Assembly (NCBI RefSeq): GCF_027579695.1 | Contig: NC_083577.1 | Span: forward strand, 37,342,198-37,406,197 | DNA: 64,000 nt | Direction: 5' to 3' | Origin: Neoarius graeffei | Lineage: Eukaryota; Chordata; Actinopteri; Siluriformes; Ariidae | Shown: piece after piece, positions 1 through 64,000 of the stretch | Position numbering within the stretch: the stretch's first letter is position 1 | Layout of the letters: every line of letters begins with the position of its first letter | The notes under the pieces: generated by a model | Database searches by the model: none | Seen by the model: the letters and a program-made list of their open reading frames with translations, nothing else | What the model was told of the DNA's origin: nothing | Position numbers and translations under genes: made by a program

Positions 1-2
1 GG

Positions 3-155
3 CGCCGGGAGAGGAAGCAAAAGCGTGGCTGCAGAGCCGGCCTGTTGACTAAGCTCAGAAAACAGCCACTCAAATCTCCACTGCTAAGCCTCTACCTCTC
101 CAACGCCAGATCCATGGTAAACAAGACGGACGATTTGGAATTACAGCTGGAATTA
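3..155 (+). pseudogene. Non-LTR retrotransposon (LINE) ORF2 fragment
   Basis: Frame 3 is open from the window edge to about 155. It reads a basic stretch followed by SLYLSNARSMVNKTDDLELQLE, which resembles the segment just before the endonuclease domain in many fish LINE ORF2 proteins. The similarity stops abruptly near 155, so this is a truncated relic whose 5' part lies outside the window. The exact LINE clade cannot be decided from so short a piece. Confidence 0.55.
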
Positions 156-162
156 CCTTATT

Positions 163-552
163 CTATTCTATAATCGGCTGGTCAGTGCTATACTCAATAC
201 TTAAGTGACTTACCCGTCCAATGAGGATTGTTATTTTCTTGTTTACAAGATGCCACATCTGAGGGCGGCTGACAAATCCTGAATTTCTGTAAAGATAACT
301 GTCCAGAGATTTATAAGCACGCAGTGCTTCACCACTGAACAGCAAGGGAAAGTTTATGAGGTAATTATACACATCTGGGTATTCCACCTCTGGCAGTTCA
401 ATATCCACTGACACGGTCGTGAAAACTCCATCCAGTAAGCCATAAGGGTCACTAATCTGTAGATCGTTTATTTTAGACATATATCTAGTTATCTGTTCAT
501 TAGAAAAATGAGCCGTGTAGTCCGTCGGTTGAAATTGATCCATTCTGTACAC
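163..552 (-). CDS. DNA-transposon accessory protein N-terminal fragment (129 codons)
   Basis: An open frame of 129 codons starts at 552, or at the next Met (MDQFQPTDY) at 543. It contains ISDPYGLLDGVF, YPDVYNYLINFP and SGEALRAYKSLDSY. This pattern of a short DPY motif, then a YLI..P segment and a GE..(K/R)AYKSL.(A/S)Y segment is one I associate with uncharacterised fish proteins encoded by ISL2EU-like elements that carry a YqaJ-type nuclease further downstream. No catalytic motif is present in this fragment. It starts only about 165 bp from the oppositely oriented BED exon at 717, so the two may use divergent promoters. Family assignment is recognition from memory, not a search. Confidence 0.4.
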   Translation of the reverse strand: MYRMDQFQPTDYTAHFSNEQITRYMSKINDLQISDPYGLLDGVFTTVSVDIELPEVEYPDVYNYLINFPLLFSGEALRAYKSLDSYLYRNSGFVSRPQMWHLVNKKITILIGRVSHLSIEYSTDQPIIE

Positions 553-667
553 GAGTGCAGCAGTATTCAGCGGTGTTTTTTACCGACAAGATGGCGGCTG
601 TGTACTTTCCGGTCACATGACTGCAAGATCTCTATAGGCACTATTTTCTCGACCGCGCAGGGACCGC

Positions 668-677
668 TATAAAAAAG
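668..677 (+). promoter_or_regulatory. Possible TATA box of the BED-encoding element
   Basis: TATAAAAAAG lies about 40-50 bp before the BED exon ATG in a GC-rich context. It is a plausible TATA box by sequence and position only. Confidence 0.3.
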
Positions 678-716
678 CGGGTGCCGGCAAACGAAACCGA
701 AACTTAAGAACGCGAG

Positions 717-849
717 ATGGCTGAAGCTGCACAGCTAAAATCACCGCCTGGCCTGAAAGCTGATGTATGGCATTACTTTGGATTCAAACGTTACGAGGAC
801 AGAGACGAAGTCGACAGAACAAAAGCAGTGTGCAAACTGTGCCACATAG
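717..849 (+). CDS. BED zinc finger exon of a hAT transposase
   Basis: ATG at 717 opens a reading frame with LKADVWHYFGFKRYEDRDE followed by CKLCH. The aromatic W..FGF pattern and the C-x2-C pair are the first half of a BED zinc finger, the DNA-binding domain of hAT transposases and ZBED proteins. The frame reaches a stop at 870-872, but a GAG|GTAAAA donor follows codon CHIE at 849, which suggests an intron. The remainder of the transposase is absent. A TATAAAAAAG motif lies about 50 bp upstream (668-677). Confidence 0.6.
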
Positions 850-1246
850 AGGTAAAATATAGTGGCAAATAAGCATCATTTCTTACACAATTGCTGTGGT
901 TGCTGAGGTGCTTTTTTTTCTTTGTGGTCAGAAACCCTGCCATGGGTATGTTATTCAACCAAAAGAGGGCCACCGGATGTCATGGTTTTGATTTAGAATT
1001 CAAATAAAACCTGGATTTTTTTCATTCCAAAATAAATCCTTTAAATCCTTGACTCTTCTCTCTCTGTGTGTCCCTCTTACACATACACAGATGCATGCAC
1101 AAACACACATGGGGCTGTTCCTGTCAATAGGGACAGTTTTTACTTTAAAGTGACAATCCAGCAATATCTAAGTAGATCGATATCGGATCGTGACCTTATG
1201 AATCGGAATCGAATCGATCCAGGAAATCTGGGTCGATTCCCAGCCC

Positions 1247-1550
1247 TAATCTCCTCTTGTAGTTCTCACCCGATTTCAGTTCTGATCGTTGGTTTGGGTC
1301 AATCTTCCCTTGGGAAACAAAACTTGGTCATTTGTTTGTTGTAAACAATTTGTTTACGGCTTTGTTTCTTTTCAGTTAAATCGCATCTCCATCAGAACTG
1401 AAATCGATTGAGAACTGATGGTTTTGTTTGAAAGAACTCGACCTTCTGCACAACACTTGGTCATGGTATTGTCAATTTTTGGCTAATGAACTGCTAATTA
1501 GGCACCTTAACAAGTTTTGGGACTTTTCATTAGAATTGTATCTCTTCCTC
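1247..1550. repeat. Internally repetitive element, block 1
   Basis: This block belongs to a family whose internal units read like ATCTCCTCNGTCAGTTCTC, then TTTCAGTTCTGAT, then GTTTTGTTTGAAAGAACTCG, then AAAACTTGGTCATT, and CTAATTAGG. The same units recur at 2236-2745, 3890-4576, 5781-6075 and 12960-13640. There is no coding capacity. Confidence 0.6.
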
Positions 1551-2250
1551 GGGGGTCTCATGGCTCAGGTGGCTAAGGGCCTCTGCATGCTCTTGCGACA
1601 AGGCTTTCGAAGATAGCTTTTCGCAGACAGTTGTAATTTATCATTGAGCGGGGAGTAATAGGCGTGCGCGATGTTATTCACCGCCACAACGCAAGGGGGC
1701 GCGAAGTCGCTAAGAGTAGTTGGCGGGTGTGGTTAGTGGAGTGTTTATCCTCCGGTTACTTATAATGACTAGAACTGGAGTCGTATAGATGTCCGTACTT
1801 CCTCACTTCCTCGATCAACCGCTCTTCGTGCTGCTCCATCTTCGCTCGTGGTTTTAAAAATGGCGGTCGTGAAAACAAAACAAACCGGGAAAGTAGGGAA
1901 GCGGAAGTGCGTGTACAGCGGATGTAGAGTGGACCAATCAGAGCCCTCTTGTCTGCGATGCTGTCTGCGAGGCTTCTGCGGTGGTCACAATTTTTGGGAG
2001 GTGCGCGCAGAGCGTCTGCGAAGGTGGGGGGGCTACGCAGACGCTGTCTGCGACGCCATCTGCGAGGACTGGGTTGTCAGCATAAATTGGCCTTAAGGCA
2101 CCATACCATAAATCCGGGGACCCGGGTTCGATTCCGACACGAGGTCATTTCCCAATCTCTCCCTGTCTCTCTCTCCCACTCATTTCCTGTCTCTACACTG
2201 TCCTATCCAATAAAGGTGAAAAAAGCCCCCCCCCCAAAAAAAAGAATCGT
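1551..2250 (+). mobile_element. tRNA-derived SINE (second family) split by a MITE
   Basis: The head (1553-1576) carries a tRNA A-box-like TGGCTCAGGTGG. After the inserted element, 2097-2250 continues with GGTTCGATTCC, a perfect B box, then a CT-rich body (CTCTCCCTGTCTCTCTCTCC) and CCAATAAAGGTGAAAAA. Removing 1577-2096 restores one continuous SINE with a single TAA at the join, so orientation and boundaries are well supported. It is not a tRNA gene. Confidence 0.65.
1577..2093. mobile_element. PIF/Harbinger-like MITE, copy 1 (3-bp TAA duplication)
   Basis: A 517-bp element begins GGGCCTCTGCATGCTC and ends AAATTGGCCT, flanked by TAA at 1574-1576 and 2094-2096. A second copy lies at 43315-43841 with TTA duplications. 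Three-base TWA duplications are the hallmark of PIF/Harbinger elements. Both copies contain a CTGCGA-rich interior and a short frame starting [21 protein letters not shown] that I do not recognise. Confidence 0.6.
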
Positions 2251-2745
2251 ATCTCCTCTGAGTTCTCATCCAATTTCAGTTCTGATCAATGTTTTGGGTC
2301 GATCTTCCCCCAGGAAACAAAACTGTCATTTGTTTGTTTGATTTTCTTGTGGTAAACAATTTGTTAACAACTTTATTTCAGTTAAACCGTGTCTCCTCCG
2401 TCAGTTCTTGATGGATTTCAGTTCTGATTGTTTTATTTGAAAGAACTCGACCTTCTGCACAAAACTTGATCATTGTACTGTTAATATTTTGCTAACAAAT
2501 TAGGTCAACTTTAATGAATTTTCTTCTGACTAGAATTATATCTCCTCTCTCTTATTATGCGAATTCAGTTCTGATGGATGTTTTGGGTCGATCTTCCCTC
2601 GGGGAACAAAATTTAGTCCGGTGTTGATTTTCCTGCTGTAAACAGTTTGTCGTGGAGGTTGGTCCTCTCTCACACGGTCACATTTCAGCTCTGTTTGAGG
2701 TTTTGGGAGTCATGGCTGTTTTGATGAGCTACAATGTCCTCGATG
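2236..2745. repeat. Internally repetitive element, block 2
   Basis: This is the same unit family as 1247-1550. It ends with the terminal module GGGAACAAAATTTAGTCCGGTG ... GTCATGGCTGTTTTGATGAGCTAC, which recurs at about 5925-6075 and 13480-13622. It lies directly upstream of the first dcbld2 exon in the window. Confidence 0.6.
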
Positions 2746-2788
2746 TTCTGGTTGCTGTTCCAAAGCTACTCATCACGTGTGTTAATGA

Positions 2789-11180
<8,392 letters not shown>

Positions 11181-12600
11181 CCAAACCGAGCGTGGTGAGT
11201 CGAACTCTGATCCCTGGAGCGACCATCAGACTCGGACTAGCGTGCCTGTGTCAAAGTGCATGTTTGTGCTTCTAGCTGTATGTGCAAATGTCCTCGTTCG
11301 AGTCTCCTCAGCATGCCATAGCAGTCCGATCACGGAAATAACACCAGGGCTGTCTGAGAGAGACGAGTTAGGCAGGGAGAGCGTTACACTACTGTTTTAG
11401 CTCGCGCGTTTTTTTTTTTTTTTTTTTAATATGAATGTTCTCTGATGTTAAACTGTGAGTCCCTGCATATTTTCTTTCATGCTGAGACGAATCAATCCCA
11501 AAGTCTTACTCGTAGGGTCTGTTTCACAATTTGGTGCATGTTCATGGTGGGTTACACTGTTTATTTTTTTAACCTGTAGCAAAAGTGAAATTATTTTGCT
11601 TTGGTCTTTCTGTCACTTTATATATTAAAAAAAAAAAAACCTTTCCTGCATTTGAAAATTACACCAGCCATTCTAGATGGCTAGGTTTCTGCTAGGTTGC
11701 ATGTTTAGAATTAATAACCTACACAAGTAGGCTATTAGCTGGAAAAACGGTACATAAACCTGATGTGTTCTCATCACTGTCTATGCAGAAGCATGTTTTT
11801 GGTTTGTTTAGGGTTTTTTTTTTTTCCTCTCTTCTTTTTTACTCCGCTCTCACAGCTCAAAAATCTGTCACTGTTCTGAAAATAAATGTTTTTTTTTTAT
11901 TTTTTTCGTATTACTTTCCTGCTGAGATATGACAGCTATGTGGAGTGCCAAAACCACTAGCAGACCGTGCCTAAAATCTCCTGCGCTCATGGATGCACTG
12001 TTGTCATAGATACACTGTTGCCTTGAGGCGCCTTGCCGAATGTGACATTTTCGTGCTGAATGAAAATAAAGTACGAATTCAAGATGCCACCATGCTTGCC
12101 GTTAAATCAGTATACCTGGCTTTAGTCTGGATGCCGATAATGATAAACAACGATGCACTCTAATAAGTAGTGTAACGTCCTAATATTAGACCAAAAAGTT
12201 CCTTTCAGATGTACTTTGTGCTCACTTTTCTGTTTTGAAGTGTGATTTACTGCGAGAACATCTAATCAATGAGAACCGGAGAGCACCGTGTGGTTTTATG
12301 GTACTAACATGTCGTGTTCGGAATATTAACCAAAGCAGAATCTCCATCACTGAGACTTGCAGAATGTGTGTATGATCTATTTCTGTTTTAATATCCACAA
12401 GTTGTGATGGTGTTTGATGCGGCTGTATCTTTGTCTGTCATGTGCACTGTAGTCGTAATTGTGTGTGTGTGTGTCTGCTGTTTACTGTAAGTGGTTTCTG
12501 AATTATGGTTCGTACTGTAGAATGACTGTAAAGAATGACTGACTGTATAGAAAATTGCAAAGTAAAGTTTTAATAAAAATATGATTAGAGATTGTGGTGT
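11181..12600 (+). other. dcbld2: dcbld2 3' untranslated region
   Basis: About 1.4 kb of mostly unique sequence with poly-T/poly-A runs follows the stop codon. AATAAA hexamers at 11881-11886, 12065-12070 and 12572-12577 are candidate polyadenylation signals. A hAT element begins immediately after, at 12624. Confidence 0.6.
12572..12577 (+). terminator. dcbld2: Candidate distal polyadenylation signal of dcbld2
   Basis: AATAAA in TTTTAATAAAAATATG, followed about 30 bp later by a GT-rich stretch (TTGTGGTGTCCGAGTGTGT), a typical downstream element. This makes it the best-supported poly(A) site of the three. Confidence 0.5.
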
Positions 12601-12699
12601 CCGAGTGTGTACGGTTTTGGAAGTAGGGCTGGGCAATACGATGATCCAGTATTGATATTGTGATCAGATTTTGCGATACAATTTTTAGCTCATCTGGAC

Positions 12700-12957
12700 A
12701 AGTCGCCAGGTCATCACAGGGCTGACACACAGACAACCATTCACACTCGCATTCACACCTACGGTCAATTTAGAGTCACCAGTTAACCTAACCTGCATGT
12801 CTTTGGACTGTGGGGGAAACCGGAGCACCCGGAGGAAACCCACGCGGACACGGGGAGAACATGCAAACTCCGCACAGAAAGGCCCTCGCCGGCTACGGGG
12901 CTCGAACTCGGACCTTCTTGCTGTGAGGCGACAGCGCTAACCACTACACCACTGTCG
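12700..12957 (-). mobile_element. tRNA-derived SINE (family 1), truncated
   Basis: Complement of the family-1 consensus defined by the copy at 55406: it contains the A box near 12940, the B box GGTTCGAG region near 12890, and the body AGTCCAAAGACATGCAGG. The 3' tail half is missing. Confidence 0.75.
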
Positions 12958-13640
12958 GCATCCACAATTCAGATAATTTGCATCTCCTCTGTCAGTACCG
13001 ATTGTTTGTTTGTTTTTTGTTTGAAAGAACTCATCACTCCGCATAAAACTTGGTCGTTGTTTTGTCAAATGTTTTGCTAACGAGTTACTAATTAGGCCAA
13101 ATTAATTAATTTTCCAGGCCTCTCACTAGAATTGTATCTCCTCTCTCAGTTCTCACCTGATTTCAGTTCTGATCGATGGTTTGGGTCGAGCTTCCCTCGG
13201 GAAACAAAACTTGTTTGTTTGCTGTAAACAGTTTGTTTACAACTTTAATTTCCAGTTAAATCGTACCGTATTTCCTCCGTCAGTTCTCGATGGATTTCAC
13301 TTCTGATTGTTTTATTTGAAAGAACTCGTCCTTCTGTACAAAACTTGATCAGTGTATTTTTAATTTTTTTGTGAACAGATTAGTAATTGGGTCAAATTAA
13401 CACATTTTCTTCTGACTATATCTCCTCTCTCTTCTCATGCGAATTCAGTTCTGATGGATGTTTTGGGTCGATCTTCCCTCGGGGAACAAAATTTAGTCCG
13501 GTGTTGCTTTTCCTGCTGTAAACAGTTTGTCGTGGAGGTTGGTCCTCTCTCACACGGTCACATTTCAGCTCTGTTTGAGGTTTTGGGAGTCATGGCTGTT
13601 TTGATGGCAGGTCAGATGAGCTATGTCGTCCTTGACGTTC
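12958..13640. repeat. Internally repetitive element, block in hAT
   Basis: The same units and the same terminal module as at 5925-6075, ending GGTCAGATGAGCTATG. The SINE at 12700 appears to have inserted near the start of this element (TTAGCTCATCTGGAC at 12687). Confidence 0.55.
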
Positions 13641-13798
13641 CGGGCTGAGACACTGAATGTGCTGTTTTTTTTTTGTAACAATTGCTAACTGACTGGATGC
13701 AGCTGATTCAATTACTTTCATTTGAAATCTCTTTTTTTTTTTTCCCAGATCTTTACATTTTTAAACAAATATTTTAGTTTTGCATAAAAAATTAAGGG

Positions 13799-14141
13799 CG
13801 GCACGGTGGTGTAGTGGTTAGCACCGTCGCCTCACAGCAAGAAGGCCTTTCTGTGCGGAGTTTGCATGTTCTCCCCGTGTCCGCGTGGGTTTCCTGCGGG
13901 TGCTCCGGTTTCCCCCACAGTCCAAAGACATGCAGGTTAGGTTAACTGGTGACTCTAAATTGACCGTAGGTGTGAATGTGAGTGTGAATGGTTGTCTGTG
14001 TCTATGTGTCAGCCCTGTGATGACCTGGCGACTTGTCCAGGGTGTACCCCGCCTTTCGCCCGTAGTCAGCTGGGATAGGCTCCAGCTTGCCTGCGACCCT
14101 GTAGAACAGGATAAAGCGGCTACAGATAATGAGATGAGATG
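13799..14141 (+). mobile_element. SINE family 1, B-box region deleted
   Basis: The head GGCGGCACGGTGGTGTAGTGG carries a perfect A box. The text then jumps from CACAGCAAGAAGG straight to CCTTTCTGTGCGG, so the B box is deleted. The body and the GAGATGAGATGA tail are complete. Confidence 0.8.
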
Positions 14142-14273
14142 AAATCTTACCATTAGTATTTTCTTGCCAGGTTTGTTAGCAAACCTTGATATTGTGATGC
14201 ACACTGTGTATCGTAGAAATGACGAGTATTGTGATATTTTTGTCGTATCGTATCGGCCACCCTTATTTGGAAG

Positions 14274-14539
14274 TAGACTGTGAGGCTGATTTAAACGCAT
14301 AAGTAAAGAATCCCTCAGTGCTTCTAAAACTCTCTCTGGCCTGAGGGTGGATGAGAGACATTACTGAGTAAAGCACTGTTTAGCACAGAGATACGCTTAC
14401 ACAAACTCAAACCTTTCGCGGTTCGGGTTTCATTGCCTGAACTGAGGTTGTGTTTTAGCTGACCTCTACTGGAGAGAAGCAGGAATTAAAGCCGGGGCTT
14501 GGAGGATAAGATATTGATAGTGTTATATAACCTTTCTGA
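14274..14539. other. Intergenic sequence without recognised features
   Basis: Sequence between the hAT at 12624 and the dispersed element at 14540. I see no gene or repeat signature that I can support. Confidence 0.4.
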
Positions 14540-15200
14540 GAAATCCCTTGTGTAACGCTAGCCAATTTTATTGGAACACCAAGCAACAGATAGCTGATTG
14601 GCTATAGAGTAGTTTAATAATAATACCCTGATACAAAACTTTATTTTCTCAGTTTGATTTTATAACCCGGCACATTTTATCTCTGACACTATCAACCTCA
14701 ATTATTCTATCCACATTCACTGGATACGAGCAATAGCACACTCTGGCTACTCTATTACTAGGATATCAGCTTATATACCGTGAGTAGAGGAAAAACAAAA
14801 TGGCAGCGTGTGTTGCTGAACCAACCAATGAAATAAAAGCTCTACTTGAAATCACCCCCCCCCCCCCAAAAAAAGCAACAAAATATGGAATAAAAGTATT
14901 TGATAACGTATCTTTTTTTTATTTTTCAAGAATTATTGCATTTTTCACAAATCGCTACGGTCATTTCGCCGGTTTGTTTACATTCTAAGCGGAAATGATT
15001 TTGTCAGACGTTTTGTATCAAGTTTTTATTTATTGAATTTGCGAAAAATAAAAATGCTCCGTTCCTCAGAATCCAGGTAATGTCAATAGAATAAAAGTTA
15101 TTCCACTCAATCTCGTCGTACACGGCTTATAGTCAAGTTGGTGCTATGCGCCTCGTCGGCTATTGGCTCACGTACAACTCGATTTCATGGAATAACTCTC
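14540..15200. repeat. Dispersed element, copy 2
   Basis: Inverse-orientation copy of the element at 7003-8930. It ends with a hairpin: AGTTATTCCACTCAATCTCG at about 15108 and CGATTTCATGGAATAACTC at about 15180. A poly-C run (14856-14869) occupies the position where copy 1 was hit by a Tc1. Confidence 0.55.
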
Positions 15201-15221
15201 AAACATCACATTGCACACTTA

Positions 15222-16425
15222 CAGTACCAGGCAAAAGTTTGGACACCGTCTAATTGAATGTTTTTTCTTTACTTTTATTTATTAAAAGGCACTTCATGTC
15301 TTAATGATAGATGTCGTTTCTTATTACTTAGTTGTTCAGTTCCTGACACAATATGGATTACTACAGTTGTGGAATAGAGCTTTTTACTGTCTATTATTTA
15401 CTGTTTGATTTCAAACGCATTAAGAAGGCTAGAAATTGCACTAATTAACTTTTGACGAGCCACCTGTTAATTGAAAAGCATTCCAGGTGACTCCCTCATG
15501 AAGCTGGTTAAGATAATGCCTTCAAGGTAAACGCTGGCTACTTTGATCTAAAATCTGAAACCTATAGTTTGTTTTTTAAACACGTATTTGTTTACCACAT
15601 AATTCTATTTTTTTCACAGTCCAAATCCTGCGCTCTAGATTAGCTGGCAAGTGGGTCCATATCCTACAGTACGGACCCTGGTTATGGACCTCTGGCGACT
15701 CGCTCGTTCACACCACCACCAAACATAGTAGCATTTTTTTTTGTCAACATTTATCTTTTTTTTTTTTTTATAAGATTATCAAAAATCTTAATTTTTGCCA
15801 GCATTTCTCAGGAGAATGGCATTAATTTTACAGCATGGATAGCGATAACGACAGTCTTCACAGCGAAAGCGAGTTTTACTACCCTGAGGAAGAAATAAAA
15901 GAAAACATTTCAGGAGAAAGCTAAAAACCTCTAACTGTTGCTAACGCCGAGCAAAACCATGGCTGAATCCTGAATGACTCCTATTTGTATAAATAGGGGA
16001 CTACATAGGCGGCAAAATGTAGTCTTTTCCTGCCATGGAAGTGCACTTGTATACCGAGGAGGAAGCAATTTGCATTACAGCCGTGAATGAGGATTCAAAA
16101 TGGCGGCTCGGCTCGGTTTTCCCTTTCGGGCGCTCTCGTTTTCTGTTAGAATTTGGTAAAGAAAAAAATAAATATATTATTTACCAGCTTAAGGTCGGTC
16201 CGTATGGTGAAATACCGTGACCTCGGCCTTGAATACTGACCTCAGCCCAGAGGCCCTCGGTCAGCACTTTCAAGACCTCGGTCACGGTATTTCACCATAC
16301 GGACCTCCCAGCTGGTAAATTTTTTATACATATAGTTTTGATGTTTTCAGTATTGTAGAAAATAATCAAAATACAGGAAAAGCTATGAAAAAGAGCAGGG
16401 ATGTTCAAACTTTTGACTGGTGCTG
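15222..16425. mobile_element. Tc1-like relic with nested foldback
   Basis: TA, then CAGTACCAGGCAAAAGTTTGG at the left; TTCAAACTTTTGACTGGTGCTG, then TA at the right. These are inverted ends of the ACAGTACCAG Tc1 group. The centre (about 15640-16325) is a different inserted element. No transposase frame remains. Confidence 0.65.
16181..16320. repeat. Long hairpin (inverted repeat, about 50-bp arms)
   Basis: The left arm 16181-16233 and right arm 16268-16320 share GTCCGTATGGTGAAATACCG and its complement, then GACCTCGG/CCGAGGTC, with about 35 bp between. It is probably the terminus of a foldback element whose other end begins near GTGGGTCCATATCC (15650). Confidence 0.7.
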
Positions 16426-16580
16426 TATATTACAGTCTACAATCCGAGAGTAGCTGAACTCAGCAAACTTTAAGTCAAAGTTTATACAGAACTGTAATCA
16501 GCTCACATCATGTCCCTACATTCTTCCTCAGAGTGGAGAAGATTCTCAGTACACGGATGGCACATTATGCAGGTTTATGC

Positions 16581-16586
16581 TTTATT
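16581..16586 (-). terminator. tmem30c: Polyadenylation signal of tmem30c
   Basis: AATAAA on the - strand, about 100 bp after the stop codon at 16683-16685. It is the nearest canonical hexamer. Confidence 0.55.
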
Positions 16587-16682
16587 CATCCTACAGAAAA
16601 AAATGACAGGAATAAATATATTCTGGCTTCATTCGGATTATATCGGCTTTCCATAATCGTCCATGATCCTCTGTCTGCTCCA

Positions 16683-16870
16683 TCACTCCTCCATGTTCTT
16701 GCCGTCTCGGCCTATCTTGACGTGCACCACAGTTAGAACGATGCCCACGATGAAGATGACACCTCCGCTCACCAGGTATGCAATGGGCAGGAAGGGGCTC
16801 TTTCCACCAAGCCAGCTCACTGTGCTAAGCACAATTTCCTTCCTGCCCTGGAAGTATTGAACAGGGAAAT
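16683..16870 (-). CDS. tmem30c: tmem30c exon 7: second membrane helix and C-terminus
   Basis: Acceptor TGCCAG|ATTTCCC; stop TGA at 16683-16685. It encodes [31 protein letters not shown], a hydrophobic helix ([18 protein letters not shown]) and a short basic tail ending GKNMEE. Confidence 0.88.
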
Positions 16871-19800
16871 CTGGCAGAGTTAAGGATCAATGTGTGGATA
16901 AGGAAAAGATGATAAAAAAAAAATACAGCATGTTTAACATGTCTCAAAAGAAAAGGGAATGAATGACTTCTACAGTCAGTAACACTGGGTGTGAGATTGA
17001 TGATTTATGTAGTGCATGAGTGTGTTCATATATTTAAGATTATTATTTTTATTCACTGAGAGAATTCACTGCCTCAAGCAAAACACCCACGTATTATTCC
17101 CTAATAAAAGATAAAAAAAAAAAAAAAAACCTCAGTGTTCTCCTGTCTTTCTAATATCCTTTGGTCTTCTCTGTTTTGTGAATAACATGCTGCATGTGTG
17201 ATATATAAGGAATAAAACACAATGGGGCATGCAGATAATATCGGAAAAGGAATTAATGAAGGTGTCGTGTGATGCGTTCCTGCTACCAAAGTTACAAAGC
17301 GCATTCTTTTCCAATTACAGCACTTCCTGGGGCGGAGGATTCCTCATATACCACAGCAATTTATTAAAGAACGGCATCATACGCTTTTATAAGATAAATT
17401 CCTTCCTGTTATCACTTACATTATAGCAGCTTCTCTCTCGAAGTAAAAAAAACTGACCTCGAAGAAGTAAAAATTGTCCAGAAGACTTTCCCATGGCAGA
17501 AAACCTAAAGAAACATCTTCACCTCGGACACTGGAGACTCCTTCCATAAATGCAAAAATAAACCCATGTTCAGCTCAATCAATAATTACACATTTTTTTA
17601 ATTTAGAGTGTCCAGACTTAGAAGTTGAATCTATTATAGAAAAGCTAACATTAAAACAACATTCAGAGTCACTTAACACCTTTTGACCAGTCAGACTGGA
17701 GAAGAGCAGCGCTGTGGTATTAGGATACTATAGCTGATGATGACGCTGTAGTTTCCGGCGGGCAGGCCCTGTGCGAAGGGCGTACGAGCACGGTTGAGAA
17801 CGCCGTAGAGCTTTTTGAAGTTGGGGAAGGCCGCTTCTCTCATCCACACGATCAGATCGTCGTTGATGAAGCCGTTGTTGTTGGGATCGCCAGGGTCGAG
17901 ATCATACACCGGCTGCTGCCAGTACAACGGCTGAGCCGTACCTAAGACGACGTGAGAGTGTATGAGCTTATATGAAGTGTGTGTGTGTGTGTGTGCACGC
18001 GCACTCACATATGTACCTTCGAAGGCCTGCTGCAGTGTTGAGTTTGACTTGGGATTGTGGAACTTGATGTTTTTGTCCGTATACCAGGCGATGCCCTGCC
18101 TGAGGAGCGGAACAGCTATTTCAGCACCACCAGACAGATGATGCACCAGCATAAATGAATCTAAGATGAAAAAAAAAAAATGAAACAAGTCTAAGAATGA
18201 GAAAACTCAGTGTGATATAGAACAGAACCACTGCTTTTTTCACTATACTACTAATAATAATCTCATCTCATTATCTGTAGCCGCTTTATCCTGTTCTACA
18301 GGGTAGCAGGCAAGCTGGAGCCTATCCCAGCTGACTACAGGCGAAAGGTGGGGTACACCCTGGACAAGTCGCCAGGTCATCACAGGGCTGACACATAGAC
18401 ACAGACAACCATTCACACTCTCATTCACACCTACGGTCAATTTAGAGTCACCAGTTAACCTAACCTGCATGTCTTTGGACTGTGGGGGAAACCGGAGCAC
18501 CCGGAGGAAACCCACGCGGACACGGGGAGAACATGCAAACTCCGCATAGAAATATACACTCATTTTGAATTTGTCAGCAACATGTTTCAAAAAAGTTGGT
18601 TGCATCACCTGTACTTTTAACAACACTGTAAATGTTTGGGAACTGCAGGCAGGCCAGTTTAGCACCTGGACTCTTTTACTACGGAGCCATGCAGTTTTAA
18701 TATGTGCGGAAAGCAGTTTGGCACTGTCTTGAAGGAAGGCCTTCCCTGAAAAAGATTTTGTCTGGATGGCAGCATATTGCTCTGAAACGTGTATATATCA
18801 TTCAGCATTAATGATGCCTTCCCATGTGTAAAGGAATAACGCACTAATACACCCTCATACCATCACAGATGCTGGCTTTTGAACTGTGCACTGATAACAA
18901 GCTGGATGGTCCCTCTCCTCTTTAGCCTGGTGGATGTGGTGTCCATGATTTCTAAAAATAATTTCTCCTTTTCATTCGTCAGACCTCGGGACAATTTTCC
19001 ACTTCGCCTCAGTCCACCATACAAGAGCTCGGGCCCAGAGAAGGTGGTGGGGTTTCTGGATGTTGTTTATATCTGGTTTTAACTTGCATTTGTGGATGCA
19101 GTAATGAACTGTTTTCACAGACGATGGTTTTCTGAAGTGATCCTGAGTCCTACAGTGATTTCCACTACAGACATGTGGCTGCTTTTAATGCAGTGTCGCC
19201 TGAGGGCCTGAAGATCACAGGCATCCAAAGTCAGTTTTCAGCCTTGTCCCTTGCGTACGGAGATTTCTTCAGATTCTCTGAATCTTTTATTGATTTTATG
19301 TACCATAGATGATGTGATCCCCAAATTCTTTGCAATTTTACATCAAGGAATGTTATTCTTAAATCGTTGCACTGTTCGCCCACACAGTCTTTCACAGAGC
19401 GGTGAACCCCTCCCCGTCTTTACTTCTGAGAGACTCCATCTCTCTGGGATGCTCTTTTTATACCCAACCATCTTACTGACCTGTTGCCAATTAACCTCAT
19501 TAGTTTTTTTTTTTTTTTTTAAGCATTATACAACTTTTGTTGCCCCGTTCTAACTTATTTTGAAACATGTTGTTGACATCAAATTCAAAATAAGCATATA
19601 TTTTTCAAAAAACAATAAAATTTCTCAGTTTCAACATTTGATGTGTTGTATTTGTACAATTTTCAAAGAAATATTGGGTTTCCATGATTTGCAAATTATC
19701 ACAATATGTTTTTATTCACATTTTACACAGTGTCCCAACTTTTTTGTAATTGGGGTTGTAAAAAAGTCAAATTTAAATGTGAGACGTGCTCCAAGTACTT

Positions 19801-22800
19801 AAAATATCCCTTGGTTAGATTTTAAAGCATTGAAAAGGAGGCTATTTAAACCAAAATGCTCAAATAAACCTTTGACTGGCAGCCCATGTAAGATGGCGTA
19901 ATATATACATTTAGCGGAGCTCCTGATGAGTGTAGGAGCAAAATATTTGCAAGGATACAAAATCAACCTGAATAGAATAATAATATATAGCATATGAATC
20001 ATCGAATTGTGTAGTGTCGTGTATTTCACCTCAATAAATTACTGCATTGTCTCGTGACCGTGATACCAATAATGAGATACACATCGCAGTTATGTAGACA
20101 TATTTATTCCTGTCTTTGACACCGCATACCATGCACCAGAAACAAAACCACAACATTTTTTATGGTGTGACTCTGCTGGCTGTCTGGTGGGCAGCAGTGA
20201 ACCAGTGCTGTCACTATACATCATTACTATATAGTTATGATCGAATATCAAACTTGATGTGTCAAAAAGTTGTCTGGTTACATCTCTCACGTCCACGCGC
20301 TTTGGAGCTTGGGACGCACAGCTGGAGACTGCAAAACACATGCACGCCATTAGGACTAATTACCATGCACCTGTTCCTGATTAGCACTCAATCGCAGCGC
20401 ATACACATAAAGACTATGAGTAACAAACGGACTTTGAGAAAGCCTTGTATTTTGTATCACTTTTCTGGTTTTGACCCTGTTTGCGTTTTTGGATTGTGAG
20501 TATTGTGATATCGTGTCTGTGCCTCACTCAACCACTGCCTGTTTTAAACGCTGCCTTTATCTATGTTTTGGATCTGTTTGCTAGCGTGCTTTCAATAAAA
20601 CTCTTCCTGCACTTACATGACAGAAACTGTCAACTGTCCAACAAGCTAGTGGACTGATCAAACTGTTTGAACTCGTTTTATATGCAACCGTTTTGAATAT
20701 TTTCCCTAGAATGTATTAGTAAATAATCCCACATTATTTTTTTTAAAAAGTAAATCAAAAATAAGTGCTGGATAAAAACCCATCTAGCTTATGTAAATAA
20801 AGATACAGATTTCGTTGCCTGGTGGTCAAGTGTTTATGAAATATGTTGCCTTGCACTTACGATCAGGTTCGCTATGGTGGGACACGTTCATCATTCACGT
20901 GTACACGTACGGTCAAAGCCATCAAGAATCAGGCTGATGCGTTTATCTTAAGTACGAAGCTCTGCTATGAAAATACGTCACTGTTACACACTCTTTGAAT
21001 AGGTAAGGGTTCACGGCTTAATAAAAGGTGGTTCGACATGAACCCATCTCCGACAGGGAATACAGAAGGGCTCGACAGAGTACTTTTAAGAGGGACAAAA
21101 ACACGTACCTTTTTTTATGAGTGTATATTATTAATATTGAATATGAAATAATCATCTCATCTCATATAACCTTAGTTCACCACTTTTCAAATGTAACCAT
21201 CCCATCAAGCAAATGAAAATAATACAGAAATGTGCTCTGAATCCTCGGATGGATGCCGTTTCAAAAAAAAAAATCTTGTATATTTCAAGGAACCAGCAAG
21301 AGCTGAGAACCTTTGTGAAAACTTTACCAGTGTTGGCATTCTTCAATAGAGCTACTGAGTACTACATAATCTACAACTAAAGGATTAAAATTGTATTCTT
21401 AAGAAAAGGAACATTTTAGGGTGATACGGCATCATTGATTATTTACGGAAGCCGAGAGAGGCCCTTCATATAATCCTTTTTTTTTTATTCACCTTGTTAT
21501 CCCGAGATAACGACATCATTAATTCAGGATCTCGAGAAAACAACACAACTAATTCGAGATCTCGAGAAAACAAAACAATTATTCCGTGATCTCGAGAAAA
21601 CAAAACAAAATTATTTCATGATCTCGAGTAAACAGCTGAAAAATGGTTCATTCAGGTGCGCCAAGAGACTGTGATATGCTGACTTTGGGGCTATTTCTCA
21701 TTCTGTATAGACGCAACTTTGGTCATTAGAATGTCTGGAATAATCGATCACCTAATAAGGCAATATTGTTTTGTTTTTTCGAGATCACGGAATAGTTGTC
21801 TTGTTTTCTCGAGATCTCGAATTAGTTGTGCTGTTTTCTCGAGATCCTGAATTAATTATGTCGTTATCTCGGGATAACAAGGTGAATAAAAAAAAAGATT
21901 ATATGAAGGGCCTCTCGCGGCTTCCGTAATTATTTCCCTATTGCTCAGTTGTGTTTTATTCCATGTGCCTCGCATCAGTTTATTGTAAATATCGGAGCAT
22001 GATGTGTCATCATTACGACAAATAAATCTTACCGTTAAACATGCTGTTAGCCACCGCACCACAAGGGGCGATAGGCACACCGTTTGTATCATAAGAAAAC
22101 GGATTACAGTATGAACTGGGGACCTGCAGGAGACAAGACAAATAAATCAATCGAATGAACACGAGTGAAATGAGAACAAAGGGACAGATCCGAAAGATGA
22201 TCAGTGGTGTGAGTGGTTCCATACGGACTCAGACCTGAGGAGGCGCATCGAAAAGAGGACTAATAGGACAAACTTTCTGGATCAAAGCACAGTTCTTGAC
22301 AGAAAAGAGAAAAATCATTGGATGCGGAGAAACAAAGAGAAACAGAGACAGTGGGACAGTGAGCACCTTCAGGCTCTTCTTCCTCCCGACCAGCTGGGCA
22401 TCATCACGGGAGTCCATGTACCTGCGCAGGTTCTGGTGGAAATTAATCAGGCCATAGTAGAAGAAGACATCCCCCTGAGAGAGAGAGAGAGCGAGAGAGA
22501 GCGAGCGAGCAACCACATCAGTTTTGTTTTTCTCTCTATCCGACAGGTGTTCATGAGAACAACGAGAAACAAGTGTGTACATCTGCCAAAAACCTGGTAC
22601 ACTGTCTTCAAGCGAACCAAGTTCCTCATGATAATTGATGAATCCTCATTGGGATTCCAGAACCGTAGCAGCGAATTGATGAAGCTTGGCATCAACTAGT
22701 TTGAAAGGTGTACGCTGCTGAGCACAAGACGCACACGAAGGAAATAATATTAACATGCTAAATTAAACCACATTGTAGATGTGTAAACCTTTGTGGCATT

Positions 22801-25800
22801 TCATGGCACGTGCAGGATAAGAATTACAATGCACTGTGAGACAGGTTTTCATGTTTTCGCTCGACAGTGTCGAAACGGCAAACTACAAATGCAGAAAAAT
22901 CCAGAGGTGGACAGTAACGAAGTGCATTTACTTGAGTACTGTACTTAAGTACACTTTTTGAATATCATTTGAGTATAATTTTTTGGAAACTTATGACTTT
23001 AACTTCACAACATTTGAAAGGCAAATATGGTACTTTTCACTCCACTACATTTCTGTCAAGGTCCTCGTTACTCGTTACTATGAAGCAGCTTTGAAAGTGG
23101 ATGTTTTTTTTCCTTTTCTTTTCTAAAACGTGATTGTTTCTTTCGCAGGTGACACTGAGACAGCCTATCAGTAATCACTGGGGTCACGTCACGTCCATAG
23201 ACTGGATAAAATCAAGTTCAGTGATTTCTCAGCAGCGTTATTTGAACACGATCAGTTGATGGCAGAACGGAAGGAGGCGGTTCTTCTGGGGAACGCACGC
23301 ACACTCATGGCTATAGCTAGAACCCATGTTTCAGTTTTCTGAAAGGAATAAAGATTCATTTTGTTTTAAATATTTACTTTGTTTGCTGAAAACGGAGCAC
23401 ATCACGGCCTACAAAAACTCGCCATCCAACCTGCGGAAGCATATTGAGGTCTGTAAACGTTTTATTCCAAGAGAAAGCTTGCAACAAAGTTGTCTGTGCT
23501 TTTAGAGCTAGCGATAATGTTCCAATAGCTATGCAGTCTGGTTAGTCAAATGACTTTTTCTGGATTTGCCCGCCAAGTTGCCGTCGCCTTGTCCACGGCT
23601 AACGTTAACACATAGCTAGTTAGCATGTAAAAACAGAGTTGCGCTAAGATGAATAATGTTAACTGATCTGAAGTCCTTTCAGAAATGTTTTAGCATAATC
23701 TTGCCAAATAAACAGAATGTAGAAATACTGAATAGGATAGCATGTCAGGTGGAGTTTCACTGAGGTTAACGTTAAACCACCATGATGGCACAGCATGTGT
23801 ACCTTTTGTGAACTAACATTACAATCTTTGGTGAATGAATGAATGAGTGCATGCATGCGTCCTTTTTTCTTTTTTAATTCTTAAAATAATTTCTGGACGT
23901 CCTTTTTTTTTTAAATTCGTATCCGTCTGTCCGTCCGTCCTTTTTTTAAATTTTTTTTTTAATTCTGAAAATTATTTCTGGATGTCCTTTCTTTTTTTAT
24001 TTTTATTTTTTAAATTCTTATCTGTCCGTCTGTCCTTTTTTTTAATTCTTAAAATTATTTCTGGATGTCCTTTCTTTTTTAATTTTTTAATTCTTAAAAT
24101 ATTTTTTTTTAATTAAAAAAATTAATTCTTAAAATCTTTATTATTATTTTTTTTTTTAATTCTTAAAATTATTTCTGGATGTCCTTTCTTTTTTAATTTT
24201 TTAATTCTTAAAATCTTTTTTTTTTAATTAAAAAAATTAATTCTTAAAATCTTTTTTATTATTATTATTTTTTTAATTCTTAAAATTATTTCTGGACATC
24301 CTTTCTTTTTTATTTTTTAAATTCTTAAAATCTTTTTTTTAATTAAAAAAATTAATTCTTAAAATCTTTTTTATTATTATTATTATTTTTAATTCTTAAA
24401 ATTATTTCTGGACGTCCTTTCTTTTTTTATTTTTTTTTTATTCTTAAAATTGTTTCTGAATGTAAATGTATTTATTTATTTTGTTGGGAACACAAAAAAA
24501 AAAATCCTGGATCTGGATACACATCTGGATCCTGGATCCATAAACATATCCAGATGTGCATCAAAATCTTATCAATTGTTCCTTGGCCCATGGCTCACCT
24601 TTCCTCCAAATTTCATCAAAATCCATTCACTACTTTTTGAGTTACGTTGGGAACATGCAAACAAACAAACAAAACAGAGGTGAAAACATCACTGCCTCCA
24701 ACAAAGCTGGGAGAAGTTCTGAAGATTTTTACAGGAGATCGATTTTTTTTTTTCTTTGTAGGTATGGCATTAGATGGTTTTTTGTTCTTAACTTCTACAT
24801 CACTGCAGCTGGTGACCCGAAAAAGTTATTTCATTCATAGAATTGTCATGAGTAAAATGAAGATGCCACATACTGAAGACGTGAGAAAGTCAAGCTCTGT
24901 TCAGTGAGCTCTCTTTAAAAAGAGATTCAATTTTAAGATATGCAAAAAACAAGACCATTACACCATTAAAGGAACAGTCCACCGTACTTCCATAATGAAA
25001 TATGCTCTTATCTGAATTGAGACGAGCTGCTCCGTACCTCTCCGAGCTTTGCGCGACCTCCCAGTCAGTCAGACGCAGTCAGACGCGCTGTCACTCCTGT
25101 TAGCGATGTAGCTAGGCTCAGTATGGCCAGCGGTATTTTTTGGGGATGTAGTTAGATGCGACCAAACTCTTCCACGTTTTTCCTGTTTACATAGGTTTAT
25201 ATGACCAGTGACATGAAACAAGTTCAGTTACACAAATTGAAATGTAGCGATTTTCTATGCTATGGAAAGTCCGCACTATAATGACAGGCGTACTAACACC
25301 TTCTGCGCACTTCGGCAGCGCATTGATATCTGAGCTCCGTATCAATGTGCTGTCGAAGCGCGCAGAAGGTGTTAGTACGCCTGTCATTATAGTGCGGACT
25401 TTCCATAGCATAGAAAATCGCTACGTTGCAATTTGTGTAACTGAACTTGTTTCATATCACTGGTCATATAAACCTATGTAACAGGAAAAACGCAGAAGAG
25501 TTTGGTCGCATCTAACTACAGCCCCAAAAATACCATTGGCCATGCTGAGCCTAGCTACATTGCTAACAGGAGTGACAGCGCGTCTGACTGCGTCTGACTG
25601 ACTGGGAGGTCGCGTAAAGCTTGGAGAGGTACGGAGCAGCTCGTCTCAATTCAGATAAGAGCATATTTCATTATGGAAATACGGTGGACTGTTCCTTTAA
25701 AGTTAACTCTTTACCCCTTAAAGCAGTTGCTACAGCCACCCTTGTATATGTATATACTGTTCACCCTTAGAACATATTTACAAGAAAAAAGTCTAAAGAC

Positions 25801-28066
25801 AAGGTTTTGACAAGGCGTCATATGTCGTCATTATGGGATATACACGGGCTCGTCATGTGTCGTCATTAAGGGGTAAAGAGTTAAAGCAACAAAACATAGA
25901 ACGTATGAAGAAAATACAAGACACCCCTTTATCCAAAAATACTTTAACAATAAACTCTGCCCGGTCTCTCGCTACTCATAACACACACTTACCAGGAAGT
26001 TCTTTGGGATATTGAAGTTCACAGCACAGTTACACCTGATCGTGGCATTGGTGGGATATTTACGCATCTCTAAGCAGTTGCCACATGAACCAGCATCTGT
26101 GTAGTCAACCTAGTACATAGAAAAACAAATCACACATTTATCCATCCATTATCTGTAACTGCTTATCCTGTGCAGGGTCATGGGCAAGCTGGAGCCTATC
26201 CCAGCTGACTACGGGCGAGAGGCGGGGTACACAAAGGTCATCACAGGGCTGACACCCATTCACACTCACATTCACACCTACGGTCAATTTAGAGTCACCA
26301 GTTAACCTAACCTGCATGTCTTTGGACTGTGGGGGAAACCAGAGCACCCGGAGGAAACCCACGCGGACACGGGGAGAACATGCAAACTCCGCACAGAAAG
26401 GCCCTCGCCGGCCCCGGGGCTCGAACCCGGACCTTCTTGCTGTGAGGCGACAGCGCTAACCATGTGTGTCTGTATTAATAAAATGAGCTTCACAGTCCTC
26501 TCTCTATAATGGATCATGGACTATAAGTTTTGAGGGTGAAGCTTGGCAACATCAGATTAACTAACTGGGTTGGACTTTTGTTTATATTGTCATGATATTT
26601 TATTATAAAACATATTGAACTGTCGTCCACATGCAAAACAAGAATTAGATACAGCTTCCCCACGCTTTCACAGTAAGGTGTAGATCATGATAATCTCAGT
26701 TGTAATGCAGCTGCACTAATGATTCGCAATCCTTTCATGGTCGGTTGAATGAATGAATGAAACTCTACATAAAATAACAAGCATTAACTAGATGCAGGGG
26801 CAGCCCAGTGGTTAGCACTGTCACCTCACTGCAAGAAGGTTCCAGGTTTGAACCTCACGGCCGACGAGGGCCTCCCCGTGGGTTTCCTCCGGCGGCTCCG
26901 GTTTCCCCCACAGTCCAAAGACATGCAGGTTAGGTTAATTGGTGGCTCTAAATTGACCGTAGGGGTGAGTACGAGTGTGAACGGTTGCTTGTCTGGGGGA
27001 GCTCTGACAAGCTGAGCAAGCCGGCGGTAGGTGAAGTGTGTTTATGATAAGACGCCGACAGCCTTGTAAGAGGCTGACAACTGACAGGCCAATTGGCGTC
27101 AGGAAAATAAATATACTAGATGCAGTTTTACTCTCAGACACAAAGAGGCTGCAGTGAGAAGACAGCACTCGCTTCAGTTTCTGAGGGAAAAGAGGAACTG
27201 AAGGAAGCGGTGGTTAATTCTCACTGGTACTTTCATAAACCTCATGTCACACGTAGTACAACTCGAATCAGCAAAAGAAAAACGGCAGAAATAAAGAATT
27301 CAGAAATATCTTTGCTGAAAAAAAAACAAAACGTTAGTTCTTCAATCATGGCTTAGGAACCGGGCAAGGAAGACGTTCTTACTTCCGGGCTGTGGTTTTG
27401 CATTTCTGTTAAATTCATGATCACCTATCTCATCTCATCTCATTATCTCTAGCTGCTTTATCCTGGTCTACAGGGTCGCAGGCAAGCTGGAGCCTATCCC
27501 AGCTGACTACGGGCGAAAGGCGGGGTACACCCTGGACAAGTCGCCAGGTCATCACAGGGCTGATACATAGACACAGACAACCATTCACACTCACATTCAC
27601 ACCTACGGTCAATTTAGAGTCACCAGTTAACCTAACCTGCATGTCTTTGGACTGTGGGGGAAACCGGAGCACCCGGAGGAAACCCACGCGGACACGGGGA
27701 GAACATGCAAACTCTGCACAGAAAGGCCCTCGCCGGCCACGGGGCTCGAACCCGGACCTTCTTGCTGTGAGGCGACAGCGCTAACCACTGTGTCGCCCTG
27801 ATCACCTATCTAAGACAATAAATATTTTTGATGTACACACATATGCATACAGAGTAGCTCACCTTAAGCTGGTGTGTGTTCTCGACTGTTATGTAGAGCC
27901 AGACGCCCAGCAACACACATATTAGAGACAGGGAGTAGAAGATAGGCAGCACGGTGTACGGCGTGAGGGAGGGAGACCATGCCGGGAGCCTTTGTTGTTT
28001 AAAGGCTGAGTTATCAGGCCTCCGGGCGAACGACCCTACACCCACCTGCACCTTCCCCATCAACAC
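16683..28066 (-). CDS. tmem30c: tmem30c, complete (CDC50 family flippase subunit), spliced
   Basis: Seven exons join in phase: 28066-27863, 26109-25993, 22474-22367, 22123-22033, 18160-18017, 17941-17729, 16870-16683 (1065 bp, 354 residues, the family's usual size). TMEM30/CDC50 proteins are beta subunits that P4-ATPases need to leave the ER and flip phospholipids. Visible features: the N-terminal signature [20 protein letters not shown]; a first membrane helix about residues 36-58; a large exoplasmic domain with Cys pairs (SCGNC, RCNC), NAT, NST and NYS sequons, and [15 protein letters not shown]; a second helix in the last exon. The next Met, at 28060, is an alternative start. Paralogue choice (c rather than a/b) rests on its neighbours dcbld2 and cmss1. 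Confidence 0.88.
16871..17728 (-). other. tmem30c intron 6
   Basis: 858 bp with a poly-A run (17110-17128) and AT-rich sequence. A candidate extra exon near 17459-17505 was rejected because exons 6 and 7 already join in frame. Confidence 0.6.
17729..17941 (-). CDS. tmem30c: tmem30c exon 6
   Basis: Acceptor TCTTAG|GTACGG, donor CTATA|GTATCC, phase 1 at both ends. It encodes 70 residues containing [36 protein letters not shown] and [12 protein letters not shown], the most conserved block of the CDC50 exoplasmic domain. Confidence 0.9.
18017..18160 (-). CDS. tmem30c: tmem30c exon 5
   Basis: Acceptor TCTTAG|ATTCATT, donor TCGAAG|GTACAT. It encodes [20 protein letters not shown], then [20 protein letters not shown] and TLQQAFE; the WYTDK..KFHNP motif is typical of the family. 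Confidence 0.88.
18258..18545 (-). mobile_element. SINE family 1, head deleted
   Basis: Complement of the family-1 body and ATCTCATCTCATTATC tail. Similarity ends at CTCCGCATAGAAA, so the tRNA-like head is lost where another element begins. Confidence 0.75.
18546..19760. mobile_element. Unclassified DNA-element relic
   Basis: It ends at about 19760 with CCCAACTTTTTTGTAATTGGGGTTGTA; the near-complement CAAAAAAGTTGG occurs near 18585. A second inner pair (CATTTTGAATTTG...CAACATGTTTCAAAA) recurs at 18551-18594 and 19555-19590. This terminal pattern is very common in fish. I cannot place it in a superfamily, and no intact frame is present. Confidence 0.45.
19770..21440. other. tmem30c intron 4 interior, possible LTR-like remnant
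   Basis: Mostly unassigned. At about 20350-20622 there is GCACCTGTTCCTGATTAGCA, ATAAAGACTATG, AATAAA (20595) and CTGCACTTACATGACA. The same order of motifs appears in the LTR-like unit at 41302-41713, so this may be a decayed relative. Confidence 0.3.
21445..21927. mobile_element. Foldback MITE with CTCGAG-rich arms
   Basis: A 483-bp element whose arms are about 180 bp each. The terminal 30 bp (ACGGAAGCCGNGAGAGGCCC, TTCATATAATC) are inverted copies. Each arm contains tandem copies of a unit built on TCTCGAGAAAACANNACAA. The flanks are GATTATTT and AATTATTT (7 of 8), suggesting an 8-bp duplication. It lies in tmem30c intron 4. Confidence 0.8.
22033..22123 (-). CDS. tmem30c: tmem30c exon 4
   Basis: Acceptor CTGCAG|GTCCCC, donor AACG|GTAAGA. 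It encodes [20 protein letters not shown] and [10 protein letters not shown]; the IAPCGA.ANSMFND block is a family signature. Confidence 0.9.
22367..22474 (-). CDS. tmem30c: tmem30c exon 3
   Basis: Acceptor TCTCAG|GGGGAT, donor AAG|GTGCTC, phase 0 at both ends. It encodes [20 protein letters not shown] and [16 protein letters not shown]; the YYGL.NF.QN..RY..SRD..QL motif is diagnostic. Confidence 0.92.
22475..22506 (-). repeat. GA-rich microsatellite at the exon 3 acceptor
   Basis: (CT)n on the gene strand forms the polypyrimidine tract immediately before the exon 3 acceptor. Length variation here could influence splicing. Confidence 0.6.
22903..23760 (+). mobile_element. hAT-like relic with BED fragment
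   Basis: It begins AGAGGTGGACAGTAACGAAG, a widespread fish hAT terminus followed by TACTTGAGTACTGTACTTAAG. A frame at about 23390-23451 reads [19 protein letters not shown], the helix and His part of a BED finger, then GAG|GTCTGT as a donor. No second terminus was identified. Confidence 0.55.
23868..24460. repeat. AT-rich minisatellite
   Basis: Five or more tandem units of roughly 100-130 bp, each with AATTCTTAAAATTATTTCTG then GAYGTCCTTTCTTTTTT and TTAATTAAAAAAATTAATTC. It expands tmem30c intron 2. Confidence 0.8.
24500..24720. repeat. Dispersed repeat fragment (GGATCCGGAT type)
   Basis: CTGGATCCTGGATCC, then TTTCATCAAAATCCATTCAC, TACGTTGGGAACATGCAAAC and (AAAC)n resemble, in diverged form, the repeat at 55010-55262 (CCGGGATCC ... 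TCCGTTCATTACTTTTT ... (AACC)n). Class unknown. Confidence 0.4.
24970..25696. mobile_element. 727-bp near-perfect palindromic element, TTAA duplications
   Basis: The whole element is one inverted repeat: two arms of about 360 bp meet at about 25333 (GATATCTGAGCTCCGTATC). It begins AGGAACAGTCCACCGTACTTCC and ends with the complement, flanked by TTAA at 24966-24969 and 25697-25700. TTAA targets point to piggyBac- or Kolobok-type mobilisation. It is non-coding; mirror-image frames on the two arms are artefacts. Confidence 0.85.
25993..26109 (-). CDS. tmem30c: tmem30c exon 2
   Basis: Acceptor TACTAG|GTTGAC, donor TTCCTG|GTAAGT. It encodes [20 protein letters not shown] and [19 protein letters not shown]: paired cysteines and an NAT sequon just outside the first membrane helix. 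Confidence 0.9.
26143..26466 (-). mobile_element. SINE family 1, diverged copy
   Basis: Complement of the consensus with small deletions (CCTGGACAAGTCGCC lost near 26233). The B box GGTTCGAGCCC is intact near 26423. It lies in tmem30c intron 1, 34 bp upstream of exon 2. Confidence 0.8.
26793..26995 (+). mobile_element. SINE family 1, older truncated copy
   Basis: The head GGGGCAGCCCAGTGGTTAGC, the B box GGTTTGAACC and the body to GTGTGAACGGTTGC are diverged from the other copies. The tail half is absent. Confidence 0.7.
27431..27798 (-). mobile_element. SINE family 1 with target duplication
   Basis: Full body and tail. TGATCACCTATCT flanks both sides exactly (27418-27430 and 27799-27811), a 13-bp duplication expected from LINE-driven integration. 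It lies in tmem30c intron 1, about 50 bp before the exon 1 donor. Confidence 0.88.
27863..28066 (-). CDS. tmem30c: tmem30c exon 1: N-terminus and first membrane helix
   Basis: ATG at 28066 or 28060; donor CTTAAG|GTGAGC. It encodes [20 protein letters not shown] and a helix ([21 protein letters not shown]). The KQQRLPAW motif is the best single identifier of the family. Confidence 0.9.
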
Positions 28067-28523
28067 ACCCCCTCTCCAACACCGCTTAAATGGATCAAGA
28101 AAAGAGCAAAACAGCTATTTCTGCCTCTTCGTTTATTCCTGTTTAATTCCCAGAATCCCCTGCGTGTATGTGAACCTTGGAACCTTTGTTACTTATTAAC
28201 CCCGCACACACACCCTTCTCACCATTCACTCTATATCAGACTGAAATCCCTTGTGTGCCACTAACATTATTTTTATATCATTTTCCCCCATTACGAGTGA
28301 ACCGCTCCTCATTCCTATAGCCTGCAGTCATATAACATCTTTATATGATATTGTCTTTGTGCGTGTGTGTGTGTGTGTGTAGTATACACTCCGACACATG
28401 TAAGAGAATGTTATATTAATGCAGATTCCCTGCTGCGAGTATAAACACACAGACAACTGTAGGTGCATTATTCTCCCTGTGCAAGAAAAACAACCTTAAA
28501 TATAATTAGTCCGATCAGATGAG
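28067..28523. other. Intergenic region tmem30c / cmss1
   Basis: A short spacer between the tmem30c start and the cmss1 poly(A) signal, which must hold the tmem30c promoter. It has a GT microsatellite (28362-28380). No TATA box or CpG-rich core is obvious to me. Confidence 0.4.
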
Positions 28524-28529
28524 TTTATT
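28524..28529 (-). terminator. cmss1: Polyadenylation signal of cmss1
   Basis: AATAAA on the - strand about 155 bp after the stop codon, just before the tmem30c upstream region. Confidence 0.55.
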
Positions 28530-28684
28530 TTTAGATCACTCTAGTGGAGTGTACACTTCGGTGGTCGACACACAGCGGAGTTTTACACAGCACTGAAATA
28601 CAGAACAAAGCTTTAGATTAAAAGAAAAAAAAAACAACAAGACAGATCAGAGGTGTGTGTGTGGACATGAAGAGCGATGAACAC

Positions 28685-28768
28685 TCAGAACAGTGCGATT
28701 TTAACAGCTCCTTCTTGACACTTCTTAATGATCGCAATCTCCATAAGTTTCAGAAATTCTGCTTTTAC
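28685..28768 (-). CDS. cmss1: cmss1 last exon
   Basis: Acceptor CTGCAG|GTAAAAGC; stop TGA at 28685-28687. It encodes [20 protein letters not shown] then AVKIALF, in phase with ...MMDIPE from 47011. The short hydrophobic end IALF matches the GLF-type terminus I recall for this family. Confidence 0.82.
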   Translation of the reverse strand, partial: VKAEFLKLMEIAIIKKCQEGAVKIALF

Positions 28769-31700
28769 CTGCAAAAAAAAACCACACACACAGAGCAACA
28801 AAAGAGCTTGTGAACCAAACAACGATGTACAGGGTTTAAAGGAGAATTGAAGGCAAATTCATTATTATCAAAATTCTATTTCTCATTTTATTAAATATCG
28901 GAATGCATTTCTGGCAGCTATTTTGTCGCTGCTATAGCACGTTATGAGTGTCTGAAATATGCTCTGTAATATATCAGTCCGTACAGTTGAACTCAAAATT
29001 ATTAGCCCCCCTTAAATTTTGGAACATTTTCCCAAATATCCTCCAAATGTTTAAAGCATTGATAAAAATTGATATACACAAACAATCACCAGTACTATTC
29101 AGATGTTTGTGGTGCATTTTGGAATATGAAATTAGTTTTAGGCTGTCTTTATATGAAATATGGTAAAAATGAGTTGGTCAAAAAGATTAGCCCCCATGTG
29201 GATTCTTGCTTTTAAAACACAGTTAATTAACCAATCAGCTTTTAAACAACACCTGTGCAATCAATTGGCTTCCTAGCAACACCTGTAGTCAATTGGCTCC
29301 ATTCAACAGTTTAAAAGGACTCCAAGGAACAGGGCATTTGAATGAATGAGGAGGATTACTATTTGTCACAATGCCGAAGACTAAAGAAATAAGTCTTGAA
29401 CTCCGACAAAAGATTGTGGAGGCTCATGACAAGGGCCAAGGCTACACTGCCATTTCGAAGAGGTTTACAGTCTCCAGAACTGCAGTTCGGTGCATCATTG
29501 CCAAGTACAAGGAGACAAATTCGGTCAAGAACAAACCTGGTCGTGGACGCAAGTGTAAGATCTCAAGAACTCTGGAAAGAAAAATTGTCAGAGATGTCCG
29601 TAAAGAGCCCCGTACATCTGCGAAGGAAATTGTTGCTGACCTGGCCTCTTCTGGAGTTTGTGTGTCAAGGCACACTGTTGTGAGGGCTCTTCATCGGAAT
29701 GGGCTTCGGGGCTATCGTCCCAGAAGAACCCCCTTACTAAAACATCGTCACATCAAAGCCCGACTAAAGTTTGCCCGTGAGTACTTGAAGAAGAAAGATG
29801 AGTTTTGGAAGTCTGTGCTTTGGTCAGATGAGACGAAATTGGAGCTGTTTGGGCATATGGACATTGACTATGTATGGCGAAGAAAGGGAGAGGCCTTCAA
29901 CCCTGTGAACACAGTTCCCACAGTTAAACCATGATGCTGGTGGCAGCATAATGCTGTGGGGCTGTTTTGCAGCCTCAGGTACAGGCAGTCTGGTTCGGGT
30001 GCATGGCACCATGAAAAAGGAAGATTACCTAAAAATACTGAAGGAAAACATGCAGAAGTCTGCTCTCACTTTGCGCTTAGGTCGTCGTTGGGTCTTCCAG
30101 CAAGATAACGACCCAAAGCATACATCTAAAATAGTCCAGCAATACTTCAAGGATACCAAGACCAACGTCATACAGTGGCCTGCACAGAGCCCAGATCTCA
30201 ATCCAATAGAAAACCTGTGGCAAGTGCTGAAAAAGAACGTCCATACACGAAAACCATCCAATTTGGGCCAGTTGGAACAGTTTGCAATGGAGGAATGGGC
30301 CAAAATTCCTCAGGAGACCTGTGCCAACCTAGTGAAAAACTATTCCAAGAGGTTGTTGTCAGTTGTGGGTCAAAAAGGGTACACAATTGACTACTAATGG
30401 TCAGGGGGCTAATAATTTTGAACATCTCACTTTTGCTGTTTTTGGTTGAAACTCAGTGTGATAATAGGATATCATAATGAAACTTGTTGGACAATGTCTT
30501 CATAGTGCATTTATTTCAAGAATAAAAACATTTGTTGTCAATGGTCATTTTCATGGAGAAATCAAGAATTATGTTCAATTCCACAAGGGGGGCTAATAAT
30601 TTTGAGTTCAACTGTATGTCAAAGCAACGGCCGTAAACGAGATGCGTTGAGACCTGTGCGAGACGTCATAGGACGGAAGTAAAACGTACAGCAGAAATCA
30701 AAGCGACCGACATCTGCCAACGTCATCAAAAGACGCGCGCGCCCTCTTTCAAATGCTGATGTGATCAAGCCGGAAGTTTTGTTTGTTTTGATAGCGATCA
30801 GGAAAGTTTGAAAAAAGTAGGCAGTAATCGTCATTTAAACTCGTTTCTGTGCAATATTTCATTTGGAAAACAGTTTTCAAAATGGCGGCGCTGACACCTG
30901 GCTGACACTTCACGTTTCAAAGTCTCGCACAAGTCTCGTGAAGATCGCGCGGATAAGCGACGCTTGCCATGGACCAAACGAACTAAATTCATCATGGCTA
31001 AAAACCGAACAGGCCGATAAGTATAATATTTAATTGCCGATACGAGTCACGATATAAGGTTACTAAAACTGAAAACGTAACTGAATAATGATGATGATGA
31101 TGGCAGCACGGTGGTGTAGTGGTTAGCGCTGTCGCCTCACAGCAAGAAGGTCCGGGTTCGAGCCCCGTGGCCGGCGAGGGCCTTTCTGTGCGGAGTTTGC
31201 ATGTTCTCCCCGTGTCCGCGTGGGTTTCCTCCGGGTGCTCCGGTTTCCCCTACAGTCCAAAGACATGCAGGTTAGGTTAACTGGTGACTCTAAATTGACC
31301 GTAGGTGTGAATGGTTGTCTGTGTCTATGTGTCAGCCCTGTGATGACCTGGTGACTTGTCCAGGGTGTACCCCGCCTTTCGCCCGTAGTCAGCTGGGATA
31401 GGCTCCAGCTCGCCTGCGACCCTGTAGAACAGGATAAAGCGGCTACAGATAATGAGATGAGATGAGATGATGATGAAGATGATAAGCCCTTTATTGTCAC
31501 TAGTCACATGTACCAGCGAAATTAGCCGTCAACCTGTCCGTACATATACAACATACAATTGGCATAGGGTAGACAGGACAGGAAGACAGGGATGAAGATA
31601 AAAAGGAAACACAACATGAGGAGAGATAAGGAAAAAAGAACACCCCCCACCACTATGCTCCTGTCAGGAGTACAGTGTGGGAACATTTAAAAAAAAACCT

Positions 31701-34700
31701 TTGCACAAAGCACACAACAACACGAGTACACTTTAAACACGGGAGTTGAGGGGGGGGGGGGATGAGGGGTAAGGGGGGGGGAGGGGAGGAGGTAATCCAG
31801 CGCAAGCAAGCAGCCGTCCGCTCCTGCAGCCATGAAGGCGCTGGTCACGCACCCGCTTGTCACACTGGGGGTAAAAATGGCGACCACGGAAAGTTAGAGA
31901 AGGAATGCGAGAGTGTCTCCCGGCAGTGACCTTCAGGGGGAAATGTTGAATAACACGTTAATTAAGAAATAAAGCAAGTTTAAAAATGACTCCAGCTCCC
32001 TTGACGGCAGCCCCTGTCAGTCTCAAGCAGTAGCAAGTTCATGGGTTTTTTACACCACATTTTCTCCCATGGTACCGTATAGCAACGTGTCTGTACGTGT
32101 ACAAAATAAACGCATCACTGGTGTGTATCTCTGCTTCCTAGAAAAGCCATGAAGCGCACTTCTACACATGATCAAAAGATCCCATGTATAAAAGATTTGT
32201 ACAATAGTCTTAGGGCTGGTGCAATACGCTGCAATAATAGATTCAGTGCTGCATGTAGAGTTCAGTAAAGAAATACACCAGCATTTTTTGACCTTTTCTC
32301 CATTTACTGTACTGCAGCTGTGCTGCATTTCAGCGCGTTTCCGTGTTCTGAGAAAACAACCGACAACTCCTCCTATAAATGTTTATGTAACGCGCATATA
32401 CTTTATTGATTATTCAGCCACATTTTATTCAGTGTAAATAAAGCTTTAAATCTGTATAATAATTCACCCCTTCAGAGAATCCATGGTGATAGTTTGCATT
32501 CAAGTGGGTCAAACGAACTTCAGAGCACCGGAATGAAATATTAAATTGAATCTCTCCAGTACTGTGTAAAAGTACACAGGAACACACTTCCTCTCGTGTC
32601 CGTCATTCGAAGACCAGTGTGGTGAATTCACATCACATAGCTGTGTATTTAAAATATTTATTCGATTCAACGACTGCCTTTTATCTTCCATTATGAGTGA
32701 GTGTTATATAACTGCTTTTCTGTTCTGTTTTCAGTCCGGAGCAACATGCCGATATATTTTTATCTGAAATCCTTTAGTGGACAGAGAACACTGGAGGAGT
32801 TCTCTCCTTTCACAAAAAGGAAGAAAAAAAAAAAAAAAAGCAACCGTTCTGAGGAATGCAAGGTTAAATCCTCTTCACTGGGACTCGAGAGAGATGTGAT
32901 GGACAAAAGAGATGTGTTATCTATAGGGAGGGAAAGTGAAACACAGCGATCCTAGTGGTAGCGTTCCTAAGCCGAGAGCATCATCATCATCATCATCATC
33001 ATCGCGTTTTCCCGTTTTGCTGCTTGGCAGCCTTAGGGCGCTCTTCCTTGAATCGTAGTTCGAGGAATTGCTTGAAGTCATTCTTCGTCATCATCATACG
33101 TCTAACTTGGGCGCTGTCGATGTCAAGGGCCCGCTCGACTTTGCTCCACAGGTGACCGTTTGGTTGTGCAAATAACACTTGCTTCTGCAGGGAGTCGTTG
33201 TTCATCCTGCATACATGAGCTAAGTATTGTAGATGTTGCTTGATGCAAAAATTGCGGATGGGTAGTGTTCCTGTAATATCACGGAGTTGTTGGTTCGATA
33301 TTTCAAAACTCCAGTCAGCTGGCTCAGATGGTGCTTGGCCGTCTGTCTGGAGTATTCTTCCGTTGATATCCTCGTTTGACCATTTTCCGTAGGAATCCAT
33401 GCCATACAACTTCAACCTTTCTTATTTCCTCTTCAGATAGTTCCCAAGCTTGGATACTGTATAGTAATCGAGATCTTACACAAGCAGTCAGGAATTTGAT
33501 TCTGGTTGCAAGTTGAATGCGTCTGTCAGTCAGGACGTGTTTCAGTTCTTCCCATTTCTGGAAGGCAGACCCTATTCTTGTATACAGTGACTGAGAGGTG
33601 TTACTAGTACTAATACAGGGATGTGATTTGGGGCTGGTGAAATTATCTGAAAATTTCAGCCGGGGGTCTGGGGGCCCCCAGCTGGTCCAGGGCAGCACCC
33701 TGGTGGGGGGACAAGGGGGGCAAAGCCCCCCGAAGCTCCTGGGTTTTGGGGTTTTCTGACTTAAAAATTGTATTAAAATGGCAAGCAAACACACAAGAAA
33801 AAAACTTGTCATGATTAACAAATTCAAGCCAATTTAATGGTCAACATGCAACTCTGACACACACACACACTCGCGCGCACGCACTCTCGCGCGCTCTCTC
33901 TCGCGCTCTCTCGCGCACGCGCTCTCTCTCGCGCGCGCACTCTCTCTCGCGCTCTGTCTCTCGCGCGCGCTCTCTCACTCGCGCGCACTCTCTCTCACAC
34001 ACTCTCACTCACCCCCCCCCAAGAACCAGCGCGGCAGGGCCCGCTAGCCCCGCGCCTTGGGACGTAATTCGCCCCGAGGCGAGCCGTGGCGCTCTGCTTA
34101 GGTTTCGTTTCTATCCCGGGCTCCAACCCGACTTTGGACGCTCGTAGCTCGGGCAGGGGAGGTCCCAGTATCCCCAAACTTGACAGCCAGAGACCTCTGC
34201 CCTCTCCCCAAAGAACGAAATCGCTGAACAAATGTCTCACAGTCTCATGTCCAACGTCTGTAGCAACCTCTTTCTCCAACCATTCCCAGCAGAACTTGTT
34301 TTTCACTATTCTGTCGATTTCTTTAACTCGATTTGCATCTTTACGCTCGATCACGGAGGCTGCCATCTTTCAACTCTTTGTTTGAAGCGAGCTTACGTAC
34401 AGCTATCTAACAAGCGCGTTCATTGGTTGTTACAGAGCGATGGACCAATCACGTACCTCGTTTCATCTCAATGACGTAATTGCGTCAATGAGATGAAACG
34501 AGGTACATGATTGGCCCATCGCTCTGTAACAACCAATGAATGCGCTCGCTTCAAACAAAGAGTTGAAAGATGGCAGCCTCCGTGATCGAGGCGTAAAGAT
34601 GCAAATCCGAGGCTGCCATCTTTCAAACAAAGTCAGAACGAATAGGATACGAATGTGGATTTGAGGGAAAAATCGGAAACATTTTTTTTTTCAAGTTTTG

Positions 34701-37700
34701 AGGTGAAAAAAGCGGAATTCCGCGAATTCGCGGAAAAATCACATCCCTGTAATACTATTGAAAATCCCATAGACCCGATTTTTAAAAAAATTCCACGAAG
34801 TTATGACGTGGAACTTGTACACCCCCAAAAAATGTGTTGTATACGTTGGGATTATCTACTAACTGTGAAAGTATCAGGTGAAATTTCGCTGTCTTTTAAA
34901 AGATCGAAATTGCGTCTAACCTGTCAGAAACGGACTACAACCAAACTGTCTAGTCAGAGTCACTCACATTACGTCAGCAGTAGGCTTAGCTATCCCACGA
35001 CCGGGAAGATCTGTGTATTTTGATCATGCTATGTTTTGCGCCAGACTGCAACCACCGGTCAGAGACAAATGGTTACAAATTTTTTTACTTTCCCAAAGGA
35101 TCCCGAACAACGTCGGATTTGGATTGAAATAATCAGGTGAGTTGCATGTACACAGATTTGGAAAGGCGCTAGACTTGCGGTGACGTCACATACGCGACGT
35201 CGGGTTCGTGTAGTCTTTGATCAGCTTATTAAAAAACGTTCAAAACAATTCAAATCGGTGGAAAAAAATAAAGTATGATCACCAGGATCGATAGAGCTGC
35301 CCGACATGCACAACATATGGAAGCCATTGTCTTAACTTTGAAGCGTAACGCGAAATGTAATTTTTTGAAAAGATATTCCCATTCACTTTGCCATAGAGGT
35401 TGGAACGCATCCAGTAGGGGGCGATGAGATTACTTTCCCTCCCTATTCTGGCACCATTGCACTGATTTGAATTGGTGACCCTGTGCACTCCAAATATACA
35501 AACATGACAAATTAAAGGAAAAGAATGGTGCCTGTTATGCTGCTGTATTTTTCTAACATGGTTTGTGTTCACTTTTCCCCTTAAACAGAAGCGTCACTAG
35601 GCCATTCGAACCTTTGTCCCAGTCTCAAACAGGTTTTCCGCCAGAATTGCCCTGTACTTTGTGCCATCCATCTGTTCCTTCAGTCCTTTCCTGTCCCTGC
35701 AGATGAAAAATATCCCCACAGCATGATGCTGCCACCACCATGCTTCACTGTAGGAATGGTGTTTTCAAAGTTTTCCTGACTGATCATCTTTATCCTCTGA
35801 TGAAACATTTTGGTCTCTCAACAATGTGTCAATCCACAGAGCACAAGAGCTCAGCGAATGATTTATTGTCGATGAGAACAATGTAAATCGTACGCTTTGG
35901 CCTTCACCGTCACCAGATTTCAAATAGACTGCAGACCTGCCAACCTTGAAGAGGAACGATGCATTCACTCGGATAAGGCAGAAACTGTAATGCAAGTAGA
36001 CTGATAATTAAGAACATTATGACCACTCATAGAAGTGAAGAACGTTGATTATTTGGTAACAATGGCGTATGTCAAGATCTGAAATATATTCGAAGGTAAG
36101 GGAAGAGTCAGTTCTTGTAGCTGACGTGTTGGATACAAAAGAAATGGACAGGTGTGAAGACTGGAGAGATTTTGACAAGGGACAAAAAAATGGTGGTCGA
36201 GAGAGGCTACGATACGAGACAACACATCTAAACGCAGAAAGCACATGCATCAATACGGCAATGCGTAGCTGCATCACAAAACATCTTGCAAACTGAGGAA
36301 AAATGATTGCAAACAAATACAGCGTACAACACATGCAACAATTTGATCAGAGAACATACCTGCTGCAAATTCAGACAACATTACATGACATGGTATTTAG
36401 CAGACGCTCTTATCCAGAGCTAGCCTGGCAAGCCAGACTAAATGTGAATATTTAGTCTGGCCTCGATCCGTAGACATTTCCGACGGGTGTGGGAGGAACA
36501 ACCCGCTGTCTTTCAAACTGTCTCTGTGCGTATAGGCCAACGCTCTGACCGATCAGCGCAACAGTGACTGTGACGTAGTCAGAGCGACAGAAAGCAGTGG
36601 GGGAGGCCTTGAAATAAATAATTTTTCAAAATGCGTATTAATTAATAAACAGGTTCTAGAGATTAAGAAGTTTGGAGATAATGACCACAAGTTTGGAGTC
36701 TGTACCACGTACTTAACATACACTCTTATTTTTTCCAAGTGTTTTTCAAGGGTTTGCTTAAACTGTTTTTGAGAGTTTTTATTTAGTGGTGTTTGGTGAA
36801 ATAATTTCCCTTAAATTTAAAATAACGGGAAAATAAGAAACAATCAAAAAGTAATGTTTCAAAGCTGTTTATTAATTCTTCGTACTGCACAAACTAGCCC
36901 CATCCTTTTGGCTACGAGCGGAGCCAGCTGGTAGATCAGACTTTTGCCATAGCCGGTCGGCAAAACAGCGAAAACGTCCTTCTTGAAAAGGAATGAGCGG
37001 AGAGCCTCTTCCTGCTCATGTTTCAACGAAAACTTCAAGTCTAATTCTTCTAAAACTGATTCCAAAGCGGAGTCAAACGCGCCCTGTTCTCTAGCCGTAG
37101 CCATCTTTCCTGTTGCGCTTTCTCCAGCGTCACGCAGCTTTGTCGTCACTCCTGCAAAATCCCGCCCAAAGAATCCAAACAAAAACCTTGCGTTGTGATT
37201 GGCGGGCACGATTTGATGCCCGGGGTGTTTTTGTTGATATGGTGCGAGGCTAGACCCACTCGCTAGGCAAAAATATTTTTGGCCGCTAGGCGGGTGGGTC
37301 TAGTTTACTAGGCTAATCCAGAGCGATGTACAATGAGTGCAAAAGTCAGGTACACGAAGTGCTGAACTTCTAGACAAGAAAGTTCTAGTGCCAACTGAAC
37401 AAGTGACAGCAATACCTAGTGTAATATTCTGTTGATGTACCAATACTCAAACAGCCAAGGAAACAAACCAACCATATAAAGTACAACTAAATAGAGAACT
37501 CAAATGACTTCCCCCCCCCCAGCCTGGGTTGGTCTAAACCGAAACGCAGTTACACAGTGGGCAGGGAAGCAGGGGAGTCTTTAGTTTGCGCTTGAAAGTG
37601 GTCGGCAGTTCTGACCTCAACGGGAAGGTCATTCCACCAACAGGGAGCCAGGACAGACAGCAGTCTTGAGCGGGCTGGGCAGGACCGGAGAGGAGGAGGA

Positions 37701-40700
37701 CCCAGGTGACGAGTAATAGCAGAGCGTAGGGATCTGACTGGCGTGTGGGGCGGATCAGACTCTGGAGGTATGCAGGCCCTAACCCCTTGACAGCCTGGTA
37801 AGCTAGCACCAACGTCTTAAATTTGATACAAGCTGCGATAGGTAGTCAGTGCAGGTCGGCTGGAAGAACGAGGGAGGCTGTAGACCAGGCGAGCTGCAGC
37901 GTTCTGAATGAGCTACAGGGATCTGATGGCAGAAGCTGGAAGGCCAGTAAGAAGAAAGTTGCAGCAGTCCAAGCATTAGAGAATCAGCGCTTAGACCAGG
38001 AGCTGAGTAGAGTAGGTGGTAAGAAAAAGCCAGCTCCTTCAGATGTTGTAGAGGAGGAACACACACAAACCCAGAAACACACTGCGAGTATCCACAACAC
38101 AACAAAAGCATTCAGAACATGATGAGAGGTTTCTGCCGGAGGACTTCCTGACAAACTCTTCAATGCTTCATGGGCTGAGTAAGTTGGACTTAACTTTATT
38201 TAGCTATTGATTATAGTTCGCTAGGATCAACAAGTCAATAAATAACATTAACGATATCTCTGTTCAATAATAAAACATGAAAATCCAACTTATTCAGCCC
38301 GTGAAGCATTGAAGGGTCTGTCAGTAAGTTCTCCGGCAGAAACCTCTCATCGTGCTGTAAATACTTCTGTTGTGTTATGGATATTTGCAGCACGTTTCTG
38401 TTTGTGTGTGTTGCCTGAGTTTGCAGTCGACACGTTAAGAAATCAAACTGTCGCATGTGTTGTACGCTATAATTGTTTGCGTCCACTATGTTTGTAATCG
38501 TTTTCTCAATTTGCAAGACAATATGCGCTGTCAAATCGATGCACGTTTTCTGCATTTGCTAGTGTTGTTTTAATTTGGAAGTGTTGTGGCCTCTTTAGCC
38601 AAATTGTTAAGGTCAGACGACTGAGTCGGAGCACCTTCAAAACGGCAAGGCTTGTGTGGTGAAGCAGAGCTACCAGAGGGAGTGTGATGCTCTGGGCAGT
38701 GCTCTGTGGAAAAGCCCTGGGTTCAGGCAGTCATGTGTACATCAATTTAACATCTGCCACCTACCGAAATGTTGCAGCCTTGGTGGGTCGCAGCTGTTTT
38801 GGCAGCATGCAGAAGACCAAAATTATATTAGGCAGGTGGTCATAATGTTCTGCCTCATCTGTATATACACGGGATTTTGCGTTAACCATCGGACGCTTTT
38901 TCAAAACCCCTGCACAACCGTCAATCATTCCAGATTTGTGTGTTCACTGGCTGATTTTATTGGGGTGGGGAAAGAAAGGCTGCTCTCTTTGTACTGTGCT
39001 CCAGTGTTAAAATATGGAGTTCCGATGCAAAATTTGTAAAGGTTGGTATAAATGGAGCCCTATGGGAAATTTTGAAGTGACACGTTACACTGCAAAAAAT
39101 GGCCTTTCAAAAATAAGAAATAAAAGATTAAAACAAAGCATATTTGCTTGAATCAGGTGAAGAAAAAAAAAAATCTGCCAATGGAACTAGTCAAATTTGA
39201 CTTGGTAAGATTTCTTAAAGTAAGATGAAAAATCTAACCTGTTTTTAGATGAAATAATTCCAAAATAAGATTGGGGAACTTTATTATGCGAGATCTGATT
39301 AACTCAAAATAGTTCTTATAACAAGATCGTCCTTCTTACATTTAGCCATTCAAGTCATTTTTATTTATTTCATTTTAAGGGTATTTCACTTAAATTCATG
39401 ACAAAGTCTTAGCAGTAAAAACTGAATTTAAGATAAATATACTAATATTAGGATTGTTAAATTCTACAACTAAGCATTGCTAGCTTAAAAGATTCTCCTT
39501 TTGTGACCTGTAATTAGTAAAATACTCTAGATATGAGACCAGAGACTATCTTGAATCAAGTTGACGACACGTGTAGCATTGCAACAAGTTTATTTTTTTT
39601 CCCCATTTCAACATTCAAACATTAAAACATCTCTTAAGATTCCACTTCCCCAGGACCTCAGGCACCAAAAAAAAAAAATAAAATAATAAAAAAACTACGC
39701 ATTTTGACTTACAGTGCTTACACAACGCCAAAGCAACAGTGCATTTTGGGGGCACTGACTATTCATGTGTACGAGGGGTTTACAAGATCAGGCACAAAAA
39801 ACCAAACAAACAAAAAAACCACTGAACTTAACTCACAGCATTCCAAAAAGCCCTCACTAAAACGCCCTCCACTCACTCATAGCCTTTTTGAAGGCACTTG
39901 TCTGGTCTAGAGTCTGTACCGTACAGCATCCAGAAGGAGCTCACTCTGAATGACTGAGAAAACAGTCGCAGTAAACTTAGGATCTGTAAGGTGGAGTTGA
40001 ATTGTAATGAAAGATTCAAAGATTTCAGTAAAGTTCATTTATTCCCAAAACAAGCATACTTTTTTCTTGAAACAAGATGAACCGCATTTGACAAATGTCC
40101 AAAATGTACTTACTTGTTTTAAAAAAACTTGTTTTATTTTCAGAAGTGCTCCAAATAAGACTTTTTTTCAAGACATTTTGTCTATACAAGATTTTCAAGA
40201 TGGACTGTCTAAAAACTAGCCTTTCTAGCTCAATGAGGTTTTGCTTGTTGGGCAGTTATGTCTTATAATAAGGGTGGCTAGATGTTTTGACTTGAAAATA
40301 GACAAATAAACTTCCTAAGATTTTTATTTTTTGCAGTGTAGACGACCACCACCACCACCACCATCCAGTGTTGTAGTCGAGTCACTAACACTACGTTCAG
40401 ACTGCAACCTGAAACGACCCATATCCGATTTGTTGTGAAATCCGATTTTTTTGTTAGGCCGTTCACATTACCAATTATATGAGACTTGTATGCGATCTCC
40501 AATATGAACGGAAAACGACCCAAAAGTGTCCCGCATGCGCAAATTGACACGTAATAAGCACATCTACGTAATACGTAAACAAAAAAAAAAAAAGCGCACT
40601 CTTCAAGTTTGCAAGTAAAGCATGGAGATGAGGCGAGACCTGGCGATGTGGTTTTTGTGGCGGCGGCGGAACTCACACAATAACCTGATTAATGTGGGCA

Positions 40701-43700
40701 GCAGAGTAATGAGACCGAAGGTGTCAAATTACTGGAAATTTCCAGAACAATCTTATAATCTTGTAATACAGGATGGTTTAACATCCAGGTCCCTACCAAA
40801 TCCACCACTAACTGTACAAATGTTGTTGTTTTCCACCAAAGAGGTGGGATTAGCCAACGCAGAATAGTGACGTTTGTCTCTTGTTGATGACGTGTAGGTT
40901 GCATGAATGCGACCTGTCCGGTCAGACTGCAGTCGCATGTGAAAATAACGGATATGCATCGGATTTAGGACCACATATCCAAGCGGCCTGGGTCGCATGT
41001 GAAAAAATCGGATCTGTGTCGTTCAGATTGTCAATAACAAATCGGATACAGGTCGCATATGGGCAAAAAAATCGGATATGGGTCGTTTCAGGGTGCAGTC
41101 TGAACGTAGTCTAAACCTCGAGTTCGAGTCCAGTCTCGAGTCCCCAGTGTTCAAGTCCAAGTCATTAAAAAAAATTTCAAGTCGAGTCCACTACTGATCC
41201 GAGTCAAGTCCAACACTCGGACCGCACTATTTGACGGTGGCTGTTTCAGCGCCATTAGCATGTGAATGTGCATTCTCTCTGTCAGGGAGCGCGAAGTATT
41301 CTGTCAGAGATGGTTGGGAGACGGATGTAAGTGCAGAAGGTGTGTTTATTAATACAAGTGAAGACAGGTAAACAATGCAGACCAGCAGGCAAAATTGTAA
41401 AACAGTGAAACAGGTCGAGCGAGGCACAAACAGGCTATTGCAGACTCGGCAGAGTCAAAGACGAGAATCAGGAAATCAGGGATCAGGAAACCAAACAAGG
41501 AAATAAGGCTCGGTAATGTGTCAGCAACACAACTCAATACTTTGCAAAGTAAATGTGTTTTCACGGTTTTTATACAGGCGCGCTGATTGCGCCTTAATCC
41601 TGTGCAGGTATGAGCTGTTTACGGTGCGCGCGAGAGTCCGATTGGCGCATGCACTGTCCAGAGCGTGCCCGAAAGTCGATCTCATGCACACGCCAAGGTG
41701 TGCAGGTGTGACACTCTTGCATGAAATTAGTACAAAATTAATGTAGATACAGTATAAATATCTTATGCCAAATTATTATGGCATGTTACAAAAAATAAAG
41801 AAAAAATCCCAGTCCTCGTCTCCAATTTCCGAGTCCTAATGCAGTTAATGCACGTGTCCGAGTCATCAGTGCTCAAATCCAAGTCAAGATACGAGTCCTT
41901 AAAGCTCATAGGCAACGGTTTTAATTTTATGCACATTTGAAACTGTATATGTTAAAAAAAAACCCTCTGTAATTTTCTTCTGGTCCCAAGAAGTATTGTT
42001 AATAAGTAATAATTTAAATAAGTTAGCGCAGATCGTGGCGAATTTCTGTCGGCTATTTTCATGACCACTCAGCGTGTGATGTCATTTAAGCCAAACAAAC
42101 CGCTTGAGTTGAGTCCACTTCCGTTTACTTTCATTGCCGTTCGGCTTGAGTGCAGACGTGCGTTCGGGAATTTCCAAAGAAAATCCATGCCTTATTGTTG
42201 TAGACTGTAACAATGGGACCGGTTCAGGAAGAAGTTTGTACCTTTTTCCGAGAGAGGAGAAGAGGCAGAGAGAGTGGATTGACTTTTTCTGGAAGAGGAG
42301 AAGAGGTGGAGCGAGAGGATTGGCTTTTTCTGAAAAAGGAGAAAAGGCGGAGCGAGTGGGTTGGCTTTTTCCGAAAAAGGAGAAGAGGCGGCGCGAGAGG
42401 GTTGTTTTTTTCCGGAAGAGGAGACGAGGCAGAGAGAGTGGATTGTGCGCGTGAAACAAAATCAAGCAGTCAAAGAAGAAATGGAGCAGCAACGCTCAGG
42501 CAAAAAGGAGAAGATTGGAGATAAACATTTTTACTTTTGCTTGCAATTGACAAGTCAAGAATCCTGAGGGATCCTGTACAATCATTGTGGATATGAGACA
42601 AAGGGATATTTCCTCGCTTAGAGTAGGCTATAAATAGTATAATGCCGCGGATGGCAGGCTAATGTGGCCTACCGGCGCACTGTCAAGTAATCGTTCCCTA
42701 TATCCACTAGGGAGGGCGGTTTCACTATTCTTCAAAAGGGCTCTTATTTAGTATTACGATGAAAGTAGGAATTTATCATAACTACCAGGATAAATCGTTT
42801 GGGCGCGGGTCTTGTTGAGGTCTGGGGTCACCGCGATCAGAGTCGGCCGAGTCGCTGTCCGATTCCGAGGCTACACGGCCAAACCAGTGAGCCACATTCA
42901 CCGATTGTTTCGCAACGGCCATAGGTTCATACATGTATGGTTTCACCTCTCGATATTCAATTTGGAGAGTTCCTACTTCAAAATCATTATCGCTTTCAGA
43001 CATTTTACACAACCTCTCACGGCCAAAGTCCGTACACGTGTGCTCGGTTCGCAGGTAAACACAGAACTGCTCACAGTCTGTTTGCCTTAAATGACGTCAC
43101 GACGACGGTCCCCTGGCGTGAAAGTGCGCATAAGTGAGATGTAAACAAACCTTCGGAAATTGGGCAAAACAGTATATTTTAACCGTTTTATTCAATTTTA
43201 GGGTGCAAATTAGACACCAGGAAGACTGAATCCGCTTTTTGGGTCGTTCTTCTACACAATAAAGTTGATATTCTATGTTTCACCTCCGACCGTTGCCTAT
43301 GACCTTTAAACTTAAGGCCTCTGCATGCTCTTGCGACAAGGCTTGCGCAGATAGCTTTTCGCAGACAGTTGTAATTTATCGTTGAGCGGGGAGTAATAGG
43401 CGTGCGCGATGTTATTCACCGCTACAACGCAAGGGGGCGCGAAGTCGCGAAATCGCTAGGAGTAGTTGGTGGGTGTGGTTAGTGGAGTGTTTATCCTCCG
43501 GTTACTTATAATGACTAGAACTGGAGTCGTATAGATGTACGTACTTCCTCACTTCCTCGATCAACCGCTCTTCGTGCTGCTCCATCTTCGCTCGTGTTTT
43601 TAAAAATGGCGGTAGTGGAAACAAACCAAACCGGGAAAGTAGGGAAGCGGAAGTGCGTGTACAGCGGATGTAGAGTGGACCAATCAGAGCCCTCTTGTCT

Positions 43701-46700
43701 GCGACGCTGTCTGCGAGGCTTTTGCGGTGGTCATAATTTTTGGGAGGTGCGCGCAGAGCGTCTGCGAGGGTGGGGGGGGGCTACGCTGACGCTATCTGCG
43801 ACACCGTCTGAAAGGACTGCGTTGTCAGCATAAATTGGCCTTTAAGGCATGAGTCGGACTACAAGCCTGCCATCATCATCATCTAAACACCATATCTTTT
43901 GGAAGAATGGTGTTCACCGCTCCAGCACAGTTCCAGAGACCTTTTGAATCTACGCCGAGATGCACTGAAGCCGTTCTGCTGGTGGAAGCTGTTCAGCTCG
44001 TGGTGGCTCGACACCTTACCAAAGGTGCTTTGCAGTATTTAGTTTGTCTGAACGGGAACTGAACCCTGGTGTGTTTTATTCATTTAGTGCAGTTTGTTTA
44101 AACAGGTGAGAATAAGGCAATCATGTTTGTATCTGGTTTCAAGTGAACTCTAACGAAGGTTGATTGCATTGTGAAAGTGATTCATCCATGAACTGATGTG
44201 ATGACAGGAAGTGAACCAAGCGTGCAGTATGTTGTTATAGACAAAAGCTGCTAAAAAGAGCTGTTTAGCATCCTTTCACATCCAGAGAAAATACTGGATG
44301 TGATGCATAAAACCAGTCATAAATATGATTGTTCCCCATGATGTTCTCGGTGTTCTCCATGATTTTTCATGATTAGGTTTACAGACTAACACGTTGTATG
44401 TCCAAAAGTATCTGCACACCCGCATGCAGGTCTTCCCCAAACTGGTGCCATAAAATTGGAGCGCCAAAGTGTTTAGGATGTCTCTGTATGCTGTAGAATG
44501 ACAATTTCCCTTCACTGGAACCAATGCCCCTTTTCCACCAAAGCAGTTCCAGGGCTGGTTCGGGGTAGCCTGGGCCCGCCCATCCTAAGCATGACGCAAC
44601 ACGAGGGCCTGTTCCGAGCTTAGTCTGGCCAGGCAGGCTATCTACAGCATTTCCAAGCTCCCAAAAAATCGGGAACCAGTCAACTTTGAGCATCTCCAAC
44701 GGCCCTGGGTAGAGGCGTGTTCAAGGCACTGACGTAGTAGAACTGCGACCGGAAGCCATAGATTGTTTACAGAATCTATGCCGGAAGCGCTTCATTCACA
44801 TCACGAACATGGAGCAGCAGCAAGCCTTTAACACAGCGGTAGATGCTGTATTGAAAGCATTCAACGGGAAGTTCTCATTGAAAACGGAGCAAAGAGCAGC
44901 CCTGGAGGTATTTATTGAAAGGAAGGACGTTTTCGCCTTGCTCCCGACCGGCTTCGGTAAGAGTTTAATCTACCAGTTAGCCCCGTCGCGTCGCATACGT
45001 CAGAGGAAAGAGTGATGTGATTGGTTTAAACTTCGTCACAGCCTTTTCTGGCTTCGACCAGTAGCAAACTGAGGCATTTCAGGGAGGCGGGTCAACCACG
45101 GGCTCTGGGAAACGGTTTGGCTTAATAGCTTGGCCAGACCAAATGCTCGGAGAGCTTTGAAGTCGCGTTAGCCAGGCTAGGTTCGGAACCGGGTTTTCTG
45201 CTTCCACTGACAAAGAACTGGCTCTGGGGCCAGAAAAAGCGGTTCCAGGCTAGCACCAGCTCTCTGCTGGGCCAGAGGAAAGAACCGCTTACATCAGTGG
45301 AGGGGCGGAGTTGTTAAGACCAACAACAATAACAAGACTGCGAAAGATCGCCATTTTTAAGCGACGAGAAGCCGCAGCTGTACAAACGCGAAGTCATTCA
45401 TTATTATTATTGTTGTTGTTGCTGCTGCTTCTTCCGCGTTGTTTTTGCTTCGATATTCGCGCCAAGGTTTATGCAAACGTAGCGACGTAACTGACGTATA
45501 CAGCGACGTAACTGACGTATACAGCGACGTAATGACGTGGCTTCCCTTAGCGCCGCAAGCTATGGAAAAGCAAACTGGTTCTCAGCTGGCTCGCAAGTTG
45601 AACGAGTTGTGAACCAGCACCAGCACTGGCCCCGAACCAGCCCTGGGACTGATTTGGTGGAAAAGGGGTATAAGAGGCCTAAATATGTTCCAGCATGACA
45701 ATGCACATGTGCACAAAGCGAGCTTCATGGTTTGCCAAGGTTGGTGTGAATGACCTCAAGTAGCTCGAGCCCTGGATTCAACCCCACTGAACACCTTTGG
45801 GATGAATTCCCACAGCAATGTTCAAAAATCGAGTGGAAAGCCTTCCCAGAAGAGTGGAGGTTATTGGAGTAACCAAAAAACAAACCAACCCCAAAACCCA
45901 ACCCCTCCATATTAATACACATGGTTTTGGAATGGGATGTTCAACATGCACATCTGGTCCACACAATTTTGGTTTGCTTTATGTTGTTTTTTTCCTTTAA
46001 TTTGTTGTTTGTACATATGCTGAACTGTATTTTTGGACTGGGTTCCGTCTCACCTTTTTGGTGAATGTAAAAAGGAAATTAATTATTATACATACAGGAC
46101 ACTTCTTCGATGGAATAAAAGCATGTGCTCTATTCCCTTCTAGCGAGTTTCATTCATTGGGTTTGATAGCATGCAATATTGTTAGCATATCGCTTATCCT
46201 ACGTGTATTACGTCACTCTACCCAGTGGAGAATGAGCATTGAATATCTCATCTCATCTCATCTCATCATCTCTAGCCGCTTTATCCTGTCCTACAGGGTC
46301 GCAGGCAAGCTGGAGCCTATCCCAGCTGACTACGGGCGAAAGGCGGGGTACACCCTGGACAAGTCACCAGGTCATCACAGGGCTGACACTAGACAACCAT
46401 TCACACTCACATTCACACCTACGGTCAATTTAGAGTCACCAGTTAACCTAACCTGCATGTCTTTGGACTGTGGGGGAAACCGGAGCACCCGGAGGAAACC
46501 CACGCGGACACGGGGAGAACATGCAAACTCCGCACAGAAAGGCCCTCGCCGACCACAGGGCTCGAACCCGGACCTTCTTGCTGTGAGGCAACAGTGCTAA
46601 CAACTACGTCACCGCGCCGCCCAGCGTTGAATATGGTTTACAATATTGCATGGTTGTCAAGACAACATGACGTCACGTCATTAAATACGGAAGATTTTGA

Positions 46701-46754
46701 GAGAATTCTGAAAGAGAAAGACGCATTGAGCACCTGAAAGGAATGTGTAAGTAT

Positions 46755-46788
<34 letters not shown>

Positions 46789-47988
46789 TCGGCTGGCTTT
46801 TTTCGTGGTATATCAAATATATTCCACTCAGCTACTCGTCTTCGACTCATTCAGTATCATGCTAGCTGAATGGAATATATCTGATAGACCACTCAATGCC
46901 AGCCAATATTATTTAAATGCTCTTCCTTGACAATTATTCAATTGATATGAATATTTGAGTTATGTATGATTTCATAAGCTTTTCTTTTTTCCTATCTGAG
47001 TGAGTGCTACCTCTGGTATGTCCATCATCCGCCTCTGTTTTTGGTCTCTGTAGTTCCAGTCGAGTACAAAATATCTCAATCCCTGCAGGTTCAATCCCTC
47101 TAGAAGTACAGAGGTCAAAACGGCTACTTCAATATCATCATAGAAATCACTCAATTAAATGAAAAAGCTCTCTCACGAAATGTCAGGAACGTTGAAAGTG
47201 TGCGTGCGTGCTGACCTTTCTCTATCAGGGTGCAAAGTCTGCCCGGAGTCCCCACACCGATGTGGGCCAGACTTTTACTCAGCTGCTTTATCTGCTCCTC
47301 AGCTCTGATGTGTTTGGCGAAGAGCTTCAGCACTTTAGCTTCGCCCTTAAATGTAGTCAGCTGCCTTTAACACAACAAGGAGAAAAAATGTGAACACAAA
47401 CCCCAAACACAAACTCACTTTAAACTAAGATGAAGGGACGCTCCGACTGACTTGATGAGTTCGATGGTTCGCAGGGCAGAGCTACAGAGGATGAGCAGTA
47501 CGACCGAGCGCTTTTGCGTGTGCTGCTTCTGTACTTTCGCCCACTTGGGACAAACTAAACAAGAAAAGATGAAGAGCATCATTTAATGACTGACGAATGA
47601 ACAAATCCCGCTTTTGACAGAGTGAGAGCTCGAGTTTTCAAGTTCAGCTGTGCTATTATGTAATCCATCTTTCCAAACACACACACACACACACGCGCGC
47701 ACCTTCCTTGAGGTAGGACGACAAGCTGTGCGTGAGGTCATTACTCCTCAGAAAACATGACTCTGAAATGAAAAGTAGCACACGTAAGCACTTTGAGCAG
47801 TAAAGCAGAGAGCTATGCTGAGGTTACTGAGGTGAACAGGGCGCTCCTGACTGACCTGGCAGATTGAGCTCCTCCTGTTCAATAACGGATCGCGTGACGC
47901 TGAAATGGCTCTGCACAAGGCTCCTCAGGTCAGCCGGAGAGCCAGGTGCAGGCTCTGATGTCGCCAACACATCTGTGATGGTCTTCTT
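28685..47988 (-). CDS. cmss1: cmss1, C-terminal 205 residues, spliced
   Basis: Six exons join in phase: 47988-47856, 47762-47703, 47554-47452, 47364-47216, 47099-47011, 28768-28685 (618 bp). CMSS1 is the homologue of yeast Cms1, a nuclear protein linked to the small ribosomal subunit processome. Its fold resembles one half of a DEAD-box helicase. Matching motifs: [83 protein letters not shown] and [20 protein letters not shown], the last two echoing helicase motifs. About 75 N-terminal residues are missing and I could not find their exons to the right. The last intron is 18,242 bp, full of repeats. Confidence 0.88.
28984..30614 (+). mobile_element. Tc1-like transposon (GTTGAACTCAAAATTATTAG ends)
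   Basis: 1631 bp between TA dinucleotides, with identical 30-bp inverted ends (CAGTTGAACTCAAAATTATT + AGCCCCCCTT). It inserted into an older element whose halves are about 28835-28981 and 30617-31000. It lies in the cmss1 last intron, antisense to the gene. Confidence 0.9.
29371..30397 (+). pseudogene. Tc1-like transposase, one frameshift
   Basis: The first 187 codons (29371-29934, [19 protein letters not shown]) hold the two helix-turn-helix units, a GRGRKCKIS linker and the first catalytic Asp in [11 protein letters not shown]. The frame then breaks by one extra C at 29929/29930, within PTVK|H. The second part (about 29931-30397) continues with [18 protein letters not shown] and [11 protein letters not shown], spacing DD34E. 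All three catalytic acids survive, so this is a very recent loss, or a sequencing error. Confidence 0.88.
31102..31470 (+). mobile_element. SINE family 1, full length
   Basis: A complete head (perfect A box, B box GGTTCGAGCCC), body and (GATGA)n tail. Flanks are GATGAT-rich on both sides, so the duplication is ambiguous. Confidence 0.85.
31480..31960. repeat. Possible LINE 3' region
   Basis: AAGCCCTTTATTGTCACTAG at the start resembles the 3' ends of some fish LINEs in reverse orientation. G-runs occur at 31750-31790. No coding frame. The following 31961-32950 shows no support for any feature. Confidence 0.3.
32979..33610 (-). pseudogene. Non-LTR retrotransposon 3' end (RT C-terminal region)
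   Basis: The - strand reads [36 protein letters not shown] in one frame, then [20 protein letters not shown] and [20 protein letters not shown] in another, so at least one frameshift lies near 33330-33400. This is the post-RT region of a LINE. It ends in an (ATC)n / (GAT)n run at 32979-33003, the simple-repeat tail of such elements. It is truncated at about 33610 by the next element. Confidence 0.7.
33616..34749. mobile_element. TIR element with internal palindrome and basic ORF
   Basis: The ends CAGGGATGTGATT and AATCACATCCCTG are exact inverse copies, with TAATA on both sides (33611-33615, 34750-34754). The interior has a TCTCTCGCGC microsatellite (33860-34010), a - strand frame from 34366 ([20 protein letters not shown] ... 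[10 protein letters not shown]) of unknown function, and a large imperfect palindrome (34340-34610). Confidence 0.6.
34340..34610. repeat. Imperfect palindrome, arms about 120-150 bp
   Basis: The arms meet near 34478 (CATCTCAATGACG/TGCGTCAATGAGATG). Both carry GAGGTAC, CGCTCTGTAACAACCAATGA and AAAGATGGCAGCCTCCGTGA. The left arm has an extra 22 bp (TTACGTACAGCTATCTAACA). It lies inside the TIR element at 33616. Confidence 0.75.
35026..35136 (+). pseudogene. THAP zinc finger exon with one frameshift
   Basis: ATG at 35026 starts [24 protein letters not shown], a THAP start (C-x4-C, then F.FPK). After an extra A near 35092-35096 the next frame continues [13 protein letters not shown], the expected THAP continuation with its conserved Trp, ending at AATCAG|GTGAG. 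THAP fingers are the DNA-binding domain of P-type transposases and THAP genes. Here it looks like a damaged transposon exon. Confidence 0.6.
35590..35768 (-). pseudogene. Tc1-like transposase fragment
   Basis: The - strand contains [17 protein letters not shown], the Gly-rich box of Tc1 transposases, related to the copy at 7328. Both sides are truncated. Confidence 0.7.
36421..37315 (-). mobile_element. RecQ-fragment TIR element, copy 1 (9-bp duplication)
   Basis: 895 bp. The ends TAGCCTGGCAAGCCAGAC and (complement) TAGCCTAGTAAACTAGAC agree at 14 of 18. ATCCAGAGC flanks both sides exactly (36412-36420, 37316-37324). A perfect hairpin GCCAGACTAAAT..ATTTAGTCTGGC lies just inside one end, and a second (GACCCAC.CGCTAGGC / GCCTAGCG.GTGGGTC) inside the other. 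It carries the ORF at 36859-37104. Copy 3 (57898-59483) is the same element in opposite orientation. Confidence 0.8.
36859..37104 (-). CDS. RecQ-type helicase N-terminal fragment in TIR element 1 (81 aa)
   Basis: ATG at 37104 lies in a good start context (AAAGATGGCTAC). The protein runs [66 protein letters not shown], then stops. It contains the RecQ motif 0 ([11 protein letters not shown], with its Gln) and Walker A / motif I (LPTGYGKS). DEAH box, motifs III-VI, RQC and HRDC are absent, so it cannot be a helicase; it might bind nucleotide or act as a decoy or regulator, which is speculation. A longer in-frame start exists at 37209. Confidence 0.75.
   Translation of the reverse strand: MATAREQGAFDSALESVLEELDLKFSLKHEQEEALRSFLFKKDVFAVLPTGYGKSLIYQLAPLVAKRMGLVCAVRRINKQL
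38093..38400. repeat. Foldback repeat, 75-bp arms
   Basis: 38120-38195 and 38285-38360 are inverted copies at roughly 85% (GATGAGAGGTTTCTGCCGGA, TCAATGCTTCAYGGGCTGA). The spacer is about 90 bp. Confidence 0.65.
39088..40338. mobile_element. TIR element of the CACTGCAAAAAAT type
   Basis: The ends CACTGCAAAAAATGG and TATTTTTTGCAGTG are inverted, flanked by TA. The body is AT-rich with paired motifs (AAAATAAGA / TCTTATTTT). Fragments of the same type occur at 54909-55010 and 59493-59690. Non-coding. Confidence 0.55.
40389..41111. mobile_element. PIF/Harbinger-like MITE with TAA duplication
   Basis: The ends CACTACGTTCAGACTGCAAC and (complement) GACTACGTTCAGACTGCACC extend over about 40 bp of inverted similarity (CGACCCATATCCGAT). 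TAA lies at 40386-40388 and 41112-41114. It sits inside a repeat rich in CGAGTC that continues to about 41220 and reappears at 41810-41900. Confidence 0.7.
41302..41713 (-). repeat. Possible solo LTR or LTR-like unit
   Basis: On the - strand the unit starts TGTCACACC, has TATAAAA about 150 bp in, AATAAA near the end (TTAATAAACACACC), then CTGCACTTACATC and TCTCTGACA. TG...CA ends plus a promoter and poly(A) signal are LTR-like. The flanks (TATTC and CTCTT) do not form a duplication, and no internal region was seen. Confidence 0.4.
42187..42447 (+). repeat. 41-bp minisatellite from a THAP-like sequence
   Basis: Five consecutive 41-bp units from 42241 (CTTTTTCCGAGAGAGGAGAA + GAGGCAGAGAGAGTGGATTGA and variants). 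Upstream 42187-42240 reads [20 protein letters not shown], so the first unit is the FP.EE.R..W part of a THAP finger. Because 41 is not a multiple of three, each unit shifts frame. Confidence 0.7.
42782..43012 (-). CDS. Unrecognised acidic protein fragment (76 codons)
   Basis: Starts [20 protein letters not shown] and continues [13 protein letters not shown], then an Asp/Ser-rich stretch ([14 protein letters not shown]). The SES.NDFEVGT start and PYMYEP motif resemble N-termini of transposon-linked proteins in fish, but I cannot name the family. The second Met (MSES) is a likely start. The frame stops without a zinc or nuclease motif. Confidence 0.35.
   Translation of the reverse strand: MCKMSESDNDFEVGTLQIEYREVKPYMYEPMAVAKQSVNVAHWFGRVASESDSDSADSDRGDPRPQQDPRPNDLSW
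43315..43841. mobile_element. PIF/Harbinger-like MITE, copy 2 (TTA duplication)
   Basis: Second copy of the element at 1577-2093, closely similar throughout. Begins AGGCCTCTGCATGCTC, ends AAATTGGCCT, flanked by TTA at 43312-43314 and 43842-43844. Confidence 0.65.
44566..45179 (+). mobile_element. RecQ-fragment TIR element, copy 2 (diverged)
   Basis: 614 bp. Ends TAGCCTGGG and CCAGGCTA; flanks GGTTCGGGG and GGTTCGGAA (7 of 9). The interior nucleotide sequence is unlike copies 1 and 3, yet the encoded ORF (44809-45015) is clearly homologous at protein level. Confidence 0.7.
44809..45015 (+). CDS. RecQ-type helicase N-terminal fragment in TIR element 2 (68 aa)
   Basis: [60 protein letters not shown], then a short basic end and stop. 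It keeps motif 0 ([11 protein letters not shown]) and Walker A (LPTGFGKS), and shares F-SLK-EQ--AL with [19 protein letters not shown] of the other copies. It stops at the same place, directly after motif I. Divergent DNA with matching extent and motifs suggests either that the fragment is an old, maintained part of this element family or that it was captured twice. Confidence 0.72.
   Translation: MEQQQAFNTAVDAVLKAFNGKFSLKTEQRAALEVFIERKDVFALLPTGFGKSLIYQLAPSRRIRQRKE
46075..46915. mobile_element. Foldback MITE interrupted by a SINE
   Basis: Its parts are 46075-46234 and 46635-46915. Inverted ATATATTCCACTCAGCT / AGCTGAATGGAATATAT at 46825-46885, GGCTGGC / GCCAGCC near 46791-46905, and an (AAT)n run at 46757-46787. 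Non-coding. Confidence 0.5.
46247..46622 (-). mobile_element. SINE family 1 with near-perfect duplication
   Basis: Full-length complement with (ATCTC)n tail. Flanks AGCATTGAATAT (46235-46246) and AGCGTTGAATAT (46623-46634) differ at one base. Confidence 0.85.
47011..47099 (-). CDS. cmss1: cmss1 exon: DWNYRDQK block
   Basis: Acceptor TTCTAG|AGGGAT, donor CCAGAG|GTAGCA. With one base from the previous exon it encodes [20 protein letters not shown] and [10 protein letters not shown]. The choice of this acceptor over the AG two bases on is fixed by frame. Confidence 0.9.
47216..47364 (-). CDS. cmss1: cmss1 exon: LFAKHI and VGTPGRL block
   Basis: Acceptor TAAAG|GCAGCTG, donor AGAAAG|GTCAGC. It encodes [40 protein letters not shown] and [14 protein letters not shown] is shared with DEAD-box motif Ib. 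Confidence 0.9.
47452..47554 (-). CDS. cmss1: cmss1 exon: CPKWAK block
   Basis: Acceptor GTTTAG|TTTGTC, donor ATCAA|GTCAGT. It encodes [34 protein letters not shown], matching the SS.R..ELI block of the family. Confidence 0.88.
47703..47762 (-). CDS. cmss1: cmss1 exon: [14 protein letters not shown]
   Basis: A 60-bp exon, acceptor TTTCAG|AGTCAT, donor GGAAG|GTGCGC. It encodes [22 protein letters not shown] microsatellite (47680-47694) follows the donor. Confidence 0.88.
47856..47988 (-). CDS. cmss1: cmss1 exon: ITDVLA block
   Basis: Acceptor TTCAG|AAGAAG, donor CTGCCAG|GTCAGT. It encodes [44 protein letters not shown]. The preceding, more N-terminal exons were not found up to 64000. Confidence 0.88.
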
Positions 47989-48491
47989 CTGAAGGCAGAG
48001 ATGGATCAATGATTACAAGGCATGACTAAACACCCTGAAGGCTCACCAAATTGCAGCACACACACAGAAGGCTAGGTTTTATTATCGTTATTTAATATAA
48101 TCGTTATCACAGATCATTGCAGAGTGAACATATAACTCATAACATGCTGTATTTATAGCCCAAGCACCACCAATTACTGGTAAAATATATCACTGGTATT
48201 TTACAGGCCATGTCTGTGGGTGGTAGGGGTGTGCAGTAAACTGATATAAATAAAACACCGGTAGAGAATCATCAACCAGTCCAGAAATTCAGTTTCTGTT
48301 TCTGTTGTGATTGAAAAAAAAAATTACAAAAGCAATTTTAATTTGAGTTAAATCAATAATTGTCACTAAAATCCTGCACATACAATTGTTGGGCTTTAGA
48401 GAGCGAGTGTTCACACTAAATTACTTTCCGGGATTGTTTCACTGAAATTGAGTGCATTATTATTGGATATTGCAATGAGGATATGTGATGA
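47989..48491 (-). other. cmss1 intron sequence without recognised features
   Basis: About 500 bp between the ITDVLA exon and the split SINE. AT-rich, no support for exon or element. Confidence 0.4.
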
Positions 48492-48666
48492 GAGGCGGCA
48501 CGGTGGTGTAGTGGTTAGCGCTGTCGCCTCACAGCAAGAAGGTCCGGGTTCGAGCCCCGTGGCCGGCGAGGGCCTTTCTGTGTGGGTTTCCGCGTGGGTT
48601 TCCTCCGGGTGCTCCGGTTTCCCCCACAGTCCAAAGACATGCAGGTTAGGTTAACTGGTGACTCTA

Positions 48667-50231
48667 CACTGAGTGCAGAATTATTAGGCAAGTTGTATTT
48701 TTGAGGATTAGTTTTATTATTGAACAACAACTATGTTCTCAATCAACCAAAAAGACTCATAAATATCAAAGCTGAATATGTATGGAAGTTAGAGTGGGGC
48801 GTTTTTAGTTTTGGCCATTTTAGGAGAATGTGTATGTGTTCAGGTAACTTTCACTGTGCAGAATTATTAGGCAACTTAATAAAAACCAAATATGTAGCCA
48901 TTTCACTTATTTATTTTCACCAGGTACACTGATATGACAACTCCAGATTTGCAAATAAACATATCTGACATTCAAACACAAAACAAAAACAAATCAGTGA
49001 CCAATATAGCCACCCTTCTTCATGAGGACACTCAAAAGCCTTCCATCCATAGATTCTGTCAATTTCTTTATCTGTTCACGACCAACATTGTGTGCAGCAG
49101 CAACCACGGCCTCCCAGACGCTGTTCAGAGAGGTGTACTGTTTTCCCTCTTTGTAGACCTCACGTTTTATAATGGACCACAGGTTCTCTATGGGGTTTAG
49201 GTCAGGTGAACAAGGGGGCCATGTCATTATTTTTTCACCTTTCAGACCTTTACTGGCTAGCCACGCAGTGGAGTATTTGGACGCATGAGATGGAGCGTTA
49301 TCCTGCATGAAAATCATGTTCTTCTTGAAAGATGCTGACTTTTTCCTATACCACTGCTTGAAGAAGGTTTCTTCCAGGAACTGGCAGTAGGTCTGGGAGT
49401 TGAGTTTGAGTCCATCCTCAACTCGAAAAGGTCCAACAAGCTCGTCTTTGATGATACCAGCCCATAGCAGTACTCCACCTCCACCTTGCTGGCGTCTGAG
49501 TCGGAGTGGAGCTCTGTGCCCATTACTGATCCAGCCACAGGCCCATCCATCTGGCCCATCAAGAGTCACTCTCATCTCATCAGACCACAGCACCTTAGAA
49601 AAATCAGTCTTAAGATATTTCTTGGCCCAGTCTTGACGTTTTATCTTGTGTGCCTTACTCAGTGGTGGTCGTTTTTCAGCCTTCCTTACCTTGGCCATGT
49701 CCCTCAGTATTGCACACCTTGTACTCTTTGACACTCCAGGAATGTTGCAACTCTGGAATATGGCAGAACTGGATGCTAATGGCTGCTTGTTAGCATCACG
49801 CTTGATTTTCCGCAGATCATGTGCAGTTATTTTGCGCCTTTTTTTTTTCCCCACACGCTTCTTTCGACCCTGTTGACTATTTGCAATGAAACGCTTGATT
49901 GTTCGGTGATCACGTTTCAACATCTTCGCAATTTCAAGAGTGCTGCATCCGTCTGCAAGACATCTCACAATTTTAGACTTTTCAAAGTCTGTCAGATCTC
50001 TCTTCTGACCCGTTTTGCCAGAGGAAAAGAGGTTGCCTAATAATTATGCACACCTGATATAGGGTGTTGATGTCATTAGACCACACCCCCTCTCATTACA
50101 CAGATGCACAGCACCTGATGTACTTAATTGGTAGTAGGCTTTCAAGCCTAAACAGCTTGGAGTGGGACAACATGCATTAAAAGGATGTTGTGGTCAAAAT
50201 ACTCACTTGCCTAATAATTCTGCACTCAGTG
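48667..50231 (-). mobile_element. Tc1/mariner-type element, DD37E class
   Basis: 1565 bp with inverted ends CACTGAGTGCAGAATTATTA + GGCAA, and TA duplicated at 48665-48666 and 50232-50233. A second internal copy of TGTGCAGAATTATTAGGCAA lies at about 48856 and its partner near 50030, giving IR/DR structure. Confidence 0.92.
48994..50026 (-). CDS. Tc1-like transposase, DD37E, possibly lacking its ATG
   Basis: The frame is open from about 50045 to 48994 with no stop. The N-terminus reads GQKRDLTDFEKSKIVRCLAD then TLEIAKMLKRDHRTIKRFIA, a helix-turn-helix. The core has WSDEMRVTLDGPDGW, a Gly-rich GGGGVLLWAG, MQDNAPSH and [11 protein letters not shown]; 37 residues separate the second Asp from Glu. 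DD37E is the spacing reported for TRT-type Tc1 relatives in fish. No ATG precedes the domain: the in-frame codon at 49968 is GTG and the first Met is inside the helix-turn-helix. Either the start codon mutated, an upstream exon exists, or a non-ATG start is used. Confidence 0.85.
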
Positions 50232-50554
50232 TAAATTGACCGTAGGTGTGAATGTGAGTGTGAATGGTTGTCTGTGTCTATGTGTCAGCCCTGTGATGAC
50301 CTGGCGACTTGTCCAGGGTGTACCCCGCCTTTCGCCCGTAGTCAGCTGGGATAGGCTCCAGCTTGCCTGCGACCCTGTAGAACAGGATAAAGCGGCTAGA
50401 GATAACGAGATGAGATATCGGGCGTAGGCTCACTGAAACTGGGGGGGAAAAAAAGTGATGTTTTTCCGATCTTCAACTCTCCAGTTTTGGTGAGTCTGTG
50501 CTCACTGCGGCCTCCGATTCCTGTCCTTAGTTGACAGGAGTGGAACCTGATGTA

Positions 50555-51082
50555 CACTACCGTTCAAAAGTTTGGGGTCACTTTGAAATGTCCTTATTTT
50601 TGAAAGAAAAGCACTGTTCTTTTCAATGAAGATCACTTTAAACTAATCAGAAATCCACTCTATACATTGCTAATGTGGTAAATGACTATTCTAGCTGCAA
50701 ATGTCTGGTTTTTGGTGCAATATCTCCATAGGTGTATAGAGGCCCATTTCCAGCAACTCTCACTCCAGTGTTCTAATGGTACAGTGTGTTTGCTCATTGC
50801 CTCAGAAGGCTAATGGATGATTAGAAAACCCTTGTACAATCATGTTAGCACAGCTGAAAACAGTTGAGCTCTTTAGAGAAGCTATAAAACTGACCTTCCT
50901 TTGAGCAGATTGAGTTTCTGGAGCATCACATTTGTGGGGTCGATTAAATGCTCAAAATGGCCAGAAAAATGTCTTGACTATATTTTCTATTCATTTGACA
51001 ACTTATGGTGGGAAATCAAAGTGTGACTTTTCATGGAAAACACAAAATTGTCTGGGTGACCCCAAACTTTTGAACGGTAGTG
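50555..51082. mobile_element. Tc1-derived MITE, 528 bp
   Basis: TA at both sides and inverted ends CACTACCGTTCAAAAGTTTG + GGGTCAC, identical over at least 27 bp. No transposase frame. Probably mobilised by a Tc1-like transposase with the same ends. Confidence 0.85.
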
Positions 51083-51116
51083 TAATCTTCAGCTTTTGTA
51101 GTCTAAGGGCAGAGAA

Positions 51117-51669
51117 CCACTCACCCGCAACTTTATTAGGAACACCCATCCACCTGCTGTTTGATGCAGTTCTCTAATCAGCCGATCCCTCGACAGCAGC
51201 ACGATGCATAAAGTCATGCAGATACAAATCAAGAGCTTCAGTTCATGTTCACTTCAAACATCAGAACGGGAAAAATCGCGATCTCAAAGTGTGACTTTCG
51301 CTGTGGCATGGGTGTTCATTAGAGTATTTCAGAAGCTGCTGATCTCCTGGGGTTTTCACACACAACAGTCTCTAGAGTTTACACAGAATGGTGCGAAAAA
51401 CAAAAAAACACCACGTGAGCGACAGTTCTTTCAGTGGAAACAAACGCCTTGTTGATAAGACAGCTCAGACGAAAATGACCGGATTGGTTCAAACTGCCAG
51501 GAAGGATGTACAGTAGCAACTCACATAATCACTCTTTACAACCGTGGTGAGCAGAAAAGCATCTCAGCATGCAACAGCAGAACAACACATTGGGTTCCGC
51601 TCCTGCAGCCAAGAACAGGGATCTTAGAATCAAGAACAAGTTCCTATTAAAGTGGCCGGTGAGTGAATA
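51117..51669. mobile_element. TIR element with ACTTTATTAGGAAC ends
   Basis: The ends CCACTCACCCGCAACTTTAT and (complement) CACTCACCGGCCACTTTAAT are inverted over about 28 bp. The interior has a decayed frame (TQQSLEFTQNGAKNKKTPRE) frequently seen in fish repeats. Superfamily not assigned. Confidence 0.55.
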
Positions 51670-52088
51670 GTAACTTTTTAACCATGCGTTCACGTAGACA
51701 CTCGGCTGCATCATGAACATAACTGTTCATGTATTTGCCTAAGTACTATGCGTGTTACTTGAGGATTCCACTAGAGGGCACACCAGAGAACTCGGACCAT
51801 ACAGAGCCTCTGGATTTGCATGATGTAAACAAACATAGCGACACTTCAGGAGGTTCGTATTTGGTTATGCTGCTTCTACACTGCCCCTACTCTTCATGTG
51901 TGTATTGAATCTTGTGGATGCGTAACGTTAATTTTTAAGGACATGCACAACTGACGCACCAGACAGACACGGGACACGTGAGGAAGCCATCATGCACATG
52001 CGATCGCAGAGTTAAAAGCAACTATATCTCCACCCTAAAGATCTGAGATGTTTTTGAGATGCTTTTCTGCTCAGTATGGGTGTACGGA
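51670..52088. other. Stretch without recognised features
   Basis: Between two repeats; nothing that I can support as gene or element. Confidence 0.4.
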
Positions 52089-53360
52089 GTGGTTACTAGC
52101 TCATCCAGCCGACAGGTAATGAGCTTATGCCATCAGGTGTTGTCCGTCGTCGTCCACATTTCATGTAAATCGCTTCTTCTCGCTCAATTCTTCACTGATT
52201 TTTATTCTTTTTGGCAGGAAGGTAGGTCTGCCTGGGGTGCATATGACTTCTACCCAAATTTGCAAAATTTCAATTAATAATGCGGATATGGAGTAATTAA
52301 GCCCTAGTGAGCAGTTTCCACACAAATTTCTTCTTCTCCCTCAGTTCTTCACCCATTTTGATTCTTTCTGGCTGAAGGTAGGGGTACCTAGAGTGCATAT
52401 AACATCTACCCAGATTTGCTGAATTACACGTTATGGACCAATTAAGCCTTAATGAGCAGTTCAACAAAACTCGCTTGTTCTCGGTCAATTCCTCGCTGTT
52501 TTGGATTCTTTCTGGCAAATATTTGAGCTGGACTGGTTGAGGGTAGAACTGGCAAAAGTGGCCCAGTTTAGATCGTTCTTTCTGGACCAGATGGGGCCAG
52601 AGTGAGCTACGCCATCATTGACGGCCTCGTTTGAGTTACCATAGCCTTCCTGTCTGCTCAAACCAGTCTGGTTATTCTCCTCTGAGCTCTCAACAAGAAG
52701 ACAGAGTCATCGATATCCCCCACCCTATATACCAACTATTTACCAAGTTTCAAGATATTATTTGTCACATTTTTCAAGTTCTGCTGTAGGAAACCAATCC
52801 TACCTCTTTACACTGACCTCAGCAGCCCATGGCATAAGCCTACTGGATCTTTGGTCCAGGTGAGCTAAAAATGACAATTTCTCACATTTTTTATATCAAA
52901 AGGCACATATACATTACTTAATCAACACATATACCAACTTTCAAGACCGTACCACTCATAGTTTGCAAGTTCTGCTCCGGAAACAAAACCTACCACTAAG
53001 ACTAACCTGAGAGACTAAGTCTGAAATTGTTTCCATGGAAACATGAAAAAATTTAATTTCTCAAATTTCTTAGTGTGAAAAGACACATCTACGTCACCTT
53101 GTTAACATGTCTACCAAGTTTCAAATCCGTATCATGAATAGTTTTGGATATATGCTCCGGAAACGAACATTGCTCTTCGAAACTAAGTCAAAATCTTTTT
53201 TTTTTTTAATGTAAAAATTTGAAAAATTCTTTTTTCCAAAAATCCAAAATAGCAAAAGTTCACATGTTGCTTGATATGTATACAAAGTTTCAAGACGATA
53301 TCTTCAGTAGTTTTAAAGATAAGGCCTGGAAATGAAAACGTGACCGGACGGATGGAACCC
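52089..53360. repeat. Internally repetitive element, related family
   Basis: It starts TAGCTCATCCAGCC, like the TAGCTCATCTGG ends at 3846 and 12687. It contains two or three copies of a module CTCNNTCAATTCTTCAC..TTT..ATTCTTTCTGGC, then about three copies of a roughly 150-190 bp module with CCAAGTTTCAAGAC..TAT and GCTCCGGAAACAAA. Non-coding. Confidence 0.5.
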
Positions 53361-53668
53361 GTTTCTATATCCCCTGCCAAACTTCATCTGGGCGGTGGAT
53401 AACAACAAGGCATTTCCACCTGGAGAACGGTCACTCACTGGATGGTTTTTGTTTTTCGCTCCACCCTGTTTAAACTGTCGAGATGTGTGTGAAAATCCCA
53501 CAAGATCATTTCAGTTTCTGGTGGGGGAGAACATTCCCATCTGACACCGACAACTATGCCACAATAACTGAGAACATTTTCCTCCATTCTGACGTTAGAT
53601 GTGGAGATTTTTGACCTGTATCTGCAATTGCTTGCGCACTGTGCTACTGCCACATGATTGGCTGACTG

Positions 53669-54669
53669 TAGGGCTGTAACGATACACCCAACTCATGATT
53701 CGATTCGTATCGCGATTTTTGACCCACGATTCGATACGCCCACGATTTTTTTTTAAATGTTTTTTTAAAGTAGTAAATTTGACTTAACATTTACTTACTT
53801 ACATTAACTATTTAATAACAAATAATTCAGACCACTGCAGAGAATGAGTAATATGTATGCAAAAATGAACAAATGTATATCCAAAGATTGTTTTATTTCT
53901 CAAAATAATACTGTTGAGCCGGAAGCTCTGTTTTTTTCGGTTCTGAAAAAGTCATTTTTCCAAATCGCGTAAATCCGTTAAGATTTTTCTTGGGGGGGGG
54001 GGGGGGGGGGGGGGGGGGCTCTCACTGCCTCACTCTCATAGGGCCAATGATTTTCTGTGATCGCGGAAAACAGATGGAAATTACGGAATTTTTATGGTGA
54101 AACATTGCTCGCGTGTCAAAATGTAACTGCCGCAGAAGGCTTCCGCCCAAGCAGACATGCCTTCAGTGTTGCCAGATATTGCTAACGTTTTCCACCCCAA
54201 AATATGTTCAAAACCAGCCAAAAAGCACCTAAACCTGCCCAATCTGGCAACACTGCATGCCTTTCCGGTCAAGTGATTGTGATTGGCTTGTGGCACACCT
54301 AGCCAGCCAATGAGCTGCTTGTTTACAGATTCGCTCCCCGCGTCGCAACCAGAATGGCGACCGCTTAAAAGAAATGAATGCTCTGCCAGTGGCGAGTGTG
54401 GACGTTGCGTGACTCGCAGAAGATTGTCGTAGGTCGGCGAAAAAACGACTTACTAATAGATATAAAAAAAAAAAAAAAGTAATTTAAGTAAGTTTAAAAT
54501 GTAATTTAAATAAAAAGTAAAGTATTCATAAATTGAAGTTTGGAAGCACCTCTGTTTTTGGGCTGAGGAGAAGTTTGAAAGGGTGTACCGCGATTCTGCC
54601 TTCTTGTATCGCGATACGGATCGTGGCTCTGCGTATCGCGATTTCGATACGCATATCGTTACAGCCCTA
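53669..54669. mobile_element. hAT-type element, copy A (1001 bp)
   Basis: The ends TAGGGCTGTAACGATAC and GTTACAGCCCTA are inverted; GCTGACTG lies on both sides (53661-53668, 54670-54677). Near-identical to 62672-63671. It has a poly-G run (53993-54018) and TATCGCGATA-rich subterminal parts. The - strand frame MPQANHNHLTGKACS is not a known domain. Confidence 0.9.
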
Positions 54670-55009
54670 GCTGACTGCATGACTGAGCAGGTGTACAGTA
54701 CCTAACAGAGCGGTCAGAAGTCCAGCATTATTGTAACCAATACTTTCATGAACTTCAGCCCTGCAAATCAACATGCACTGTCATGACGCAGTAACTTAAG
54801 CCCCACAACACACGGTTAAGAACTGAACCCCAATATTTTCCTATTCACCACTAACGTGCCCGACATAACTGCTTCGCACACCCGACACAGAGCATTACAA
54901 GGAGTGCACTGCAAAAAACTGAATTTGAGGAGAAAATTACTTAATACTAGTGAAATTCTCTTGCTGCATGGACAGATATTTTTAGAGATGAAAGTGGAGC
55001 AAAGAAAAC

Positions 55010-55262
55010 TAGAAAAGCACTCGGAGCGCGCAGACCTCCGCCAAGAACCCTTTAAAAAAATCCGGGATCCAGAAGGTGATCCGGATCACCGCCAAAATTT
55101 AATGGATTGTTACTTGTGCCCAGTCACACCTCTGGAAACATTTTCAGAGCAATCCGTTCATTACTTTTTCTGTAATGTTGCTAACAGACAAACCAACCAA
55201 CCAACCAACCAACCAACAAACAAGCCAACGCCACCAAAAACATAACCTCCTTGGCGGAGGTA
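55010..55262. repeat. Dispersed repeat with GACCTCCGCCAAG ends
   Basis: GCAGACCTCCGCCAAG at the left and CTTGGCGGAGGT at the right are inverted. The interior has GGGATCCAGAAGGTGATCCGG and an (AACC)n run (55192-55220). This type is widespread in animals; class uncertain. Confidence 0.5.
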
Positions 55263-55405
55263 AAAATCCTGAACTTTTGAAAGTCAAACTAAGATAGGGG
55301 GTCGGGGGGCTACGTCCACTGAAAAAATTTTAATAACCTAACACGCAAACCCCTGCATTCTAGTGCATTTTAGTACTTATTTTCACTAAAACAAGTTATA
55401 ATTTT

Positions 55406-55783
55406 GGGGCGGCACGGTGGTGTAGTGGTTAGCGCTGTCGCCTCACAGCAAGAAGGTCCGGGTTCGAGCCCCGGGGGCCAGCGAGGGCCTTTCTGTGCGG
55501 AGTTTGCATGTTCTCCCCGTGTCCGCGTGGGTTTCCTCCGGGTGCTCCGGTTTCCCCCACAGTCCAAAGACATGCAGGTTAGGTTAACCGGTGACTCTAA
55601 ATTGACCGTAGGTGTGAATGTGAGTGTGAATGGTTGTCTGTGTCTATGTGTCAGCCCTGTGATGACCTGGCGACTTGTCCAGGGTGTACCCCGCCTTTCG
55701 CCCGTAGTCAGCTGGGATAGGCTCCAGCTCGCCTGCAACCCTGTAGAACAGGATAAAGCGGCTACAGATAATGAGATGAGATG
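55406..55783 (+). mobile_element. SINE family 1, reference full-length copy
   Basis: 378 bp with AAGTTATAATTTT on both sides (55393-55405, 55784-55796). The head holds TGGTGTAGTGG (perfect A box) and GGTTCGAGCCC (perfect B box), showing a tRNA-derived pol III promoter. The body of about 270 bp ends in GAGATGAGATGA. Used here to define the family; at least ten copies occur in the window. Confidence 0.92.
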
Positions 55784-56177
55784 AAGTTATAATTTTTAAG
55801 CCTTTTTCTTTCATGTACATTAATGATTAACATGTCAAAAATATCAAATTTAATAATTCCCCTAGTTAATGAGTAATTTTCAGGAGTGCATTTAGAAAAC
55901 GCGGTGATTTTCCTGCTACACAGTTCATTACTTTGAAAAATATCAGACAGTTAAAGGTAAACTCAGCAAAATCCCAAACCAGTACTGTTAAAAAGTAAAG
56001 GTCTGTTAGAGTTTCTAAAGCTTTCAGGTTTCGATGTTGGGGACATTGAGCCTCGTTTATCAATCTTTTAGTAGAGCTGTGTGTTTGCATAAGCTAAAGT
56101 GAACTAAAAATTTCCAATTCATATTTATGTGAGTTGAAGCCAATTGTTGACATTAGTTCGTATTGTCTGTAAATTTA

Positions 56178-57253
56178 TGGCGTATTCACACCTACGTTGT
56201 TTGGTCCGGACCAAATGACCAAACGAACCAAATTTCCCTTGGTCCGGACCTTTTGGGTTGGTCTGAATACAAACCACCGAACTCTGGTCCGGACCAAACA
56301 AGCGGACCGAGACCGAGCTGCAAGGTCGGACTTGGTCCGGACCAAAGGAACCCTGGTGCGGATCTTTTGGAGGTGTGAAAGCAGACCGGACCTAATCTGA
56401 CAGTTTTGCTTTTTTGTACCTCGGGAGCTCCCGTCGTTTGTCGAGCATTATGGGAAACAGAGTCTTGACACTCCACCGCAAAGTGCAAACACTGTCTCGG
56501 TTGTCAAGGGAACCTTACAACAGTCGTTCAGTCATTCAGACCAGTGGTAGGCTAGACTACAGAGTACAAAAAATGAGTAGGGGGCAAACGTGGGCCGAGG
56601 AAGAAACGCGTACCCTTGTGGATATATGGGCAGATGGCCACATATCTGAGCTTTTGGAGAGAACACATGAAAATGCCGCCGTGTTTGCTGTATTCAGTGA
56701 GAAAATGAAGGAGAAGGGGTTCACGCGCTCCCCAGAACAATGTCGGCTAAAAGTGAAGAAACTCCGTCAGACCTACATTAAAATCAGGGACATTCTTTCA
56801 AAAAGTGGCGGTACTAGCGACGCAAAAAAGAAATTCATCTATTACGTGAAGAGCCAGAACTGTCACAACATGATGTGCGCTCATCAGCGCTATCCTCCGT
56901 AGCCGCCTTGCCCTTTGAAGTCGTCGTTGATAAATTACTTGTACAACAGCATAGTAATCGCACAATTGTGAAAACAGTAAAAACTGGAAAAAACATATAG
57001 CTTTGATGACATTAAAAAGAATAACAGCACGGAAAGCCTCCATGACTACTTTTGAACTTAACGCTTTGTGCGCGTGTCGTCTCTGACCAATAGCTGAACG
57101 ACCTCAGGGCGCGTGGCTTTGTTGACAGATTTTGGTCCGCTTACTAAAATGTACAGTGTGAAAGCGAACCGCACCAAAATGAAAAAATAAAAAAAACATT
57201 TGGTTCGGACCAAAGCAAGTGAACTATCGAACTATCCTGGTCTGAATACACCC
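56178..57253 (+). mobile_element. PIF/Harbinger-derived element with Myb-like ORF
   Basis: The ends TGGCGTATTCACACC and (complement) GGGTGTATTCAGACC are flanked by TTA (56175-56177, 57254-57256). Subterminal inverted GGTCCGGACC motifs occur at both sides. It encodes a Myb/SANT-like protein but no nuclease, so it is an internally deleted derivative. Confidence 0.75.
56573..56902 (+). CDS. Myb/SANT-like DNA-binding protein of a PIF/Harbinger element
   Basis: From Met at 56573: MSRGQTWAEEETRTLVDIWA, then SELLERTHENAAVFAVFSEK, GFTRSPEQCRLKVKKLRQTY and DILSKSGG. The W..EET..L..IW ... N..V ... R...QCR.K.K.LR..Y pattern is the trihelix/MADF-like Myb domain found in the second protein of PIF/Harbinger transposons, which in that family helps the transposase bind DNA and enter the nucleus. 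The frame after SGGTSDAKKKF looks non-homologous. A longer start at 56414 is open but unsupported. Confidence 0.7.
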   Translation: MSRGQTWAEEETRTLVDIWADGHISELLERTHENAAVFAVFSEKMKEKGFTRSPEQCRLKVKKLRQTYIKIRDILSKSGGTSDAKKKFIYYVKSQNCHNMMCAHQRYPP

Positions 57254-57289
57254 TTAAACACACCAATGAATACCAAATTTCTCATGTAA

Positions 57290-57890
57290 ATCAGGGGCAT
57301 AGCGAGGATTTTTCAGGGGTGTGTGTGTGTGTGTGTGTCACACACTGACTGGCAGACTGAACACATTATGTAACAAAAAATAATTCCCATTGCTAGTTTT
57401 AGGCAGCTTAGAAACCGGCTCTTCCATTATTGCTGTTTCTTCCACGTTTTCTTGATGTTGTGTTCTAGAAACGGCACTAAAACTTAGCTTCGAAACCACA
57501 AAATGCAACTTTGATGGAAAAAAAATATAATAAATTGCTTACCTCTCTTCACGTCGAAAGAATGAGGAAAGTTTTGACATGGCGAATTATTAACAGACGA
57601 GGAAATACTTGTAATTCGCAACTAAAAAGACTGCAGCTACACTGGCAGCTTGAACAGGCTTTCTAGTGCGATTGTGTTGCGCTTGCGCAGAACGGTGTCA
57701 GTCCTGCGCGCCTTAGCTCGTGCACCTGTTAAAGAACACCTGTCTTTAATCAGTTAACTGTGTTTGGGCTATTTAAGGACTGCACCCATGCAAGGACGAT
57801 GCGAAGTATTACGCCGCGTCTTGGAACACGAAAAATCCGAAAAATAAATTTCTCCACTCGGGAAACCGGAGATTTTCAAGAGGTTGGTCA
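57290..57890. other. Stretch with GT microsatellite, otherwise unassigned
   Basis: (GT)n at 57318-57338. The rest has no supported exon or TIR. It may be a decayed element, as GGGGCATAGCGAGGATTTTTC looks repeat-like. Confidence 0.35.
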
Positions 57891-58107
57891 AATATCCTAG
57901 CTTAGTAAACTAGACCCACCCGCCTAGCGGCCAAAAATATTTTTGCCTAGCGAGTGGGTCTAGCCTCGCACCATATCAACAAAACACCCCGGGCATCAAA
58001 TCGTGCCCGCCAATCACAACGCAAGGTTTTTGTTTGGATTCTTTGGGCGGGCTTTTGCAGGAGTGACGACAAAGCTGCGCGACGCTGGAGAAAGCGCAGC
58101 AAGAAAG

Positions 58108-58317
58108 ATGGCTACGGCTAGTGAACAGCGCGTGTTTGAATCCGCTTTGGAATCAGTTTTAGAAGAATTAGACTTGGAGTTTTCGTTGAAACATGAGCAG
58201 GAAGAGGCTCTCCGCTCATTCCTTTTCAAGAAGGACGTTTTTGCTGTTTTGCCGACCGGCTATGGCAAAAGTCTGATCTACCAGCTGGCTCCGCTCGTAG
58301 CCAAAAGGATGGGCTAG
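58108..58317 (+). CDS. RecQ-type helicase N-terminal fragment in TIR element 3 (69 aa)
   Basis: ATG at 58108 in AAAGATGGCTAC context: [69 protein letters not shown], then stop TAG. Motif 0 and Walker A are intact. It differs from copy 1 by a handful of residues and ends earlier, because copy 1 reads past this stop into [12 protein letters not shown]. Everything needed for helicase activity after motif I is missing. Confidence 0.75.
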   Translation: MATASEQRVFESALESVLEELDLEFSLKHEQEEALRSFLFKKDVFAVLPTGYGKSLIYQLAPLVAKRMG

Positions 58318-58772
58318 TTTGTGCAGTACGAAGAATTAATAAACAGCTTTGAAACATTACTTTTTGATTGTTTCTTATTTTCCCGTTATTTTAAATTTAA
58401 GGGAAATTATTTCACCAAACACCACTAAATAAAAACTCTCAAAAACAGTTTAAGCAAACCCTTGAAAAACACTTGAAAAAAAAAATAAGTGTATGTTAAG
58501 TATGTGGTACAGACTCCAAACTTGTGGTCATTATCTCCAAACTTCTTAATATCTAGAACCTGTTTATTAATTAATACGCATTTTGAAAAATTATTTATTT
58601 CAAGGCCTCCCCCACTGCTTTCTGTCGCTCTGACTACGTCACAGTCACTGTTGCGCTGATTGGTCAGAGCGTTGGCCTATACGCACAGAGACAGTTTGAA
58701 AGACAGCGGGTTGTTCCTCCCACACCCGTCGGAAATGTCTACGAGCGAGGCCAGACTAAACATTCACATTTA

Positions 58773-59462
58773 GGTGGGGTTTACATTAGACCGTATCAGC
58801 GGATCATCAGATTAACGTTTTTAAAACGATTAGTGTGCACACAGCAACACCAATACACGATTCGCGTGCACACAGCAACGCCAATACACGGATACGCTCG
58901 GCTCCGCAGGCATCCTGCGCTCCAAATCACTCCGCCCTGAACAGCGAGTGCCCTCTGGAGGGTGCGCACTCCGGCCCTGCGCAGCTCACACAGCGTGCGA
59001 GTGGAGTGCACAAGCAGTGATTCGGGACTGAGCCGCTGTGTGTGTGATCCCAGCGCATATCACTTACCACTTGCAAGTGGAAGGATGGCAAGCCTAAAGA
59101 CAATCATAACTACACAATGGGCAGTATTTGCATCAGTATTTGCAGTATTTTCATACTTTTATACTCTTTAATGAAAGGTGATACAAGGCGGAAGTCCGCG
59201 CCGTTTTTCAGCAGTCGCGTCACATGACCAACGCCAGCGAATCAGGAAGGTGGATGTCACAGTGACGTTGTCCAATGAGACGCCAGCTAGAGCTCAGCAC
59301 AGAGTATCCGCGTATTCTCAATGTTTACACAGCACCGGACCAGACACGATCTGGATTGAATACGTGGACCCTGGCGGATTCCCGTTTCCCGGCGTTTTAA
59401 TGTAAACGGACAGTGCATCCGCGAAGAAAACGAGACAGATACGGTCTAATGTAAACTTGGCC
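58773..59462. mobile_element. PIF/Harbinger-like MITE nested in RecQ-fragment element 3
   Basis: 690 bp. The ends GGTGGGGTTTACATTAGACCG and (complement) GGCCAAGTTTACATTAGACC match at 17 of 21. TTA at 58770-58772 and 59463-59465. No transposase frame. Confidence 0.82.
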
Positions 59463-59492
59463 TTAGTCTGGCTTGCCAGGCTACAAATATCC

Positions 59493-60432
59493 GGATTTCC
59501 GGGTAAATCCGGAAGACTTTCATCTATAATTTTTACTTGATAAGACGTCTTAGAATAAGTTGGTTGCAATCTAGAACTAGGCTTAATAATCTCAGAATTG
59601 GTGTCTTGTATTCTTCGAATAGGAAACGCGAGATCGTTTCAACGATTTTTCACTTGCTAAGATATCGTGTTTTGCAGTGTGCGATTCAGCCACAGAGGAA
59701 ACGTGTGGCAGAAAACCAGACCCAAATGTAACATCTTTTGATATTTACTTAACAAACGTAAAAGGGTCTCTTAATTAAAACTAATCTTACGAGTTCAATT
59801 CACGGCCTTTAAAAATATCCTGAGGTAAACAGAACAGAACCGCCGCCGCCGCCGCCAGTCTCTGCACTATTTACACACGTCCGTGTCTGAAGTGAAGTGC
59901 TGATCGAGACGTGCCAAGTCCTCCCCACTTACAAACTCACTACTTGCTGAATTTCAGACGCTTCCAGTCTCATCTTTTTCAATCTAATTGCCAACAATAG
60001 CAGTCTTCACATGTGAATGCGTTCACTCTGCACTCCTACACTAATGTCACCTACTGTATGTGTGCACGCCCACACCTCTATAGTGCGGGAGACTGCTGCT
60101 GCTGTTGGCGGGTAAAAGTCATTTCACTGGTGTTATTGTTCCCAAATTTTAAGCCGCTCTTTTAAAACAGCCTTTTATGACATGCTCGTTGTGGAAGCTT
60201 AGTGATATGTCGTTAGTGAACAAGCGGACTCTTTTAGGTGGAATGTTAAGCGTAACCTCACACTTTTTGGCAGTACTCTTTCATTCATCTTCAATAACCA
60301 ATTCAGTGCTTCCATGGAAACCTCTGATTAACACCTGAGCAGTTCATCTGCGTGCATGGTGAGGTGCGAGCTTCCCAGTAGTGAGTGTGAGGCAAGTTTT
60401 CAAGAGAAACGGAAAGAAATTCTCAGTGAAGC
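59493..60432. other. Unassigned stretch with TIR fragment and CCG run
   Basis: 59493-59690 ends TTTTGCAGTG, like the right end of the element at 39088. A (CCG)n run lies near 59841-59856. The rest is unassigned; I looked here for cmss1 N-terminal exons and did not find them. Confidence 0.4.
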
Positions 60433-60530
60433 TAGGGCTGTGCGATATGGGAAAAAATGAATATCCCGATACATTTTCTCCATTTCACGATATACGATAT
60501 ACATCTCGATATATTTAAATCTGCTCTTAA

Positions 60531-61155
60531 GCTAGCCGCACACTACACCGATCCACGCGGTATCGAACCGACCCATTTCAGAGCCGACTCCCGACAGGGC
60601 ACGCACATATCCCCCGACTAGCTCACGACTGTTGACGAGTGCAGTCGCGATTGAAGCGACACCAAACGAGATTATGCGAACTAAGCATCATAAACATTCC
60701 GCTAAATATCACGTGACAATAGCTTTGTGATTGGCTATTGGATATAGTTACTGTTAAATCCAACACTTGAAGATGCTACAGGCTGAATTACAAATGACAC
60801 AACATGGAATATGTAGCGCACTATTGGAATTCAGCCACACAACTTGAGCAGAGTGGCTTTCCAGCCCACTGTGTCTATGGATAAAGCTTCAGTCTATGGA
60901 ATTACAGTATATACCTGCATTAGGTGCTACCAACACGTATTTCTCGCGCTAGAAATTGTGTTTAATGATGTCACGTGTTATATGCGAAAGATATGATTGG
61001 CTATTGCTAGCGACTCTCGCCGATCAGTCTGCCTCCCGATTAGTTTTTTTAATCGGCTGTGAGATGAGTCGGTACCATCGAAAACTAGTCTTTACGCCTG
61101 ACTTGCGACTTCAGTTGGCTCGGTACGCTGAAAATCGGCGTAGTGTGCGGCTAGC
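60531..61155. mobile_element. MITE with TTAA duplications
   Basis: 625 bp between TTAA at 60527-60530 and 61156-61159. The ends GCTAGCCGCACACTAC are exact inverse copies, then CCGAT / ATCGG. The TTAA target suggests piggyBac- or Kolobok-type mobilisation. Confidence 0.78.
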
Positions 61156-61183
61156 TTAAAGGACCTCATGAATTCTAACTTTT

Positions 61184-61846
61184 GGCCCTTTTCCACTACC
61201 CTTTTTCAGCTCACTTCAGCCCGACACGGCTCGCGTTTCGACTATCTCAAAACAGCACGACTCAGCTCGCTTCAGCCCTGCTTAGCACCCAAAACTCGCA
61301 CGGTTTTGGAGTGGGGCTGAAGCGAGCCAAACCGAGCTGAGTGAGGCTGGGGGCATGAGCAGACACTCCCCTGTGCACTGATTGGTGAGGAGGAGTGTCC
61401 TCACATGCCCACACACGCCCCGCGAGCACGCTGGGATCTGTAAACACCGCAAACCCGGAAGAAGAAGAATTACGAGAATTTCTGGAGCCTTATGCGCCTC
61501 CCCTCATCTATACGCTCTTGCCAGTATCTGTTGGCGTTGTCGGTGACAACAAGCCACAGCACCAAGACCAGCAACACTAACGACTCCATGTCCTCCATGT
61601 TTATTGTTTACTATCCGGGTTGTGAGACTACCGCTTAAAAGCTCACTGATGTCACTGTTTGCGCCGCCTAACGACATCACGTGACGTCCACCCACTTTCG
61701 CTAACTCCACCCAATGTGTCCACCCACTTCCAGCCAGCACGGTTCAGCGCGGTTGTAGTCGAAATGCAACTCCAACAGCCCCACTCAGCCCAACTCAGCA
61801 TGGCACGGCTCAGCCCGACTCAGCCGCGTTTGTAGTGGAAAAGCGG
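61184..61846. mobile_element. Foldback MITE (CTTTTCCACTAC ends)
   Basis: GGCCCTTTTCCACTACC at the left and GTTTGTAGTGGAAAAGCGGC at the right are inverted. Interior GC-rich CAGCTC / CAGCCC motifs occur on both sides. The exact boundaries and duplication are not resolved. Confidence 0.55.
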
Positions 61847-62309
61847 CATTTTACTCTTTACTGTTTTCACTACAATCCCTGCAGATTAAATAACATTCTT
61901 GGTTAACTTTACAGGTGGTTTTCAACAACACATTTTACATTTTCATGTTGGTGATTAATCACAATTAAGTTGAAATAAGACTATTTTTATTCAACAAAGA
62001 TGTGGCACAAACTGCAAAAACAATCTTGAAAAAAACGCAACAAAGGGGCAAAACAATACAGAGCTGCTCAGAGCTCGAATCAATAAAGTGCAGCTCAACA
62101 CTGAGAGACATTTAGCCTAAATAAGAAAAGTGCTCATTCATTAAATTATTTAAAAAAATAGATCTCCAAGCTATTAACCTGACTACTGAGAACCACTGGA
62201 ACATTCACAATAGAGAGAGAGAGAGATTGAGGGAGAGAAGAGAGAGATCTGCAAAACATCATTTTTCTCTTTGCACACTTTTGAACTGAATGTTTTCTGG
62301 CTCTGCCTC

Positions 62310-62474
62310 TCAGATGTGTACAATTCCGGCTGCTGCCTTTCGTGATGACAGGTTTTTTTTGCACACTTTACAAACTGGCATTTGCTGTTCCACGTCCTCC
62401 TCGCGATATCCAAAAAAATGCCAGATGACTGACCCCTTACTAGTTCTTTTAGGAACCAATTCGTCCGCTTCCAT
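62310..62474 (-). CDS. BED zinc finger fragment of a hAT transposase
   Basis: From Met at 62474: MEADELVPKRTSKGSVIWHF FGYREEDVEQQMPVCKVCKK NLSSRKAAAGIVH. All features of a BED finger start are visible: IWHFFGY and C-x2-C, followed by a serine-rich turn. A longer start at 62543 is open. The frame drifts soon after, so the transposase is not complete. Confidence 0.62.
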   Translation of the reverse strand: MEADELVPKRTSKGSVIWHFFGYREEDVEQQMPVCKVCKKNLSSRKAAAGIVHI

Positions 62475-62504
62475 TTTTAATTTGTCGCTGAAATTGACAG
62501 AGCT

Positions 62505-62671
62505 GACACCAGACCTGGGCATTTTACGGCCCGCGGGCCGCATCCGGCCCTTTGGTTCATTCTGACCGGCCCGCGTAAGGTTAATGAGAAATTACAAAAT
62601 AAACATATTTTCTAATTTTACCTCATGCATGGACTGAATGTGCATTGCTTTTATTTTGAAGTTGTGTTCAA
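62505..62671. repeat. hAT-like repeat (CGGCCCGCGGGCC type), split
   Basis: ACCTGGGCATTTTACGGCCC + GCGGGCCGCATCCGGCCC resembles ends of widespread hAT families. The element at 62672 is inserted in this or adjacent sequence, which resumes at 63680. Confidence 0.4.
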
Positions 62672-63671
62672 TAGGGCTGTAACGATACACCCAACTCACG
62701 ATTTGATTCGTATCGCGATTTTTGACCCACGATTCGATACGCCCACGATTTTTTTTTAATGTTTTTTTAAAGTAGTAAATTTGACTTATTAACATTTACT
62801 TACTTACATTAACTATTTAATAACAAATAATTCAGACCACTGCAGAGAATGAGTAATATGTATGCAAAAATGAACAAATGTATATCCAAAGATTGTTTTA
62901 TTTCTCAAAATAATACTGTTGAGCCGGAAGCTCTGTTTTTTTCGGTTCTGAAAAAGTCATTTTTCCAAATCGTGTAAATCCGTTAAGATTTTGGGGGGGG
63001 GGGGGGGGGGGTGGTGGCTCTCTCACTGTCTCACTCTCATAGGGCCAATGATTTTCTGTGATCGCGGAAAACAGATGGAAATTACGGAATTTTTATGGTG
63101 AAACATTGCTCGCGTGTCAAAATGTAACTGCCGCAGAAGGCTTCCGCCCAAGCAGATGCCTTCAGTGTTGCCAGATATTGCTAACGTTTTCCACCCCAAA
63201 ATATGTTCAAAACCAGCCAAAAAGCACCTAAACCCGCCCAATCTGGCAACACTGCATGTCTTTCCGGTCAAGTGATTGTGATTGGCTTGTGGCACACCTA
63301 GCCAGCCAATGAGCTGCTTGTTTACAGATTCGCTCCCCGCGTCGCAACCAGAATGGCGACCGCTTAAAAGAAATGAATGCTCTGCCAGTGGCGAGTGTGG
63401 GCGTTGCGTGACTCGCAGAAGATTGTCGCAGGTCGGCGAAAAAACGACTTACTAATAGATATAAAAAAATAAAAGTAATTTAAGTAAGTTTAAAATGTAA
63501 TTTAAATAAAAAGTAACGTATTCATAAATTGAAGTTTGGAAGCGCCTCTGTTTTTGGGCTGAGGAGAAGTTTGAAAGGGTGTACCGCGATTCTGCTTTCT
63601 TGTATCGCGATACGGATCGTGGCTCTGCGTATCGCGATTTCGATTTCGATACGGATATCGTTACAGCCCTA
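62672..63671. mobile_element. hAT-type element, copy B (1000 bp)
   Basis: Same ends as copy A and near-identical sequence, including a poly-G run at 62994-63010. GTGTTCAA lies on both sides (62664-62671, 63672-63679), a perfect 8-bp duplication. Confidence 0.9.
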
Positions 63672-63679
63672 GTGTTCAA

Positions 63680-64000
63680 CAAAAACGCAATGCGCGCGAC
63701 ATGAAAATGACATGAAATCCCACGAAACCTACGTAATCCCGCGATAACTACTTCCGTAATTTGTCCAGACCAACCACAAACTTGTACGTCATCCTTCAAA
63801 CGGTCCAGCCAATCACATTGTGTGACGTCACCAACAGGCGCCGGAGCCGATCTCCGGCGAAAAACACCAAATGAGGTGATTAGACTACAAATGTGGGCAT
63901 CATTATTATAATATGATGTATCTTGCTTGATATGTGGAGTAGAAAGACAATATTGTGATGTCTTTATTGTGTTTTGGGGTGAATGTGACTGAAAAAAAAA
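63680..64000. other. Unassigned right-hand edge
   Basis: GC-rich then AT-rich sequence with CCAATCA motifs (63809-63816). No exon or terminus that I can support. Confidence 0.4.

Follow-up and report, generated by a model that had tools for sequence, protein, structure and literature searches.

Small elements with a RecQ helicase fragment in the Neoarius graeffei genome are probably internal-deletion derivatives of AcademH-like transposons that carry a DUF6589 gene

The window, a 64,000-nucleotide stretch of Neoarius graeffei contig NC_083577.1 (forward-strand positions 37,342,198 to 37,406,197), contains three small elements, e1, e2 and e3, which share TAGCCTGG-type ends and each enclose a RecQ N-terminal open reading frame (ORF) with motif 0 and Walker A, as described in the initial annotation. 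Element e1 (36421..37315, 895 bp, plus strand) is an apparent AcademH-type internal-deletion derivative with ends TAGCCTGG and CTAGGCTA, flanked by a 9-bp target-site duplication (TSD) that reads ATCCAGAGC on the left (36412..36420) and matches the right copy (37316..37324) at nine of nine positions. Three parts can be distinguished within it. The left part (36421..36606, plus strand) is 186 bp of the transposase-side end of a longer parent element, with 96.2% identity to the copy at C1:66384384-66393986; the middle part (36607..36894, plus strand) is 288 bp without counterpart in the parent loci compared; and the right part (36895..37315, plus strand) is 421 bp of the parent's helicase-side end, with 94.1% identity to the full element. 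The truncated RecQ ORF of e1 (36859..37104, minus strand) encodes 81 amino acids followed by a stop codon, and after motif 0 and Walker A it closes with 11 residues that derive from the 288-bp stretch.

Element e2 (57898..59483, minus strand) is a second copy of the same family, being 97.4% identical to e1, and also has a 9/9 TSD. Its length of 1586 bp, against 895 bp for e1 and a roughly equal length for the e1 matches listed elsewhere in the genome, is due to a nested 690-bp terminal inverted repeat element (58773..59462) with TTA on either side and mirrored TTTACATTAGACCGTATC ends, which is Harbinger-like as judged by this 3-bp duplication. The RecQ ORF of e2 (58108..58317, plus strand) is shortened to 69 amino acids by a one-base deletion. 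Element e3 (44566..45179, 614 bp, plus strand) matches the e1 family at 78% over 64 bp of the helicase stretch and is placed in a separate, related family; it combines the left 420 bp and the right 197 bp of its own parent and has a TSD matching at 7/9 positions. Its RecQ ORF (44809..45015, plus strand; 68 amino acids, with motif 0 and Walker A) corresponds to the first helicase exon of that parent.

All four ends (4/4) of the two families start with TAGCCT(G/A)G, that is, TAGCCTGG or TAGCCTAG, and all four contain GTCT(A/G)GCC (GTCTGGCC or GTCTAGCC) at 35-61 bp, where 0.006 occurrences per end are expected at the window's own rate. This subterminal motif is probably a second protein-binding site. 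The ends of e1 also hold imperfect internal palindromes of their own (36432-36461, 87%; 37250-37303, 79%), which are separate from the paired ends. Further TAGCCTGG matches lie at 18923 and 45245 of the window, with no partner end noticed for either.

The RecQ identity of the truncated frame was examined by profile and structure comparisons. The e1 ORF matched TIGR00614 over residues 26-72 with an E-value of 9.5e-11 and a score of 41 bits, which lies far under the whole-protein cut-off of 219.8 because only a fragment of the protein is present. With PF00270 it scored 26.4 bits, the gathering score being 26, and among solved chains RECQ5 was its best match, with BLM, RECQ1 and WRN also among the matches.

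In order to examine the flanking duplications beyond the window, the genome (G000, 2.34 Gb) was searched with e1, and the best 40 of 2836 first-look candidates were scored; these 40 are the closest copies and not a random sample. A set of 19 copies, made up of 18 of the 40 (e1 included) and e2, was used for the comparison of TSDs. As called, 16 of the 19 have an exact 9-bp duplication. One further copy, on C12, matches at 2/9 positions as called but has a perfect 10-bp duplication, owing to an A in place of the element's initial T; the remaining two are L003, with an 8/9 duplication, and L002, without a clean one (5/9). When lengths of 5 to 14 bp were compared, nine alone stood out, with a mean match of 0.93 versus 0.24-0.34, and among 342 mismatched flank pairs that served as a control none reached 9/9, two reached 8/9 and four reached 7/9. 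The 9-bp duplications that the initial annotation reported at e1 (9/9), e2 (9/9) and e3 (7/9) hold at most of the other copies also. Since control pairs reach 7/9, the value for e3 is weak on its own and draws its support from the relatives of e3.

A search of the same genome with RecQ profiles listed 44 matches out of 6551 first-look candidates, and these comprised scattered host-like exons together with a multi-copy group that falls into two main pieces. Three long elements with paired e1-type ends and a 9/9 TSD were found, at C1:66384384-66393986 (9603 bp), C2:34306348-34316816 (10469 bp) and C20:6244123-6260035 (15913 bp), and one parent of the e3 type, L037, lies at C2:109882503-109887865 (5363 bp), with a 9/9 TSD and DUF6589 at L045. 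Insertions aside, the C2 and C20 e1-type parents align to the C1 copy at 92-99% identity, with one 32-bp piece at 100%. All three carry two genes that read inward: from the right end one for a RecQ helicase, and from the left end, on the opposite strand, one that contains DUF6589 (PF20231). The helicase begins some 200 bp from one end of the element. In the C1 copy it comprises an open frame of 226 amino acids with a DEAD domain, then a short exon, and finally an open frame of 410 amino acids with Helicase_C; the e1-type parent on C2 shows the same three pieces, and in the one on C20 the last helicase exon is split between frames. The DUF6589 gene has several exons, the last of which match in all three e1-type parents, and is broken in the C1 copy. 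The helicase of the L037 type shares 54-69% protein identity, in pieces, with the e1-type helicase. In addition, a further e3-type copy was seen at C20:1.57 Mb, with helicase, DUF6589 and one end. Larger partners that combine the same ends and 9-bp duplications with a RecQ helicase and a transposase candidate thus exist at four loci, and the option, raised in the initial annotation, that the fragment is a truncated portion of an autonomous element with its own helicase is borne out by the three e1-type loci and the one e3-type locus.

The path from parent to small copy can be followed through copies of intermediate length. Seven e1-type copies of about 1.0-1.3 kb (1037-1261 bp) were found, and five of them (L029, L031, L032, L033 and L034) were aligned to the parent. 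In each of the five, 170-223 bp from the parent's left side is fused to 873-1075 bp from its right side, and the junction is a different one every time: three show an overlap of 3-7 bases, and the other two contain 3 and 19 additional bases. Five deletion junctions from one parent argue that the copies in the window are likewise internal-deletion derivatives. L029, L030 and L040 share their duplication and flanks and are therefore regarded as one insertion, a 1169-bp derivative that was copied along with a larger surrounding repeat or duplicated segment.

For e3, positions 1-420, the helicase end, are 97.9% identical to L037, and positions 418-614 (197 bp) are 95.4% identical to the end at C20:1571561-1571757 (L027), so that the two halves overlap by 3 bases. 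Part of this 197-bp end is missing from L037, and the stretch was considered as filler; this was rejected, as it is the end of the C20:1.57-Mb copy and the deletion is a clean one. The 288-bp stretch of e1 (36607-36894) is present in nine e1-type copies that were read through and absent from the parents compared. No convincing match to it was found in the loci compared, the best outside the e1 family being 28 bases with an E-value of 0.006, and it may stem from another parent variant. Beyond the e1 junction the reading of the parent helicase goes on (SENPMVVIVSPLVALMEDQ), and the RecQ ORF of the small copies ends where it does because the deletion begins there. As the first helicase exon of the parent lies near one end, every small copy retains a helicase N-terminal stretch.

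The elements in the window very probably belong to two related families of AcademH kind, as copies that have lost their interior and are not autonomous, and a parent with helicase and DUF6589 genes would mobilize them in trans. Such a parent carries a RecQ-type helicase gene at one end and a gene for the DUF6589 protein, a probable DDE transposase, which reads in the opposite orientation from the far end. Interior deletions left both ends in place and, with them, the helicase N-terminal stretch, the peptide of the small copies being a passive remnant. The parent transposase, probably together with the helicase, would act in trans on the retained ends; the helicase may assist end opening or gap processing, and cutting and insertion would take place with a 9-bp stagger, which is observed as the duplication, presumably through DDE chemistry. 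In Ds and dSpm derivatives, too, the ends are kept, the interior is lost and movement is attributed to the parent acting in trans. The elements described here differ from these in the helicase remnant and in the 288-bp stretch of e1. What could be taken for gene capture thereby becomes a set of parent and derivatives, with long, intermediate and small copies in one genome, and the comparison of copies fixes both the duplication length and the end motifs. For annotators, this is a warning that an N-terminal ORF resembling RecQ in such a genome may be a relic of a transposon.

The candidate role of the second gene rests on its protein sequence. Pfam classes DUF6589 as a family of unknown function. 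Its exons contain candidate acidic residues in ILDNLDF (MDNLDF in the other family), GGDRLT and LHLEHL, with a Cys2His2-like stretch between GGDRLT and LHLEHL, and the protein is a probable DDE transposase candidate. A search for relatives returned no pattern match in viral_contigs and 124 pattern matches in genome_contigs, none of them confirmed. The association of DUF6589 with transposons that carry RecQ and duplicate 9 bp marks it as a transposase candidate open to testing, and we regard this link as the most useful by-product of the analysis. A second DUF6589 group (L047-L052), with no RecQ there among the 44 matches listed, has open frames of 194-667 amino acids.

KolobokH, whose duplications are TTAA, was considered as a superfamily and set aside, as varied 9-bp sequences are duplicated here instead. 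It resembles the present elements as a DNA transposon carrying a RecQ helicase, and differs from them in its host range, being described from fungi only in the cited text (PMC9587614). AcademH elements are introduced as "Academ DNA transposons encoding helicase", their duplications being 9 or 10 bp long (PMC10045372), a RecQ helicase is mentioned as occurring in Academ (PMC3627910), and AcademH is known from animals and fungi, going by the title of the describing paper (Kojima 2020, Mob DNA 11:15). Both features are found here: a RecQ helicase (DEAD and Helicase_C) lies inside elements bounded by paired ends, and a TSD of 9 or 10 bp is exact in 17 of the 19 small copies and 9/9 in the four parents. 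As the combination of RecQ and 9-bp duplications is what is printed for AcademH, the elements fit new families of AcademH type with abundant deletion derivatives, an assignment made by the published description of helicase and TSD rather than by transposase comparison. They depart from fungal AcademH, stated to be low-copy (PMC10799480), in the abundance of the 895-bp derivative (best 40 of 2836 candidates). The view in the initial annotation that no fish equivalent had been described goes too far for the Academ superfamily, which is reported from zebrafish, medaka and stickleback (PMC4746887).

Alternatively, the elements could come from another superfamily, perhaps one not yet described, whose DUF6589 transposase gained a RecQ helicase independently of AcademH. 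No paper containing the word DUF6589 was found in the open-licence library searched, and the presence of RecQ helicases in KolobokH as well indicates that they have been acquired more than once (PMC9587614). Against this stands the agreement of RecQ and 9-bp TSD with the features printed for AcademH, and a separate superfamily appears unlikely.

Selection on the truncated peptide can be compared with that on the intact helicase. Between the two families, differences in the last helicase exon (381 codons) number 126 at first, 79 at second and 231 at third codon positions, and those in the first exon (153 codons) number 51, 34 and 89; at the sequence level, this is the pattern of a constrained protein. 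The peptide was tested in 29 small copies of the e1 family, namely e2 and 28 of the 40 listed ones, against a null in which changes were shuffled at random among positions of the same base and CpG class. The 33 distinct changes are spread as 13, 10 and 10 over the three codon positions, and a dearth of second-position changes in an early set of nine copies (1 of 13) was gone with 29 copies. The truncated RecQ peptide is not visibly maintained, and its mutation pattern appears neutral. A functional peptide, for instance a trans-acting repressor that has been kept for this reason, could be argued from the ~420 bp that both families retain at the helicase end, cut soon after motif I, and from an ORF that remains open in 27 of the 29 copies. 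Set against these are the changes themselves, 24 of the 33 being non-synonymous or stop changes versus 22.3 +/- 2.3 expected, with two stop changes versus 1.2 expected, and a maintained function is highly improbable. A related scenario, in which the two families shrank independently while keeping the ~420-bp helicase end and a founder RecQ stub regulated the parent helicase in trans before later copies drifted neutrally, is a long shot also.

Like the elements in the window, Pack-MULEs enclose a piece of a gene within inverted ends and are flanked by 9-bp duplications, and the initial annotation had raised a Pack-MULE-like uptake of host RecQ sequence between transposon ends. A Pfam scan of 18 parent or relative stretches, with ORFs of the parents among them, found no MULE domain, the mark of a MULE transposase in a partner element. 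Seven host-like RecQ loci (L009-L012, L015, L017 and L020; "host-like" as inferred from exon spacing) were compared with the helicase exons and gave no DNA match at an E-value of 1e-3, so that the host exons matching at DNA level that capture would predict were not among them; the four of the seven that aligned in protein share 43-60% identity with the transposon helicase, L009 providing the sole host-like motif-I exon in this comparison, from which the exons on C6, C22 and C26 were left out. Capture of a host gene can hardly be credited on this evidence. The helicase end of e1 is 93.7-95.2% identical in DNA to the transposon loci, and a match of ~94-95% to the parent's first helicase exon identifies the fragment as the transposon's own gene.
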